A stretch of DNA of 64,000 nucleotides from Phytohabitans rumicis (GTDB lineage Bacteria; Actinomycetota; Actinomycetes; Mycobacteriales; Micromonosporaceae): the NCBI RefSeq assembly GCF_011764445.1, contig NZ_BLPG01000001.1, positions 3,844,001 through 3,908,000 on the forward strand, in the 5' to 3' direction. Positions 1 through 64,000 of the stretch are shown in pieces (within the stretch, counting starts at the first letter, position 1; each line of letters opens with the position of its first letter). The translations under genes were made by a program, and so were the position numbers. The notes beneath the pieces were generated by a model that was given only the letters and a program-made list of their open reading frames with translations, had not been told where the DNA came from and did not search any database.

Positions 1-429
1 GGCGCAGCGTCGGATCCACGGCTCAGTGATCGCGCCGCAGTCGTGGATGCCGACGAAGTGCAGCTGACCCCATTTGCGTTGTCCACATTTGCACGGCCGT
101 TCCAGGGACTTACCGATGCGTTTGCAGGCCCGGCACAGCCACACCTGCGGGTAGCGCTCGACCGTGACCCCGCGCCGCTCGTCGAGTTCGACGACCTCGA
201 TGGGGGTGCTGCGAAGCAAGTCGTCGCCCATACCGCCGTCGGTGCCGTGGGCGATCCATGCTCCCACCTCGCGGAGCAGGTGTCGGCGTACGAGGTCGGT
301 GTCGACCTCGATGGGACTCGGTGCCGACCATTCGGCGACCCGATAGATGTCGCCCCGCAGGTCGACCGTCTGGTCGGGCAAGAACGTACGCAGGATCTGA
401 CTGCCGCTACGGCTTCCGAGAACCGTCAT
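1..429 (-). CDS. drmB: DrmB-like DISARM protein (N-terminal part, runs off the window)
   Basis: An open frame begins at ATG 427-429 and stays open for 143 codons to the left edge, so only the N-terminus is visible. It starts 12 bases after the drmA stop, which suggests translational coupling in one operon. The visible protein has a Cys-rich zinc-ribbon-like stretch near residues 95-115 (WLCRACKRIG, then CKCG), followed by WGQLHFVGIHDCG. This arrangement resembles DrmB/DUF1998 proteins, which pair with the DrmA helicase in DISARM phage defence. The family call rests on this short segment plus position next to drmA. Any other zinc-ribbon partner of a helicase would be the alternative. The rest of the operon (for example drmC) would lie beyond the left edge. 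Confidence 0.6.
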   Translation of the reverse strand, partial: MTVLGSRSGSQILRTFLPDQTVDLRGDIYRVAEWSAPSPIEVDTDLVRRHLLREVGAWIAHGTDGGMGDDLLRSTPIEVVELDERRGVTVERYPQVWLCRACKRIGKSLERPCKCGQRKWGQLHFVGIHDCGAITEPWIRRCA

Positions 430-441
430 GTCGTCCGCCTG

Positions 442-3400
442 TCAGTCGTGAATGGGAGCGCTTGCCTCGACGTCGCGGAGGCTCATCATTGGGGAACGTG
501 GGCCGAGCTCGCTGACGTACTTTGCTTTGTTCGTGGGATCCTCAAGCTCGGCGAACCAGACCTGGACCCAGTCGGCGATTTGTTCGCGGTGCACCGTGTC
601 CTCGGCCCCGTCTAGGCCGAGCACTGTGGCGACGGCCGCCGACTCCGCCGCGGGTGTCATGCCAGAGTTGCGGGCGTAGTCACGCAGCTTTGCTGGTGTG
701 CTCAACCGCTGTCGGCTTGCTGGTTCACGGATCATCAACGTGCGCGCGCCAACCACGCCAGCGATCGTGAGCTCCAGGACGCGGCGGCTGCGGCGCGTGA
801 TGGGAATCGCGTCGACGAACCGGTCGCCCTGACGCACGTACTGCTCGAAGTGCCGGAACGTCTGAGCGTCCCGCTCCCGACCGATCTTGTGCAGCACGTA
901 CACCAACCCGGGATGTCTGCGTCCTACACGGGCAGTGGTCTGGATGAATTCCGCCGTCGTCAGCGGTAGGCCCAACATCACCATCGTGTTGAGCCGGTCG
1001 ACGTCGACGCCGTGGGAGAGCATCGAGCTGGCGGCGATGACGTGGATGCGCTCGGCGAAGTCGTCTTCCGGGTTCTCCAGCCGTTCGAGGATTGCACGGA
1101 CCTCGTCGAAGTCGGTCTGGCCGGTGAGCTGCTCGACGTTGATTCCCGCGACGGTGTTGTTGCTGCCGAGGCTGCGACCTGCAGCTTCCACGTCGTAAAG
1201 CGTCGTGCCGTAGACGACATCGGTGCCGTAGAGACTGATCAGCAGGTCCGCGTGCGTTTGGTCGATTCCCGCCTCGGCGCAAACCGTCGCCGGGTCGTCC
1301 ACCAGCTCCCGCACGCACCGCTGCAACGTGTCGAGGGTGCGGTCACTGACATGCTCCAGCGTCACGCCGCGGGGGCGACGGCCACGAAGCGGCGCAGTGG
1401 TGTGGTCGTCGGCGCGGTCCAAAACGACTCGCCAGCCCTCGGACCCGGCTGCGGGAACACACGCCCCTGCCGCTGGTAAAGCACATCGACCTGCCGGTCG
1501 TACCCAGTCAGCGTCGCGCTGCTCGCCACGATCTTCGCCCGCGTGCCGCACAGCTCGCGCTGCAGGTGGTCGAGCAGGCTTTCGTAGTGGGAATCGACCG
1601 CGCCTAGGCTGTCGCGCAGCAGGTGCAGCTCGTCCTGCAACCGCAGCGACGGCCCGAACCGCTTCGGATCGATCGGCAGCGGTTTGAGGAGGTTCCCACC
1701 CTGGCAGTTCGGCACCAGGCATCCGTTGGGTGTCGCCGACCGTTCGGCATAGGTGAAGCCGTGCCACGGCACCGGGCACACCTTCTGCGGCGGACCGACC
1801 AGACCCCGCATTGCCTGCTGTAGACCGATCGACGCCGCCTTGTCCAGGGTGCCGACCACCACTGTCGGCAGAAACCTGAACACCTCCTGGTCGACGACGT
1901 ACACCGGCAGGGCCTGCCCCTTCATGGGACAGGTCGGGCTGGTGCAGCGATGCTCGAGCTTCCACCGTTGGCGGTCGAACCGCATCTGGAGGTTTTCGTC
2001 GCGGCAGAAGGGGCAGTGCAGCAGCACCTGGTACTTGTCCGGCATCCCCGGGCTGTCCGGCGTGATCTCGTCGCCCTCCGTCTTGGGCACGATCCGGTTC
2101 GGGGTGCCGGCCCGGCCAACAAGGAAGCCGAGGCCGAACTGGGTGCCCCCGATGCCCTCTTCCTTGCGCACCATCTCTGCGCCAGCAAGCGCGTCGGCGA
2201 ACCGCTGGGTCTGCTGCAGGCTCAGCAGCCGTAGCGGAAACCGCGACCACGCCGTCACGCCCATGGTCTTGCCCGTAAGCCGATCGAAGAACGCCGCCGT
2301 CAGGAGCAGCCCCAGGTAGGTTTCCGTCTTGCCGCCACCGGTCGCGAACCACACCGTGTCGACGTAGCGGGCCTCGTCGTCAGGCTCAACGAGGAACCGG
2401 ACAGCCGACAACAGAAAGCCGACCTGGAACGGCCGCCAGACTGTGTATCCACGTCCCTCAGCGCTGCGGGCGATCGCCTTGTTCATCAGCTTGAACGCAC
2501 GAAGGATCTCCGGCCGGGTCCGCAGCAGCTCGAGTCCTACGCGCAAGCGCTCCAGCTCCGCGAACACCTCACCTGCCGACCGGTCCGCCTCGCCGCGCAT
2601 CTTGTCGGTCCATCCCTCAGCCGCCTGCCGTGCGCCCAGCACCGATGGCGACCAATGCGCGTCGTCGTACACGGCGAGCGCGTCCACCAGGGCGGCGAGC
2701 TGAGGGAGCGGGTCGTCCGCGAGTGTCGCGAACGACAGGTCTGGCGGCGCGTTCGTGCCGTGCCAGTAGGTAGGGCGGTAGGTCTGCACGCCCACCGTGT
2801 CGGATGTACGGAACACCCCCGGCGTCAGCGCCTCGATGCCGACATTCACCCCGTAGGCCGGCACGTTGCGGTCGTAGCGGAAGCTGTCCGGCAGTGTCTC
2901 CAACTGGAACGGCCTCGTCGGAAGGCCCGAGACCTGGATCTGGGTCTCGTACAGATGCGAGTCGGTCAGTCCCGGTGCCTTCTCCGGACTGGTGTTGACC
3001 AACTGCACCACCAGCTCGGTCTCCTTGTGCCAGTCCTCGACGTCGACCCGCACTTCGGCTGACAGACCCGGTGCGCCCACCGCCGCGAACGCATCTTCGA
3101 GCTGCTTGCGGCCGAAGGACCCGCCCTCCGCGCCGGTCATCACGGACACGACCTCTTCGACGAGGCCACTACGCCACCAACGCCGTTCCGGGTCTGGCCC
3201 GTCCTTGGGATCCTGCACCCAGGCCCTTGCCCGTACCGTCACCGTGATCGACCACGACGGCGCGTCGACCGGCCGCAGCCGGACGCCGATCGCACATGGG
3301 TCCAGGCGTTCCGAGCGCTCGTCAGCAGCACCTTTGCGAACCTCATCCTCGCAGGCGATCCGGCCCAGCCAGAACGTCCCGGACGGCGCCACCTCCAACC

Positions 3401-3503
3401 GGTCCAGCCCATCGCCCCGACCCGCCGCCACCACCCGACGGTCCAACCAAGCGACGAACGCCTCGCACGCCTGCTCCTCCGACTGGACCGCCACGCTGCT
3501 CAT
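442..3503 (-). CDS. drmA: DISARM-type helicase DrmA (one-base frameshift in assembly)
   Basis: Superfamily 2-like helicase of about 1020 residues once a single missing base is restored. The N-terminal frame runs from ATG 3503 with Walker A GGGKTE near residues 389-394, a Cys-rich insert (Cys 497, 500, 520, 525, then 595 and 600), a DELH box at 624-627 and SSATLTG at 661-667. It then stops early at 1362. The downstream frame carries the helicase C-terminal domain (SSMLSHGVDVDRLN, then QTTARVGRRHPG). The frames join at the G5 run 1371-1375: one more base gives VAPRGVTLEHV without a break. The ATG overlaps the stop of the upstream sigma gene (ATGA), and an AGGAAGG ribosome site lies inside that gene. 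The DELH box and helicase layout match DrmA of DISARM, which restricts phage together with DrmB and a methylase. The call is from motifs, not from a search. Confidence 0.75.
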
Positions 3504-5115
3504 GACGCCTTCCTCTCAACGGAGTCACCGGACCCGCCGGCCTTCGAATCGTCCATTAGGTACGACCGCAGCGCGGCCACTTGATCGCTCATCTGGAGCT
3601 TCTTCATTGAGCTGCCTTGGATCTGTCGTATGCGCTCCCGTGTGATGCCGTAGTCGACGCCGATGTCGTCCAACGTCTCTTCGTCGCCTGTACCCAGGCC
3701 AAACCTGCGTTCGATAACCCGCGCCGCCCGTTCCGGCAGGTGTGCCCTAAGCACGCGTGCGACATCACTGCGGAACGTGGCGTGTATGACGATCTCCGCC
3801 GGATCGGTGCGTCCGTCACGTTCTTCCTCGCTCACCAGGAGGTCCGACAGATGAAGGTCTCCTTCGTCTCCGAGAAGCGCGTCGAGGCTACGGGCCGGCT
3901 GCATCAGGTCCACCATGGACTGCACCTTCCCTGGATCCATGTCCGTCAACTGAGAAATTTCGTTCAGGGTTGGCTCCCTGTCGAGCCGCGCGGTGAGCGT
4001 CGAGATCGCCCTTCTGACCTTTTGTACCTGCTCGTGGACGTGGACGGGAATCCGGATCAACCTGCCTCGGTTCCCGATGCCGCGCTCGATCGCCTGCTTG
4101 ACCCACCAGGTCGCGTAGGTGGAGAACTTGAAGCCCTTCGACCCGTCAAACTTGCCGGCTGCATGCATCAGGCCAAGGTTGCCGTCTTGGATTCTGTCGG
4201 CAAACTCCACACCACTGGACTCGTAGTGCCTGGCCTTTGCGATCGAGACGACCAGTCGTAGGTTGGCGCAGACCAACTCAGCGTGGGCCTTACGCCCTGC
4301 CTCGACGCTGGTCAGCAGGCTTCGCCTGACGCCGGCGGTGGACTCGTCCAGACCCATCGCGTCGAGTTCCTGCTCGGCAGCTGCACCCCGCGTGATCAAC
4401 GACCACAGCTCGACCTCGCGCGCAGCATCGATCAACGGATACCGGTTGATCTCGCGTAGATAGTGGCCGATGGAGTCCCCTTGAAACTCGTAGCCCTTCA
4501 TGGTGGCTTTCAATGCTCGCGGGTTCGTGAGGTCGGGTAGGTCGACCCCCGCCTGCTCCAGAAGGTTCAGCAGCTCGCGGTATTGGTCGGAGGTGAGCTT
4601 CCGTTTGGTGGCCAGCAGTGACACTTCGGCATGGGTGAGCAGTCCACCCGTACGGGACCAATCGCCGAGGAGGTCGTCGAGCGCCCTGCCGACAACGTCG
4701 GCGGCGGGACGCATTGCCGGAGAATCCGGCTCCTGCCCGAACATCCACCCGAGGTAGTCGTCCGGCATCTCGGTCTCGTCCTCCGTGGCTTGGCCGGAAG
4801 ACTCAGATGTCCCAATCGCTTCAGTACGCGGGGTACGGTGACCAAGTTTTCATCGAGAAAGGGCGAATCTGGGGGCGACACCTTTACGACAGATGGAGAC
4901 GTGTCCCCGAGATCGTTCCGTGTCAGCGCGACCAGCAGTGCGTCGACGTCGCGGTGGGTAAGTCGGTGCCGGACGGCAAAGTCAGCTACGAGAGCGTGGG
5001 CCTGCTGGGCGCCACAGCGGTCGAGGAGGAGGCGAAGCTCGTCCGCTAGGGCGCGGATCATGTTGTGCCTCGCCCCTGCCGAGCGCTGCGCCGGCGATCG
5101 GGCCAACGTCGCCAT
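3500..5115 (-). CDS. Sigma-70 family factor heading the DISARM-like operon (one-base frameshift)
   Basis: Principal-type sigma factor of about 538 residues after restoring one base. The main frame contains region 1.2 (DSIGHYLREINRYPL), a full region 2 (NLRLVVSIAKARHY, DLIQ-like RIQDGNLGLMHA, then FSTYATWWVKQAIERG), region 3, and region 4 ending in TRERIRQIQ. The first ~90 residues lie in another frame from ATG 5113-5115, preceded by AGGAGG at 5121-5126; they look like a region 1.1-type helical domain. Adding one base in the G4 run 4830-4833 joins the frames as VTVPPRTEAIG. If there were no error, translation could instead start at ATG 4768, giving 422 residues. The gene overlaps drmA by four bases, so both are almost certainly cotranscribed. 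Its job is inferred: directing RNA polymerase to island promoters, or responding to infection. Confidence 0.8.
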
Positions 5116-5445
5116 TGTCGCCTCCTAACTTCCGGGAGGCCAATCGTAAGGATCGAGTCCGACAGAAGTATACGAAGGGAACAAGTGTTCGATAACGTCT
5201 CGAGGAAGCCGCGATGTATGCCTGTCGTTGATCTCCCGCTCGACCATTGCGGCAAATCCGCAGTTCAGGCAACTGACTCTGTGGCCGCTGCCCAATTGAA
5301 CCACCGCAAGATCTCTACTGGTGCGGGTTCATGCGATGTCAGGATCAGGACAGTGTGACTGACCGATCGGCGCTGACGCGATCGAACTTACGTCGGTCGG
5401 GCGTCGGACGTTCTCAAGGGCGGTTGATCTACTACAGTCCTCCAC
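5116..5445. promoter_or_regulatory. Divergent promoter region between sigma/drmA operon and methyltransferase
   Basis: This 330-base gap separates divergent genes and contains no supported ORF. On the minus strand a TATACT -10-like hexamer lies near 5166-5171, about 45 bases before the AGGAGG site of the sigma gene, without a clear -35. On the plus strand TACAGT at 5433-5438 sits seven bases before the methyltransferase ATG, and no ribosome site precedes that ATG, so a leaderless transcript is possible. The promoter calls are visual matches only. Confidence 0.35.
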
Positions 5446-6588
5446 ATGGCCGCCCACCCAGTCAAGATCTCCGCTGTTGATCTCTTCTGCGGTGTCGGCG
5501 GGCTATCCCACGGGTTACAGGACGCAGGCATTCACATCGCCGCCGGGATCGATCTCGACCCAGCCTGCGACTATCCCTACCGCACCAACGTCCGTGCGCC
5601 GTTCCACGAGCGCGATGTCCGCGACCTTGCCGTCAACGAGCTGGCAGCCATGTGGCCCGCTGGAGCCGTCCGCGTCCTGGCGGGGTGCGCGCCATGCCAA
5701 CCGTTCTCCTCGTACCGCCGCGGTGTCGATACCTCCCAAGAGGCTCAGTGGCCTCTGGTCGACGAGGTGCGCCGCTTGGTCGAAGGCACGTTGCCCGAGG
5801 TCGTCACGATGGAGAACGTCCCTCGCATCGGCAGCACTCCGATATTTACGGACTTCGTCGCGCGCCTGCGGAAGCTCGGGTACTTCGTGGACTTCGAGTC
5901 GTGCTACTGCCCGGCCTACGGTGTGCCACAGCACCGTCGACGAATGGTCCTCGTCGCCTCGTTGCTCGGCGGCATCACCGTGCCCAAGGGGACGACTGAA
6001 CCCACCGACTACCTCACCGTCCGCCAGGCCATCGGCAACCTGCCCGCGGTCAGCCATGGAGAGGTCCATCCCAGCGATCCACTCCACAAGAGCCGGACTC
6101 TGACGAAACCCAACCTCGAACGCATCAGGGCGTCTAAACCCGGCGGTACTTGGGAGGAGTGGCCCGAGGACCTGCGAGCCCCCTGCCACCGCAAGGCGTC
6201 GGGTGCGACTTTCCGCAACGTCTACGCCCGGATGGTCTGGGACGAGCCGTCCCCCACGATCACCACCCTGGCGTACAACTTCGGTACGGGACGGTTCGGG
6301 CACCCTGAGCAGGACCGAGCCATCACCCTCAGGGAGGCCGCGATCCTTCAGAGCTTCTCGTCGTACTACGAGTTTGTGGCGCCAGGGGAGCCGGTGCATT
6401 TCGTGACACTCGGCCGGCTCATCGGAAACGCGGTACCGCCACGGCTTGCTACCGCGGTCGGCGCGGCGATCGTCGATCATGTGAAGGCCACCAAGGGCCT
6501 CGTGCGGAAGGTTCCTCGGAACAAGTCCGTGCCCGTGGCGCGCCGAGAAGCACTGCGCGCAGCAGGTCACGGGAACAAGCGGGCTTGA
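5446..6588 (+). CDS. C5-cytosine-specific DNA methyltransferase (candidate DrmMII)
   Basis: Complete 380-residue C5-cytosine methyltransferase. Motif I is DLFCGVGGLS (12-21), motif IV is PCQPFSSY with catalytic Cys84, motif VI is ENVP (123-126), motif VIII is QHRRRM (162-167), a target-recognition region lies around 200-280, and motif X is GNAVPPRLA (328-336). The enzyme transfers methyl from S-adenosylmethionine to carbon 5 of cytosine in a specific sequence. It is divergent from the sigma/drmA/drmB operon, where a class 2 DISARM methylase (DrmMII) would mark self DNA. It is also followed within about 130 bases by an Mrr-like nuclease, so it could equally be the methylase of a type II system. 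Sequence alone does not decide between the two roles. Confidence 0.93.
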   Translation: MAAHPVKISAVDLFCGVGGLSHGLQDAGIHIAAGIDLDPACDYPYRTNVRAPFHERDVRDLAVNELAAMWPAGAVRVLAGCAPCQPFSSYRRGVDTSQEAQWPLVDEVRRLVEGTLPEVVTMENVPRIGSTPIFTDFVARLRKLGYFVDFESCYCPAYGVPQHRRRMVLVASLLGGITVPKGTTEPTDYLTVRQAIGNLPAVSHGEVHPSDPLHKSRTLTKPNLERIRASKPGGTWEEWPEDLRAPCHRKASGATFRNVYARMVWDEPSPTITTLAYNFGTGRFGHPEQDRAITLREAAILQSFSSYYEFVAPGEPVHFVTLGRLIGNAVPPRLATAVGAAIVDHVKATKGLVRKVPRNKSVPVARREALRAAGHGNKRA

Positions 6589-6706
6589 ACCGGCGGCCTT
6601 GCGGGTGTACGTCGCACTCGGCACCGGCCGCCATCCGATCGGTGTGAAGCCGCCAACGCCCGCCCTCCCACAGCAACCGGCAGTGGGTCATGTGCCACTC
6701 CACCGG

Positions 6707-6712
6707 CATAAT
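6707..6712 (+). promoter_or_regulatory. Possible -10 element for a leaderless endonuclease transcript
   Basis: The hexamer CATAAT lies seven bases before GTG 6719, the likely start of the endonuclease gene. This places the expected transcription start at the start codon itself, as in many leaderless actinobacterial mRNAs. No convincing -35 or ribosome site was seen. Confidence 0.3.
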
Positions 6713-6718
6713 GCGACG

Positions 6719-8040
6719 GTGGAGCCTCGACCGGTCAAGATCTACGACGTGCTTCGCTACGCGCGTGGCGCGAGTCCGGTCGAGATGGTGCTCGACGGCT
6801 ACTTGAACTACCACTTCCTGACATCCTCGCCGGATCTTCGCCGACCGAAGCTCATGCTGGAGCGTGGCATCAACGCCGCAGCCGCGGTGTCCGCGCCGGA
6901 CGGGCCGCGCCGACCGGTGATCGCGATAAGGTCCAGCCCCTGGAAGGCCGGGCACGCCTCCAATCCCTGGCACGACGAGTTCGACCTCGACCACGGCCAC
7001 GTGCGCTACTACGGCGATCACAAACCGACGACCGTGGGTCTGCCCGGCGCCACGGCCGGCAACCGGGCACTGCTGGAGGCGTGGAGCCTGCATGCGGGCA
7101 CGAGTAAGCGGGAGCGATCGCTGGCACCGCCACTGCTGCTATTCAGGTCGAGCACGGTCAACCAAGGCGGCCGGAGCATCGTCAAAGGACACGTCGAGTT
7201 CTGCGGCGTCGCCATCATCGAGCGCCTCGAGCACGTGGTGCAACGCGATCCGGCAAGCGGGCGAAGCTTCCCGAACATCGTCCTGGACCTCGCCGTGCTG
7301 GATCTGGCCGAGGCCGGGGACACCATCGATCTCCGCTGGATCGACGACCGTCGCAACGAGACACTCACCGTCACCCAAACTGCCCGACACGCACCCGCGT
7401 CATGGAACGTTTGGGTCGCACAGGGCAGAGCCTCGATCCCGCGAGTCCGGCGCCGCGTGGTTTCGTCACGCGTGAAAACGACCGAGGAACAACTGCCCGT
7501 CGCTGGTTCAGCCGAGGAGAGGCTGCTCGAGGAGCTCTACGCGTTCTTCGACGGCCGTAAGCACGCCTTCGAGATGCTCGCGTCCCGCGTAGCGGCGCAA
7601 GTGCTGGGAGGCTCGGGCGCGGTATATCGGGACGGCTGGCTGACCCGTGCAGGCGGAGACGGTGGCGTGGATTTTGTCGGGCGCTTGGACCTTGGTTCAC
7701 CCACGAGCAACACACCACTGATCGTCCTGGGACAGGCCAAGTGCGTCACTCCAAGGTCGTCCATCGGCCCCGATCAGGTGGCACGGGTGGTAGCCCGACT
7801 CCGTCGCGGATGGATCGGGGTCTTCGTCACAACCGGAGTCTTCTCAAGGCAGGCACAAATCGAGATCATCGACGACCAGTACCCCTGGTGCTGATCAACG
7901 GCCGCACACTCGTTGAGCAGGTGGTCCGGATGGCAGCCGCCGATCACGACAACGATCTTGGCGCACTGCTGCTCGCGGCCGCGGGCGAGTACGAGACGGC
8001 CGTGACTCATCGCCGACCGGAGGAAATCCTCTTCGGCTGA
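6719..8040 (+). CDS. Mrr-like restriction endonuclease (one-base frameshift near the C-terminus)
   Basis: Probable restriction endonuclease of about 440 residues. The N-terminal part (KIYDVLRYARGASPVEMVLD) resembles the DNA-recognition region of AspBHI-type enzymes. The C-terminal part has an Mrr/PD-(D/E)XK-like active site, GGDGGVDFVG followed by VLGQAK. The frame stops at 7894, but the next frame continues as LVLINGRTLVEQVVRMAA to 8040; one extra C in the C4 run 7882-7885 joins them (DQYPLVLING). GTG 6719 is preferred because the family-like sequence starts there and a -10 lies just ahead; an upstream TTG at 6599 is possible. It lies downstream of the C5 methyltransferase on the same strand, which suggests a restriction-modification pair. 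It might instead cut modified DNA, since AspBHI-type enzymes recognise methylcytosine. Confidence 0.7.
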
Positions 8041-8093
8041 CCAGGCCTTAGGCACCCGACACGTGGCAGCACTCCAGGCTCACCGACGAACGG

Positions 8094-9047
8094 TCAGGCG
8101 GCTTTGAAGACCGTGTCCAAGTGCCACTCGAGGAACTCCCGGTTCGGCCTGTCGGCACGCCGCTCGGGCACGGCTATGAGCTGACCGGCACGGGAGTAGA
8201 ACTGTTCGCCGTTGCCAAACTCCGCACGCAGCCGCGGGCTGACCAGCAGCCGATGCTTCGGATCCACGCCCAGGTACCCGCGGTCGTAGAGCGTGTGCAC
8301 ATCCGAGCGCAGCAGCAGACCGTTGTCCAGCCGGTGCTCGCCACCCTCCGGTAGCGGTCGGATATGTGCGGCCTGGAGGACCGGCCTGATCCTGCCGCCG
8401 GTGACCGCACAACGTTGGTGGTAGGCGCTAAGGACGACGGCTTGGAACGATTGTTGTCCCAGCCGTTGTGGCGTCAGGCGCGGATCCCCGTAGACCGGCC
8501 CGGGGCGATGCCATGGCGTACTGAGATCAACTTCGATCGGGCCGCCGACCAGGCGGGCCAGCAACTCGACGAAGTAGCCCTCGTACGAACGCACCGCCAG
8601 ATCGTAGCCCTTGCCCTGAACGATGTTCGGTGCGAACTCGGGCGGAGGGTCAGCCAGCGCGTCCTGGGAGAAGAAGACGACGTCGCGCACGAAGACGCAT
8701 CCGATCACCGGGTCCTCGTTCGGGTGGATCGGCACCCGCCGGTACTGGCCGACCCGGGTTCGCATCCGTTCAAGGCTGTCCACACCGTTTGCTTCGGCGA
8801 ACAGTTCCCACGCGGTCGAGATCGGCAACTGCGCGAAGCCGCTGTAGAAGCCGCCGCCAACGACCCGGTTGTCCGGGTAGTGGGTCTTGAAGAAGAACGG
8901 CTCGCCGGGAGTCAAGACCCGGAACTCGCGTCCGCCTCCCGGCCGCCAGAAGTTGACTTCAGCGAGCGACGGACGAGCGGCCAGGAACCGGTACCAGTCG
9001 CCGTCCGTGACCCCGACATAGGCCTTCACGCCGGCAGTCTGCACCAC
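8094..9047 (-). CDS. HNH endonuclease with N-terminal reader-like domain
   Basis: Protein of 317 residues. The C-terminal half has an HNH nuclease core: YHQRCAVTG, QAAHIRPLPEGG, LDNGLLLRSDVHTLYD. The N-terminal ~180 residues (YVGVTDGDWYRFLAARPSL, then TPGEPFFFKTHYP and FYSGFAQLPISTAWELF) are the type found in proteins annotated as HNH endonucleases with a PUA/EVE- or SRA-like fold that may read modified bases. The gene is convergent with the Mrr-like endonuclease (53-base gap). It probably cleaves invading DNA, perhaps depending on modification, but its substrate cannot be read from the sequence. Start choice follows the longest open frame. Confidence 0.75.
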   Translation of the reverse strand: MVQTAGVKAYVGVTDGDWYRFLAARPSLAEVNFWRPGGGREFRVLTPGEPFFFKTHYPDNRVVGGGFYSGFAQLPISTAWELFAEANGVDSLERMRTRVGQYRRVPIHPNEDPVIGCVFVRDVVFFSQDALADPPPEFAPNIVQGKGYDLAVRSYEGYFVELLARLVGGPIEVDLSTPWHRPGPVYGDPRLTPQRLGQQSFQAVVLSAYHQRCAVTGGRIRPVLQAAHIRPLPEGGEHRLDNGLLLRSDVHTLYDRGYLGVDPKHRLLVSPRLRAEFGNGEQFYSRAGQLIAVPERRADRPNREFLEWHLDTVFKAA

Positions 9048-9317
9048 GCAACGTCAGTACGCCAGCACCCCGCCGTCAGGCCAGGCAACATGACCGAAGC
9101 GGCCAGAACTCACGTTGGTCGGGCCACGCGTACGCCCTTACCACGCCCAAGCACGGCGGACTTACACGGAGTGCGCCGGACCGCCTTTGACCACACGCGA
9201 CTCGTGCATCTTTGAATTGACCTCGATATCGTCTTGGCCAGAAGTGCCCTCGAACAAGATCGCCGCGGGCGTGTCACGTATCGCTAGAGAGATCCCCTAA
9301 GGAATGGGTGGAGTTCT

Positions 9318-10478
9318 ATGTGGGCTAGCGCCCTTTACTACCCCTATATGCGGGTTCGGGACACGGACTGGCTCAAGGTCGCTGCCCTGTACTGGGATTC
9401 GATGCACCGGTTCCAGCCGCACGGCTACGACCTCAGGGACACGGCAGATGGCCGGGCCTTCGCTGAGGCAGGATTCCTACGCCAGCTCGATCCCTCTCCG
9501 TATGCCCGCGACGTGGCGCTCGAGCTGCTGGGCTTCATGCGCGCCAACCGGCAGGCGCTGCAGCGTCGCTTCAGCGTCCACAACTTGGAACCATCCCCGG
9601 CCATCGGCCGTCGCTGGGGGTTCGAAGGGCCCGGCTGGGGTGACTCGCACCTCGGGTGGATCCATGGGAGCAAGATGAGCTACTCCTTCGCGGGCGCCTT
9701 GGCCGACTCCGGGCTAGCGCACATAGGCCGCGGACATGACGCGCAATGGGTCGGTGTACATCCGACTCTGGCTGCCGCCTACATGCTGGCACTCACCAGC
9801 GCCTGCGCTGCGCACGATCAGCTTGAGCCGGTCACCGACGAGCCCGTGTCACACCTGTCACCGGCGTCGGGTGTCGAATCGGCGATGCGGCTACTCAGCG
9901 ACGACGCTGAGCTCGCGAGCTATCGCGAATACGGTGTTGACACCACCGCCGGATTTGCGATGCTCGCGATCGAGTCGGTAGTGCCGCGCGACCTAGGTGC
10001 CATCAGTGTGGAACGTATTCTCGCGATCCGCGACAAGCTCACTGAGGAGTTGGGGACTTTTCGGGAGTTCGTCGCATCGCAGCAGCAAGAGTTGGAGCGC
10101 CTCGCAAGCATACGCGCTGACAGCGTCCGCACCGAGGCACTCGCTACGCACCTCGACAAGGAGATCAAACGGCGCGTCGAGCGGCTGGACCGCGGACTGC
10201 GGAGCCTGGGCTACGACACCGCTAGATCGCTACTCACGACACAAACCGTCACTCCGCCAGTGCTTGCGGTTGCGGGTGCCAATCTTGCCGATGCGCCGCC
10301 CGCCGTGGCGACCGTCGGAGCCGTAGGTCTGTTGGTCGGTACGGCGTGGTGGCAGCTCGTCAAAAATCGTGAGCAACAGCTGCGCGCCTCGCCCACCGGC
10401 TACCTGCTGGCCGTCAAGCGGGCGCTGAAGGCGCGGACCGTCACAGACCGCATGGCGAAGCTACTCCGTAAGGCCTGA
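9318..10478 (+). CDS. DUF6236-like protein of unknown function
   Basis: Protein of 386 residues starting at ATG 9318, with a GGTGGAG ribosome site ahead. The N-terminus (LYYPYMRVRDTDWLKVAALYW) matches the pattern of the DUF6236 family as I know it; this family has no established function. The middle is largely helical and acidic, residues about 230-300 form a probable coiled coil with many Glu, Arg and Lys, and a short hydrophobic stretch around 325-350 (VATVGAVGLLVGTAWW) could be a membrane segment. It lies alone between the HNH nuclease and the integrase inside the island, so a role in defence or element biology is possible but inferred only from position. Confidence 0.6.
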   Translation: MWASALYYPYMRVRDTDWLKVAALYWDSMHRFQPHGYDLRDTADGRAFAEAGFLRQLDPSPYARDVALELLGFMRANRQALQRRFSVHNLEPSPAIGRRWGFEGPGWGDSHLGWIHGSKMSYSFAGALADSGLAHIGRGHDAQWVGVHPTLAAAYMLALTSACAAHDQLEPVTDEPVSHLSPASGVESAMRLLSDDAELASYREYGVDTTAGFAMLAIESVVPRDLGAISVERILAIRDKLTEELGTFREFVASQQQELERLASIRADSVRTEALATHLDKEIKRRVERLDRGLRSLGYDTARSLLTTQTVTPPVLAVAGANLADAPPAVATVGAVGLLVGTAWWQLVKNREQQLRASPTGYLLAVKRALKARTVTDRMAKLLRKA

Positions 10479-10548
10479 GTCGGGTTCACCCGCTGCCCCT
10501 GCACCATAACGACTTGATGCTATACGCCACGATCGGCGAACTGCACGT

Positions 10549-11987
10549 CTACGACCTTGCCTCAAGGGTCGATTGCATGCGACTGGACCCTCGAGGGATG
10601 ACCGCGGTGACGGCCTCGGCTGCGGCGTGTGCGAGTTGTGGAAGCACGCTGGTGTAACTGTTCGCGGTCAGGGTGAGGGTGGAGTGGCCGAGGGTGGCCT
10701 GGATGACCTTGAGGTCGACGCCGGCGGCCAGGGCGAGGGTGGCGGCGCCGTGGCGGAGGTCGTGCAGCCGGACCGGCGGCAACCCGGCGTCGGCGACGAG
10801 GCGGCGGAAGCGGCGGCTGACGGTCTCCGGGTGCCAGGCCTGCCCGTCCGGCCGGACGAAGAACAGACCACCCTCGCTGGTGGACGGTCGGCGGGCCCGG
10901 TGGGCGCGCAGCACGGCGACGGTGGCGGTGTCGAGTGCGACGAGGCGGTTGCCGGCCTCGCTCTTCGGCGGCTTGCGCTGAAGAGTGCTGCCGGCGGCGG
11001 TGATCTGGTGGGTGATGGCGATCTCGGCGTGGTCGAGTTGGGTGTCGGCGTCGCAGAGGCCGACGGCCTCGCCGCGGCGCAGGCCGCGGTAGGCGATCAG
11101 GTGCAGCAGCGGATACAGGTCCGGGTCGTGGGCGGCGGCGTGGTCCAGGAAGGCGCCGGTCTGCTCGGGTGTCCAGACCATCACCGGGCCGGGGATCTCG
11201 CCGGTGTCCCGCCAGCGGTCCACCCGCGGCTCGGTCCACACCAGCGGCCGGGCCGGCCGCGCCGGCCACAGCTTCACCAGCGCGGCGGGGTTGACGCCGA
11301 TCAGGCCGTCGGCGACCGCGTCGTTGAGCGCCACCCGCAGCACCGCCCCGATCCGGTGGCAGGTGGCCCGGCCGGTGACCCGCCGGCCGCGCACAGACGC
11401 CCGCGCAGCCGGGCTGGTCGACCGGCGGCCGGCGCGGATGGAGTCGTTGGATGCCTCGATGGCGGCGAACATGGTCCGGATGTGCTCCGGGCGCAGCCGG
11501 TCCAGGGTGAGGTGGCCGAGGTGCGGGACCAGGTGGGCGCGAAGGTGGCTGGCGTAGGTGCGGCGGGTGTTCTCGTCCACCGGTCGGACGGCCAGCCACC
11601 TCTCCAGGTACACCGCGAGCGTGGTCGACCCGCCCAGTGCGCTCCGGGCGTCGAGGCGGTGGCGGACCGCGTCGACCGCCGGCAGCGGACGGCGATGCCT
11701 GACGGCCTGGAGCAGCCCGGCCACCTCGGCGGCCGCGACGGGGTCGTCGCCGGCCAGGCGCAGCAGGGCCTGGGCATGGTCCCGGGCGGCGAGCGCGTCG
11801 TGGTGGGTGCGGTAGCCGCCGCGGCGCAGCTGCCGCCGGCGTCGGGTGGCAGTTCGAGCCGGTAGTGCCACGCGCCGTGGCTGGCGCTCCACGTGCCGTT
11901 CGGCCGGCGCAGCCGCGGGCACGGCCCGCCGCCGGTGCGGCAGCCGCACCGCTTGAACACGTGCCGCGATCCTGCCCTGGTGCGCAT
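10549..11987 (-). CDS. Tyrosine site-specific integrase (one-base frameshift)
   Basis: Integrase of about 479 residues after restoring one base. The N-terminus lies in one frame from ATG 11985-11987 (VFKRCGCRTGG, then LRRPNGTWSASHGAWHYRLELPP), a Cys-containing start typical of actinomycete element integrases. The rest lies in another frame from about 11835 (RRQLRRGGYRTHHDAL onward). The SAM-like core-binding domain contains LERWLAVRPVDENTRRTY. The catalytic domain shows Arg in AYRGLRRGE, HDLRHG, and GHSTLTLTANSYTSV with the nucleophilic Tyr. One base near 11836-11840 joins the frames. It lies right beside a truncated tRNA-Arg, the expected attachment target, and probably inserted the island 1-12200. 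If the frameshift is real, the element can no longer move. Confidence 0.85.
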
Positions 11988-12174
11988 CGCCCACCCCCAG
12001 CATGGACGCCAGCCCGGCACGATGGCGGCGGCCACGTACCGGGGCCCGGTTGGCCTGATCGTCGCACCGGCACCGGGGTGCCGCGGCCACATCCGGGGAA
12101 GCCGACGCGGTCGCCGACCGCCGAGCACACATCGAGCACACAAGGCCCCGTCAACGGGCGAACAAAGGGAGAAG

Positions 12175-12195
12175 CCGCAGGCCAACGGCCTGCGG
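12175..12195 (-). terminator. Perfect hairpin between truncated tRNA and integrase
   Basis: The sequence CCGCAGGCC, loop AAC, GGCCTGCGG forms a nine-base-pair stem. It has no T-run. It may be a terminator, or part of the attachment region of the element. Confidence 0.45.
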
Positions 12196-12210
12196 TCAAG
12201 ATCATGTCAG

Positions 12211-12252
12211 CGGTTTAGGAAACCGTTGCTCTATCCCCTGAGCTACGAGGGC
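12211..12252 (-). pseudogene. 5' half of tRNA-Arg (anticodon CCU), 3' half missing
   Basis: Read on the minus strand from 12252, the sequence gives an acceptor strand GCCCTCG, a D arm (GCTC AGGGGATA GAGC) and an anticodon arm with loop TTCCTAA, so the anticodon is CCU. After the anticodon stem the sequence becomes TGACATGATCTTGACC, with no T-arm, no T-loop and no acceptor partner. The break falls where integrase core sites often lie, and the integrase gene starts about 220 bases away. The tRNA is therefore cut at the element boundary and is not restored at this end. The missing half may be at the other end of the island, outside the window. Confidence 0.75.
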
Positions 12253-12464
12253 GCGGCTCCCCAGGGTACCTGGCCAACGTTGGACGTTGAACGTTGGCCG
12301 TTGACGACTGCCGCCGACCGTCCGAACGCCGACCGCCGGAGCACGAAACCGACCACACCTGCAGCCGCCGCGACCAGACCCTCGACGACAGCACGAAGTT
12401 CCGCAACCTCCGCACGGAGATCGGCCAGTTCCGCGGCGCAGCCACACACAGAAGTCGCCCCCGG

Positions 12465-14804
12465 TCAGTCTTGGGAGGGCTGTTTCTGGCTGGCCAGCCA
12501 GCCGGCCACCTGGGTCCGGGACGTGAAGCCGAGTTTGCTCAGGATGTTCTCCACGTGCCCTTCGGCCGTGCGTTGGGCGACCACCAGCCGGGCGGCGATC
12601 TCCCGGTTGGTCAGGCCCTGGGCGATCAGCGCCGCCACCTCGCGCTCCCGCTTCGTCAGCCCGAGGCCGGCGGCCGCGTCCATGCGGGGTTTGGGGACCT
12701 GTACGCGTGGCTGCCGTTCGAGCGCCATCGCGACCGCGTCGGCGGCGGACAGGTCGGAGCCGCGCCGGATGGCGGCCGAGAACGTGGCGGCGCCGAGGCG
12801 TGAGCGTACCTGGTCCACGACTTCGTCGTGCCAGTCTTGCAGGGTGCGAAACGGTGCCAGCGACGTGTGCATCGCCTGCCACATCCGTTTGGACGCGCCG
12901 AGCAGCGCGGCGGATCGCTGGTCGCGGAGTTCACTGGCGGCGATCCAGGCGAGCGACTCTACGGCGAGCCCGACGGTGAACTGCTCGTCCTCGACGACTT
13001 TGCGGATGACCAGGCTCTCCTTGGCGGCCGCGGTGGCGCCGGCGTGGTCGCCGTCCCGCCAGCGCAGCACGCTGAGCGCCCACAGCGCGAACGCCTGCCA
13101 CCAGGCTTCGCCGCTGGCCGCACCGAGGTCTTTGGCGGTGGTTAGATCCTGGTAGCCGTTGGACGGCTGCCCGGCGAGTCCGCGGCACAATCCAAGCACG
13201 ATCAGCGTCCACATTTCGCCGTTGCGGTTGTCCAGCGCGCGGAATCCGGCGAGCGCCTGCTCGAGCATCGGCAGCGCTTCGGCGTGGTGGCCCGGCCACA
13301 TCAGGAAGACGCCCTGGATCAGCGGCAGGTACGCCCGCTCGGGCGACGGTGGCAGCGTCTCGGCCAGCGCCACCGCGTCGGCGAGCAGTTGGGCGGCCTG
13401 GTCGCCGTCGCCCTGGACGCCGGCGATCCACGCGGCGACGCGCAGGGCCTTGACCCGGCTCCAGTGCCGGGGCGCGGGGATCGCGAGGGCGCGGTCGAGC
13501 CAGTGCCGCCCTTCGGAGAGGTAGCCCCGGATGAACCAATGGTTTTGCAGGTCGGCCGCGAACTGCAACGCGATCTCGGGCGGGCCCGCGGTGATCGCGT
13601 ACTCCAGGGCCACGCGCAGGTTGGCGCGTTCGTGGCGCAGCCGCTGCATGACGGCCGCCTGGTAGGGGCTGACCCAGTTCCGGTCGGCGTGCGCGGCCAG
13701 TTCGGCGAACCAGCGGCAGTGCCGGCTGGCCACGGCCTCTTGCTCGCCGGCCGCGAGCAGCTTGAGCGCGCCGTACTCGCGGGTGACCTCGAGCATGTGG
13801 TAGCGCGCGTTGCCGTTCCCGGTCCGGGTCAGCACCGACTTGTCCACTAGGGAGGCGATCAGGTCGAGGATGGTGTCGGCGGGCAGCTTGTCGTCGGCGC
13901 AGACCGCCTCGGCGGCGTCCAGCTCGACGCCGCCGGCGAAGACCGACATCCGCGCCCACAGGGTGCGTTCGGCGTCGGAGCAGAGGTCCCAGCTCCAGTC
14001 GATCAGCGCGCGCAGCGTCTGCTGCCGGGCGGGTGCGTTGCGGGCGCCGGCGGTGAGCAGCCGGTATCGGTCGGTGAGCCGGTCCAGGATCTGTTCGAGG
14101 GAGAGCACCCGGAGCCGGGCCATGGCGAGTTCGATCGCCAACGGCATGCCTTCGAGCGCCTGGCACAGCCGTACGATCGTCGCGCAGTTCGCGTCGGTGA
14201 CCTGAAAGCCAGGGCACACCGCCGTGGCCCGCTCGACGAGCAGGCTGGCCGACTCGTAGTTGTGCAGATCGGCGGGGGTGCAGGCGGCGCCCTGACCGGG
14301 CACCGACAGCGGCTGCACGGTCAGGTTGGCCTCGCTGTCGAGCCGGAGCGCCTGCCGGCTGGTGACCAGGATGCGCAGCTCGGGGCAGGCCCGCAGCAGG
14401 GTCTCTGCGAGGTCTGCGCAGGCACCGACGAGGTGCTCGCAGTTGTCCAGGATGAGGAGCGCCTGCTGGTCGGCCAGGAACGCGGCCAACCCGTGCGCGT
14501 CGGGGCTGACCACGTCCTCGCGGATGCCGAGTGTCTCGCCGACGGTGACCGCGACCAGGTCGGGGTCGCGCAGCTCGGCGAGCCCGACGAACCAGACCCC
14601 GTCGGGAAAGCTGCGGCGCAGCTCGGCGCCGACCCGCTGGGCGAGCCGGGTCTTGCCGACCCCGCCCGCGCCGGTGAGCGTGACCAGCCGGCTGGCGGAG
14701 AGCATCCGCCGGATTCCGGTCACCTCGTGCCGGCGGCCTACGAAGCTGGTCACCTCGGCGGGAAGGTTGCCGAGGGAGCCGCGCGTGGTCGTGGCCGTGC
14801 TCAT
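12465..14804 (-). CDS. Large LuxR-type ATPase transcriptional regulator
   Basis: Protein of 779 residues. An N-terminal NB-ARC-like ATPase has Walker A TGAGGVGKTRLAQ near residue 45 and Walker B ALLILDNCEH. A helical TPR-like middle follows, and the C-terminus is a LuxR/NarL helix-turn-helix (LTKREREVAALIAQGLTNRE). Such regulators bind DNA through the LuxR domain, and ATP binding plus a ligand or partner controls their activity. ATG 14802-14804 is preferred; an in-frame start 39 bases upstream adds a weakly supported extension. It is divergent from the ECF sigma gene at 14970 and may regulate it, but no operator is evident. It lies just outside the integrated island. Confidence 0.9.
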   Translation of the reverse strand: MSTATTTRGSLGNLPAEVTSFVGRRHEVTGIRRMLSASRLVTLTGAGGVGKTRLAQRVGAELRRSFPDGVWFVGLAELRDPDLVAVTVGETLGIREDVVSPDAHGLAAFLADQQALLILDNCEHLVGACADLAETLLRACPELRILVTSRQALRLDSEANLTVQPLSVPGQGAACTPADLHNYESASLLVERATAVCPGFQVTDANCATIVRLCQALEGMPLAIELAMARLRVLSLEQILDRLTDRYRLLTAGARNAPARQQTLRALIDWSWDLCSDAERTLWARMSVFAGGVELDAAEAVCADDKLPADTILDLIASLVDKSVLTRTGNGNARYHMLEVTREYGALKLLAAGEQEAVASRHCRWFAELAAHADRNWVSPYQAAVMQRLRHERANLRVALEYAITAGPPEIALQFAADLQNHWFIRGYLSEGRHWLDRALAIPAPRHWSRVKALRVAAWIAGVQGDGDQAAQLLADAVALAETLPPSPERAYLPLIQGVFLMWPGHHAEALPMLEQALAGFRALDNRNGEMWTLIVLGLCRGLAGQPSNGYQDLTTAKDLGAASGEAWWQAFALWALSVLRWRDGDHAGATAAAKESLVIRKVVEDEQFTVGLAVESLAWIAASELRDQRSAALLGASKRMWQAMHTSLAPFRTLQDWHDEVVDQVRSRLGAATFSAAIRRGSDLSAADAVAMALERQPRVQVPKPRMDAAAGLGLTKREREVAALIAQGLTNREIAARLVVAQRTAEGHVENILSKLGFTSRTQVAGWLASQKQPSQD

Positions 14805-14969
14805 AGAGGCACGGTAGTTGGTCGGCTTCCGGAATGCGCCCACGCAAGATACGTACCCGCAAGTAACAACACGGGTAGGAATCCAGGTACTTTCCCCGTG
14901 TTCGCTACGTGTGCGGCGACGAAGGATTGGGGTCCTAACTCAGAGCGATCGAATCGAAAGGGGTACGGC

Positions 14970-15566
14970 ATGGGCCGCCACGCCGCCGACTGGACGGCGC
15001 CCGGCTCACCAGGCCCGTACGACCGAGGGAAAGCCCAGGTCAGTGCGGAGCGCGCCGCGCAAATCTTCGATCGACTGGTCGAACCGCATCGCGCGGCCCT
15101 GCGAGCGTACGTCCTGCGACTCACGGAGGGTGACGAAGCCATTGCCGACTCGGTCCTCAAGGAGACGCTCTACCGGCTGGCACAGCAGCCATGGCGCTAC
15201 CCTCAGCACCCGCCGGCCGTGCGACCTTGGCTGGTGCTGACCGTCCACAACGTGCTGCGCGACGGCGAGCGCCACGCCCCGGCCGGTCTCGACGACCGCC
15301 CCTATTCGGTGGTCCAGGACGTACGCAAGCCGGGCCCGGCGCCCCCGACACCCGCCGCCACGGTCGCCGTACTCATGAAGGACCTCGCGCCCGCGGACCG
15401 CGAGCTGGTCGTCGAGCTGGTGTACCGCGGGGTCTCCCTCGAGGCCGCCGCGGCCGAGCGCGGCGTCCCGGTGGAGACGATCAAATCCCGCCTGTACGCC
15501 GCGATGCGGACCCTGCGCGCCGCACTCGCAAAAGAGCGCAACGATCCGGCGGGGACGGGCGTGTAA
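14970..15566 (+). CDS. ECF-type RNA polymerase sigma factor
   Basis: Protein of 198 residues from ATG 14970, with a GAAAGGGG ribosome site. Region 2 is seen in IFDRLVEPHRAALRAYVLRL and RPWLVLTVHNVLRD; region 4 is seen in LAPADRELVVELVYRGVSLE, with the recognition helix VPVETIKSRLYAAMRTLRAAL. The lack of an obvious conserved acidic motif in region 2.2 makes the first domain a weaker match than that of the next gene. It is the first of two sigma-like genes in tandem, five bases apart, followed by a membrane protein, so the three probably form one operon. It may activate its own operon, like many ECF factors, but no target promoter was identified. Confidence 0.82.
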   Translation: MGRHAADWTAPGSPGPYDRGKAQVSAERAAQIFDRLVEPHRAALRAYVLRLTEGDEAIADSVLKETLYRLAQQPWRYPQHPPAVRPWLVLTVHNVLRDGERHAPAGLDDRPYSVVQDVRKPGPAPPTPAATVAVLMKDLAPADRELVVELVYRGVSLEAAAAERGVPVETIKSRLYAAMRTLRAALAKERNDPAGTGV

Positions 15567-15571
15567 CCAGG

Positions 15572-16084
15572 GTGGACGAGCCACCGCCGGCGACCGACGT
15601 CACCGGGCCCGAGTTTCATGAGATCTACCATGCCCACTTTCGCATGCTGACCGTGCAGCTCACCGCCCACTGTGGTGATATCTCGCAGGCGCAGGACCTG
15701 GTGCAGGAGGCGTTCTGCCGGGCGTACGCGCGCTGGTCCCGGGTCCGCCGGTACGACGATCCGCTCGCCTGGATCCGCCGCGTCGCCTGGAACCTCGCCA
15801 CCAGCCGGTGGCGCCGGGTACGCACCGCGCAGGCGTTCCTGCGCCGCCAGCGCGAGGAGTACACGGAAGGGCCGAGCCCGGACCGCGTGGCCCTCACCGC
15901 CGCGCTGGCCGTGCTGCCGCCGAATCAGCGCCGCGCGGTGGTCCTGCACTACCTGGCGGACCTGCCGGTGCCCGAGGTGGCACGCCAGGAGGGCGTACCC
16001 GAGGGGACGGTCAAATCGTGGCTGCATCGGGCCCGTGCCGCGCTGGCGGCCCAGCTGTCCGAAGCGCGAGGAGGTGACGCATGA
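15572..16084 (+). CDS. SigE-family ECF sigma factor
   Basis: Protein of 170 residues from GTG 15572, five bases after the preceding sigma gene. Region 2 reads DLVQEAFCRAYARWSRVRRY with DPLAWIRRVAWNLATSRWRR; region 4 reads LPPNQRRAVVLHYLADLPVP with helix VPEGTVKSWLHRARAALA. This is the SigE-like ECF group common in Micromonosporaceae. Its stop overlaps the start of the membrane protein downstream by four bases (ATGA), so the two products are translationally coupled. That partner is a candidate membrane-bound regulator of this sigma factor. Longer upstream starts overlap the preceding gene and are not preferred. Confidence 0.9.
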   Translation: MDEPPPATDVTGPEFHEIYHAHFRMLTVQLTAHCGDISQAQDLVQEAFCRAYARWSRVRRYDDPLAWIRRVAWNLATSRWRRVRTAQAFLRRQREEYTEGPSPDRVALTAALAVLPPNQRRAVVLHYLADLPVPEVARQEGVPEGTVKSWLHRARAALAAQLSEARGGDA

Positions 16085-17247
16085 TCGGGGAGCAGCCGGA
16101 CCAGCTCGGTGACGCGTTCGCCGCCTTCCGGGAGCAGGTGCTGCCCGAGGTGCGCCCGACCGGGATCGACGCGGTGCAGCGGACAGTCCGGCGCCGCCGG
16201 CGGCGGGCCGCGGTCGTGGTGGCGGCGGTCACCGTGGTGGCGGTCGCTCTCCCGATCGTCGCGTACGCCGGCCTGACCGACGGCGACCGGCCACCGGGGC
16301 CCACCGACTCGCCATCGCCGTCGACGACCGGCTCCGCGTCGCCGACTCCCTCGCCGACCCCCTCACCGTCCATGGTGGACGGAAGGATCACCCGCGAGCA
16401 GCTCCTCGCCGCCGCCGTCGACCTGCCCGACTGGTGGCCCGGCGCGATAGACGAGTGCACGACCGAGGACGTGCGACTGCGGCCAAGCCCCGACGGCACC
16501 TCCGCACCGGCACTGCTCGACCTGCGACACGGCGACGTGGACGGCGACCCGGCGGCCGAGACGGTCGTCCGGCTCGAGTGCGGGGGCGGGGACGAGACGG
16601 CGCGGCAGGTCGTCGCGTTCGATCGGGACGGCGCCGGCCAGATCACCGCCCTCGGCCAGGTCGTCCGCAACGGCTCCGGAGTGTCGGACCTCACGGAGTT
16701 CGAGATCGCCAGCGGCAAGGTGCGGGTCCTGGTCGTCGGTCCCGACCGGGTGCGGCAGTGGCGGACCTACTCCTGGGCCGGCGACCGGTTCCGCCAGACC
16801 GGCGGGCCGACAGCGTTCGCGTCGCCGTCGCAGACCACCGCTCCGCCGGCGCCGGCCTTCCGGCTCACGATCACCGCGACCGACATGGTGTACGGACCGG
16901 TGGAGGCCGATAGTTGGCGGCGCGCCACCACCACGGTCACGATCGTCAACGCCAGTGCCGCCACGGTGGACTATCCACTGGTGACATTCCCGCGGAACAG
17001 CCGCGACGAGGCCGAGCACGCGATCTGGTCCGGTTGCCCGACCATGCAAGGCCGGCCGGATCGGATCGTGTGCGTCGCCGACCCGCTCGGCCCCGGCGAG
17101 CAGCGCAGCATCGCGCTTGCCTTCATCACCCATGAAGACGGCCCACCCGGCCCGGCGACGTTGCGCGTGGACGCGGGGGCCGACAGCGATGGCACCGTGC
17201 TGCCGGGCACCGGCCAGGAGACCACGTTCCAGGTGTCGTTCAGCTGA
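16081..17247 (+). CDS. Single-pass membrane protein coupled to SigE-type sigma factor
   Basis: Protein of 388 residues. About 40 cytoplasmic residues end in an Arg-rich stretch (VRRRRRRAA), followed by one membrane segment around residues 42-66 (VVVAAVTVVAVALPIVAYAG) and a Ser/Pro/Thr-rich linker. The remainder is an extracytoplasmic domain with no family I recognise. The topology and the ATGA overlap with the sigma gene fit an anti-sigma-like or signal-sensing partner, although no zinc-binding anti-sigma motif is visible in the short cytoplasmic part. The gene ends 14 bases before the convergent TolB-like gene. Confidence 0.7.
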   Translation: MIGEQPDQLGDAFAAFREQVLPEVRPTGIDAVQRTVRRRRRRAAVVVAAVTVVAVALPIVAYAGLTDGDRPPGPTDSPSPSTTGSASPTPSPTPSPSMVDGRITREQLLAAAVDLPDWWPGAIDECTTEDVRLRPSPDGTSAPALLDLRHGDVDGDPAAETVVRLECGGGDETARQVVAFDRDGAGQITALGQVVRNGSGVSDLTEFEIASGKVRVLVVGPDRVRQWRTYSWAGDRFRQTGGPTAFASPSQTTAPPAPAFRLTITATDMVYGPVEADSWRRATTTVTIVNASAATVDYPLVTFPRNSRDEAEHAIWSGCPTMQGRPDRIVCVADPLGPGEQRSIALAFITHEDGPPGPATLRVDAGADSDGTVLPGTGQETTFQVSFS

Positions 17248-17261
17248 CGGATAAGGCGGGC

Positions 17262-18305
17262 TCAGGGCACGTAGCGCAGGAGTCGGGTCTCATGGGGCCA
17301 CTTCGGCTCCTGCCAGGAGGCGAGGAGTGCGCCATCCGGGGAGCGGAGCTCCAGGGTGTACGCGTCACCTGCCGCCACCCGTAGCAGCAGCCCACCGTCC
17401 GGGGTGAGCAGCGCGTTCTCGCACGTCAGCTGGCTGACCTCCCCGCTCAACCCGTCGATCAGGCGGTCGGCGAACGACAGGGTGATGCCCTCCGGGCAGT
17501 TGCAGCCGTCCGGTTCGCCGACCGCCGCGACCACCTTCGCCCCGTCGTTCGAGATGCTCACCGGGTAGCGGACGTACGCGGGGTCACGGAGCTGGACCGG
17601 TACGACCCGCCGGGCGGTCCCGTCGGCCTGCACCGTCAGCAGCTGGGAGTTGAGCGACCCGTTCGGAAACTGGACGTACGCCAGCCGGCGGCCGTCCGGT
17701 GACCACACCGGGAAGCAGCCGCCCGTCTGGTCCACTTCCGCGACCGGAGAGCCGTCCGCGTCGGCGACCATCAGCGCGCTGTCTTCCCAGCCACCCGAGA
17801 CGAACGCGACCCGGCCGCCGTCCGGTGACCAGGACGGCCGGCCGCAGTCGCTCTGCAGCTCCTGCGTGCCGACCTTGGTCGCCTCCGAGCCGTCGGTGCG
17901 ACCGACCATGACGGCGCCGTCGACCGTGACCCAGGCGGCGCGGTGCCCGTCCGGGGACAGGGCCACGGTCTCGCCGAGCGCGCCCGAGGGGAACTTCGCG
18001 AACTCCTCCAGCTCGCCGCCGGGTGCGAGCCGGTAGACCGTGTACGCCGGCAGCTCCGACGAGGCGAAGTACACGGTCCCGGGAATGGTGACCACGGGCT
18101 CGGCCGGCGGGAGGGCCCGCTCCGACGGGAGTGCCCGCACCGCGCCGTACGTGGCGCCGGCGGCCAGGGCGACGACGGCGAGCGACCCTGCGACGGCACG
18201 ACGGGCGCGCAGCCGCCGGGAGGTGGCGAGCACCCGGTCGTGCAGGTCGACCGGCTGGACGTCCTCGGCGAGCTCGGTCAGGGCCGTCGAAAGGGAGTTC
18301 TTCAC
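17262..18305 (-). CDS. Membrane-anchored TolB/WD40-like beta-propeller protein
   Basis: Protein of 347 residues from GTG 18303-18305. An N-terminal cytoplasmic tail is followed by one membrane segment near residues 38-60 (AVAGSLAVVALAAGATYGAV). The outer domain contains repeated propeller motifs ALSPDGHRAAWV, SWSPDGGRVAFV, VWSPDGRRLAYV and SISNDGAKVVAAV. Its start overlaps the stop of the SigE-type gene upstream (GTGA), which places both in one operon. By analogy with similar pairs, it may act as a membrane partner or sensor for that sigma factor; this is inference. Two Cys close to each other (GCNCPEG) may form a disulfide or metal site. Confidence 0.8.
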   Translation of the reverse strand: MKNSLSTALTELAEDVQPVDLHDRVLATSRRLRARRAVAGSLAVVALAAGATYGAVRALPSERALPPAEPVVTIPGTVYFASSELPAYTVYRLAPGGELEEFAKFPSGALGETVALSPDGHRAAWVTVDGAVMVGRTDGSEATKVGTQELQSDCGRPSWSPDGGRVAFVSGGWEDSALMVADADGSPVAEVDQTGGCFPVWSPDGRRLAYVQFPNGSLNSQLLTVQADGTARRVVPVQLRDPAYVRYPVSISNDGAKVVAAVGEPDGCNCPEGITLSFADRLIDGLSGEVSQLTCENALLTPDGGLLLRVAAGDAYTLELRSPDGALLASWQEPKWPHETRLLRYVP

Positions 18306-18808
18306 AGCGCTCCTTCCCCAAGGTGGGTCCGCAGGCGGGCCAGCGCGCGGGCGCACGTCGACTTGACGGTGCCGAGGGTGACGCCCAGCATCTCGGCGGT
18401 CTCGACCTCGGTGCGGTCCTCGAAGAACCGCAGCACGAGGACCGCCCGCTGCTTCGCGGTCAGCCGCATCAGCGCGGCCTGCAGGGTGAGGCGGAGGGCG
18501 ACGCCGTCGGCCGACGATGCCTGCGCGGACGGCCGCGGCTCGGGCACCGCGTCGGCAAGCGATTCCGGTACGCGCCGCCGGCGCCACCAGTTGACCTGCA
18601 GGTGGTACATGGTCCGCCGGGTGTACGCCTCGGCATTGCCGGTGTCCCGCAGCCGCCGCCAGGCCCGGTGCGTACGGGCGAGCGCCGACTGCACCAGGTC
18701 CTCCGCGAGGTGCTGGTCTCCGGTCAGCAGGTACGCCGAGCGCAGCAACGCCGGCGTGCGGGACCGGACGAACGCGTCGAAGTCCACGCTTTCCGCCCCG
18801 GTAGGCAC
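18302..18808 (-). CDS. SigE-family ECF sigma factor, second cassette
   Basis: Protein of about 168 residues. Region 2: SRTPALLRSAYLLTGDQHLAEDLVQSALA with AYTRRTMYHLQVNWWRRRR. Region 4: LTAKQRAVLVLRFFEDRTEV with helix VTLGTVKSTCARALARLRTHL. This is the classical SigE-type ECF layout. The start is uncertain: GTG 18806-18808 is used here, but GTG 18812-18814 and GTG 18785-18787 (VDFDAFVRSRTP, better spaced behind GGAAAG) are possible. The gene overlaps the TolB-like membrane gene by three to four bases. It is divergent from the glycosidase gene at 18896, so the roughly 90-base gap probably carries both promoters. Confidence 0.88.
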   Translation of the reverse strand: MPTGAESVDFDAFVRSRTPALLRSAYLLTGDQHLAEDLVQSALARTHRAWRRLRDTGNAEAYTRRTMYHLQVNWWRRRRVPESLADAVPEPRPSAQASSADGVALRLTLQAALMRLTAKQRAVLVLRFFEDRTEVETAEMLGVTLGTVKSTCARALARLRTHLGEGAL

Positions 18809-18895
18809 CGTCACAAGAAGTGGCACGCCACCCAAGACGTCTCCCACCCGGTAGAGGGTTGCCGATCGACCGCATCTCATGGGCACACTGGGGCG

Positions 18896-20455
18896 ATGTC
18901 GCCAGCCCCACCCCGCGGCCCGATCGCGGCGGTCCTCGCTTTCGTCGTCCTCGCCACGGTCGGGGTGGCGCGCTGGCAGGCGCGCCCGGACCCGGCGGAC
19001 GAGGTGGCCACCTCGGCGGTGGCCCGGGGCAGTTGCGCCGGGCGGCCCATGGAGGCGACCCACCAGCTGCGCGGCATGTGGCTCACTACGGTCAGCAACA
19101 TCGACTGGCCGAGCCGCCCCGGCCTGGACGCCGAGACGGTCAAGAAGGAGTATCGCGGCTGGCTCGACCTGGCGCAGCAACGCGGGCACAACGCGGTTTT
19201 CGTCCACGTACGCCCCAGCGGCGACGCGTTCTGGGAGTCGACGTACGCGCCGTGGTCGTACTGGCTGACCGGCCGCAAGGACGGGCAGAGCCCCGGGTGG
19301 GACCCGATGGAGTTCATGGTCGCCGAGGCGCACGCCCGCAACATCGAGTTCCACGCCTGGTTCAACCCGTACAAAGCGGGCCAGACCGGGGTCATCAACG
19401 AGCTGCCGGTCGACCATCCGCTGCGCGCGCACCCGGACTGGGCGGTGGCGTACCCGGCGAAGGGCAAGGGCAGCCGCCTGTACTACAACCCGGGCATCCC
19501 CGAGGCGCGGCGGTTCGTCGAGGACTCGATCCTCGACGCGGTCACCCGGTACGACATCGACGGCGTGCACTTCGACGACTTTTTCTACCCGTACCCGGTC
19601 AAAAAGGAAGATTTCTCCGACGCGAAGGCTTTCCAGCAGTACGGCAACGGCCTGTCCAAGGCGGACTGGCGCCGGCAGAACGTCAACCTGTTCGTCCAGG
19701 AGACCAACCAGCGGGTCAAGGAAGCCAAGCCGTGGATGAAGTTCGGCATCAGCCCGTTCGGCATCTGGCGGAACGCCGCCAACGACCCGCTCGGCTCGCA
19801 GACCCGCGGGCTGCAGAGCTATGACGCGATCTACGCGGACACCCGGCTCTGGGTGAAGGAACGCTGGGTCGACTACATCGTGCCGCAGCTCTACTGGCAC
19901 ATCGGCTTCGCCATCGCCGACTACGCGAAGCTGCTGCCCTGGTGGTCCGAGGTGATCAAGGGCAGCGGGGTGCAGCTCTACATCGGCATGGCGGACTACC
20001 GCATCGGCCAGTCGGGGGCCTGGCGCAACCCGGCCCAGCTGGACCAGCAGCTCACGCTCAACAGCAAGCATCCGGTCAGCGGCACCGTTCATTTCAGCGC
20101 CAAGCAGGTACGCGCCGACCGGCTGGGCGCGGTCACCCGGTACGCGAAGGCGCACTACGCCGCGCCCGCCCTGGTGCCGCCCATGTCACACCTCCGCGGT
20201 GATCTGCCCGACACACCGAAGATCCAGGAGGCGGAGTACGACGACGGCGGGGTGAAGCTCCGCTGGTCAAAGACGGGGACCAGCTATGCGGTGTACCGGG
20301 TCGACGGCGACGCGGCCAATCTCGTGGCCACGACACGCGACACGAGCTGGGCGGACACCGGCGCAACCGAGGACCGGTCGTACACCTATTGCGTGACCGC
20401 CCTGGACCGGTTGTGGAACGAAACAAGCCCGAGCGAACCGCGGGTCGTTGACTGA
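18896..20455 (+). CDS. Secreted family-10-like glycosyl hydrolase (YngK/DUF187 type)
   Basis: Protein of 519 residues from ATG 18896, with an N-terminal signal or anchor segment (PIAAVLAFVVLATVGVARW). The catalytic barrel has the pattern of the YngK/DUF187 family: LRGMWLTTVSNIDWPSRPG at about 60, AVFVHVRPSGDAFWES, EFHAWFNPYKAG, RYDIDGVHFDDFFYPYP with acidic residues suited to catalysis, FGISPFGIWRN and YIVPQLYWHIGF. The last ~90 residues form a fibronectin-III-like domain (KLRWSKTGTSYAVYRVDGD). Members are thought to act on cell-wall or extracellular polysaccharide. The following riboswitch-controlled peptidase also concerns the cell wall. Longer in-frame starts overlap the divergent sigma gene and are rejected. 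Confidence 0.88.
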   Translation: MSPAPPRGPIAAVLAFVVLATVGVARWQARPDPADEVATSAVARGSCAGRPMEATHQLRGMWLTTVSNIDWPSRPGLDAETVKKEYRGWLDLAQQRGHNAVFVHVRPSGDAFWESTYAPWSYWLTGRKDGQSPGWDPMEFMVAEAHARNIEFHAWFNPYKAGQTGVINELPVDHPLRAHPDWAVAYPAKGKGSRLYYNPGIPEARRFVEDSILDAVTRYDIDGVHFDDFFYPYPVKKEDFSDAKAFQQYGNGLSKADWRRQNVNLFVQETNQRVKEAKPWMKFGISPFGIWRNAANDPLGSQTRGLQSYDAIYADTRLWVKERWVDYIVPQLYWHIGFAIADYAKLLPWWSEVIKGSGVQLYIGMADYRIGQSGAWRNPAQLDQQLTLNSKHPVSGTVHFSAKQVRADRLGAVTRYAKAHYAAPALVPPMSHLRGDLPDTPKIQEAEYDDGGVKLRWSKTGTSYAVYRVDGDAANLVATTRDTSWADTGATEDRSYTYCVTALDRLWNETSPSEPRVVD

Positions 20456-20582
20456 ACAATTACCGAACGTCGTTGCCCAGTAACACCTTTTGCCTGGTCA
20501 GAGCAATATCGAAGTCCACTCTCGATCCGGTAAGCTTTCCGGCGGTCTCCGCCCGGCGGCGCCCCACGGTGCCGGCGGTGAC

Positions 20583-20698
20583 CGCCGCCTAATTGCTCAC
20601 GCTGAGCGAGCCGGGGAACCACCGTAAGTGGGGTGAATCCGCAACCGCGGTAGGGATCGTTCCCGTCCCGAACCCGTCAGCTAACTCGGTAGGCGGCC
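20583..20698 (+). promoter_or_regulatory. c-di-AMP riboswitch (ydaO/yuaA type)
   Basis: The 5' leader of the peptidase gene matches the conserved core of ydaO riboswitches: GAGCCGGGGAACCA near 20606, GTGGGGTGAATCC, GGTAGGGATCGTTCCC, CCCGAACCCGTCAGCTAAC, and a closing GGTAGGCG. Helix P1 can form between GCCGCC 20584-20589 and GGCGGC 20692-20697. The P1 3' strand ends a few bases before the GGGAGG ribosome site (20702-20707) of the gene at 20715. Binding of c-di-AMP is expected to lower expression of the cell-wall hydrolase, as for related actinobacterial elements. Confidence 0.9.
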
Positions 20699-20714
20699 GA
20701 CGGGAGGAACGTGT

Positions 20715-21793
20715 ATGACGGCATCCGTACGTCGCCGGCGCTTGTCGCTGGCTGTTGCCCTGGTCGCCGCGGCGGCCGCGTTGTCCGGAGTGGCGATCGG
20801 GCCAAGTGGTGGAGCGGCGGCAGCGTCGCCGGTGGCGTTAGCGCCCACGCCGAACCCGGGCGACGAGGGGGCACACCGCTCCTGCGGGACGTGCTGGAGT
20901 CCACCAGCCGCGGGTACGTCGAAGCCCGCAATGCCGTCACCAAGTCGCGCAACCGGCAGTTGCAGCTCTCCCTTGAGCTCCGCAAGGCGGAAGAGCAGAT
21001 CAAGGCGATGGAGCCCGAGGTCGCGCTGCTGGCCGGCTCGGCGTACCGGAATGGCCGGATCGGGCCGATGACCCTGCTGCTCAACAGCGCCTCGCCCGAC
21101 GAGTTCCTGCAGCGGGCCGCGGCGCTGGACATGCTGGCCGCCCGCGACAACGCGCGGCTGGCCAAGCTCAAGGCGGCCCTCGACCAGGCATCGCGGGCCA
21201 AGGCGGCGATCGACGCCGAGGTCAAGGACGAGCAGAAGCAGCTCACCATCATGGCCAAGCAGAAGTCCGAGGCGGAGAAGGCGCTGAAGCTGGTCGGCGG
21301 CAAGGCGACCGGCGGCTTCGTCAACGCGAACTCGCCGCTGGCGAAGCAGGCGCCGCGCAACAACGACGGCGGGTTCTCCGCGCAGAGTTGCTCGGAGGAC
21401 GACCCGACCACCGGGCGCTGCATCACGCCCCGGACGCTGCACATGCTCAAGGAGACGCAGCGCCTCATCGCCCAGATCCATCCGAACGACAAGGGCGCCA
21501 AGCGGTTCGTGAGCTGCTTCCGGTCGGGCGGGCCGTTTGAGCACCCGAAGGGCCGGGCCTGCGACTGGTCGGCCCAGAAGAGCAACTTCGGCGGCGACGC
21601 GACCGGGGACGACAAGTTCTACGGCAACAACCTGGCCGCGTTCTTCGTGCGCAACGCCGACCGGCTGGGCGTCATGTACGTGATCTGGTACCGGCAGTTC
21701 TGGTCACCGGCGACGGGGTGGAAGTCGTACGGCGGCGCGAACGGCGACCCGTCCAGCGACCACACCAACCACGTACACATCTCGATGCTGTAA
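20715..21793 (+). CDS. Secreted M15-like cell-wall peptidase with coiled coil (one-base frameshift)
   Basis: Protein of about 359 residues after restoring one base. The signal peptide (LSLAVALVAAAAALSGVAIG) is in the frame starting at ATG 20715. The rest is in a second frame joined by one extra G in the G5 run 20867-20871 (GDEGGTPLLRDVL). Residues about 55-200 form a coiled coil, as in NlpC/P60 and Rpf-linked hydrolases. The C-terminal domain is of the ARB_07466/VanY-like type, with probable metal ligands in EHPKGRACDW and in the final HTNHVHISML. It is expected to cut peptidoglycan stem peptides or assist remodelling outside the cell. It is controlled by the c-di-AMP riboswitch immediately upstream, and a terminator follows directly. 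Confidence 0.85.
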
Positions 21794-21824
21794 GGGCCTG
21801 CCAGCGCGGTGCGCTGGCAGGCCC
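21794..21824. terminator. Strong hairpin terminator between convergent genes
   Basis: GGGCCTGCCAGCG (21794-21806) pairs perfectly with CGCTGGCAGGCCC (21812-21824) across a five-base loop. It begins right after the stop of the peptidase gene and precedes the stop of the convergent GH65 gene, so it can serve both strands. Confidence 0.85.
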
Positions 21825-21841
21825 CGTGGCCTTGCGTGCCG

Positions 21842-24211
21842 TCAGGCGTCGGGCATCCGGCGGGCCGGGGCCCGCCCGAAGGGCTGCCGCGGCGGCGGAC
21901 CGACCGGCGGCAGCGCCGGGATCGGCCGGCTGAGCGGCGCGTCGCTGGTCACGGTCACATGCTCCCCATGGTGTACGAGGTCGAGCTTGGCCCCGTCGTG
22001 ACCGTTGCGCAGCGAGTAGGTCACCTCGTGCTGGGTCACGTCGACCCGCAGCCGCAGCCCGCGCCACAGCATGGAGAACTCCATGCGGTTGATCCGGCTC
22101 GGCAGCCGCGGCGCGAACGACAGCTCGCCGCCGTGGTCGCGCATGCCGCCGAGACCGGCCACGATGGCGAGCCAGGCGCCGGCGAGCGCGGCGATGTGCA
22201 GGCCCTCGCGGGTGTTGTTGTGGATGTCGTGCAGGTCCATCAGGGCGGCCTCGCCCAGATAGTCGTGGGCCAACTCGAGGTGGCCCACCTCGGCCGCCAT
22301 GACCGCCTGGGTGCACGTCGACAGCGACGAGTCGCGCACGGTGCGCTGCTCGTAGTAGGCGAAGTTGCGCGCCTTCTGCTCGGGCGTGAACGCGTCACCC
22401 CGCCAATGCATCGCCAGCACCAGGTCGGCCTGCTTGAGGACCTGCTTGCGGTACAGGTCGAAGTACGGGTAGTTCAGCAGCAGCGGGTACTTGCCCGGCG
22501 GGGTGGCCGCGAAGTCCCACTCCTGGAGCCGGGTGAACTCCTCACACTGCTGGTGGACGCCCAACTCCTCGTCGTACGGGACGTGCATGGCCGCGGCGGC
22601 GTCACGCCACGACGCGGCCTCTTCCTCGTCGACGCCGAGCCGGCGGGCCTGCTCGGGGTGGCGCAGCGACGCCTCGGCGGCGCCGATCATGTTCTTCTGC
22701 GCCATCAGGTTGGTGTAGATGTTGTCGTTAACAACCGCGGTGTACTCGTCCGGCCCGGTGACCCCGTCGATGTGGAACACCCCGTGCCGGTCGTGGTGGC
22801 CCAGCGAGCGCCACAGCCGGGCGGTGTCCACCAGCAGTTCCAGGCCGACCTCGCGCTCGAAGTCGTAGTCGCCGGTGGCCACCACGTACCGCATCACCGC
22901 GTCCGCGATGTCCGCGCCGATGTGGAACGCCGCCGTGCCCGCCGGCCAGTACCCCGAACACTCCTGCCCGCGGACCGTACGCCAGGGGAACGCCGCGCCC
23001 TTGAGGCCCAGCGTCTGCGCCCGCTCCCGGGCCAGGTCGAGCGTGGCGTGCCGCCACCGCAGGCCGTGCGTGACCGCCTCCGGCTGGGTGTACGTCAACA
23101 CCGGCAGCACGAACGTCTCGGTGTCCCAGAACACGTGGCCGTCGTACCCGGGTCCGGTGAGGCCCTTGGCTGCGATGGGCCGCATCTCCGCGCGGGCGCC
23201 GGCCTGCAGGAGGTGGAAGAGCGCGAAGCGCGCGGCCTGCTGCACCTCGGGGTCGCCATCCAGCCGCACGTCGGCGGCGTCCCAGAAGGCGTCGAGGTAC
23301 TTGCGCTGCTCGGACAGCAGGCCGTCCCAGCCGGAGAACCGGGCCGACGCGATCGCCGCGCCCACCTGGTCCCGCAGCGCCGGGAACGAGCGCCGGCTGG
23401 ACCAGCCGTACGCCAGCAGCTTGACGACCCGCAGCTTCTCGCCGGGCTTCAACACGCACGCCACCGTGGTACGCGCGAAGTCCGGGTATGCCTCGGTGTT
23501 GACCGACGTGCGCTCGGGCCCGCTGATCTCGTGCTCCATCGCGGCGGCCATCCGCAGGTTGCTCTTCTTGGTGCGGTGGATGAGCATCCCGCCGGCCGCG
23601 GTGGCCAGGTGCTCCTCCGGCTTCAGCGGAGCCTTGAGTACGGCGGCGACGCGCGGATCCTTGCGGGTGGCCGGCAACTCCTCGTTGGCGACCAGCTCGG
23701 ACTGCACGATCAGGCGCAGCGGCCGGTCGTCGGCCACCTCCACCTCGTAGCAGATCGCGGCGATCGCGCGCTGGGTGAAGGAGACCAGCCGGGTGCTGCG
23801 TACGCGCACCGCCCGGCCGGCCGGCGACACCCACTCCACCGTGCGGTCGAGCGTGCCCGCCTGCAGGTCGAGGACGCGCTGGTGAGTGCGCACCTCGCCG
23901 TACCGGACGTCGAATGGCTCGTCGTCGACCAGCAGCCGCATGAGCTTGCCGTTGGTGACGTTGACCACCGTCTGCCCGGACTCCGGAAAGCCGTAACCGG
24001 CCTCGGCGTACGGCAGCGGCCGCAACTCGTAAAACGAGTTCAAATAGGTGCCCGGCAACCCGTGTGGTTCGCCCTCGTCAAGGTTTCCACGCAGTCCAAT
24101 GTGGCCATTGGACAGCGCGAACACCGACTCAGACTGAGCCAGCACATCGAGGTCGAGCCGAGTCTCCCGGACGTGCCACGGCTCGACCGGGTAAGCCCGC
24201 TCACGGATCAT
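21842..24211 (-). CDS. Glycoside hydrolase family 65 disaccharide phosphorylase
   Basis: Protein of 789 residues, usual length for GH65 maltose, trehalose or kojibiose phosphorylases. The N-terminal beta-sandwich begins [20 protein letters not shown]. The alpha/alpha barrel has [37 protein letters not shown], and the catalytic acid Glu in [18 protein letters not shown]. The enzyme uses phosphate to split a glucose disaccharide into beta-glucose 1-phosphate and glucose. The upstream gene, overlapping by four bases, encodes a beta-phosphoglucomutase-like enzyme, which would convert that product to glucose 6-phosphate, so the pair forms a sugar-use operon. The exact disaccharide cannot be read from the sequence. 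Confidence 0.92.
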
Positions 24212-24951
24212 GGATTCTCCAGCAACTCACTGAGGTCGCGCACGACGACATCGGCGCCGTGCTTATAAAGGTCGTCGGTCTGCCCGACCCGGTCGACCCC
24301 GACGACAAAGCCGAAATCGCCAGCGCGCCCGGCCTCCACACCGGCGAGGGCGTCTTCGAAAACGGCCGCTGCCGACGGCGCGACGCCGAGCAGCTTAGCG
24401 GCGTCAAGGAAGGTATCGGGGTGCGGCTTGCCGCGCAGACCGTCGCGTCGGGCCACGATGCCGTCGACGACCACTTCGACCTCCTCAATGAGGCCCGTAA
24501 CGGTCAGGATATCGCGGCAATTGGCGCTTGCGGAGACCACAGCGCGAGGGAATCCGGCCTCCCGGACCGCGCGCAGATAGGCCACCGAGCCCGGGTACAC
24601 GTCAACGCCCACTTCCCGGATGTGGCGCAGCAGCAGGACGTTTTTCCGGTTGCCGACGCCGTTGACGGTCTCCGCCTCCGGCGGGTCGTCGGGCGAGCCC
24701 TCGGGCAGCGTTATCCCCCGGGAGGCGAGAAAGGTTCGCACTCCGTCGGCGCGCGGACGACCGTCGACGAACTGGTTGTAGTCCGCTCCCGGGTCGAACG
24801 GCCGGAAGGGCTCACCGGTGCGCGCAGCGTGATCGCGCAGAAACGCGTCGAAAGTCTCCTTCCACGCTGCGTTATGCACCTTGGCGGTCTGCGTCAACAC
24901 GCCGTCGAGGTCGAAAAGAAAGGCGGTCACGCCGTCGGGAAGGCCCAGCAC
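24208..24951 (-). CDS. HAD-family beta-phosphoglucomutase
   Basis: Protein of 247 residues with HAD motif [17 protein letters not shown] (nucleophile Asp and the +2 Asp), motif [10 protein letters not shown], and motif [20 protein letters not shown] and [17 protein letters not shown]. The cap domain, with [13 protein letters not shown], is of the beta-phosphoglucomutase type. It probably converts beta-glucose 1-phosphate to glucose 6-phosphate. It overlaps the GH65 phosphorylase start by four bases, which supplies the matching substrate. A sugar-phosphatase role is the alternative, but context favours the mutase. Confidence 0.88.
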
Positions 24952-24992
24952 TTGGACAGAGTAACCGTTTCCGGCAGGTTAAAACCGCCGGC

Positions 24993-26401
24993 TCACCCGT
25001 GGCCATTTCGGTGACTGTGCGTATCCGGACGGCCGGGCTCCTGACCTGGCTCGACCACCACGAACTGGCCCATCATCCCCTGGTCCTCGTGCTTGTTCAG
25101 GTGGCAGTGGAACATGTAGGGGACGTCCGGGTCGGCGTAGTCGGCGAACCTGGCGACGATCCGCACCGTGCGGTCGGGCTCCAGGAGGATCGTGTCCTTC
25201 CAGCCGCCGAGCTCGGCCGGGGGCCGCTCACCGTCGACCGACAGCACCTGAAACTGCACGTCGTGGACGTGAAACGAGTGCGCCGTGCCGTCACCACGCT
25301 TGGTGATCTCCCAGATCTCGGTGGTGTCCCGGGTGACCACCGCGTCGATCCGGCCCATGTCCATTCCGCGGCCGTTGATCTTGCGGCCGGCCAGCGTGAA
25401 CTCCCTGGTGGTCGCGGCCGAGGCCGGGTCAAGGCGGGCGATCGGCGCGAGCCGCGCCGGCACGGCGGGCGACGGCGCGAGGTCCGCGGCAGCCCGCAAT
25501 TCGAGTACGTCGAGAGTGTCGTTGCCGCCGTTGAAGAGGTCGCTCAGGAAGTTGTCCAGCTCGACGGGGTAGCTCCGCAGGGTCACCCGCTCCCCGGTTG
25601 CACTTCAACAACGATCTCGGCGCGCTCGCCCGGCGACAGCCGGATCCGGCTCGTGCCGTGCGCGGTCGGCAGCAGGCCGCCATCGGTCCCCACCAGCGCG
25701 AACGGGCGGTCGTCGGCCAGCCCGAAGTTGTACACCCGGGCGCTGGACGCGTTGAGCAGCCGCAGCCGTACCCGCTCGGTGCGCACGTCCAGGTACGGCC
25801 CCGCGGTCCCGTTGACGAGCACGGTGTCGTCCCGGTCCTGGACGATCATGGGTACGTCGTCCACGCCGTACTCGCGGGGCAGGTTCACCCTCGTGTCGTC
25901 GTCGACGATGAACATGCCGGCGAGCCCGCGGGAGACGTGCTTCTCCGTCTCGCCGTGCGGGTGCGGGTGGTACCAGAGCGTCGCGGCCGGCTGATCCACG
26001 GTCCAGGTCGGCGACCAGGTCGCGTTCGGCCGGATCGGCTGGTGCGGGCCGCCGTCCATCCGAGCGGGCAGGTGCATGCCGTGCCAGTGCACGCTCGTCG
26101 TCTCAGCCAGCCCGTTGACGACGTTCACCATGACGCGCTCGCCGCGCTTGGCCCGCAGCGTCGGGCCCAGGTAGCTCCCGTTGAACCCCCAGGTACTCGT
26201 CTTGCCACCCGTACCGAAGTCCGTGCTGCCGGCCTGCGCGCGCAGGTCGAAGACCCGCCGCCCTTGATCGTCGAGATGCGACCCGGCGAGCGGTGGTACG
26301 CGCAGCCGATGGGCGAATTCGACCTCGCCCACGGTGTTCGTCTGCGCCAGGCCGCAGCCCGCGAGGAGCAACACCGGTAGCGCCCAATAAGTTCTCCGCA
26401 T
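24993..26401 (-). CDS. Multicopper oxidase lipoprotein (one-base frameshift)
   Basis: Protein of about 469 residues after restoring one base. The start ATG 26399-26401 is followed by a lipobox (LLLAGCGLA), so it is probably anchored to the outer face of the membrane. Copper sites: HWHGMHLP, WYHPHPHGETEKHVSRGLAG, HSFHVHDVQF and FHCHLNKHEDQGMMGQFVV, which give the type 1, 2 and 3 ligands of a CueO-like oxidase. The frame breaks at the C4 run 25592-25595; one more base gives VQPGERVTLRSYP across the junction. It likely oxidises Cu(I), Fe(II) or phenolics using oxygen and may serve copper tolerance. It is divergent from the acyl-CoA dehydrogenase-like gene, with a TACATGTA palindrome near 26401-26406. 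Confidence 0.9.
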
Positions 26402-26470
26402 ACATGTAGCATCTCTACCTATTAGCACGGCCGTCCACTTTCTCAGGGTCAGATCAGGGTCCCCAGTACG

Positions 26471-27561
26471 GTGGCGGGCGTGACCGACGTGATCGACAAG
26501 GCCCGGCAGATCGCCGACGAGGTGCTGTTTCCGGCGGCGCTCGAGGTCGACCGCGACGGTGTGCTCCCGGCCAGCCACCTCGACCTGCTCGCCCGCGAAG
26601 GCTTCTACGGCCTGGCCGTGGCCGGCGTGTCGCCGCTGGTCGTGGAGGCACTGGCCGGCGGCTGCCTCGCCACGACGTTCGTGTGGATGCAGCACCACGG
26701 CGCCGTGCGGGCGGTGGCGGAGGCCGGCCGGACCGATTGGCTCGACCCGCTGTGCCGGGGCGAGCGCAGAGCCGGGGTGGCGCTCGGTGCCCTACGGCCC
26801 GGCCCGCCGTCGGTACGGGCGACCCCGGTGCCGGGCGGCTACCGGCTCGACGGCGAGTCCCCCTGGGTCACCGGCTGGGGCATGATCGACGTCCTGCACA
26901 CCGCCGCGCGCACGGTCGACGGGGCCGAGACGGCACTGTGGGCCCTGGTGGACGCCGTGCCCGGACCGGCCCTACGGGTAAGCCCGCTCGACCTGGTCGC
27001 GGTGAACGCCAGTGCCACCGTCGAGGTGCATTTCGACGGCCTGTTCGTCCCCGCCGAACGGGTCACCGCCACCCTGCCGTACGCCGAGTGGCCCGCCCGG
27101 GACGCGGCCGGGCTGCGGATGAACGGCTCCTTCGCCCTCGGCGTGGCCGCCCGATGCCTGCGCCTACTCGGCCCGACCCCCCTGGACACCGAACTGGACG
27201 CCTGCCGAGCCGCCTTGGACACCGCCCCACCCCCGACCTACCAGCGGCACGCGCGGCCGCGTCGGAGTTGGCCATGCGAGCCGCTACCACGCTGGTGGTG
27301 AGCAGCGGAGCGCGCTCAGTCCTCCGCGACCACCACGCCCAACGCCTCCTGCGCGAAGCGACGTTCCTGCTGGTCTTCGGCTCCCGCCCCCAAATCCGCC
27401 AATCCCTCCTATCCCACCTCACCCCTAACCCCCGCTCTCCCCTCCGCCCTCTTCCCGCCCTCCCCGCCCGCCCCGCGCCCCCGCGTCGATCAAGGCCCTC
27501 GCCGTCGATCAAGGGCATATGGTCGTGGTTCGATCTCTTTTCCACGACCGTTTGCCCTTGA
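26471..27561 (+). CDS. Acyl-CoA dehydrogenase-like protein, repeat at its 3' end (one-base frameshift)
   Basis: Acyl-CoA dehydrogenase fold, about 363 residues after restoring one base. Recognisable segments are ARQIADEVLFPAALEVDRDG, LAGGCLATTFVWMQHHGAV, DGESPWVTGWGMIDVLHTAA and, after the break, AMRAATTLVVSSGARSVL with HHAQRLLREATFLLVFG. The C5 run 27230-27234 needs one more C to join the frames. The protein is shorter than typical members and no catalytic Glu is obvious, so the activity is uncertain; FAD-dependent oxidation is inferred from family. The stop codon TGA 27559-27561 and the last ~18 residues are supplied by a dispersed palindromic repeat, so the ancestral C-terminus may have been replaced. 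The start is GTG 26471, with GTG 26480 possible. Confidence 0.65.
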
Positions 27562-27567
27562 TCGACG
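27503..27567. repeat. Dispersed GATCAAGGGC palindrome, copy A
   Basis: Imperfect inverted repeat of about 65 bases: CGTCGATCAAGGGC with GGTCGTGG on one side, and CCACGACC with GCCCTTGATCGACG on the other, around an AT-richer centre. Extra half-sites (GATCAAGG at 27487, CCTTGATC at 27575) flank it. It overlaps the 3' end of the acyl-CoA dehydrogenase-like gene. Copies B, C1, C2 and D follow in this window. Confidence 0.85.
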
Positions 27568-27781
27568 CGAAAGTCCTTGATCGGCGCCCCGAACGGCGCG
27601 GCACGAGCGCGGCGCGGGGAGCGCCCGGCGCGGGGAGCGAGGTAGGTCAAAATCTGGCGATCGTGGTGAGAAGCTGCCCCGCCAGGGGCAACTCCTCGCC
27701 ACGGTCATAGCGGAGTCGATCCGCGCCACCGCCGAGGGGCACCGAGGCCCCAACAGGGGACCCCTCCTGGCGCCCGGACCT

Positions 27782-27831
27782 GAGTAGGGCACCCCTATAC
27801 CTGCCAGGGCGCGCATAGGGGCGCCCTACTC
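27782..27831. repeat. Long hairpin element between convergent genes
   Basis: GAGTAGGGCACCCCTAT (27782-27798) pairs with ATAGGGGCGCCCTACTC (27815-27831), a 17-base-pair stem with a single G-T-type mismatch and a 16-base loop. It may end transcription from both sides or be a small mobile palindrome. Its stem shares GGGCGCCCTA with the palindrome at 30486. Confidence 0.7.
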
Positions 27832-27946
27832 ACGGCGAGACGCCCAACAGGGGGCCCCCTTCTGGGGCTCCAACCCCGCCCACCGCTCAGCCCCACTCAC
27901 CGCTCAACCCCGCTCACCCACCGCCCCGCCGATCAAGGACTTCTAC

Positions 27947-28010
27947 GCGGATCAAGGGCAAACGGTCGTGGAAAAGAGATCAAACCACGGCCATATGCCC
28001 TTGATCGACG
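27947..28010. repeat. Dispersed GATCAAGGGC palindrome, copy B
   Basis: GATCAAGGGCAAACGGTCGTGG is mirrored by CCACGGCCATATGCCCTTGATC, with an AAAAGAGATCAAA centre. It is close to the reverse complement of copy A and lies downstream of the membrane protein gene that ends at 28077. An extra GATCAAGG half-site is at 27931. Confidence 0.85.
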
Positions 28011-28076
28011 AGCAGAGCGCGAGCAGGGACGAGAGGAGGGGGTGGGGTGGAGGGGTGGCGCCGCGGGGAGGGAGGG

Positions 28077-29057
28077 CTAGCTGCCTAGGTGGGCTATGGT
28101 GCGGAGGATTTCGGCGTAGAAGTTGCCCTCGATGCTGCGGAACAGGGCGAACTCCTGGCCTGGGCTGCCGAAGAACGGTCGCAGCGTCCAGGCCAACTGG
28201 GTGCCGACGAAGCCGAACAGCAGGATCCAGATGTACAGCAGGGTCATGCTCGCGGGGCGCTGGCCGGCCGGGTGCTGACCGGGCCGCGTCGGGGCCGTAC
28301 GCGCCCAGGTGGGGCCGGGCGACGACGGGTCCCACACCGCCGGGGGTGCCGCGGGCAGGGCGACGGCCGGCGCGGCGACCACTGTGGACACGGGACCGCC
28401 GTTGACGCTGCTCGCCGCGGGCACCGCGACCGGCTCGGCGGCCTCCACGGCCTGGTCCGGGACGGCGACCGGAACAGTGGCGGGCGAAACGGCGGGGACG
28501 GCAGCGGGAGGGGCCGGCGCGAGCAGGCCGTGCTGGTTGAGCACCTGCATGCCGCCGGTCAGGAAGCGCAGCCCGACCAGGGCGGACAGCGACAGGATCG
28601 CGACGTTGAGCAGCTTGAAGAAGCCGTAGTCGTTCGCGGTGATCAGGAAGAAGAGGCTGATCGGCGCGAAGGCCAGCGCGAGCATGGCGGTGACCGTGAC
28701 GGCGACCATGACCATGGCCAGCGCCTGCCGGACCGACAGCCGGGCGCCGAAGACCAGGTTGAAGAGGTACAGCGTCGGGAGGCAGATGGCGAGCGTGACG
28801 AGGAAGAGCAGCGGCAGCTTGACCGCCGACGTCAGCGCCATCAGTACACTGTGGAACGAGCCGAGCACGGCTCCGTACACGGCAAGCGCGAGGGCGGAGC
28901 TGGCAAGCATGTTGCCGGTGAGCTGGCCCAGGTCGCGCTCGGCGACGATCTGCTGCCAGATGCTCTGCCGATCGCGCAGGATGCGCTCGATAACGAGAAG
29001 TCCCGATCCGTTGGCTGACACAGGAGCACGGTAGGACAGCGGCTCGCTCACCGCCAC
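28077..29057 (-). CDS. Multi-pass membrane protein with Ala/Pro-rich loop
   Basis: Protein of 326 residues, family not recognised. After a soluble N-terminus it has about five hydrophobic segments (for example LASSALALAVYGAVLGSFHS, PLLFLVTLAICLPTLYLFNL and MVMVAVTVTAMLALAFAPIS). A ~90-residue linker rich in Ala, Pro and Val follows, then one more membrane segment (LLYIWILLFGFVGTQLAW) and a short tail. It overlaps the 3' end of the upstream ABC ATPase gene by ten bases, so they share an operon. It does not look like a canonical sugar-ABC permease, since no EAA motif was seen. A membrane partner or unrelated transporter component are both possible. Confidence 0.65.
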   Translation of the reverse strand: MAVSEPLSYRAPVSANGSGLLVIERILRDRQSIWQQIVAERDLGQLTGNMLASSALALAVYGAVLGSFHSVLMALTSAVKLPLLFLVTLAICLPTLYLFNLVFGARLSVRQALAMVMVAVTVTAMLALAFAPISLFFLITANDYGFFKLLNVAILSLSALVGLRFLTGGMQVLNQHGLLAPAPPAAVPAVSPATVPVAVPDQAVEAAEPVAVPAASSVNGGPVSTVVAAPAVALPAAPPAVWDPSSPGPTWARTAPTRPGQHPAGQRPASMTLLYIWILLFGFVGTQLAWTLRPFFGSPGQEFALFRSIEGNFYAEILRTIAHLGS

Positions 29058-30358
29058 CCCACATCGATGCGGTCGCCACGTTCATCAAAGAAGTGCAACG
29101 CGTCCATACGGACCGAAATGGCCAACGGGTGACCGGCGGAGACCGCGGGGTACGGCGCCAGCCGCACCGCGAGTTCGGCCGGCCGGCGGTGGTGGCGGCC
29201 GGGGTCGCTGAGCACGCTCGTACGCGCACCGCCGCTCTCGACGGGTCGTGGCGCGTCGGTGGAGCCGCGCCCGGTGAGGCGCTGCATCACGTGCCCGAAG
29301 CGGCGGAACCGGCCGGAGCCGTTGGCCGTCTCGGTTACCGGGCCGCCCAGGTCGTCGACCATGATCGCGGTGGCGCCGATGTCGAGGAAGGCGAGCGACT
29401 CGTGCCCGTGGTGTTCGAGGTAGCGGATCCGCCCTTGCAGTACGTCGCCCGGCGTCCCCGGCGCGACGGGGGTCAGCGCCTCGGCGCGCATGCCGATGAC
29501 GATGCGCTCGCCGTGGTAGTGCGCGACGGCCCGCGCGCGGATGTCGTCCCAGGGCAGGTAGAGCGCCTGCTCGCCGAGGTTGAGCGCGACGTACCGGTCG
29601 AGGTGGACGTAGACGGACGCCTCCAGCAGGTTCATCCGCGGGCTGCCGAGGAACGCGGCCACGTAGAGGGTCGCGGGCCGGCCGTACACCTGGGTGGGGG
29701 TGCCGACGTCCTGCAGGACACCCTTGCGCATGATGGCGACCCGGTCGGCCATGGTCAGCGCCTCGGCCTGGTCGTGCGTCACGTAGATGGTACTGACGCC
29801 CAGCTCGCGGACCAGCCCGGAGATCTCCGCCCGGAGCTCCGCGCGCAGCCCGCTGTCGAGGTTGGACAGTGGCTCGTCCATGAGGAACAGGCCGGGGCGG
29901 CGCACGATGGCGCGGCCCATCGCCACCCGCTGGCGCTGACCGCCGGAGAGCTGGCTGGGCTTGCGGGCCAGGACGTCGCCGATGCCCAGGGCGCTCGCGA
30001 CGTCCGCTACCCGCTCGCCGCGCGGGCCCTGCTCAACGCCGGAGAGGCGGAGCGGAAAGCCAATATTGTCGCCTACCGTCATATGCGGATAAAGCGCAAA
30101 ATCCTGAAATACCATCGCGATTCGCCGGTCGCGTGGCGGAAGATCGTTTGCAAGTTCACCGTCGAGTAATATTGCACCGGTCGTCGGGTCTTCAAGCCCC
30201 GCAACCATACGCAAAACGGTCGACTTGCCGCATCCCGACGGGCCGAGGAGCACCATGAACTCGCCGTCGTTGACGTCAAGGCTGACGTTGTCGACCGCTA
30301 CTGTGCCATCCGGGAACACCTTTGTGACGTCTTTGAGCGCGACGGTAGTCACCGTCAC
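29048..30358 (-). CDS. Sugar-type ABC transporter ATPase (UgpC/MsmX-like)
   Basis: Protein of 436 residues. Walker A is GPSGCGKSTVLRM, the Q-loop is FQDFALYPHMTV, the signature is LSGGQRQRVAMGRAIV, Walker B is LFLMDEPLSNLD, and the H-loop is YVTHDQAEAL. The C-terminal half carries an MOBE-type regulatory domain typical of ATPases that serve carbohydrate importers. No permease or binding-protein gene lies nearby, and the only operon partner is an unusual membrane protein, so this may be a shared ATPase as MsmX is in Bacillus. The C-terminal domain includes a ~60-residue low-complexity insertion. The promoter would lie in 30359-30485. Confidence 0.9.
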   Translation of the reverse strand: MTVTTVALKDVTKVFPDGTVAVDNVSLDVNDGEFMVLLGPSGCGKSTVLRMVAGLEDPTTGAILLDGELANDLPPRDRRIAMVFQDFALYPHMTVGDNIGFPLRLSGVEQGPRGERVADVASALGIGDVLARKPSQLSGGQRQRVAMGRAIVRRPGLFLMDEPLSNLDSGLRAELRAEISGLVRELGVSTIYVTHDQAEALTMADRVAIMRKGVLQDVGTPTQVYGRPATLYVAAFLGSPRMNLLEASVYVHLDRYVALNLGEQALYLPWDDIRARAVAHYHGERIVIGMRAEALTPVAPGTPGDVLQGRIRYLEHHGHESLAFLDIGATAIMVDDLGGPVTETANGSGRFRRFGHVMQRLTGRGSTDAPRPVESGGARTSVLSDPGRHHRRPAELAVRLAPYPAVSAGHPLAISVRMDALHFFDERGDRIDVGWR

Positions 30359-30485
30359 CTCCCCGCATCGTTGCCGGCCCCGAATAGGTAACTGTGACGA
30401 TCGTTACGGCTTCAGCCCATCGGGTAAACGTGCCATGTTCAGGGTGTGACAGAGTGATTACTGCCCAGTTCAGGCCGAACTTACG

Positions 30486-30499
30486 CTAGGGCGCCCTAG
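30486..30499. repeat. Perfect palindrome at a gene end
   Basis: CTAGGGCGCCCTAG is a perfect 14-base palindrome that overlaps the TAG stop of the glycosyltransferase gene (30496-30498). It may be a short terminator stem or a protein-binding site; no T-run follows. Confidence 0.5.
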
Positions 30500-32679
30500 G
30501 CGGTGAAAACCCGCCGGACGACGCGCTCGGCCGCCCGGCCGTCGTCCAACTGGCAGAAACGGCGGCGGAAGTTGGCCCGCGCCTTCGCCGCGGCGTCGTC
30601 GTCGGCCGCGCCGGACCGGAAGACGTCCAGCAGATCCGGGAACGTCAGCGCGACCGCGCCCGGCGGCTCGGCGGTGACGTCGAAGTAGACGCCGCGGGTC
30701 ACCTGGTACGTCGTCCAGTCGGGCGCGTAGATGACGATCGGCCGGTCCAGCACGGCAAAGTCGAACATCGCCGACGAGTAGTCCGTGACCATGACGTCCG
30801 CGGCCAGGTAGAGGTCCTCGACCGAGGGGTACCCGGACACGTCGACCACCGTGTCGGCGGCGCCGTCCACGAAGCCGGCCTTGTCCCGGTCGTGGAAGTA
30901 GTGGCTGCGCACCAGCAACCGGGAGCCCTCGCCCAGCTGGCCGGCGAACTCGTCGTAGTCGAACGGTGGGCGGTATCCGGGCAGGTGCTCGCGGTGGGTC
31001 GGCAGGTAGAGCACCACCCGCTCGCCCGGGGCCACGCCGACCCGGTTCCGGGCGGCGGCGACGTCCTCCGGCGTGGCGTTCGCCAGGCGGTCGTTGCGCG
31101 GGTAGCCGGTCTCCAGGGCCTCGTACGAGGACGGGTACGCCCGCTCCCACATCTGGGTGGAGAAGGTGTTGGACGTGATGCTGTAGTCCCACCGGTCGAC
31201 CCGGCGCAGCAGCTGCGCGAAGTCCATCTGGGCCGCCCCGATCGGGTGCCGCTGCTGGTCCAGCCCCATCACCTTGACCGGCGTGCCGTGGTGGGTCTGC
31301 ACGTGCACCGACCCGGGTCGCTTGATCGCGTGGTCGGGGTAGTTCACGTTGTTGATGAGCCAGCGGGCGCGGGCCAGCGCCCGGTAGTAGCGCCGGGTCC
31401 CCGCGATCACGTAGTCCACACCGCGCGGCATCGAGGCGACCTTGTCACGGCGTACGACCCACACGCCGCGCACGCCGGGGGCCAGCTCGCGCGCCTTCTC
31501 GTAGATGGCGGCCGGGTTGCACGAGTACCCGCGGTACCAGTACGCCGCGTACAGCGCCAGCGACCGGTCCATGGGCAGCCGCAGCTGCACCCGGTAGTAC
31601 GCCCGGAGCACCGCCTCGCGGGCCAGCCGGAGCCCCTTACGCGCGGCGCGCTTGGCCGACTGCTTGCTCCTGCGCACCCACGCGTTGGTCCGGCTGCGGG
31701 TCTTGGCCACCGCGCGGAGCAGCGAGAACGTGCCCCACTTGCCCTGGCCGACCAGTCGCTGCTTGACCCCTTCGGGCCCGTCGGGCACCGCGTAGCCGCC
31801 GGGCGGGCACCACTTGGCGTAGTCCTCGACCATCTGGTCGAAGAACCGGTGCCGCAGCTCCTTCGAGATGCGGTCGCCGTTGCCCAGCACGGTGAGGTAG
31901 TGCCAGATCATCCGCTCGAAGAGCAGCGGCCGCAGGTCGTCGACCTCCGCGCCCCACGCGTCGATCAGCTCGAAGACCCGGTGCCAGTGCGGGAAGACGT
32001 CGAAGTGCCGCTCGCCGGGCGTACGGGTGATCGCACCGGTGCGGCGCTGCCGGTAGTGGACGCACACCCGGTCCAGCACGGTGATCCGCTGCGCCTTGAG
32101 CAGCGCCGGGTACGTGAAGGACACGTCCTCGTACCAGCCGAGGCCGAACCGCAGTCCCAGCTCGACCATGAACTCCCGGCGGACGATCCTGTTCCACGCG
32201 GTGTGCAGCAGGCGCAACACCTCGGGCCGCTCGCGGACGGTGAAGACCTCTTCGCCCGGCGGCGTCGGGAAGACCTCGGCCATCGAGCTGGTCGTCACGC
32301 CGAGATTCCAGTACGACCGGACGTGGTCGACGATCAGCATGTCGGGACTGGTCTGGCGCAGCCGGGCGGCCACCTTGGCCAGGCAGTCCGGCTCGATCCA
32401 GTCGTCGCTGTCGATAAACCAGACGTACTCGCCGGTCGCCCGGTCGAGCCCGACGTTGCGGGCCTCACCCAGGCCGACGTTCTGCTCCAGCGCGATGACC
32501 TGGACGCGCGAGTCGCGGGCGGCGTACTCGGCGAAGATCTCCCCGCAGCTGTCCGGCGAGGCGTCGTCGACGGCGATGACCTCGATGTCGGTGAACGACT
32601 GGTTCAGGATCGAGTCCATGCACTCGCGCAGATAGCCCTGCACCCGATACGCAGGCACGACAAGGCTTAGCAAGGTCAT
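30496..32679 (-). CDS. Fused GT2 glycosyltransferase / CDP-glycerol-type polymerase
   Basis: Protein of 727 residues with two domains. Residues 1-230 form a GT-A glycosyltransferase: SLVVPAYRVQGYLRECMDSI, VIAVDDASPDS, and ARNVGLDRATGEYVWFIDSD with the metal-binding DSDD. Residues about 380-720 match the CDP-glycerol glycerophosphotransferase (TagF/TarF) family: HVQTHHGTPVKVMGLD, VLYLPTHREHLPGY, DVSGYPSVEDLYLAADVMVT and DYSSAMFDFAVLDRPIVIYA. Such proteins build the poly-alditol-phosphate chain of teichoic acids at the inner membrane. The CDP-alcohol phosphotransferase gene lies three bases upstream. The alditol (glycerol, ribitol or other) and sugar cannot be deduced. Confidence 0.9.
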   Translation of the reverse strand: MTLLSLVVPAYRVQGYLRECMDSILNQSFTDIEVIAVDDASPDSCGEIFAEYAARDSRVQVIALEQNVGLGEARNVGLDRATGEYVWFIDSDDWIEPDCLAKVAARLRQTSPDMLIVDHVRSYWNLGVTTSSMAEVFPTPPGEEVFTVRERPEVLRLLHTAWNRIVRREFMVELGLRFGLGWYEDVSFTYPALLKAQRITVLDRVCVHYRQRRTGAITRTPGERHFDVFPHWHRVFELIDAWGAEVDDLRPLLFERMIWHYLTVLGNGDRISKELRHRFFDQMVEDYAKWCPPGGYAVPDGPEGVKQRLVGQGKWGTFSLLRAVAKTRSRTNAWVRRSKQSAKRAARKGLRLAREAVLRAYYRVQLRLPMDRSLALYAAYWYRGYSCNPAAIYEKARELAPGVRGVWVVRRDKVASMPRGVDYVIAGTRRYYRALARARWLINNVNYPDHAIKRPGSVHVQTHHGTPVKVMGLDQQRHPIGAAQMDFAQLLRRVDRWDYSITSNTFSTQMWERAYPSSYEALETGYPRNDRLANATPEDVAAARNRVGVAPGERVVLYLPTHREHLPGYRPPFDYDEFAGQLGEGSRLLVRSHYFHDRDKAGFVDGAADTVVDVSGYPSVEDLYLAADVMVTDYSSAMFDFAVLDRPIVIYAPDWTTYQVTRGVYFDVTAEPPGAVALTFPDLLDVFRSGAADDDAAAKARANFRRRFCQLDDGRAAERVVRRVFTA

Positions 32680-32682
32680 GAA

Positions 32683-34539
32683 CTACGTCCTCCCACCACG
32701 TGACGAAGAGTTGAACACCAGCCTATCGGGCTGCTCACGGCCCCACCCACGAACCGTCCAGGTCGCCAGCGAATCCGCGATCAGCACGGCGAGCAGGTAG
32801 CCGGCGAGCATCGCGAAGGCGACCGTCGCGGCCCCGGCGAGCGCGCCCGCGGCGAGCACCAGCGCCCGCCCGTCCCAGCCGAGACCGAGCCGGTGCAGGG
32901 GTGGCCCGCCGACCCGCTTCTCCAGCCGGGCAGTGACATCGTAGTGACGCAGCGCAAGCGCGAGCAGCAGCGCGAAGATGACGGGCGGCGGCACGTCGTA
33001 GGCGACGCCCACGGCGATCACGAAGAGGAACTCGACGGCGCGCAACGCCGCCGGCACCAGCCAGTCCAGCGCGCCATCGTGCGCCGCCCCCGCGCCAAGC
33101 GCGGCGACGAGCACCACGACCACGCAGGCCAGCACGGCGTACCCGGTCACGCCGGCCACGGCCATCCAGAGCGCCGCGGCAGCGCCGGCCAGGCCCACGA
33201 TCGCCGCCAGCAGCGGCGGCACCGCCCAGCGCCCGAGGAGGTGGGCCGGCAGGCCGTCGTCGCGGTACAGCGTGGCGTCGACGGTCGCCAGCACGGGTAC
33301 GCGCATGCCGCGCGCCCGCAAAGTGCGCAGGAGCAGCGTGTACGCGGCCGCGAGCACCGCCCATACCAGCACCGCCACCAGCGCGATCCGCTGGTTGAAG
33401 AGCGCCACGGTCAGGGCTATGAGTGCCCACCGCTCACCGATCGGAAAGACGACCGTCCGCTTGAGCCAGTACGCCACCGAGCCCTGGTCCGCCTGCACCC
33501 GGTTGGACATCGCGCCGAGCCGGCCGCTCGCCGCGGTGGACCGGGTCGCCGCCTCGTCGTGCAGCGCGCCGTACCAGGTGTCGGTCATGTGCCGGACCGT
33601 CTGCAGGGTCAGCGCGGCGATGCCGAGCGCCCACCCGTCGGCCAGGTCGGCGCGGGCCGCGCCAGCCGCGAGGCCGGCGTAGACGACGTACTCCTTGGTG
33701 CGGTCGGCCATCGTGTCCAGCCAGCCGCCGAACGCGCTGAAGTGGCGCGTGTACCGGGCCAGCTGCCCGTCGACGCAGTCCAGCACGAAGCCGAGGTAGA
33801 GCAGGACGGCGCCGAGCACGAGCGCGGGGCGCCCGCCGAGCCAGAAGAGCAGCGCCGCCCCGCCCGTGATCGCGACCGAAATGGCGGTGACCCCGCTCGG
33901 GGTGAGCCCCAGCCGGGCCGCCCACCGGGTCAGCCACGGCGACCAGGTGCTGACGAAGTACGTCGCGAAGAAGTCGTCCTTCTCCTTGACCGCCAACCGC
34001 AGCTCGGCCTCGTCGGAGTCGACCGCGGCGATCGCCGCCTCGGCAGCCGCTCGACTCTCCCTATCGCGGACCCGGGCGGCCACGAGCAGTCGTACCCGAT
34101 GGCTAAAGATCGTCACGCCGGAACGCTGCAGGGGCGCCGGCAGCGCGTCGATGCCGGCGCCGACGGCCGCGCGCGCGGCGGACGCCAGCGCGGGCAGATC
34201 GCGCACGCCGACCCGCAGCGCGCCGCCAAAGGCGGCATTGGCCTCTCCCTGGACGAGACGGCCGCGCTCCTCGCGCACCAGGTCAGCGAGAGACTCGGAC
34301 CGCGCCAGCACGAGGGCCACCGTCGGCCCCGCCGGGCTCGTGGCCAGATGCCGGAGTACGGCCGTGTGCGCGACCAGTTCGTCGGTGCACAGCAGCAGCG
34401 GCTCATCCGCCGCGTCGGCGACGTCGGCCAGCTCGCCCAGGTGGCCGACCGTGACCACGTCGTGCGCGCCGGCCGCTTCGAGCTGGTCGGCGAGAGGGCC
34501 GGCCAGTGACGACCCGGCCGTGAATATCACACCCAACAT
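32683..34539 (-). CDS. CDP-alcohol phosphotransferase with N-terminal extra domain
   Basis: Protein of about 618 residues. The membrane enzyme motif D-x2-DG-x2-AR-x8-G-x3-D-x3-D is fully present (DCVDGQLARYTRHF then GGWLDTMADR) at about residues 255-285. It is followed by several membrane segments and a longer second membrane half. The first ~180 residues are a soluble Ala-rich domain that resembles a nucleotidyltransferase fold without a clear G-x-G-T-R motif, so this domain may be non-catalytic. Such two-domain layouts occur in enzymes joining a CDP-activated alcohol to a phosphate or lipid. ATG 34537-34539 (MLGVIFTAG) is preferred over a start 18 bases upstream. The next gene downstream is the polymerase-like fusion, so both may act in the same glycopolymer or glycolipid pathway. 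Confidence 0.85.
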   Translation of the reverse strand: MLGVIFTAGSSLAGPLADQLEAAGAHDVVTVGHLGELADVADAADEPLLLCTDELVAHTAVLRHLATSPAGPTVALVLARSESLADLVREERGRLVQGEANAAFGGALRVGVRDLPALASAARAAVGAGIDALPAPLQRSGVTIFSHRVRLLVAARVRDRESRAAAEAAIAAVDSDEAELRLAVKEKDDFFATYFVSTWSPWLTRWAARLGLTPSGVTAISVAITGGAALLFWLGGRPALVLGAVLLYLGFVLDCVDGQLARYTRHFSAFGGWLDTMADRTKEYVVYAGLAAGAARADLADGWALGIAALTLQTVRHMTDTWYGALHDEAATRSTAASGRLGAMSNRVQADQGSVAYWLKRTVVFPIGERWALIALTVALFNQRIALVAVLVWAVLAAAYTLLLRTLRARGMRVPVLATVDATLYRDDGLPAHLLGRWAVPPLLAAIVGLAGAAAALWMAVAGVTGYAVLACVVVVLVAALGAGAAHDGALDWLVPAALRAVEFLFVIAVGVAYDVPPPVIFALLLALALRHYDVTARLEKRVGGPPLHRLGLGWDGRALVLAAGALAGAATVAFAMLAGYLLAVLIADSLATWTVRGWGREQPDRLVFNSSSRGGRT

Positions 34540-34650
34540 CAGTGAACGCCCGCCCAACCCAGATTGACGCCGGACAGGTTAGCAGCCATGGGCACCCCTT
34601 CCGGGAAAGCCCCGACGGCAGAGGGCTGTCCCATTCATACCGTTGAAGGC

Positions 34651-34854
34651 ATGACGCAGCGACTCGTTCGACCCCGTGACAACCGCATGATCGCCGGCGT
34701 GTGCGCCGGCCTGGGCCGGCGTTTCGGCATTTCCGCGAACGCCATGCGCCTGATCTTCCTGGTGTCCTGCCTGCTGCCGGGCCCGCAGTTCGTGATCTAC
34801 CTGGCGCTGTGGATCATGATGCCGAACGAGGACCGGTACGCGGCTACTTTCTGA
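34651..34854 (+). CDS. Small PspC-domain membrane protein
   Basis: Protein of 67 residues from ATG 34651, preceded by a GAAGG ribosome site. The sequence RMIAGVCAGLGRRFGI, followed by the membrane segment RLIFLVSCLLPGPQFVIYLA and IMMPNE, is the PspC fold. Related proteins take part in envelope stress responses. It is transcribed toward, and overlaps by 11 bases, the convergent GT-C gene, and it is divergent from the CDP-alcohol phosphotransferase. A longer in-frame start at 34564 is possible but lacks the family sequence. Confidence 0.85.
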   Translation: MTQRLVRPRDNRMIAGVCAGLGRRFGISANAMRLIFLVSCLLPGPQFVIYLALWIMMPNEDRYAATF

Positions 34855-36702
34855 TCACCACCACGTAGTCCTGCGGGACGTCGACCACCGTCCAGTGCGC
34901 CGCGCTGAACTGGGCGGGCTGGAAGCGCACGTCGTCCCACTGCCAGCCGTCCGGCTGCTTACGCAGCACGAAGACGTCGATCGGGCCGAACTTCGTGTCC
35001 GCCGACGCGGCGGCGAACGCGTCCGGATCGGCGGTCTGGGCCAGCCGGGTCACCTCGGCGCGCCGCTCGGTCCACCGGGACAGCGAGCCGGCCCCCTCGA
35101 CCGGAATGGCCACGTACATCCGCCACGGCAGGAACGAGAAGAGCCGCTCGTCGGCGGTCAGCGTGACCGGCCGGGCGTCGGGCCCCTTGACCGCGTCGAC
35201 CGCCTTCTCGATCTGGGTGACCGGGAACCAGGCCCGGCGCTCGTCGCCCTTCGGCGCGAACCTCGGGTAGCCGCCGCCTGGCAGCGGCTCCAGGTGCGCG
35301 AGGGCCGCGTAGTTGGGGCCGGTGAACACCGCGGCGTTGGCCTTGGGCATCCACGCCTGGGTGTACTCGGCGCCGGCCCAGGCCAGCGCGACCGCGAGGA
35401 CCGCCGCCGCGCCCACCCGCGGCGGCACCAGGCGGACCCGACGCAGCACGATCGGGGCCACGTGGGTGAGCACCAGCACCCCGGCGGTGGTGAGCAGCAC
35501 CGTGTAGAGCCGGGCCGTGTAGTGCAGGAAGAAGGTGTGCTCGCTGAGGATGAAGCGCACCTGCGCGATGAGGCGGTAGGCGTACACGCCGACGAGCAGG
35601 AAGAGCAGCGGCCGGGCCCACCACACCGAGCGGTAGAACCACACGAGGCCGACCAGGCCCACCAACTGGAGCATCCCGATCGGGGTGAACTCCAGGAACG
35701 GGAACAGGCCGCTGTTGATCCCGGGCGAGACGTACAGGTCGGAGACCAGCTCGCCGTTCTGGGTGAGCATGGCCCAGACGTACGGGACCACGTACCAGCA
35801 GGACACGACGAACGCGACGGCCACGACCAGGGCCAGCCGCCGGACGTACGCCTTGCGGTCGGTCTCGGCCCGGAAGGTGACCACCATCAGCGCCACGATC
35901 CCGAAGACCGCGTAGATGATCCACGCCTGGTAGACGAGCACCATGAGGCCGGCCAGCAGGCCCGAGAGCAGCCAGTGCATCCGCGCCCGGGGCGGCTTGC
36001 CGAACGTCTCCAGCGCCCACGGCACGAAGACCGCCAGCGTGACGACCTCGAACGCCTTGCGCGGGTCGGCCCAGGTCACCAGCGCCAGGGAGGAGATCGC
36101 CAGGGCCACCCACGACCCCACGTGCCGCCGCCACAGCAGGAAGCCGACCAGCACCGCCAGCGACGTGGTGATCACCTCGGCGTCGCCCAGCAACTGCCAC
36201 GCCGGGATGTCGAGGACCACCGCGGCCCGGCCGATCAGCATCGCGTACAGCGGGGGTACTCGGAGACCAGGCCGGGAATGGAGTCGGACGGCTTGATCGT
36301 GGTGGTGTAGTGGGTCGCCGACGCCGACATGCGCATCATGTCGCCGACGACCCCACCGAAGCCGTACGGCGAGCCGTAGAGCGCCGTACGCAGCATCAGC
36401 ACGACCCAGGCCGCCGCGAGCCCCGCGGCAGCGCCCGCGACCAGCTCACCGGACCAGCGCCGGGTCACCAGGAACACGCCGGCGCACAGCAGGACCGCGG
36501 CGGTCAGCGGCAACGCGTACCCGATGACGGAGAACGGGTTGTGCTTGAAGAGCCTCGGCATGATGGCCGCGACCGGGGTGGCCACCAACCAGGTGAGCAC
36601 GGCGATCGTGCCCGGATGCAGCAACCACCGCTTCTTCTCGGCCGCCGGTGCGGCGGCGGACTTCTGCTCGGCCTCGACCGGAACGTCCGTGTCCAGCGCC
36701 AT
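34844..36702 (-). CDS. GT-C membrane glycosyltransferase, AftA-like (one-base frameshift)
   Basis: Protein of about 619 residues after restoring one base in the G5 run 36252-36256, giving SEYPPLYAMLIG across the break. ATG 36700-36702 is preferred because GGGGAG lies 8 bases upstream. It has roughly 11-13 membrane segments. The loop GDMMRMSASATHYTTTIKPS leading to the YPPLY segment resembles the first-loop acidic motif and YPP of the arabinofuranosyltransferase AftA (GT85). Members use decaprenyl-phospho-arabinose to start arabinan on galactan. The C-terminal ~200 residues form an extracytoplasmic domain. Another polyprenyl-sugar-dependent transferase is possible. It lies 16 bases downstream of a polyprenyl-type GT2 gene. 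Confidence 0.7.
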
Positions 36703-36718
36703 CTCTGCTGCTCCCCGA

Positions 36719-37957
36719 TCAGGCGCTGGTGGTGGCGGCGTACTCACTATCGGACTGCTCGGCGGCGTCCGGTGGCGGGGTGTTGACCCGGCGCAGGCTC
36801 AGCAGGCTGGAGAAGAGACCGGCGAAGATCACCGTCACGCCCACCCCGATGCAGGTGGACGAGGGCAGGACGACCCGGAGCGCCTCGGCGAGGTTTTGCG
36901 CGCCGAAGCCGCGCGCGCCCCAGGCGGAGAACGACAGGATGGTGCCGGCCAGCCCGATCAGCACGAGCAGGACGCCCGCCGCCGTACAGGTCTCCAGCCG
37001 GACGAGTCTGATCCATCGGTCGGACTGCCGTTCGCTGGTGATGCCCTCGTTATGGCCATAGATCAGGGCGAACGCGCCGAACATCAGCAACTGCGTGCCC
37101 ACCAGCATGGCCAGGCAGGTGTAGACGAGCGTGTTGATGTCGAACCCGACGCCGGCGACGCGCACCGGGCCCAGCGACAGGATCGCGGTGCCGATCAGCC
37201 CGAGCACGAGCATGATCGCACCGGGCCAGATGAGCGTCTTGCGCGGCGCGAAGACGAGCAGGAAGCGCAGGTGCCGCCAGCCGTCCCGCCACGTACGCAG
37301 GTGCGGCGGGCGACTGCGGCCGTCGGGCTTCAGGGTGGTCGGGACCTCGACGATGTCGTACCCGCTCAGCGCCGCGCGCACGACCAGCTCGGAGGCGAAC
37401 TCCATGCCGGGCATACACAGGCCCAGCTCGCGGATCCGGTCGCGGTTGAAGCCACGGATGCCGCAGTGGAAGTCGCCGACCTTCTTGAGGCCGAACAGCC
37501 TTCGCCCCAGCCAGGAGAGGACCGGGTTGCCGAGGTAGCGGTGCAGCGGCGGCATGGCGCCCTTGGCGATGCCGCCCCGGAACCGGTTGCCCATGACGAC
37601 GTCGCGCCCGGCCCGCAGCTCCCGAATGAACGGCTCAAGGTTGGACAAGTCGTACGAATCGTCCGCGTCGGCCATGACGATGTACTTGCCGCGCGCCTGG
37701 GCGATGCCGTTCAGCAGGGCGCCGCCGTACCCGCGGATCGGCGCGTACGTCACGCGCGCGCCGGCCTTGGTGGCGATCGCCTGGGAACCATCGGTCGAGC
37801 CGTTGTCGCTGACCAGCACCTCGCCGACGACACCTAGCTCGTCCAGCGCCCGGCGGGCCTTGGTGACACACACCTCGAGCGTCTCCGCCTCATTGAGGCA
37901 GGGCAGCAGGACGGTGACCTCGATCTCGTCCTTGGCCACGGCGCCGACCACAGGCAT
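36719..37957 (-). CDS. GT2 glycosyltransferase with C-terminal membrane segments (DPG synthase-like)
   Basis: Protein of 412 residues. The catalytic GT-A domain has VTVLLPCLNEAETLEVCVTK, GEVLVSDNGSTDGSQAIA, KYIVMADADDSYDLSNL with the metal-binding DADD, and VVMGNRFRGGI. At least four membrane segments occupy the C-terminal third. The domain order matches polyprenyl-phosphate glucosyl/mannosyl transferases. It sits immediately upstream of the AftA-like GT-C gene, which would use the lipid-linked sugar, so the two may act as one module. Confidence 0.88.
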   Translation of the reverse strand: MPVVGAVAKDEIEVTVLLPCLNEAETLEVCVTKARRALDELGVVGEVLVSDNGSTDGSQAIATKAGARVTYAPIRGYGGALLNGIAQARGKYIVMADADDSYDLSNLEPFIRELRAGRDVVMGNRFRGGIAKGAMPPLHRYLGNPVLSWLGRRLFGLKKVGDFHCGIRGFNRDRIRELGLCMPGMEFASELVVRAALSGYDIVEVPTTLKPDGRSRPPHLRTWRDGWRHLRFLLVFAPRKTLIWPGAIMLVLGLIGTAILSLGPVRVAGVGFDINTLVYTCLAMLVGTQLLMFGAFALIYGHNEGITSERQSDRWIRLVRLETCTAAGVLLVLIGLAGTILSFSAWGARGFGAQNLAEALRVVLPSSTCIGVGVTVIFAGLFSSLLSLRRVNTPPPDAAEQSDSEYAATTSA

Positions 37958-38160
37958 ACTCCCGGTTGCGATCCTTGAACGGTCCCTACGCGGCGCACTC
38001 TACGCGCGGCGGGTTACAGATGGATCAGACCTGCCAAAGTGCGCCGGGCCCGCCCCACCGCGACGACAATAGCCCGCCGTCCCACCCCCGCCACGGTCCC
38101 GCCCCCGCCCCCTGCCCCCGCCAGTGCTGCGGCGGGCTCGCCGATCAAGGACTTCCCCGC

Positions 38161-38222
38161 CGATCAAGGGCAAAGGGCCGCGCTTCGATCTCCGATCCAC
38201 GACCATTCGCCCTTGATCGACG
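38161..38222. repeat. Dispersed GATCAAGGGC palindrome, copy C1
   Basis: CGATCAAGGGCAAAGGG and TTCGCCCTTGATCGACG arms surround a CTTCGATCTCCGATCC centre. It matches copy C2 exactly over about 70 bases, so one arose by direct duplication. An extra GATCAAGG half-site lies at 38143. Confidence 0.9.
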
Positions 38223-38322
38223 CAGAAAGCCTAGATCGACGCAGCGGTCCCTGATCGACAGCGGCCGCCGCCGGACGACGGAGGCCCGGCGCCGAACCGC
38301 ACGCGGCGCCAGTCCGCCCCGC

Positions 38323-38384
38323 CGATCAAGGGCAAAGGGCCGCGCTTCGATCTCCGATCCACGACCATTCGCCCTTGATCGACG
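38323..38384. repeat. Dispersed GATCAAGGGC palindrome, copy C2
   Basis: Same sequence as C1 and in the same direction, 162 bases further on, followed by two CCTTGATCGACGC half-sites. The tail differs from C1 at single bases (CTAGATC in C1, CTTGATC here). Confidence 0.9.
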
Positions 38385-38500
38385 CAGAAAGCCTTGATCG
38401 ACGCGGCGGTCCTTGATCGACGCGGCCGCCGCCGGACGGCGACGGCCCGCAGAACGGGACCGGCGCGCGGCGCCGGACCGCGCGGGGAGGCGGACGGCGC

Positions 38501-39184
38501 TTACGTCGCGCCGGTGAAGGAGACGGTGATCTTGGTGTAGCCGAGGGAGCGCAGGAGTCCCTCCAGCATCTTGCGGGTGTTTTCCTCGGCGCGCTGGCGC
38601 AGCCCGCTCTCGTTGGCGGCCGCGGTGATCCGTTCCTGGGCCAACTGGTAGACCTGCTGCTGCCGGTTGGGGTCGCCGCCGAAGACCTCGCCGAGGCGGT
38701 TGATCAGCCCGCGCTCCTCGGCGAAGACGTAACTCTTTTCCAGGTCGAGCGCGGCCTCGCCCACCTGCGGCGCCGGCAGCGTGATCTCCACAGACGTGCC
38801 GTCGGCCGACTCGACCACGGCTCCGTCGCCGATCTTGCCGAAGTCGACGTACGCCTCGACGCTGCCGGCGCCGACGAAGAGCGTGCGCTGGTTGAGCAGG
38901 AAGTCCGGCACGTACTTCCGGTCCTTCTCCAGGTCGATGACCACCTGGAAGTTACCCTCGGCCGCCACGTACCGGCTGAGGTCCTGGATCGACTCCAGCA
39001 GCGGCGGCTGGCTGCGGTCGGTCGTCTCCTCGGCGAACGGGTTGCGCCAGCTCGGCCAGAGCCCGACCGCCTGGACGCTCAGGGCCAGTACCACGACTAG
39101 CGCGACCGCTCCGGCCAGCCAGAAGAGGACTCGGCCCCGGCGGGCCCGGGGCTCTTCGGGAAGCTCACTGGTCGGGTCGTCCAT
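38501..39184 (-). CDS. DUF4230 membrane-anchored protein
   Basis: Protein of 227 residues with one N-terminal membrane segment (VLFWLAGAVALVVVLALSVQ). The outer domain, with QDLSRYVAAEGNFQVVIDLE, VDFGKIGDGAV and SVEITLPAPQVGEA, fits the DUF4230 family, whose role is unknown. It stands alone between two repeat-rich gaps and reads away from the TagGH operon. An envelope function is plausible from topology only. Confidence 0.8.
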   Translation of the reverse strand: MDDPTSELPEEPRARRGRVLFWLAGAVALVVVLALSVQAVGLWPSWRNPFAEETTDRSQPPLLESIQDLSRYVAAEGNFQVVIDLEKDRKYVPDFLLNQRTLFVGAGSVEAYVDFGKIGDGAVVESADGTSVEITLPAPQVGEAALDLEKSYVFAEERGLINRLGEVFGGDPNRQQQVYQLAQERITAAANESGLRQRAEENTRKMLEGLLRSLGYTKITVSFTGAT

Positions 39185-39306
39185 CTCAGGGTCACCGTCC
39201 GTCCTCTTAAGGAAGCTCTAAGAGAACGGTAAAGGCACCGTGCGACACCCGCACGTCGAGCGCTCCCGCCCCCGGCGTACCCCCGCTCGCCGATCAAGGC
39301 TTTCCA

Positions 39307-39371
39307 CGTCGATCAAGGGCAAACGGTCGTGGATCAGAGATCAAAGCACGACCATATGCCCTTGATCGACG
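39307..39371. repeat. Dispersed GATCAAGGGC palindrome, copy D
   Basis: CGTCGATCAAGGGC plus AAACGGTCGTGG, with the mirrored ACGACCATATGCCC and TTGATCGACG. It lies between the start of the DUF4230 gene and the stop of the TagH-like gene. CCTTGATCGACG half-sites trail it to about 39410. Confidence 0.9.
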
Positions 39372-39419
39372 GACAAGCCCTTGATCGACGCGGCGGGCCT
39401 TGATCGACGGGGGAGGACC

Positions 39420-40189
39420 TCACTTGCGCTTGGCGAAGTCCTCGTACTCCTTGACGACGTCTTGGGTGGGGCCGTCGGCCCGGATCACGCCCGACTCCAG
39501 CCAGATCGACCGCTCGCAGGTGTCCAGGATCGAACCCAACGAGTGGCTGACCAGGAAGACCGTGCCGGCGTCGGCGCGCAGCTCCCGGACCCGCTCCTCG
39601 CTGCGCCGGCGGAACTGCGCGTCGCCGGTGGCCAGCGCCTCGTCGATCAGCAGCACGTCGTGCCGCTTCGCCGCGGCGATGGAGAACCGCAGCCGGGCCG
39701 CCATGCCGGAGGAGTACGTCCGCATCGGCAGGGAGCTGAAGTCGCCCCGGTCGTTGATGCCGGAGAACTCGATGATCTTCGGCGTCTCCTCGCGCACCTG
39801 CGCCCGGGTCATCCCCATGGCCAGGCAGCCCAGCGCCACGTTGCGCTCGCCGGACAGGTCGCTCATCAGGGCGGCGTTCACGCCCAGCAGGGACGGCTGC
39901 CCCATCGTGTAGAGCCTGCCCCGGTCGGTCGGCAGCAGCCCGGCGACCGCCCGCAGCAGCGTCGACTTGCCGGAGCCGTTGCTGCCGATGAGCCCGACCG
40001 CCTCCCCCGGTACGCCGTGAAGCTCACGCCCTTGACCGCGTGGACCTCGCGGACCGTCGCCGGGCGGCTGCGGGTGACGATGCGCCGCAGGCTGGCCACC
40101 GGGGATCCGGTGCCGGGGGTGCCGGCGCCGATCACCCGGTACACCACGTGCACATCGTCCGCGACGATCGTGGGGATGCGCTCAGCCAC
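39420..40189 (-). CDS. TagH-like polysaccharide ABC exporter ATPase (one-base frameshift)
   Basis: Protein of about 256 residues after restoring one base in the C5 run 40004-40008. The first frame, from GTG 40187-40189, carries ADDVHVVYRVIGAG and VKGVSFTAYRGE. The corrected junction reads RGEAVGLIGSNGSGKST, which is the Walker A loop. The second frame carries MGQPSLLGVNAALMSDLSGE, the signature YSSGMAARLRFSI, Walker B DVLLIDEALATGD and LVSHSLGSI. This is the TagH/Wzt class that powers export of teichoic acid or O-antigen-like chains. It overlaps the permease gene by eight bases. Confidence 0.88.
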
Positions 40190-41078
40190 GGCCGTACTCC
40201 TGTTCGCCCAGCCAGAAATACACGTATCCGCCGACGCCGACCACTACGGCCCAGCCGACGGCGAGGATCCACAGATGGGGCACCGATGAGGCCAGCGGCG
40301 ATCCTTCGAGCAGCGCGTGCCGCGCCAGCTCGATGTAGACCAGCAGCGGGTTGGCCTCCAGCAACCGGGCAGCCCACAGCGGGAGGTGCTGCTCGAAGAG
40401 GGTGACGCTGTAAAGCACGCCCGAGGCGTACATCCACGTGCGCATGATGAACGGGATCAGCTGCTTCAGGTCGATGAGCTTCGCACCTATGCGGGCCACG
40501 ATCATCGCCACGCCGGCGTTGAACACCGACTGCAGGATCAGCGCCGGCACCAGGATCAGCCACTCGAGCGTGATCGGCTCGCCGGTGACCAGGATGATCC
40601 CGATCAGCACGATCATCGACGCCACCATGTTGCTGAACTGGGTGAGCGTCAGCGCGATCGGCAGGCTGGCCCGCGGAAACTGGAGCGCCCGGATCAGCCC
40701 CAGGTTGCCGGAGATGGCCTGCACACCGCCCTGGATGACGGTCTGGCTGAAGACGAAGACGAACAGCCCCGTGCACAGGTACGCGATGAAGTTCGGCACG
40801 TTGTGCTTGGTGTTGAGCACCACGCCGAAGATCAGGTAGTAGACCGCGGCGTTGGTGAGCGGCGTCAGCACCTGCCAGAGCCGCCCCAGCCGCGTCGTAC
40901 TGAAGGACGAGACCACTCGCGCGTTGGCGTACGCCGAGATGAAGTGCCGGTAGGCCCACAGTCGCCGGGTGTATTCGGCGAGGCCGGGGCGCGCGCCCGC
41001 AACGCTCAGACCATGCTTGGCGGCTAATTCCGCCAGGGGCATGTCCGCGTCGGGATCGACTACCGCCGTATCGGTCAT
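40182..41078 (-). CDS. TagG-like polysaccharide ABC exporter permease
   Basis: Protein of 298 residues from ATG 41076-41078, preceded by AAGGAT. It has six membrane segments of the ABC-2 type (for example LTNAAVYYLIFGVVLN and FIAYLCTGLFVFVFSQTV) and the family-like YANARVVSSFSTTRLGRLWQ start and LFEQHLPLWAARLLEANPL near the end. It forms the pore with the downstream TagH-like ATPase to move a lipid-linked polymer across the membrane. The glycosyltransferases and nucleotide-sugar genes on both sides support this role. The longer in-frame start at 41186 is not preferred. Confidence 0.9.
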   Translation of the reverse strand: MTDTAVVDPDADMPLAELAAKHGLSVAGARPGLAEYTRRLWAYRHFISAYANARVVSSFSTTRLGRLWQVLTPLTNAAVYYLIFGVVLNTKHNVPNFIAYLCTGLFVFVFSQTVIQGGVQAISGNLGLIRALQFPRASLPIALTLTQFSNMVASMIVLIGIILVTGEPITLEWLILVPALILQSVFNAGVAMIVARIGAKLIDLKQLIPFIMRTWMYASGVLYSVTLFEQHLPLWAARLLEANPLLVYIELARHALLEGSPLASSVPHLWILAVGWAVVVGVGGYVYFWLGEQEYGRG

Positions 41079-41214
41079 GTTCCGATCCTTGTCATGAGCA
41101 CGTCGCCGACTCGTAACCGGCGAGCGATGAAACGATACCGTATCGACGCACGGTTGAGGATAGTCCCCTCGCACGTCGGAACGCAACCGTAGCGTCCTGC
41201 GCTATATTGCCCTG

Positions 41215-41850
41215 GTGACGACCGAAAGCAAGCGAGCCCCGGCCGGCGCCGCGGTGCTCCGGGAGGACGTCACCAGCGCGATCCGGCAAGCCGTGATGTA
41301 CGAGCTCGCAGCCGTAGGATACGGCCGCCTGTCGATCGAGGCAGTGGCCCGCCGGGCCGGCGTGGGTAAGACCGCGGTCTACCGGCGGTGGAGCTCCAAG
41401 TTGGAGATGGTGCTCGAGATCGTCTCCGGCGTCGCGGGCCAGACCCTTCCGCAGCTCGACACCGGCAGCCTGCGCGGCGACCTGGAGATGTTGCTGCGGA
41501 TCGTGGCGCGGGCCCTCCAGCACCGGCTGGCCTCGCAGATCATCCCGGACCTGCTCGCCGAGGCGGCCCGCAACCCGAAGATCGCGCAGACGCTTCAAGA
41601 GGCGCTGCACACCAACCAGCGTGAAGTCTCGGCGCACCTGGTCAAGCGGGCGATCGACCGCGGCGAGCTGGCCGCGGACACCGATCCGGAAACCGCCGTC
41701 GACCTGATCATCGGCCCGATCTACTGGCGGCTCGCGGTCGCCCGTACCCCGCTGCCGAAGGGATACGTGTCGTCCATGGCCGCGACCGTCGCCACCGCGC
41801 TCGGCGCGACGAGCGGCGAGCCGGTCGCCAGTAGGGGCATTTCCGGCTAG
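41215..41850 (+). CDS. TetR-family transcriptional regulator
   Basis: Protein of 211 residues from GTG 41215. The N-terminal helix-turn-helix reads YGRLSIEAVARRAGVGKTAVYRRW, and the C-terminal ligand domain is of the TetR_C type (AIDRGELAADTDPETAVDLI and IIGPIYWRL). It is divergent from the TagGH operon (136-base gap) and precedes the amino-sugar genes, so it may control surface-polymer export. The ligand is unknown. Confidence 0.92.
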   Translation: MTTESKRAPAGAAVLREDVTSAIRQAVMYELAAVGYGRLSIEAVARRAGVGKTAVYRRWSSKLEMVLEIVSGVAGQTLPQLDTGSLRGDLEMLLRIVARALQHRLASQIIPDLLAEAARNPKIAQTLQEALHTNQREVSAHLVKRAIDRGELAADTDPETAVDLIIGPIYWRLAVARTPLPKGYVSSMAATVATALGATSGEPVASRGISG

Positions 41851-41951
41851 TCCGATATGTACCCACGGCCCGCGTCGCTGCGTCAGGCCCAGGTCATCCA
41901 GACACGCTACGATCACCTGCCGGAAACATAAGCGACATCAGGGGGTCGTCA

Positions 41952-43073
41952 ATGCCTGCGGTGCACGATCAGTTCATTCCCGCAGCACAGCCAGTCATCG
42001 GTGATGCCGAGGTCGAGGCCGCCGTAAGAGTGCTGCGCAGTGGCATGGTTGTGCAGGGTCCGGAGGTCGCCGCGTTCGAGCAGGAGTTCGCCGACCTGGT
42101 GGACGGTCGGCACTGCGTCGCGGTCAACTCCGGCACGTCCGCGCTGCAACTGACCCTGCTCGGCCTCGGCATCGGCCCCGGCGACGAGGTCATCGCGCCG
42201 TCGTTCTCGTTCGCGGCCTCGGCCAACGCCGTCCGCCTCGTCGGCGCCGAGCCGGTCTTCGTCGACATCGAGCCGGGCAGCTTCTGCCTCGACCCCGACG
42301 CGGTCGCCGCCGCCGTCGGCCCGCGGACCGCCGCCATCATGCCGGTGCACCTCTATGGACACCCGTCCGACATGACCCGGATCATGCAGATCGCCGAGCA
42401 GCGCGGCCTCGCCGTCGTCGAGGACGCCTGCCAGGCGCACGGCGCCGCGCTGGACGCGCGGCCGGTCGGGGCGTTCGGCGCCGCCGGCTGCTTCAGCTTC
42501 TACCCAACCAAGAACATGCACGCCCTGGAGGGCGGCATGATCACGACCGCCGACCCGGCGCTCGCGCGCACCCTGCGGCTGCTGCGCAACCAGGGCATGG
42601 AGCAGCGGTACGCCAACGAGATCGTCGGGGCGAACATGCGCATGACCGACGTGGCGGCCGCGATCGGGCGGGTGCAGCTCACCCAGCTCCCCGAGTGGAC
42701 CGAGCGGCGGCGGGCGAACGCCAAGTACCTCGACTCCCGGATCACCGGCGCCATCGTGCCGCCGGTCGCCGACGGGGCCAGGCACGTCTACCACCAGTAC
42801 ACCGTGCGGGTGACCGGCGATCGGGACGCTGCGCAGCAGCACCTGAAGGAGCAGGGCGTGGCCAGCGCGGTGTACTACCCGACGCCGATCCACCGGCTGC
42901 GGCCGTACCTCACCGCGGAGGGCACCCCCGGACCGTGGGACCTGCCGGAGACCGACCGCGCCGCGGCCGAGGTGCTCTCCCTGCCGATCTTCCCCGCGCT
43001 GACGACGGCTCAGCTCGACCGGATCGCCGATGCCGTCAACGGGCTGGCGGACACGAACACGGAGGCGATGTGA
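41952..43073 (+). CDS. DegT/DnrJ/EryC1 aminotransferase (WbpE-like)
   Basis: Protein of 373 residues, standard length for PLP-dependent sugar aminotransferases. Seen are CVAVNSGTSALQLTLLGLGI, GDEVIAPSFSFAASANAVRL, IMPVHLYGHPSDM, VVEDACQAHGAAL, and SFYPTKNMHALEGGMI with the PLP lysine. It transfers an amino group to a 3- or 4-keto nucleotide sugar. The following Gfo/Idh dehydrogenase overlaps it and would provide the 3-keto substrate, as in WbpB/WbpE or WlbA/WlbC pathways for diamino sugars. The specific product is inferred. Confidence 0.92.
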   Translation: MPAVHDQFIPAAQPVIGDAEVEAAVRVLRSGMVVQGPEVAAFEQEFADLVDGRHCVAVNSGTSALQLTLLGLGIGPGDEVIAPSFSFAASANAVRLVGAEPVFVDIEPGSFCLDPDAVAAAVGPRTAAIMPVHLYGHPSDMTRIMQIAEQRGLAVVEDACQAHGAALDARPVGAFGAAGCFSFYPTKNMHALEGGMITTADPALARTLRLLRNQGMEQRYANEIVGANMRMTDVAAAIGRVQLTQLPEWTERRRANAKYLDSRITGAIVPPVADGARHVYHQYTVRVTGDRDAAQQHLKEQGVASAVYYPTPIHRLRPYLTAEGTPGPWDLPETDRAAAEVLSLPIFPALTTAQLDRIADAVNGLADTNTEAM

Positions 43074-44095
43074 GCATCATGAACGGCCGTGAGCCGCAGC
43101 TGCGCGCCGGCCTGATCGGGCTGGGCGCCATGGGCCGCAACCACGCACGCGTACTGTCCAACATGGACGGCGTACGGCTCGTCGGGGTCATGGACCCGGC
43201 CGGCGACCCGACCGGGGCGATCCTCGCGCCGGTGGTGCCGACGCTGCGCGACCTGCTCGCCATCGGGTTGGACTACGCCGTGGTGGCCTGCCCCACCGCG
43301 TTCCACGAGGAGATCGGCCTGGAGCTGGCGGCGAACGGCGTGGCCGCGCTGATCGAAAAGCCGCTGGCGCCCTCCGTCGAGGCCGCCGAGCGCCTGGTGG
43401 AGGCGTTCGAGTCGCGCGGACTGCCGGCCGGCGTCGGGCACATCGAGCGCTACAACCCGTCGTTGCAAAGCCTGCGGGCCCGGCTGGAGGCGGGCGAGCT
43501 GGGCGAGGTATTCCAGGTCGTCACGCGGCGCCAGGGCCCGTTCCCGCACCGGATCGCCGACGTCGGCGTGGTGATGGACCTCGCGACGCACGACATCGAC
43601 CTCACCGGCTGGGTCACCGGCCAGCAGTACAAGTCCGTGTCGGCGCGTACCGTCTCGCGCAGCGGCCGGCCGCACGAGGACATGGTGGCCGTGGTCGGTC
43701 AGCTCACCGACGGCACGATGGTCAACCACCTGGTCAACTGGCTCAGCCCGCTCAAGGAGCGGTCCACGGTGGTCACCGGCGAGCGCGGCTGCTTCGTCGC
43801 CGACACGCTCACCGCCGACCTCACGTTCTACGCCAACGCCGCGTTCGACAACGAGTGGGACGTCCTCCGCGCGTTCCGCGGGGTCGCCGAGGGCGACATG
43901 ATCCGGTACGCGATCCGCAAGCGGGAGCCGCTCCTGGTCGAGCACGAGCGCTTCCGGGACGCGGTCGAGGGCAAGGAGAGCGACATCGTCTCGCTGCGCC
44001 AGGGGCTGCGGACGGTCCAGGTCGCCGACGCGCTGCTGCGATCGGCCCGGGACGAGGTGACGCTCACCATCGCCGACCGGGTCGGAGCGCGATGA
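43070..44095 (+). CDS. Gfo/Idh/MocA oxidoreductase (UDP-GlcNAc 3-dehydrogenase-like)
   Basis: Protein of 341 residues from GTG 43070, overlapping the DegT stop. The N-terminal Rossmann fold reads RAGLIGLGAMGRNHARVL, then LIEKPLAPSVEAAERLV and GHIERYNPSLQSLRARL. This last motif fits the nucleotide-sugar dehydrogenases of the WbpB/WlbA group more than inositol dehydrogenases. It would oxidise the 3-hydroxyl of a UDP-HexNAc(A). ATG 43079 is an alternative start. It overlaps the epimerase gene that follows by four bases, so a three-gene sugar operon is likely. Confidence 0.88.
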   Translation: MSIMNGREPQLRAGLIGLGAMGRNHARVLSNMDGVRLVGVMDPAGDPTGAILAPVVPTLRDLLAIGLDYAVVACPTAFHEEIGLELAANGVAALIEKPLAPSVEAAERLVEAFESRGLPAGVGHIERYNPSLQSLRARLEAGELGEVFQVVTRRQGPFPHRIADVGVVMDLATHDIDLTGWVTGQQYKSVSARTVSRSGRPHEDMVAVVGQLTDGTMVNHLVNWLSPLKERSTVVTGERGCFVADTLTADLTFYANAAFDNEWDVLRAFRGVAEGDMIRYAIRKREPLLVEHERFRDAVEGKESDIVSLRQGLRTVQVADALLRSARDEVTLTIADRVGAR

Positions 44096-45129
44096 AGGTC
44101 CTCGTCGCCGGGGGCGCCGGCTTCATCGGCAGCACGATCGCCTCGGCCTGCCTCGACGACGGCATCACCCCGGTCGTCCTCGACAACCTCAGCACCGGCC
44201 GGGCCGAGTTCGCCCGGGATCGGATCTTCTACCGCGGTGACATCGCGGACCGGCAGCTCCTCGAAAAGATCTTCGCGGAGCACCCGGACATCGCGGCGGC
44301 CGTCCACTGTGCCGCGGCGATCGTGGTGCCCGAGTCGGTCGCGGACCCGCTGCGCTACTACGGCGAAAACGTCGGCAAGACGGTGGAGCTGCTCGCCGGC
44401 CTCGTCGAAAACGGCTGCGGGCGCGTCCTGTTCAGCTCCTCGGCCGCGATCTACCAGCCCGGCGCCGACTTCACCGTGGACGAGTCGTCCCCGATCGCCC
44501 CCACCAGCCCGTACGCCCAGAGCAAGGCCATGGTGGAGCAGATCCTCGCGGACTGCGCGCGGGCGTACCCGGTGCGGACGATGTCGCTGCGGTACTTCAA
44601 CCCGATCGGCGCGGACCCGGCGATGCGTACCGGCCTGCAGCTCCCCCAGCCGACCCACGTGCTGGGCCGGATGATCGAGGCGGCCAACACCGGGGAGCCG
44701 TTCCAGCTCACCGGCACCGACTGGCCGACCCGCGACGGGTCGGGCATCCGGGACTACGTACACGTCTGGGACCTGGCGCAGGCGCACGTGCGGGCGCTGC
44801 GGCGCTTCGACGCGATCCTGCCCGCCGAGGCCGAGCCGGCGAGCACGACGATCAACCTGGGCACCGGCAACGGCACGACCGTGCGAGAGTTCGTCGCGGC
44901 GTTCGAAGCCGTCCTCGGCCGGCCGGTCGCCGTACGCGAGGTGCCGCGCCGGCCGGGTGACTCGGCCGGCACGTTCACCACGAGCGCCCGATCCTGGGAG
45001 CTGCTCGGCTGGCGGCCGGCCCTCAGCGTCGAAGACGGCATCCGGCATTCGCTGCGGTGGGCCGCGATGCGCGACTCCGTGCTAGGCGTCGCCGAGGATC
45101 AGCCGGTCGAAGTCGTGGCGTACGGCTGA
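44092..45129 (+). CDS. NAD-dependent sugar epimerase (GalE-like)
   Basis: Protein of 345 residues from ATG 44092. Seen are the nucleotide-binding VAGGAGFIGSTIASACLDDG, the Ser in FSSSAAIYQP, the YAQSKAMVE (Tyr-x3-Lys) catalytic motif, and YFNPIGADP. This is the extended short-chain dehydrogenase fold of UDP-glucose 4-epimerase. The substrate may be UDP-Gal/Glc or an N-acetyl form. It ends the DegT/Gfo-Idh operon, and its 3' end overlaps the convergent glycosyltransferase gene by 48 bases. Confidence 0.92.
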   Translation: MKVLVAGGAGFIGSTIASACLDDGITPVVLDNLSTGRAEFARDRIFYRGDIADRQLLEKIFAEHPDIAAAVHCAAAIVVPESVADPLRYYGENVGKTVELLAGLVENGCGRVLFSSSAAIYQPGADFTVDESSPIAPTSPYAQSKAMVEQILADCARAYPVRTMSLRYFNPIGADPAMRTGLQLPQPTHVLGRMIEAANTGEPFQLTGTDWPTRDGSGIRDYVHVWDLAQAHVRALRRFDAILPAEAEPASTTINLGTGNGTTVREFVAAFEAVLGRPVAVREVPRRPGDSAGTFTTSARSWELLGWRPALSVEDGIRHSLRWAAMRDSVLGVAEDQPVEVVAYG

Positions 45130-47190
45130 CCAGTCCCACGCGGACAGCGCGTGCGCCGACGCGCGCCGCCCGGTCTCGTGCCATGCCTCTTCCGTGCCGG
45201 TGGTGTCCAGGACCCGCTGGGCCGCCTCTTCCGGCGAGCCCACCACCCAGTCCTGCGGGTAGAGGGTGCGGGCGCTGTTCGGCCGGCCCGCGAAGAACGG
45301 CCAGTCCCGCACGACCGGGACCGCCGCGCTGGCCGCCCCCTCCATGAGGCCGCAGTGGCAGCCCTCGCGCACCGACGTGCTGAGGATGACGCCGATCTGG
45401 GCCAGCGCCTTGGGCACGTCGTTGGTCGAGCCGAACCGGCGTACGGCCCCGGAGGGCTCCAGCTCGGCGAGGTCGCCGCGGAACGCCGTCAGGTAGTCCT
45501 TGGTAGCGACGCTGACGTCCGGGTCCATCTCCCCGCCGACGAGGAGCAGCCGGTAGCGCTCGTCCTGCGCGCGCAGCCGGCGCAGCACCTCGACGGCCCA
45601 GCGCGGGTCCTTCGCGACCTGGTTGATGCCGACCATGCCGAGCTGGAACCGGGCCTCCGGCTCCTTCTCGACCAGGAAGCCCTTCAGGTCCATCGCGTTG
45701 TCGAGCACGTGCATGCGCGGCCCGTTGCCGTCGCGCAGGTACGGCACGAGCGACGTGGTGAGGTCGCGGATGTGGTTGGCGACGAAGACCAGGTCGTCGA
45801 TCCGGGAAAAGTCGACCATGTGCGGCCACCGGGTCAGGGCCTCGTAGCTGTGCAGCCGCACGATGATCCGCGCGTCGCCCGGGTCGACCAGCGTGAAGAG
45901 CCCGGCCGGCGCGACGCACCAGTCCACGAACACCGTGTCGGCCCAGTCCAGGTGCGGCCGCAGCCGCTGCTCGGTCTTGCGCCCGTGCGTGGTGTCGTCG
46001 GCCAACCGGTACTCGAGCATCGGCTTGCTCGCCCAGGTCAGGCTCTTCAGCGACGGGTTGACGGCGAGGTCGAGGTACCGGACCTCGACGTCCGGGTGCT
46101 GCTCGTAGTGCTCCCTGATCAGCGGCAGGAAGTTGTCGTTGGCGCTGGTCGCGATCAGCAGTCGCAGCGGCCGCCCGGTGGGCCTGGGGGCGGCCGGGGT
46201 CTTCCGGCCGAGCGGCGCGGCGACCTTGCGCGCGGCTTCGGACCGCCGGAACGGGGCGACGAAGCCGTCCGGGTCGGCCGCCAGCGGCGAGGTCAGCTGG
46301 TCGATGTGCAGTACGCGGTTAAAGGCGACGTTCATCGCCCGGTGCACGTACTCGGCCGCGTTCCAGTGGTCGCGGGCCCGGTAGTACCTGTCGGCGAGGC
46401 CGAGCAGGTCGACGACCGCCGGGGTGAGCTCGGCGGGGGCGAGGCCCGCGGCCAGTTCGCGCTTTGCCGCCTCGCCGCGCAGGCGGGCCCGCGGCGCCAG
46501 GCTCTTGATCTTGCTGGCGGCGGCGTACAGGGCCTTCGCCTCGTCGGCCGGGCGGCCGGCCCACGCCATGCCGTCCGCGATCTGGTACGCCACCTTCACC
46601 CGCACCGGGTCCGGCACCTTGGGCGCCTTGAGGGCGGAGAGCCAGAGCCGGGCACCCGCCCCGCTGCGCATGACAGGCTTCGCCGTGACGGTGTTGATGA
46701 CCCGGCGCGGCGTCGAGCGGATCAGTTTCTTGACGTCGCCGGCGACCAGGTGCGCCGGCGGCAACACGTGGCCCGCGGCCCGCTTGTCTCCCCGTTCGGC
46801 GATGGCCTGCAAGGCGGCGGTGACGCCGAACCGGGCGTCGGCGCCCTGGTTGCGCTGGGCCAGGCGCCAGACCGTGTACACCGAGTGCGCGTCGAGCGCG
46901 ACCAGTACGTCGGCATCGCGCGCCCGCTCGCGCAGCCACGCCTGCCGGCGCAGGTGCATCCAGACCCGCTCGCCCGGCGTCGCCTTGACCGCGCGGCGGC
47001 GGGGGGTGGCCTCGCTGACGTCGGCGGGCATCGCGTGGAAGCCGTCGAGGTCGAGCCCGTCGGGCAGGTCGTCCGCGTCCAGCGCGGCGACCAGGTGAAC
47101 CCGGGCCCCGGTCGCCCGGAGCTGCCGCACCGAGGCGGAGAGCACGGCCGGCTGGGGAGGGGTGGCGGCGATCAACAGCACGGCGGTCAT
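45082..47190 (-). CDS. Large glycosyltransferase with N-terminal extra domain
   Basis: Protein of 702 residues from ATG 47188-47190. The C-terminal ~320 residues have a GT-B fold of the GT4 type: LRLLIATSANDNFLPLIREH, VGINQVAKDPRWAVEVLRRL, RYRLLLVGGEMDPDVS, TSVREGCHCGLMEGAASAA with the nucleotide-binding Glu, and a final helix. The N-terminal ~370 residues, with TAVLLIAATPPQPAV, resemble a second Rossmann-like domain of unclear function. It overlaps the downstream end of the GalE-like gene and is translationally coupled (ATGA) to the GT gene upstream. The sugar donor is unknown. Confidence 0.8.
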   Translation of the reverse strand: MTAVLLIAATPPQPAVLSASVRQLRATGARVHLVAALDADDLPDGLDLDGFHAMPADVSEATPRRRAVKATPGERVWMHLRRQAWLRERARDADVLVALDAHSVYTVWRLAQRNQGADARFGVTAALQAIAERGDKRAAGHVLPPAHLVAGDVKKLIRSTPRRVINTVTAKPVMRSGAGARLWLSALKAPKVPDPVRVKVAYQIADGMAWAGRPADEAKALYAAASKIKSLAPRARLRGEAAKRELAAGLAPAELTPAVVDLLGLADRYYRARDHWNAAEYVHRAMNVAFNRVLHIDQLTSPLAADPDGFVAPFRRSEAARKVAAPLGRKTPAAPRPTGRPLRLLIATSANDNFLPLIREHYEQHPDVEVRYLDLAVNPSLKSLTWASKPMLEYRLADDTTHGRKTEQRLRPHLDWADTVFVDWCVAPAGLFTLVDPGDARIIVRLHSYEALTRWPHMVDFSRIDDLVFVANHIRDLTTSLVPYLRDGNGPRMHVLDNAMDLKGFLVEKEPEARFQLGMVGINQVAKDPRWAVEVLRRLRAQDERYRLLLVGGEMDPDVSVATKDYLTAFRGDLAELEPSGAVRRFGSTNDVPKALAQIGVILSTSVREGCHCGLMEGAASAAVPVVRDWPFFAGRPNSARTLYPQDWVVGSPEEAAQRVLDTTGTEEAWHETGRRASAHALSAWDWSAVRHDFDRLILGDA

Positions 47191-48557
47191 GCGGCGGGTC
47201 CATTCACCGAGATGAGGCGACTGGCCAGGGCCTGCTCCGCGAGGCGGTGCACGGCCTTGGTCATGAGGTCTTCGCGAGTGAACGGGGCGGCATGGGCACG
47301 CACCGCCGCGCGCTCCTCGTCCGACGCCTGGACGGCCATCCGGCCGGCGCTCTGGAACGCGTCGGCGAGCTGCGCCTCGTCCAGACCGCGCGCGCCGGTC
47401 CACAGCGGGTGGCCGGTCAACACGTGCGTGGCGTCATGGTCGATCTCGTGTACCGAGACGATCGGCAGGCCGGTGGCCATGTACTCGTAGACCTTGCCGG
47501 AGGTCACGTACTGCCCGCCGACCAGGATCAGCACCAGGGCGTCCCAGTGCGCGTACGCCTTGGCCACTTCGGCCTTTTTCAGCGGCCCGCCGAAGGACAC
47601 CCCGTCGCCGGCCGCGCCCCGGATCAGCTCCATGAGGCGGTTGGCTTCCCGGCCGGGACCGGCTCCGATGTGGCCGTACACCTCGAAGCGGGACTTGGCG
47701 ATGAGCGGGTCGCTTTCCCGGGCGGCCCGCCACGCGTCCAGCACGGTCTCCAGCTGCTGGGCCGGGAAGTTGACCGTGCCGATGTAGCCGAAGGTCAGCC
47801 CGGCGTCCGGGTCGGCCCGGCGCGGCTCGCTGGACACGCTGTCCTTGTCGTACCCGTTGCGGACGACGTGGATGCGGTCGGCGAGGTGCGGGTAGCGGTT
47901 GCGGTAGAAGCCGGCGATCGGGTCGTTGACCACCCACAGCGAGATCGCGTCTTCGAGCACCCGGCGCTCCCACACGCCGGACTCGGAGTCGGCGGCGAAC
48001 GCCTCACCGCCGTGCACGACGTCGACCGACCAGCCGTCGCGGAAGTCGACCGCGTAGGGCACCTTGTGCTCCTGCCACAGCTTCCACGCGGCGGCGAGCG
48101 TCACGTACGGCACGCACGTGGCCACCAGGAGGTCGGCCGGGCGCTGCCGGTGCACCTCGAGGACCGCCTTTTCCAGCGCGCCCTTCCAGGCGCCGAAAGC
48201 GGGCTCCGGAAACACGTCCTGCTCGTGCTTGCGCAGCTTTCTGAGCCATTTCGCGGGGTCCAGCGCACGGTCCCGGTCGAACAGCCGGATATCGGTTTCA
48301 AGATCCGCTCGGGCGAGCGGAAGTTCGACGATCTTCACGCCATCGTCGACCTGCTCGAGAAGGCTGTAATCCAGCCCGGAATCGCGTTCCCAGGATGACG
48401 GGGCAATCGTTACTACGGTGACGTCCCAGCCGATCCGGGCAAACTGGTTAGCCGTTTCCCGGAGCCGGTAGGCGCAGCTCTTAGCCGCCGGCGGAAAGCC
48501 GATCGCGAGGTAAACCAGGTGAGGGCGCGAGGAGTCGTTCGAGGCCGGCACGGTCAC
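47187..48557 (-). CDS. GT4-type glycosyltransferase
   Basis: Protein of 456 residues from GTG 48555-48557. Seen are LVYLAIGFPPAAKSCAYRLR, YPHLADRIHVVRNGYDKDSV, FGYIGTVNFPAQQLETVLDA, and KVYEYMATGLPIVSVHEID at the donor site, all signs of a GT-B retaining enzyme of the GT4 family. It overlaps the WecB-like gene (GTGA) and the following glycosyltransferase gene, so three genes are translated as a chain. It likely adds a sugar to the surface polymer. A longer frame upstream is a shadow inside wecB. Confidence 0.88.
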   Translation of the reverse strand: MTVPASNDSSRPHLVYLAIGFPPAAKSCAYRLRETANQFARIGWDVTVVTIAPSSWERDSGLDYSLLEQVDDGVKIVELPLARADLETDIRLFDRDRALDPAKWLRKLRKHEQDVFPEPAFGAWKGALEKAVLEVHRQRPADLLVATCVPYVTLAAAWKLWQEHKVPYAVDFRDGWSVDVVHGGEAFAADSESGVWERRVLEDAISLWVVNDPIAGFYRNRYPHLADRIHVVRNGYDKDSVSSEPRRADPDAGLTFGYIGTVNFPAQQLETVLDAWRAARESDPLIAKSRFEVYGHIGAGPGREANRLMELIRGAAGDGVSFGGPLKKAEVAKAYAHWDALVLILVGGQYVTSGKVYEYMATGLPIVSVHEIDHDATHVLTGHPLWTGARGLDEAQLADAFQSAGRMAVQASDEERAAVRAHAAPFTREDLMTKAVHRLAEQALASRLISVNGPAA

Positions 48558-49636
48558 TTCCCCTCCAGGGTGCGCACGACCCGCTCGGCGGCGCGGCCGT
48601 CGCCGTACGGGGTGGCGCGTTCGGCGGTGGGCGCCGGGCGGGTCGCGAGGCCGGTCCACTCCGTCGCGCCGAGGTCGCCGGGGCGGGGCACGAGGTGGTT
48701 CCAGCCATCGACGAGCGTCTCCGGCCACTCGGTCTCCGTGCGCAGCGTCGTGCAGGGTCGGGCCAGGAGGTACGCCTCCTTCTGCAGCCCGCCCGAGTCG
48801 GTCACCACCCCGACCGAGCCGAGCACCGCGCCGACCATCTGGGCGTACGGCAGCGGGCGGCCCACGCTGACGGCGCCGCGGGCCAGCTTGACGCCGTGCT
48901 CCTCGGCGCGGGCCAGCAGGCGGGGGTGGGCCAGCAGCGCGACCGGCACGGGCAGGTCGGTCAGCGCGTCGACGAGGCTGTGCAGGTGCTTCGGGTCGTC
49001 GGTGTTCTCGGCGCGGTGGAGCGTGGCCACGAGGTACGGCGCGTCGGCGTCGATCCCGGGTGGCAGCGCCGGCCGCGGGTGGGCGCCGGCGAGCACCGCG
49101 TCCCGGATGCGCAGGCAGATGTCCACCATGACGTCGCCGACCAGCTCGGCACGGGCGGCGAGCCCTTCGGCCGCGAGGTGGCGCATCGCCTCCTCGGTCG
49201 GCGCGAGCAGCAAGTCCGCGGCGTGGTCCGTCAGCACCCGGTTGTGCTCTTCGGGCATGCGCCGGTTGAACGAGCGCAGGCCGGCCTCCAGGTGCGCCAC
49301 CCGGATGTGCTGCTTCACCGCGGAGAGCGTGCCGGCGAGTGTCGAGTTCGTGTCACCGTAGACGAGCACCCAGTCGGGGTGCTCGGCCTCCAGCACCGGG
49401 TCCAGCGCGGCGAGCGTCCGGCCGGTCTGCACGCCGTGGCTGCCCGACCCGATGCCCAGGTGGACGTCCGGGTCCGGGATCCCCAGCCCGTCGAAGAACA
49501 CATCGGACAGGTCGGCGTCGTAGTGCTGCCCGGTGTGGATGATCATGTGCCGGACGTCGCTGGCGGCGAATGCCGCCGCGATCGGGGCAAGCTTGACCAA
49601 CTGAGGGCGGGCCCCGACGATGCTGACGACCTTCAC
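48554..49636 (-). CDS. wecB: UDP-N-acetylglucosamine 2-epimerase (WecB-like)
   Basis: Protein of 360 residues. GTG 49634-49636 is chosen because GGAGG lies 8 bases upstream. Motifs of the non-hydrolysing epimerase are clear: VSIVGARPQLVKLAPIAAAF, HTGQHYDADLSDVFFDGLGI, YGDTNSTLAGTLSAV, HLEAGLRSFNRRMPEEHNR and VTDSGGLQKEAYLLARPC. It makes UDP-ManNAc from UDP-GlcNAc. The UDP-sugar dehydrogenase at 53649 could oxidise this to UDP-ManNAcA, and the sugar may enter the polymer assembled by the neighbouring transferases. Confidence 0.93.
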   Translation of the reverse strand: MKVVSIVGARPQLVKLAPIAAAFAASDVRHMIIHTGQHYDADLSDVFFDGLGIPDPDVHLGIGSGSHGVQTGRTLAALDPVLEAEHPDWVLVYGDTNSTLAGTLSAVKQHIRVAHLEAGLRSFNRRMPEEHNRVLTDHAADLLLAPTEEAMRHLAAEGLAARAELVGDVMVDICLRIRDAVLAGAHPRPALPPGIDADAPYLVATLHRAENTDDPKHLHSLVDALTDLPVPVALLAHPRLLARAEEHGVKLARGAVSVGRPLPYAQMVGAVLGSVGVVTDSGGLQKEAYLLARPCTTLRTETEWPETLVDGWNHLVPRPGDLGATEWTGLATRPAPTAERATPYGDGRAAERVVRTLEGK

Positions 49637-49684
49637 TAGGGAGTCCTCCATTGCTGATGAGCGCGCAGCCAGCATACCCACGCG

Positions 49685-50866
49685 CTACGGCGATACCGGC
49701 CAGTCCAAGGTCACGTAGGCGCCGAACCAGGCGGACGCCAGAGTCAAAAAGATCAATACCACAATCCGGGTACGCGTACGCGCGCCGGCGAGTCCGATCG
49801 CTATCGGGAGCAGCATCGTGAACACCGGGATGAAGTAGCGCCCCTTCCCGTAGTACGCCCCGGCGGCGCCGAGCACGAAGAGCACCGCGACGACGGAATA
49901 GACGAGGACGGGCAGCGGGTAGCGGTCCCAGATCGACAGGGCGATCAGGGCGATCGCGAGCACGATGAGAAATGTCGATGTGTAGAACTGGAATGGCGAC
50001 TCTTCGGTGAGCACGCGGCCGAAGGACGTCGCGGTGTGCACCCCACCGTCGAAGCGGATGTTCCACGCCTCGCGCTGGAGATAGAAGTAGCCGTCCAGGC
50101 GGCCGAGCCGGTGCGCGACATAGCCGAGGTAGCCGAGATAGCCCAGCGGCGCGAGCGCGATCGCCACCCACGGCCGCCAACCGTCCTGGCGCCGGAAAAT
50201 GGCCACCAGCGCGGCCAGCCCCACGGCGGCGATGATGGCGTTCGCGGTGGGGCGGGCCAGCCCCGCGAAGGCACACAACAGGCCCGCGGTCAGCCAGCGC
50301 CGGCGCAGCAGGGCGTACAGCGACCAGGCCACGAGCGCGATGAAGGTCGTCTCGCTGTAGGCCATGTTCTCCACGACGGCGTGCGGAAACAGGCCCCACA
50401 GCACGGCCAGCATGACGCCGACCGAGTGCGACCGGACCTCCTTGCCGACCGCGTAGATGCCCCACGCCGCGGCGATCCCGGCGATCCACGACACGACCAG
50501 GCCGGCGACCGGCGCCGAGAGCGGCGTCACGGCGGTCAGCGCGGCGAGCAGCCCCGGGTAGAGCGGGAAGAAGGCCAGGTTGGTCGGCCGGAACGCGCCG
50601 TTCGGCTTGAGCGGGATCGCGGCGTCGTAGCCATGCTCGGCGATCTGCTGATACCAGACCGAGTCGAAGCGGGAGTTCAGCAGACCCCAGAAATCGACAC
50701 CGGCTCCGTGCGCGAATGCCCACAACACAAGAAGTCCGACAATCCGCACCAACGCGTACGCGAGCAGGGCCGGGGTGGCGGCGGGCAGTCGTTCTCGCCA
50801 ATGGGTTTTGGCGGCAACGACCGGCTGCTCCGTCTGACTGTCTTGGGCTGCGGCCGGGGCGGACAC
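49685..50866 (-). CDS. PIG-V-like GT-C mannosyltransferase family membrane protein
   Basis: Protein of 393 residues from GTG 50864-50866 with about nine membrane segments. The first loop reads NSRFDSVWYQQIAEHGYD, with an acidic residue as in GT-C enzymes, and NLAFFPLYPGLLAAL follows. This resembles the PIG-V-type family of membrane mannosyltransferases seen in actinomycetes. It probably moves a sugar from a polyprenyl-phosphate donor to an outer-face acceptor. The GT2 gene divergent from it (50975) could make that donor. Confidence 0.78.
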   Translation of the reverse strand: MSAPAAAQDSQTEQPVVAAKTHWRERLPAATPALLAYALVRIVGLLVLWAFAHGAGVDFWGLLNSRFDSVWYQQIAEHGYDAAIPLKPNGAFRPTNLAFFPLYPGLLAALTAVTPLSAPVAGLVVSWIAGIAAAWGIYAVGKEVRSHSVGVMLAVLWGLFPHAVVENMAYSETTFIALVAWSLYALLRRRWLTAGLLCAFAGLARPTANAIIAAVGLAALVAIFRRQDGWRPWVAIALAPLGYLGYLGYVAHRLGRLDGYFYLQREAWNIRFDGGVHTATSFGRVLTEESPFQFYTSTFLIVLAIALIALSIWDRYPLPVLVYSVVAVLFVLGAAGAYYGKGRYFIPVFTMLLPIAIGLAGARTRTRIVVLIFLTLASAWFGAYVTLDWPVSP

Positions 50867-50974
50867 GGGCGTTCATCCTACGGATACGCCATGTGTGGCG
50901 CTGCACTAGGGTTGCACGGCGGTTACGATCGTGGATTCGTGAGGCAACGGCCTGGTTACGGAGGTACGCGCAGC

Positions 50975-51919
50975 ATGCGTGACGGACGCCCGCCCCTGTC
51001 CGTGGTGATCCCGATGTACAACGAGGAATCGGTCCTGCCGATCCTGGCGGAGCGGCTCCGGGACGTGCTCGACGGCCTCAACGAGCCGTACGAGGTGGTC
51101 GCCGTCGACGACGGCAGCGCGGACGGGACCGCCGACACGCTGGCCAAGATGCGTACAAGTTGGGACCAATTGCGCATAATCCGGCTGCAGCGCAACAGCG
51201 GCCACCAGGCCGCCCTGCTCGCCGGCCTGATGCGCGCCTCCGGCGACTACGTCGTCAGCATCGACGCCGACCTGCAGGATCCGCCGGAGCTGATCCCGGA
51301 GATGCTGCAAAAGGCCCGCGCGGACGCGCTCGACGTGGTCTACGGCGTACGGGTCGACCGCACCACCGACACGGCGTTCAAGCGGGTGACCGCCGGCATG
51401 TACTACCGGCTGATGCGCCGGCTGGCCGGGCGGCAGGTGCCCGCGCAGGCGGGCGACTTCCGGCTGCTCAGCAGGGCCACCGTCGAGGCGTTGCGCGAGC
51501 TGCCCGAGCGGGCGCCGGTGCTGCGCATCGTCGTACCCTGGCTCGGTTTTCCCAGCGGCGAGGTGACCTACCTGCGCGCGGAACGCGCGGCGGGCGAGAC
51601 GAAGTACCCGCTGTCCAGGATGGTCCGGCTCGCGGCCGACAGCATCACCAGCTTCTCCGCCGCGCCGCTGCGGATCGCGACCTGGCTGGGCCTGCTGGGC
51701 GTGGTGACCAGCGCGGTCCTCGTCGTCGTCGCATTCGGCGCGTACCTCGTCAGCTCGACAACGCCCGGATGGGCCTCGCTCTACGTCGCCGTGCTCTTCC
51801 TCGGCGCAATTCAACTGCTCTGCCTCGGCCTACTCGGCGAATACGTGGCGCGCATATACACGGCGCTACAGGGCCGGCCGGCATACTTCATCGCGGAGGA
51901 CAGCGGGCCACCGGAGTGA
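50975..51919 (+). CDS. Polyprenyl-phosphate glycosyltransferase (DPM1/GtrB-like)
   Basis: Protein of 314 residues from ATG 50975 with GGAGG upstream. The GT-A domain shows SVVIPMYNEESVLPILAERL, EVVAVDDGSADGTADTL and YVVSIDADLQDPPELIPEML. Two C-terminal membrane segments (TWLGLLGVVTSAVLVVVAF and SLYVAVLFLGAIQLLCLGLL) follow. This is the GtrB/DPM1 type that makes polyprenyl-phosphate sugars. Its divergent neighbour is a GT-C enzyme needing such a donor. The stop lies 93 bases before the next GT2 gene. Confidence 0.92.
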   Translation: MRDGRPPLSVVIPMYNEESVLPILAERLRDVLDGLNEPYEVVAVDDGSADGTADTLAKMRTSWDQLRIIRLQRNSGHQAALLAGLMRASGDYVVSIDADLQDPPELIPEMLQKARADALDVVYGVRVDRTTDTAFKRVTAGMYYRLMRRLAGRQVPAQAGDFRLLSRATVEALRELPERAPVLRIVVPWLGFPSGEVTYLRAERAAGETKYPLSRMVRLAADSITSFSAAPLRIATWLGLLGVVTSAVLVVVAFGAYLVSSTTPGWASLYVAVLFLGAIQLLCLGLLGEYVARIYTALQGRPAYFIAEDSGPPE

Positions 51920-52012
51920 ACGGACGGAAACGTGGGCGTCACACATGACCCGCTCTGCCGTACACTCACAAGGCTCTAAAAGAGCCACCCCCGGCAGACT
52001 GCGAGCTGAGTC

Positions 52013-53652
52013 ATGGAGATCGGAGACGTTGGCACAGGGCAGCTCAGCCCGGTACGCCAGCGCAGCCCGCGGCGTACCGCCACACCGGACGTCACCGTGA
52101 TTTTGGCGGTCTACAACACGATGCCGTATCTGACCCGGTGCCTGGATTCGCTGGCCAAACAGACCATTGGCCGCGACCGGATCGAAGTCATCGCGGTCGA
52201 CGACGGCTCCACCGACGGCAGCGCCGAAGAGCTCGACCGCTTCGCCCGGCGATACCCGAAGACGTTCACGGTCGTCCACCAGGCCAACTCCGGCGGCCCG
52301 GCGGCGCCCAGCAACCGCGCGCTGGAGCGCGCCACCGGCCGCTACGTCTTCTTCGTCGGCGCCGACGACTACCTGGGCCGGGAGGCCCTGGAGCGGCTCG
52401 TGCGGGCGGCCGACCGGCACGGCTCGGACATCGTGCTCGGCAAGCTGGTCGGCGTCAACGGCCGGTACGTCAACCCGGCCGTCTACGCCCGGAGCGCGAC
52501 CGACATCGGGCTCTTCGACTCGCCGCTGCCGTGGGCGCTGTCCAACACCAAGCTCTTCCGGCGGGAGCTGATCGAGCAGCACGGGCTGCGCTTCGACGAG
52601 GAGCTACCGGTCGCCAGCGACCAGCCGTTCACGTTCGAGGCGTGCCTGCAGGCGGCCCGGATCTCGGTGCTGGCCGACTACACCTTCTACTACGCCGTAC
52701 GTCGCACCGACGCCAGCAACATCACGTTCGGCAACTCGCACGAGCGGCACCTGGCCGCGGCCGAAGTCATCATGCACTTCGTCGCCGGCCGGATCGCCCC
52801 GGGCAAGGACCGGGACGCCGTGCTGGTCCGGCACTTCACGTGGGAGGTGGGCAAGCTCGTCATGGACGACTTCCTCACCCTCGACCGGGATGTGCAGGAG
52901 CGGCTGCACGCCGGCATCCGCGCGCTCGCCGACCAGTACCTGACCGACGACATCCGGCACCGGCTGGACATCAAGAAGCGGGTGCGGCTGTCCCTGGCCC
53001 AGCGCGGCGAGCTGGACGACCTGCTGGCGGCCATCCGCTGCGACGTCGAAGACGGCGACGTGCCGGTGGTCGTGACGGCCGACCGCTGCTACGCGCGCTA
53101 CCCCGGGTTCCAGGACGCTCGGCTCGACCTGCCCAACAGCTGGTTCGACGTCAGCGAGTCGGTGGCGAAGCAGCAGGCGGCGTTCGACGCCGTCTCCGTC
53201 GTCTGGGCCCCGGACGGCGACGGCGCGCCCGCGCTGGCCGTCCAGGCCCGCGGCACCGACTCGGCGCCGGTCCCGCTCGCCGCCCCACAGGTCCGCCTCG
53301 CCGCCGGCGACTCAGCGGGCGTCGCGGTGGTGCCCGGCCGGTCCGACGACGGCATCCGGATCGAGGCCCGGCTCCCCCTCGGCCACCTGGTGGCGGAGAG
53401 CCCGACCGCCAAGACGATCGTGCCGATCATGGTGGAGGTGGAGGCGTTCGGCGGGGCCTACCGCGCCCCGTTGCAGGCGCCCAAGGCCCCGCGGCCGGGC
53501 GGCTGGTCCGCCGGTTCGGGACCCACCTGTACCTTTTCAGTCCTGTGAAAGACCACAAGGGCCGGCTCGTGATCGCGATACAGCCGATCACCGCGCGCAA
53601 GGTGGCCGGCTTCGTGTATCGCAAGTTCGCCAGAAGAGGGAAGCAAGCATGA
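52013..53652 (+). CDS. GT2 glycosyltransferase with C-terminal domain (one-base frameshift)
   Basis: Protein of about 546 residues after restoring one base. The catalytic domain: VTVILAVYNTMPYLTRCLDS, IEVIAVDDGSTDGSAEELDR, SNRALERATGRYVFFVGADD, and PVASDQPFTFEACLQAARIS. The C-terminal region, from about 330, is a beta-rich domain seen in other glycopolymer transferases. The first frame stops at 53548, but the next frame carries TKFGTHLYLF-like continuation to 53652 (GTHLYLFSPVKDHKGRLV); one more G in GGG 53497-53499 joins them. The stop overlaps the dehydrogenase start (ATGA), so coupling is preserved only in the corrected frame. Confidence 0.82.
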
Positions 53653-54932
53653 AGGTCTGTGTCGTCGCGCTCGGAAAGATCGGGCTGCCGCTGGCCGTCC
53701 AGTTCGCCGGCAAGGGCCACCACGTGGTGGGTGCCGACGTGTCGGAACGGGTCGTCCAGCTGGTCAACGACGGCACGGTCCCGTTTCCCGGCGAGGCGGA
53801 CCTGGACGTCAAGCTCAAGGAGGCCGTCGCCGCGGGCCTGCTGACCGCGACCACCGACACCACGGCCGCGGTCGCCGAGTCCGACACGGTGGTCGTCGTG
53901 GTGCCGCTGTTCGTCGACGGCGAGGGCGTGCCGGACTTCGGCTGGATGGACGACGCGACCCGGGCCATCGCCGCCGGCCTGCGCCCCGGCACGCTGGTCA
54001 GCTACGAGACCACGCTGCCGGTCGGCACCACCCGCACCCGCTGGGCGCCGATGCTGGAGCAGGGCTCCGGGCTGACCGCCGGCACCGACTTCTTCCTCGT
54101 GTTCAGCCCCGAGCGGGTGCTGACCGGCCGCGTCTTCGCCGACCTGCGCCGCTACCCGAAGCTGGTCGGCGGCGTCGACGAGGCGTCCGCCCGGCGCGGC
54201 GTCGCGTTCTACGAGGCCGTGCTGGACTTCGACGAGCGGCCCGACCTGCCCCGGCGCAACGGCGTGTGGGACCTCGGCTCGGCGGAGGCGTCCGAGCTGG
54301 CCAAGCTCGCCGAGACCACGTACCGGGACACCAACATCGGGCTGGCCAACCAGTTCGCCCGGTTCGCCGACACCGTCGGCGTCGACATCACCAAGGTCAT
54401 CGAGGCGTGCAACACCCAGCCGTACAGCCATATCCACCAGCCGGGCATCGCGGTCGGCGGGCACTGCATCCCGGTGTACCCGCGCATGTACCTGTGGAAC
54501 GACCCGGCCGCCACCGTCGTACGGGCCGCCCGGGAGGCGAACGCGGCGATGCCCACGTACGCGGTCGACCTGCTCGCCGCCGCGATCGGTGAGCTGGACG
54601 GGGTGGACGTGCTGGTGCTCGGCGCCGCGTACCGGGGCGGGGTGAAGGAGACCGCGTTCTCCGGCGTCTTCCCGACCGTGGCCGAGCTGCGCCGGCGCGG
54701 CGCCAACCCGTACGTCTCGGACCCGATGTACACCGCCGACGAGCTGGCCGCGCTCGACCTGCCCCCGCACCGGGGCGAGCCGGTCCGCGCCGTGGTGGTC
54801 CAGGCCGACCACGCCGAGTACCGCTCGCTGGGCGCCGCCGACCTGCCGGGCGTTCAGGTGGTGGTCGACGGCCGGCGGGTCACCGATCCGGCGCGCTGGC
54901 CGGGGGTTCGCCGGGTCGTGATCGGCGGCTGA
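53649..54932 (+). CDS. UDP-sugar dehydrogenase (WecC / UDP-ManNAc type)
   Basis: Protein of 427 residues. NAD-binding VVALGKIGLPLAVQFAGKG at the N-terminus, ETTLPVGTTRTRWAPML, LVFSPERVLTGRVFADL, ASELAKLAETTYRDTNIGLA, and the catalytic Cys in VGGHCIPVYPRMYL. These mark the UDP-glucose/UDP-ManNAc 6-dehydrogenase family. With the WecB-like epimerase at 48554 the likely product is UDP-ManNAcA, giving an acidic sugar. UDP-GlcA formation is the alternative. Its 3' end overlaps the convergent membrane gene by 53 bases. Confidence 0.9.
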   Translation: MKVCVVALGKIGLPLAVQFAGKGHHVVGADVSERVVQLVNDGTVPFPGEADLDVKLKEAVAAGLLTATTDTTAAVAESDTVVVVVPLFVDGEGVPDFGWMDDATRAIAAGLRPGTLVSYETTLPVGTTRTRWAPMLEQGSGLTAGTDFFLVFSPERVLTGRVFADLRRYPKLVGGVDEASARRGVAFYEAVLDFDERPDLPRRNGVWDLGSAEASELAKLAETTYRDTNIGLANQFARFADTVGVDITKVIEACNTQPYSHIHQPGIAVGGHCIPVYPRMYLWNDPAATVVRAAREANAAMPTYAVDLLAAAIGELDGVDVLVLGAAYRGGVKETAFSGVFPTVAELRRRGANPYVSDPMYTADELAALDLPPHRGEPVRAVVVQADHAEYRSLGAADLPGVQVVVDGRRVTDPARWPGVRRVVIGG

Positions 54933-56316
54933 GCATTGCGTCGATCCCGGCGATCACCGCGATCACCAGGCCGACCCGTAAGAACACGGCCTCCTGGATG
55001 CCGAACCGGACGTACTCGCCGGCCGAGTAGAGCAGCCCGCTGACCAGGCCGCCGAGGCTGACCACGAGCACCGCCACGCCGACCAGCGCCAGCAGGCGCT
55101 GGCGGCGCAGGGCCACCGCCGCGACCGCCGCCACGAGGGCCAGCACGATGCCGGCGACGAGGCGCTTGATCAGCCGGACCTTGGCCGGGAACGCGAACCG
55201 GTCGACCTTGGTAGGGACAAACCGGTCCATCTTGCCGTACTGCGCGCCGCCGAGCGACGCCGGCGCGACCTGGTCCACATAGCTCGCGAACAGGCCCGGT
55301 GCCGCCAGCGCGAACCGGATCCCGGACGAGGACGCGTTGCGCTCACCCCACGCCTTCAGCTCCGGGCACGCCTTGTACTCCGCCGCGAACTGGCGGATCG
55401 CCCAGCTCTTGCCGGTCGCCGCCTGTTCCGCCCCGGGGCACTGCGGCATGCCGAGGTCGTCGCGGTAGACCTCCTTGATGCGCGGGTCCGGCAACACCTG
55501 GATGCGCAGCCGGTAGTTGAGGGTCTCCTCCTCCAGGGACAGGCCGGTCGCGCTCCAGCCCTGGAACGTCGTACTCACCACCGGAGTGATCGCGAAGGCC
55601 CAGCCGACGCCGCCCGCGACGACCGCGGCGGCGGCCAGCACCGGCACCCAGCCCCGCCGGTCCCGGCGGCGGCTCCAGGCGAACCCCGCGAGCACGACGG
55701 CGAGGACCGCGGTCCACAGCATGATCTCCGGCCGGGTGAACGTCCACCAGAACGCCGTGAACGTCAGCGCGCCGAGGGCCAGCCGGGAACGCGACACGGT
55801 CCACCGGATGAGGAGCGCGAGCGTGAGCACCCCGAAGTTGATCGACGGAGACTCGCTCAGGATGGCGAAGTCCCAGTTGGCCACCGGGGTCAGCAGGCCG
55901 ATCACGAGCACCGTCCCGGCGGCCAGCACCCGCGCCACCGGCGTACGCAGCGCGGTCCACAGCGCCCAGGCGAGCAGCGCCCAGGCCACCGTGCCGAGCG
56001 TCCACTGTGCGAACGCGCGGGCGCCGTCGGTCGGGAAAAACCAGTACAGCAGCGGCGTGCCCCACAGCCGGGGCGAGTGCCCGGTGAAGGAGACGAGCGG
56101 CCCGTGGTCGAACGCCGGATCGCCCCGGTACGCGTACGTCTGGGTGTCGTTGTACGTCGCCACCCGGCCGTTGAACCAGATCATCACGCGCGCGGTGAGG
56201 TAGCCGGCCAGGAGCGCGGCGAGCACGAGCGGCGGGCGCGGCAGGGTACGGCGGTGCGGCGCCGCCACGACGCTCCGCACCGGCTTCGGCGCAGCGTCAA
56301 CCGTCGTTTCGGGCAC
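54880..56316 (-). CDS. Multi-pass membrane protein, GT-C-like
   Basis: Protein of 478 residues from GTG 56314-56316 with a GGGAGGGGAG ribosome site. It has about ten membrane segments and a large outer loop (residues about 255-345) with several Cys. The first loop, VMIWFNGRVATYNDTQTYAY, contains acidic and polar residues typical of GT-C glycosyltransferases, but no family is recognised with confidence. It may add or flip a sugar in the envelope pathway of region 3. It overlaps convergently with the UDP-sugar dehydrogenase. Confidence 0.65.
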   Translation of the reverse strand: MPETTVDAAPKPVRSVVAAPHRRTLPRPPLVLAALLAGYLTARVMIWFNGRVATYNDTQTYAYRGDPAFDHGPLVSFTGHSPRLWGTPLLYWFFPTDGARAFAQWTLGTVAWALLAWALWTALRTPVARVLAAGTVLVIGLLTPVANWDFAILSESPSINFGVLTLALLIRWTVSRSRLALGALTFTAFWWTFTRPEIMLWTAVLAVVLAGFAWSRRRDRRGWVPVLAAAAVVAGGVGWAFAITPVVSTTFQGWSATGLSLEEETLNYRLRIQVLPDPRIKEVYRDDLGMPQCPGAEQAATGKSWAIRQFAAEYKACPELKAWGERNASSSGIRFALAAPGLFASYVDQVAPASLGGAQYGKMDRFVPTKVDRFAFPAKVRLIKRLVAGIVLALVAAVAAVALRRQRLLALVGVAVLVVSLGGLVSGLLYSAGEYVRFGIQEAVFLRVGLVIAVIAGIDAMLSRRSRPGEPPASAPDR

Positions 56317-56360
56317 GCCGGGTCTCCCCTCCCAGGTAACTGCCCGATGCTACCGGCGCT

Positions 56361-57527
56361 TCAGGAGAAGGCCGCCAGGCCGGTCAGCTTCTGGCCGATC
56401 ACCAGCTGGTGGATCTCCGAGGTGCCCTCGTAGGTGAGGACGCTCTCCAGGTTGTTGGCGTGCCGCAGGATCGGGTATTCGGCGCTGATCCCGTTGGCGC
56501 CCAGGATCGTGCGGCACTCCCGGGCGATCGCCAGCGCCTCCCGCACGTTGTTGAGCTTGCCCACGCTCACCTGCTCGGGCCGCAGGCTGCCGGCGTCCGC
56601 CAGCCGGCCCAGGTGCAGCGCCAGGAGATAGCCCTTCTGCAGCTCCACCGCCATGTCGGCGAGCTTGGCCTGAGTGAGCTGGAAGCCCGCGATCGGCCGC
56701 CCGAACTGCTCCCGCGACACCGCGTAGTCCAGCGCCGCGTGCAGGCACTCCCGGGCCGCGCCGAGCGCACCCCACGCGATGCCGTGCCGCGCCTCGGTCA
56801 GGCACGACAGCGGCCCCTTCAGCCCCTCGGCCGCCGGCAGCGCGGCGTCCGCCGGCAGCCGCACGTCGTCGAGGACGACCTCGCCGGTCGACGACGCGCG
56901 CAGCGACATCTTGTGCCGGATCTCGCGCGCCGTCACACCAGGAGACTCCATGGGTACGACGAAACCGCGGACCTTCTCATCCGTGCGTGCCCAGATGACG
57001 GCCACGTCGGCGATCGGCGCGTTGGTGATCCACATCTTGGTGCCGCTGAGCACCCAGTCGGTCCCGGCCTTGCGGGCGCGGGTCTTCATCGACGCCGGGT
57101 CGGAGCCGTGATCCGGCTCGGTCAGCCCGAAGCAGCCCACCGCCTCTCCGGTGGCCATCGGCGGCAGCCAGCGCGACTTCTGCTCGGGGCTGCCGAATTT
57201 CCAGATCGCGTACATGGCCAGGGAGCCCTGCACGGACACCAGCGAGCGCACGCCCGAGTCGCCGGCCTCCAGCTCCAGGCACGCCAGCCCGTACGCCACC
57301 GCGGAGGCGCCGGCACAGCCGTACCCGGTCAGGTGCATGCCGAGGAGGCCGAGCTTGCCGAACTCCAGCGCGAGGTCGCGCGCCGGCACCCGCCCCTCCT
57401 CGTACCAGGTCGCGACGTGCGGCCGTACCAGATCGTCGACCACCTTGCGCACGACGGCGCGGATCTGCCGCTCCTCGTCGGTGTGCAGCGAGTCGACGTC
57501 GATCAGGTCGAGCGGGAGGGCGCGCAT
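56361..57527 (-). CDS. Acyl-CoA dehydrogenase, glutaryl-CoA dehydrogenase-like
   Basis: Protein of 388 residues from ATG 57525-57527. FGLTEPDHGSDPASMKTRAR and KMWITNAPIADVAVIWARTD are FAD-binding motifs, and YEGTSEIHQLVIGQ carries the catalytic Glu position. The length and the GSDPASM motif fit glutaryl-CoA dehydrogenases. It would oxidise an acyl-CoA and pass electrons to ETF. The start overlaps the upstream small gene by one base. Its function relative to the neighbours is unclear; it is probably a housekeeping catabolic gene. Confidence 0.88.
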   Translation of the reverse strand: MRALPLDLIDVDSLHTDEERQIRAVVRKVVDDLVRPHVATWYEEGRVPARDLALEFGKLGLLGMHLTGYGCAGASAVAYGLACLELEAGDSGVRSLVSVQGSLAMYAIWKFGSPEQKSRWLPPMATGEAVGCFGLTEPDHGSDPASMKTRARKAGTDWVLSGTKMWITNAPIADVAVIWARTDEKVRGFVVPMESPGVTAREIRHKMSLRASSTGEVVLDDVRLPADAALPAAEGLKGPLSCLTEARHGIAWGALGAARECLHAALDYAVSREQFGRPIAGFQLTQAKLADMAVELQKGYLLALHLGRLADAGSLRPEQVSVGKLNNVREALAIARECRTILGANGISAEYPILRHANNLESVLTYEGTSEIHQLVIGQKLTGLAAFS

Positions 57528-57820
57528 CAGGTCAGCACCAGCACGCGTGCGTGGATCTGGTTGCGCTGCTGCAGGGCCGCGCGGAGCGCCCGGTGCAGCC
57601 CGTCTTCGAGGTAGAGGCCGCCGTTCCACTGCACGACGTGCGGGAACAGGTCGCCGTAGAAGGTGGAGTCCTCGGCCAGGAGCTTGTCGAGGGCCAGCTC
57701 ACGCTTGGTGGTGATGAGCTGGTCGATGCGGATCGGCCGTGGCGGGATCTCAGCCCACTGTTTCAGCGTGAGACCGTGCTCGGGGTACGGACGACCGTCC
57801 CGAACCGCTTTGAAGATCAC
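57527..57820 (-). CDS. Small ParB-like conserved protein
   Basis: Protein of 97 residues from GTG 57818-57820, chosen because GGAGGGGAG lies 9 bases before it; ATG 57839-57841 would include that site in the coding region. The sequence has IRIDQLITTKRELALDKLLA and GLYLEDGLHRALRAALQQR. The DG-x-HR motif resembles the ParB/sulfiredoxin fold, but the protein lacks other ParB domains. I know it as a conserved actinomycete type without a described function. It overlaps the acyl-CoA dehydrogenase gene start by one base (ATGA), so the two are coexpressed. Confidence 0.65.
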   Translation of the reverse strand: MIFKAVRDGRPYPEHGLTLKQWAEIPPRPIRIDQLITTKRELALDKLLAEDSTFYGDLFPHVVQWNGGLYLEDGLHRALRAALQQRNQIHARVLVLT

Positions 57821-57945
57821 GACGGCACGCTCCCCTCCCATGTCGCCGCACCGCTACACCGTTGCCGGCCGCATGCCAGCCTAGCGACCGGCGCCGACAC
57901 CACGGTTTGTTCCCCGATGTCACTCTCTCTACAGATTTATATCCG

Positions 57946-58557
57946 CTACACGCTTGTCGTCCATCTTCCCCGGTGCACGACCGATTCGAGCGGCCGGTGC
58001 CCCCGTTCGAGCGACGGTGAACGGCGGTCCGGGGCCGGGTAGCCGACGGTCACCGCCCCGATCGGCGCGAACTCGGCCGGCACCCCGAACGCGTCCCGGA
58101 ACGGCTGGACGCGCTGCGGCGGGATGCCGAAGAAGCAGGCGCCGAGCCCCTCGTCGACCGCCGTCAGCAGCATGAGCAGGGCGGCGAAGCCGGCGTCGAT
58201 GTCCCAGTACGGCGCCGGCCAGCGAGCCGGGTCACGGTCGGTCCAGCCCTTGTCCGGCTCGGCGTACCGGTCCAGGTACGCCGAGCGGTTCGAGTGCGGC
58301 ACGACGATCAGCGGGGCCCGGCGCATGCCCGCCAGCCACCCGGTCATGCCCTGCCCCTCGGGCGTGGTGGCCCTCCAGAAGAGCTCGCGGTCGGCGCCGG
58401 CGTCCAGCACCAGGAACCCCCACCCCTGGGAGAACCCGGCCGACGGCGCGCGCACGGCGTGCCCGAGCAGCCGCTCCACGACCTCGACCGGCACCGGCCG
58501 GTCCGGGTCGTAGTTCCGCACCATCCGCCGCCGCCGTACGACGTCCCTGAACTCCAT
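57946..58557 (-). CDS. Nitroreductase-family protein
   Basis: Protein of 203 residues from ATG 58555-58557. EFRDVVRRRRMVRNYDPDRP, RAPSAGFSQGWGFLVLDA, and WDIDAGFAALLMLLTAVDEG with CFFGIPP are the FMN-binding and dimer motifs of nitroreductases. It likely reduces nitro or quinone compounds with NAD(P)H. It is two bases from the aldose epimerase gene, suggesting an operon. The longer in-frame extension to 58731 overlaps that gene and is rejected. Confidence 0.88.
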   Translation of the reverse strand: MEFRDVVRRRRMVRNYDPDRPVPVEVVERLLGHAVRAPSAGFSQGWGFLVLDAGADRELFWRATTPEGQGMTGWLAGMRRAPLIVVPHSNRSAYLDRYAEPDKGWTDRDPARWPAPYWDIDAGFAALLMLLTAVDEGLGACFFGIPPQRVQPFRDAFGVPAEFAPIGAVTVGYPAPDRRSPSLERGHRPLESVVHRGRWTTSV

Positions 58558-58559
58558 GA

Positions 58560-59480
58560 CTAGCCCTGACCGGGTTTGATGCCCCAGGTGGCGCTCCAGG
58601 TCTGGTCCGGCTCCAGCACGATCAGGTCGCGGCCCGAGCGGAACGCGTCCGGCGGGCAGGTCATCGGCTCCACGGCCAGCGAACGGCGCCAGCGGTCTCC
58701 CGACATCGTGTCGCTGCTGAAGACCTGCCACCAGCCGAACTTGTCGTCCGCCCAGACCGACACCCGGTGCGCGCCATCCGATGTGGACAGATCAACGGAC
58801 GACCCGCCGTCCGCGCCGCGCTCCAGGTCGCCGAACGCGGTGTCCAGCACCGTGGCGCCGATGCGGCGGGGCTCGGTGAAGTCGTACTCGCCGCCGGCCA
58901 CCTTGGCGGCCCCGATCGGCAGCAGCCGGCTGTCGACGAGGAGGCGGTTGCGGGCCGGCACGCGCAGCACCACGTCGTCCGCCTTGATCCCGGGCAGCCG
59001 CAGGTACGGGTGGACCGAGAAGCCGAACGGGCACGACCGCCCGCCCACGTTGGTGGCCTCGTGGGTGACCCGCAGACCCTCCGGGCCGACGCGCCACTGC
59101 GAGCGCAGCCGCAGCGGCCAGGGGTAGCCCGGCTGGGCCGGCATCGCGCACTCCAGCGTCACCGCGTCCGGCGCCTGCTCGGCCAGGCGCCACGGCACCC
59201 AGTTGACCAGGCCGTGGAGCGCGTTGTGCCGGATCGGCTCGGTGAGCGAGAGCTGTTGCTGCTCGCCGGCGAAGGTGTAGCGCCCGTCGCGGATCCGGTT
59301 GGGCCAGGGCGCCAGGATCTGGCCGGCGCAGCCCACGCTCAACTCGTCTTCGCCGTACCCGTCGACGTAGTCGACCCCGCCCGCGCGGTAGGCCCGCAGC
59401 CCACCGCCGACCTCGACCACGACTGCCTCGTGGCCCGCGGCCGCGATCGTCCACTGTGTCCCGGAGAGCGCTTTACTCAT
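58560..59480 (-). CDS. Aldose 1-epimerase family protein
   Basis: Protein of 306 residues from ATG 59478-59480. LAPWPNRIRDGRYTFAGEQ with the Asn-Arg pair, RHNALHGLVNWVPWRL with His, SFGFSVHPYLRLPG-like sequence (FGFSVHPYLRL) and VFSSDTMSGDRWR with VLEPDQTWSATWGIKPG define the galactose mutarotase fold. It equilibrates alpha and beta sugars. It overlaps the MFS gene upstream by eight bases, so transport and processing of a sugar may be linked. Confidence 0.88.
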   Translation of the reverse strand: MSKALSGTQWTIAAAGHEAVVVEVGGGLRAYRAGGVDYVDGYGEDELSVGCAGQILAPWPNRIRDGRYTFAGEQQQLSLTEPIRHNALHGLVNWVPWRLAEQAPDAVTLECAMPAQPGYPWPLRLRSQWRVGPEGLRVTHEATNVGGRSCPFGFSVHPYLRLPGIKADDVVLRVPARNRLLVDSRLLPIGAAKVAGGEYDFTEPRRIGATVLDTAFGDLERGADGGSSVDLSTSDGAHRVSVWADDKFGWWQVFSSDTMSGDRWRRSLAVEPMTCPPDAFRSGRDLIVLEPDQTWSATWGIKPGQG

Positions 59481-60750
59481 GGTGGGACGATACTTGGTAC
59501 CTGAGCAAGGCCGGGAAGGCGAGTACCAGCACGAGCGCGAGCGCGGCCGCCGCGAACCCGCCGCCGGCCCAGGCGATCGGGATGCCCCAGGCCCCGGCCA
59601 TCGCGCCGACGCGCAGGTCGCCGAGGCGCGGGCCGCCGGCCACGACGGTGATGAATACGCCCTGCAAGCGGCCCTGGAGCCGGTCCGGCGCGTACGTCTG
59701 AAGGATCGACTGCCGGTACACGCCGCTGACCAGGTCGGCGGCGCCACCGGCGGCGAGTAGCGCCACCACCAGCCACAGGTGGTGCACGAGCCCGGCGATG
59801 CCGACCGCAACGCCCCAGCCGACCACCGCCGCGACCAGGGCCACGCCCTGCCGGCGTACCCGGCCGATCCAGCCGGAGGTGAGCCCGCCCAGCAGCGAGC
59901 CGAGGGCGATCGCGCTGTACAGCCAGCCGACCGCCGAACCGCCGCCGAACCGCTCCTGCGCCACCTCGGGGAACAGCGCCCGCGGCATGGCCAGCACCAT
60001 CGCGATCAGGTCGATGGCGAACGACAGCAGGAGCACCGGCGTGGTGGTCAGGTACCGGATGCCGTCGACCACGCTGCGCAGCCCCATCGAGCGGTGCTCA
60101 CCGGTGGGCGGGACCGGCGGCAGCCGTACCGTCGCCCAGAACGACACCGTGAAGAGCAGCGCGTCCACGCCGTACGCGATGGGGAGGCCGGTCTCCGTAC
60201 CAAAGGTCGCGAAGATCAGGCCCGCGGCCAGTGGGCCGACGACGGCGCTGCCGCTGGTCGTGGTGAAACCCAGCGTGTTGGCCGCCGGCACGAGGTCCGG
60301 ACCGACCAGCCGCGGGATGATCGCCTGGCGGGTGGGTGAGCTGATCGCGAACGCCGCGCTCTGCACCGCGACCAGGCCGAGCAGCAGGTGCGGGCTGCCG
60401 GCGCCGAGCAGCGCCTGCACCAGCAGGCCCAGGGTCGACGCCCACATGAGGGTCGAGCTGGCGATCAGCAGCAGCCGGCGGTCGACGGCGTCCGCGACCG
60501 CGCCGCCCCACAGGCCGAAGATCAACAGCGGTACGAGGCCGGCGACGCCCAGCAGACCCACCCAGAACGAGTCATCGGTGATGTCGAACATCTCGACGGG
60601 TACGGCGACAGCAGTGAGCTGAAAACCGAAGAACGAGATCGCGTTGCCGAGCCACATGCGGCGATAGGCGGTGACGCGCAGCGGCCGAAGGTCAATTGCC
60701 CACCTACGGGCCTTGACATCGGTCAAGGAGCAAGCCGCTCGATGATCCAC
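59473..60750 (-). CDS. Major facilitator superfamily transporter
   Basis: Protein of about 425 residues with 12 expected membrane segments. [20 protein letters not shown] and [20 protein letters not shown] carry the loop 2-3 motif. The pattern is of the drug/efflux (EntS-like) MFS type, exporting a small molecule by proton antiport. The start is uncertain: GTG 60748-60750 overlaps pdxH by 28 bases, while TTG 60724-60726 overlaps its stop by four (TTGA) and may be the real coupled start. It overlaps the aldose epimerase gene by eight bases. Confidence 0.85.
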
Positions 60751-61376
60751 ACTCCCTTGTCGGTGCGCCGGTAACGCAATCGATCATGCAACCGACCGGT
60801 GCGCCCCTGCCAGAATTCCACCGTGTCGGGCGTCACACGCAGTCCGCCCCAGTGCGCCGGCACCGGCACGTTCTGGGGGTAGCGCGCCTGCGCCTCCTCG
60901 AACGCCTGGTCGAGCGCGGCGCGATCCTCCACCACCCGGGACTGCGGGCTGGCCCAGGCGCCGAGCTGCGACTCGCGCGGCCGGCTGGCGAAGTACGCCT
61001 CGGTCTCCAGCCGGGACACGGGGGCGACCGGCCCGCAGACCACCACCTGCCGGCGCATGGGAAACCAGGGAAAGACCAGGCTGGCGTACGGGTTGGCGCG
61101 CGCCTCGACGCCCTTGCGCGACTCGTAGTTGGTGTAGAAGACCAGCCCGCGCGCGTCGTACGCCTTGAGCAGCACGGTGCGGGCGCTCGGCCGGGAGCCC
61201 ATGTCGGCGGTGGCGACGACCATCGCGTTCGGCTCGGGCAGCCCGGAGTCCACCGCGTCGCCAAACCAGCGGTCGAACTGGGTGACCCAGTCCGCCGCGA
61301 GGTCGATCCGGGACAGGCCCTTCTCTTGGCCGTAGTCCCGCCGCATCCCCGCTGGTCCGGGTGTGTCTGCCGTCAC
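60723..61376 (-). CDS. pdxH: Pyridoxamine 5'-phosphate oxidase
   Basis: Protein of 217 residues from GTG 61374-61376. [79 protein letters not shown], and the C-terminal [16 protein letters not shown] match the family from start to end, including FMN and PLP binding residues. It oxidises pyridoxamine or pyridoxine 5'-phosphate to PLP, the cofactor of many transaminases. SerC, two genes away, uses PLP. It is divergent from the citrate synthase gene. Confidence 0.96.
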
Positions 61377-61561
61377 GCGACCATCTTCGCCTGCCCGGTA
61401 GCACGCCGTTAACCCGACGGAAAAGGGATGATGTCGCATGTACCACAAGAAGGATGGGTCGCATAGTTAGTTACCCACCAGGCAAGATGGCACGCAACCC
61501 TGCCGCGGCACACAACGTGGCCTGGCGCTGTCAGTGCGGACAACAGATCCAGGAGAGCGAA

Positions 61562-62667
61562 ATGTCCGACTTCAAGCCGGGACTGGAAGGCGTGATCGCC
61601 TTTGAGACCGAGATCGCCGAACCCGACAAAGAGGGCGGCGCCCTGCGCTATCGCGGTGTCGACATCGAAGACCTGATCGGACAGGTCTCCTTCGGCAACG
61701 TTTGGGCCCTACTCGTGGACGGCCGCTTCGGGCCCGGGCTCCCGCCCGCCGAGCCCTTCCCCGTGCCGGTGCACTCCGGCGACATCCGCGTCGACGTGCA
61801 GTCCGCGGTGGCGATGCTGGCGCCGTACTGGGGGCTGGAGCAGCTCCTGGACATCTCCGACGTGCAGGCGCGCGAAGACCTGGCCCGGGTGTCGGTCACC
61901 GCGCTGTCCTTCGTCGCGCAGTCGGCCCGCGGGCTGGGCCTGCCGGCCGTGCCGCAGAAGGAGATCGACAAGGCGACGACCATCGTCGAGCGCTTCATGA
62001 AGCGGTGGCGGGGCGAGCCGGACCCGCGGCACGTCAAGGCCGTCGACGCGTACTTCATCTCCGCCGCCGAGCACGGCATGAACGCCTCCACCTTCACCGC
62101 CCGCGTCGTCGCCTCCACCGGGGCTGACGCGGCGGCCTGCATCTCGTCCGGAATAGGAGCACTGTCCGGCCCTCTGCACGGCGGTGCGCCCTCCCGGGTG
62201 CTGCACATGATCGAGGCGGTCGAGCGCAGCGGCGACGCCGAGGGGTACGTCAAGGGCGTACTCGACCGCGGCGAGCGGCTGATGGGCTTCGGCCACCGGG
62301 TCTACCGGGCCGAGGACCCGCGCGCCCGCGTGCTCCGCCGTACGGCCAAGGAGCTGGGCGCGCCCCGCTTCGAGGTGGCCGAGGCGCTGGAGAAGGCCGC
62401 CTTGGAGGAGCTGCACACCCGCAAGCCCGACCGGGTGCTGGCCACGAACGTGGAGTTCTGGTCGGCGGTCGTGCTCGACTTCGCCGAGGTGCCGTCGCAC
62501 ATGTTCACGTCGATGTTCACCTGCGCCCGGATGGGCGGCTGGAGCGCCCACATCCTGGAGCAGAAGGGCCTCGGCCGGCTGGTCCGCCCATCGGCGAACT
62601 ACGTCGGTCCCGCCCCCGCAAGCCCACCGACGTGGAGGGCTGGGACACCGTCCCCCACGGCCTCTGA
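61562..62667 (+). CDS. Citrate synthase (one-base frameshift near the C-terminus)
   Basis: Protein of about 368 residues after restoring one base. ATG 61562 is followed by SDFKPGLEGVIAFETEIAEP. Catalytic features are GPLHGGAPSRVLHMIEAVER and MGFGHRVYRAEDPRARVLR, with the active His in each and the later Asp in VVLDFAEVPSHMF. The C5 run 62613-62617 needs one more C: the corrected end reads GPAPRKPTDVEGWDTVPHGL and stops at 62665-62667, a normal C-terminus. The uncorrected frame would end 20 residues later in noise. It is the short type II-like citrate synthase common in actinomycetes (citrate synthase 2). A palindromic hairpin follows. Confidence 0.93.
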
Positions 62668-62678
62668 TAGATGCAAGG

Positions 62679-63908
<1,230 letters not shown>

Positions 63909-64000
63909 AAGACCGACACGTTGGCGTGGCTTCCCCCACGTGCAGCTTGATCGGCGTACCGTGTGGCGAGGACGCCCCTAGCGTTGCTGGCTGGGGCGCA

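Follow-up and report, generated by a model that had tools for sequence, protein, structure and literature searches.

A conserved DISARM-like gene cluster with its own sigma factor, apparently undescribed, at a locus of Phytohabitans rumicis and at related loci

The locus and its genes

The DNA analysed, referred to below as the window, is a stretch of 64,000 nucleotides from Phytohabitans rumicis (G000:C1:3844001-3908000). The operon of interest lies on its minus strand, where a sigma-70-family gene, drmA and the 5' end of drmB follow one another from position 5115 downwards. The features discussed here are listed from right to left.

6599..7894, plus strand: gene for an AspBHI-like modification-dependent restriction endonuclease, directly 3' of the methylase gene (PADLOC mREase_II, Pfam)
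5446..6588, plus strand: gene for a C5-cytosine DNA methylase (DrmMII-like), divergent from the operon (PADLOC DrmMII, 316 bits; Pfam DNA_methylase, 154 bits)
5433..5438, plus strand: putative -10 element of the methylase gene, TACAGT, 7 bases before the ATG
5179..5191, minus strand: box of the LexA/SOS type, CGAACACTTGTTC, 5' of the sigma gene's start (pattern search of the strain's own genome; conserved block)
5143..5164, minus strand: putative recA-P1/PafBC-type promoter element TGTCGGACTCGATCCTTACGAT, with its -10 at 5143-5148
3500..5115, minus strand: sigma-70-family gene, the first of the operon (Pfam regions and a two-frame match to intact relatives)
3500-4768, minus strand: sigma ORF encoding regions 1.2, 2, 3 and 4; a different frame holds the N-terminal part as far as 5115
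3500..3503, minus strand: ATGA overlap of the sigma stop and the drmA start (sequence and ORF coordinates)
442..3503, minus strand: drmA, a DISARM-type SF2 helicase gene (ORF 1362-3503 and the 3' part of ORF 442-2352)
1..429, minus strand: 5' end of drmB, the rest of which lies outside the window (L002:13243-15429)

A sequence-only reading of this DNA had described the ATGA overlap between the sigma gene and a DrmA-like helicase gene, with a DrmB-like gene next, and these assignments were borne out. The overlap is present. The drmA-encoding ORF 1362-3503 (713 residues) scored 252 bits with PADLOC DrmA and the second piece of the gene scored 95 bits; the sole PDB match of DrmA from the intact relative L039 was DrmA itself (7s9v; E = 7.9e-50), and the motif ATGGGKTE was invariant in four of four DrmA homologues. 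DrmB gave 45 bits with PADLOC DrmB in the window genome and 105 bits in L039, whose protein matched PDB chain 7s9v_B (E = 2.5e-6) and has conserved C-terminal cysteines.

Beyond the left edge of the window (L002) are the rest of drmB, vsr and the genes for a DrmD-type SNF2 helicase and a methylase of 1628 residues. The drmD product has 985 residues (PADLOC DrmD, 296 bits) and the 1628-residue protein scored 1412 bits as type IIG and 181 bits as DrmMI. The Vsr endonuclease gene (L002:13222-13698; Pfam Vsr, 67 bits) is convergent and lies between drmB and drmD, a site that held vsr in 12 of the 15 relatives compared. The C5 methylase gene is also divergent at the matching place in L038 and L039. 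The neighbouring AspBHI-like endonuclease ORF scored 577 bits with PADLOC mREase_II and matched Pfam RE_AspBHI_N and Mrr_cat; tblastn searches of L038-L043 and L044-L123 for this protein gave no match at the thresholds used.

Frame changes

In the window assembly sigma, drmA and drmB contain one frame change each, and all three are single ORFs in intact relatives (the sigma ORF is undivided in L038 and L039). L045 matched the sigma gene in two frames, with the change between about 4786 and 4912, and a second relative, L046, narrowed this to between about 4786 and 4831; the part in the other frame starts at position 5115. L045 also matched drmA in two frames (83% and 81% identity), with the change between about 1371 and 1455. 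The change in drmB is outside the window, at about L002 13951. Given three frame changes, either the system of this strain may be dead or the assembly may be wrong, and functional conclusions were drawn from intact relatives rather than from the window copy. It is a serious possibility, if somewhat short of an even one, that the changes are real mutations and that the locus is a decaying remnant in this strain, as three successive genes are affected. Against this, drmD (985 residues) and the genes for the 1628-residue methylase and the C5 methylase are all open, and the genome consists of three contigs at 96% completeness, in which long-read indel errors may explain the frame changes.

Distribution of the sigma/drmA pair

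An initial class-wide search gave a DrmA match in 64 of 394 genomes, and the loci were taken with 1.5 kb flanks; a sigma gene was seen only in L004, L005 and copies of the window's locus. Six longer stretches taken after this search held sigma in the same two only (L038 and L039). When a DrmA alignment was used to search genome contigs, 268 encoded relatives were identified, of which the best 80 were analysed. Sigma directly precedes drmA, in the same orientation, in 43 of these 80. As this number of related loci share the order, it is not due to chance. The adjacency that the sequence-only reading had proposed to look for in other genomes is thus present in many of them, and neither of the outcomes it had set against itself, an adjacency unique to this genome or a helicase outside DrmA by HMM, was found.

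In four of the 80 loci (L080, L084, L088 and L103) sigma is located beyond drmB on the opposite strand, adjoining the gene for a NERD-UvrD helicase. The same placement was found on a Burkholderia aenigmatica plasmid (L155), where the annotation gives a sigma factor and a NERD helicase, and the upstream arrangement was found on a Roseomonas plasmid (L154), with a sigma-70 factor and a helicase-related protein by independent annotation. The 33 loci without sigma comprise 20 distant ones (L104-L123) and 13 nearer ones (L060, L075-L079, L081-L083, L086, L096, L100 and L102); absence is less sure where contigs end early (L079, L086, L102, L112 and L114). No sigma match was obtained in the 20 distant loci, L112 and L114 holding less than 1 kb upstream, and no second sigma gene was detected in any locus searched. 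The nearest drmA start was within 34 bases of the sigma stop in 42 of the 43 upstream-sigma loci (the gap in L089 is 337), and 22 of the 43 have a -4 overlap on this nearest-start reading; because the script picked the start nearest the sigma stop, the choice of drmA start is not independent. Bearers belong to five phyla: Actinomycetota, Pseudomonadota and three that are represented by MAG contigs alone (Myxococcota, Acidobacteriota and Planctomycetota).

Phylogeny and co-inheritance

The DrmA tree (89 rows) was a quick tree with long-branch warnings. In it, 52 sigma-linked and 14 sigma-less rows formed one clade of 66 rows (support 100). Twelve of the 14 sigma-less rows formed a subclade (11 distinct loci), the remaining two being L060 and L079. 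In this sister subclade without sigma, the PLD-type nuclease DrmC is present in nine of the 11 loci and a DrmE-like gene in six.

A single branch of the sigma tree (98/92) split 52 defence sigmas, in which one genome is counted twice (as L038 and L047), from 26 host sigmas. The host rows were 24 sigmas from searched genome loci together with E. coli RpoD and RpoS; nine fetched host rows that duplicated defence rows were removed. This tree also excludes L037, which formed a long, ECF-like branch; in a quick sigma tree that included it the support of the separating branch was only 58. Derivation of the sigma factor from the RpoD of each host was ruled out, since no defence sigma fell among these host sigmas, which are a sample of those in the genomes concerned. 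Pairwise distances of sigma and DrmA were correlated (r = 0.96 for 50 loci; r = 0.85 for the 31 loci outside the window's subclade), with the observed r reached in 0 of 2000 permutations for each set, although related loci are not independent and shared host descent contributes to the correlation. The Micromonosporaceae fell into two separate groups in both the sigma and the DrmA tree. Judged from these trees and distances, the sigma gene is co-inherited with drmA and drmB.

Partner genes

The genes for the C5 methylase, Vsr, NERD-UvrD, SRA-HNH, DrmD and IIG proteins differ by clade. At 60 bits, a C5 methylase was present in ten of 17 loci of the window's subclade, 24 of the 27 other upstream-sigma loci and five of five NERD-type loci; for DrmD among sigma loci, also at 60 bits, the counts were 13 of 17 in the subclade and one of 27 elsewhere. 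Four Salinispora loci hold only sigma, drmA and drmB of the parts searched and none of the methylases searched for. An HMM built from nine sister-clade DrmC proteins matched its nine source loci and, weakly, L118 and L123; it gave no match in any sigma locus or in the window genome's own stretch. The DrmE-like protein x774 had no match in the sigma loci; x774 is itself below the DrmE cut-offs (23 of 80; 14 of 27), so that the DrmE-like call is weak. By these homology searches, DrmA/DrmB have no other partner in the clade that is as constant as sigma.

The sigma protein

The earlier description of a sigma factor with regions 1.2 to 4 was confirmed by four Pfam models, all above cut-off in the sigma ORF (region 1.2, 35.5 bits; region 2, 54.8 bits; region 3, 49.3 bits; region 4, 45.9 bits). 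Residues were numbered against E. coli RpoD, and the 52 defence sigmas were compared with the 26 host sigmas. Asp403, Gln406, Tyr430, Trp434, Glu585, Arg588 and Gln589 are present in all 52 defence sigmas, and Trp433, Gln437, Arg441 and Arg584 in 51 of them. Among these are the DNA-melting residues Tyr430, Trp433 and Trp434, and Arg584, Glu585, Arg588 and Gln589, which read the -35 element. At the positions of region 2.2 that contact the core (Leu402, Asp403, Gln406 and Asn409), the RpoD residue is kept in 3, 52, 52 and 23 of the 52 defence sigmas, respectively. Position 440, where threonine helps in reading the -10 element, is threonine in nine of 52 defence sigmas (most often it is glutamate) versus 24 of 26 host sigmas. 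A region-1.1-like helical stretch lies ahead of region 1.2, and the sigma factors of the window's subclade have an additional N-terminal helical stretch. The AlphaFold model of the L039 sigma had a mean pLDDT of 75.8 and a pTM of 0.46, and its best Foldseek matches were SigA/HrdB. The retained melting and -35 residues and the SigA/HrdB-like model speak more for a functional factor that recognises promoters than for a degenerate domain; on the evidence of its sequence, the protein is equipped with the residues for opening promoters and reading the -35 element.

Promoter regions

Alignment of the regions upstream of sigma in the window's subclade revealed one strongly conserved block, which contains GAAC-N4-GTTC. 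Of the 19 subclade loci, 11 have the pattern GAACN4GTTC, as against none of the 27 others (0.6 expected over all 46 regions), and the ten matches of GAACAN2TGTTC in 968 kb are all upstream of these sigma genes. The block fits the Streptomyces LexA consensus, given for S. venezuelae as tCGAAC-N4-GNNCGa in the accessible text of PMC9380542. TGTCR-N11-TANNNT was found in 13 of 20 subclade loci (0.25 expected) and in three of the 27 others (L069, L089 and L095). The operon's P1-type element fits the capitals, not the 'gtg', of the mycobacterial P1 consensus, tTGTCRgtg-8 nt-TannnT, in the accessible part of PMC5656591. The recA promoter of the window genome contains TGTCAGACCCAGCGCCTAGCGT, with a spacing equal to that of the operon's TGTCGGACTCGATCCTTACGAT, and its lexA carries CGAACAGAAGTTC and CGAACGGACGTAC; the strain's own lexA and recA promoters hold the same element types as the operon promoter. 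The pattern CGAACNNNNGTTC has 51 and 48 matches by strand in the window genome, where the reversed pattern has 23 and 13; because it is frequent genome-wide, a lone box is weak evidence and it is the conservation that counts. CTGTN8ACAG had no matches and GTTCN7GTTC had three, all in Salinispora and each overlapping the other box. SOS control as a general feature was ruled out beyond the window's subclade, where the box was found in 0 of 27 loci.

Taken together, it is plausible from these motifs that the operon of the window's subclade stands behind a DNA-damage-type promoter, with LexA and P1 as candidate controls. The LexA-type box and the recA-P1-type element also make induction by infection plausible in this subclade, through DNA damage. 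The proposal of an infection-induced switch in the sequence-only reading therefore survives for the window's subclade, which has the DNA-damage promoter elements, and not as a general property, as other subclades are mostly without them.

Control of the defence genes by the sigma factor, which had also been proposed, fared worse. Alignment of the upstream regions of four other groups gave no common promoter, a search upstream for TTGACA/TATAAT gave no consistent site, nothing convincing as a sigma-specific promoter was seen between vsr and drmD, and no conserved sigma-specific promoter was found in the regions compared. Moreover, L060 has lost sigma and kept the methylase, the LexA-type box, the P1-type element and drmA; since its promoter is kept without sigma, the host can probably read it.

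On the divergent strand, TACAGT is found just before the methylase ATG in ten of 13 loci, and by its position the methylase transcript is probably leaderless. From this -10-like element of the methylase gene and the damage-type promoter of the operon we infer constitutive methylation and damage-induced effectors.

Interpretation

We consider it an even proposition that the locus encodes a defence system of the DISARM family (DrmA/DrmB) with a dedicated sigma factor, switched by DNA damage in the window's subclade. In this subclade the C5 methylase would mark host DNA from its own constitutive promoter, and the LexA and recA-P1-type promoter would keep the sigma-drmA-drmB-drmD-methylase operon low until DNA is damaged, for example by phage. 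The new sigma could then join the RNA polymerase core and direct it to promoters, most likely ones serving defence; its effect may be feed-forward, or expression once a phage has disabled the housekeeping sigma. DrmAB with its methylase and nuclease partners would attack unmarked DNA. Points against this explanation are that the exact box is missing in eight of the 19 subclade loci and in all 27 others, that the P1-type element is present in only three of these 27, that the regions compared gave no conserved promoter specific to the sigma, that L060 retains the promoter after losing sigma, and that Leu402 and Asn409 of the core-contact positions are not conserved.

The features of the protein would also suit a backup or take-over sigma that replaces a phage-inhibited or diverted housekeeping sigma and is not as such a controller of the defence operon; host or defence transcription would continue, or the infected cell would be reprogrammed. 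The factor is RpoD-like; its N-terminus resembles region 1.1 and its melting and -35 residues are intact, but position 440 is changed. With this build it could read housekeeping-like promoters, and no system-specific promoter was seen. We regard this role as rather unlikely; on its own it leaves the lasting association of sigma with DrmA/DrmB in five phyla unexplained. Chance neighbourhood in a defence island, with no functional link, is very improbable: defence islands shuffle genes, and L060 and the sister clade are without sigma, but the order in 43 of 80 loci, the matching trees and the lack of sigma in all 20 distant loci speak against it.

The constancy of sigma as a DrmAB partner, and its coupling by short overlaps, would also fit a recognition subunit, that is, a sigma factor in an immune complex that guides DrmAB to the invader's promoters or to its melted DNA, RNA polymerase being optional. 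Sigma sits where six of the 11 sister-clade loci have the DrmE-like gene, and the accessible texts describe a sigma in MZA (PMC9523054), a TBP in TALON (PMC12458937) and loading of DrmAB on single-stranded ends (PMC9142583). The retained -35-reading residues would be needless in a pure adaptor, and in five loci sigma is in a different operon with the NERD helicase. By analogy with the TBP proteins of TALON/TOTE systems such a subunit is conceivable, and we hold it to be unlikely. A sigma-guided immune machine, in which sigma, alone or as holoenzyme, locates promoters or transcription bubbles on DNA entering the cell and passes the melted single strand to DrmAB, is a slim prospect. If it were true, promoter recognition would take over the target-recognition role of the DrmE/DrmC type, and the MZA sigma and the TALON TBP would be parallel cases.

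To our knowledge, most accounts of defence systems list their parts, and the switch-on is rarely encoded within the system. A sigma factor as the steadiest partner of DrmA/DrmB in this clade would point to a built-in transcription programme or to a promoter-recognising immune part; the former can be tested directly in the window's subclade, given its DNA-damage promoter.

Comparison with known systems

Class 1 DISARM is marked by the SNF2 helicase DrmD and class 2 by DrmE. The class 1 part DrmD is present at the window's locus and the class 2 part DrmE is absent from the sigma loci. With DISARM the loci share a DrmA-family helicase, a separate DrmB-family protein (DUF1998 type) and a DrmMII-like C5 methylase, and in the window's subclade also DrmD and a DrmMI-related methylase. 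They differ from it in having their own sigma factor, in being without DrmC in the loci searched, and in having Vsr, a NERD-UvrD helicase, SRA-HNH, or DrmD and IIG genes. The NCBIfam DISARM cut-offs were missed (DrmA, 349 of 950; DrmB, 59 of 240; DrmD, 325 of 610). With scores below these cut-offs and no DrmC, 'DISARM-like', the label of the sequence-only reading, is right, and 'DISARM' would be too strong. The accessible text of PMC9142583 describes the DISARM parts and the loading of DrmAB on single-stranded ends.

MZA is alike in that a sigma-70-family protein, MzaA, belongs to a defence system (accessible part of PMC9523054; NCBIfam NF041931). The NCBIfam MzaA model gave 266 of 800 bits, missing its cut-off, with the match confined to the sigma domain. 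On PADLOC MzaA a host HrdB-like sigma (209) and E. coli RpoD (250) outscored the window group (161-175) and L087 (136), and no other Mza proteins were found among the neighbours scanned. MZA membership was ruled out, the match being a generic one to the sigma domain on which host sigmas score higher.

ARMADA, BRIGADE and TALON are alike in that a YprA-family helicase is accompanied by an SNF2 helicase and a methylase, and TALON carries a promoter-binding TBP and a NERD nuclease; the accessible part of this YprA-helicase survey (PMC12458937) does not mention a sigma factor. Unlike these systems, the sigma loci keep the helicase and DrmB as separate genes, as in DISARM; a DUF1998 module fused to the helicase (ARMADA/Druantia type) is not found, drmA and drmB being separate. 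In the accessible part of a BREX survey (PMC12839542) a sigma-like HTH is given for BrxL only. The accessible parts of PMC13118837, PMC12715929, PMC12707154 and PMC10924106 hold no DISARM sigma. No DISARM or DrmA system that includes a sigma factor came up in the literature search, in line with the earlier statement that no such DISARM type was known, subscription papers being mostly outside its scope.

The promoter, a candidate target of LexA and PafBC, resembles those of the actinobacterial DNA-damage regulon in that its box and P1-type element match the consensus sequences and the strain's own lexA and recA promoters; it differs in having a defence operon downstream and in its unmatched P1 'gtg'. 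The DISARM-like variant with a sigma factor of its own is real and conserved, and apparently undescribed.

The frame changes and the genes around them

In the window's copy of the operon, the frame changes fall in three successive genes, sigma, drmA and drmB (window 442-5115, and about position 13951 of L002, the stretch of the same genome past the window's left edge), whereas the frames of the neighbouring drmD, type IIG-like and C5 methylase genes are open. Past the type IIG-like gene lie four ORFs (L002:203-4852) that neither Pfam nor PADLOC matched. Contig C2 of this genome encodes a further, second DNA-binding domain of LexA type (G000:C2:1005094-1005276).

Directly behind the C5 methylase gene lies one further feature:

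window 6599-7894, AspBHI-like modification-dependent nuclease

The two make an odd pair, because nucleases of this kind cut DNA that bears methylated cytosine; this juxtaposition was not found in the relatives searched. Downstream of the nuclease gene, window 8364-10478 holds a DUF6236 gene and one ORF without a family match.

Sigma-gene placement and partner genes in relatives

A second arrangement was observed in five loci (L080, L084, L088, L103 and L155, the last from a Burkholderia aenigmatica plasmid), in which sigma and a NERD-UvrD helicase share an operon that faces drmB; their sigmas form a single tight clade. L097:16337-17578 holds a Fic-family gene in the position that the sigma gene takes in other loci; this Fic-family gene overlaps the gene for the NERD helicase.

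In four Salinispora loci (L051, L052, L054 and L057), sigma-drmA-drmB were the only parts found among those searched, preceded by the conserved promoter block of the window's subclade; methylase or nuclease partners were not found in them. Two other relatives encode an SRA-HNH protein, a modified-base reader with a nuclease, directly after drmB:

L089:14765-15610, SRA-HNH protein
L095:14691-15551, SRA-HNH protein
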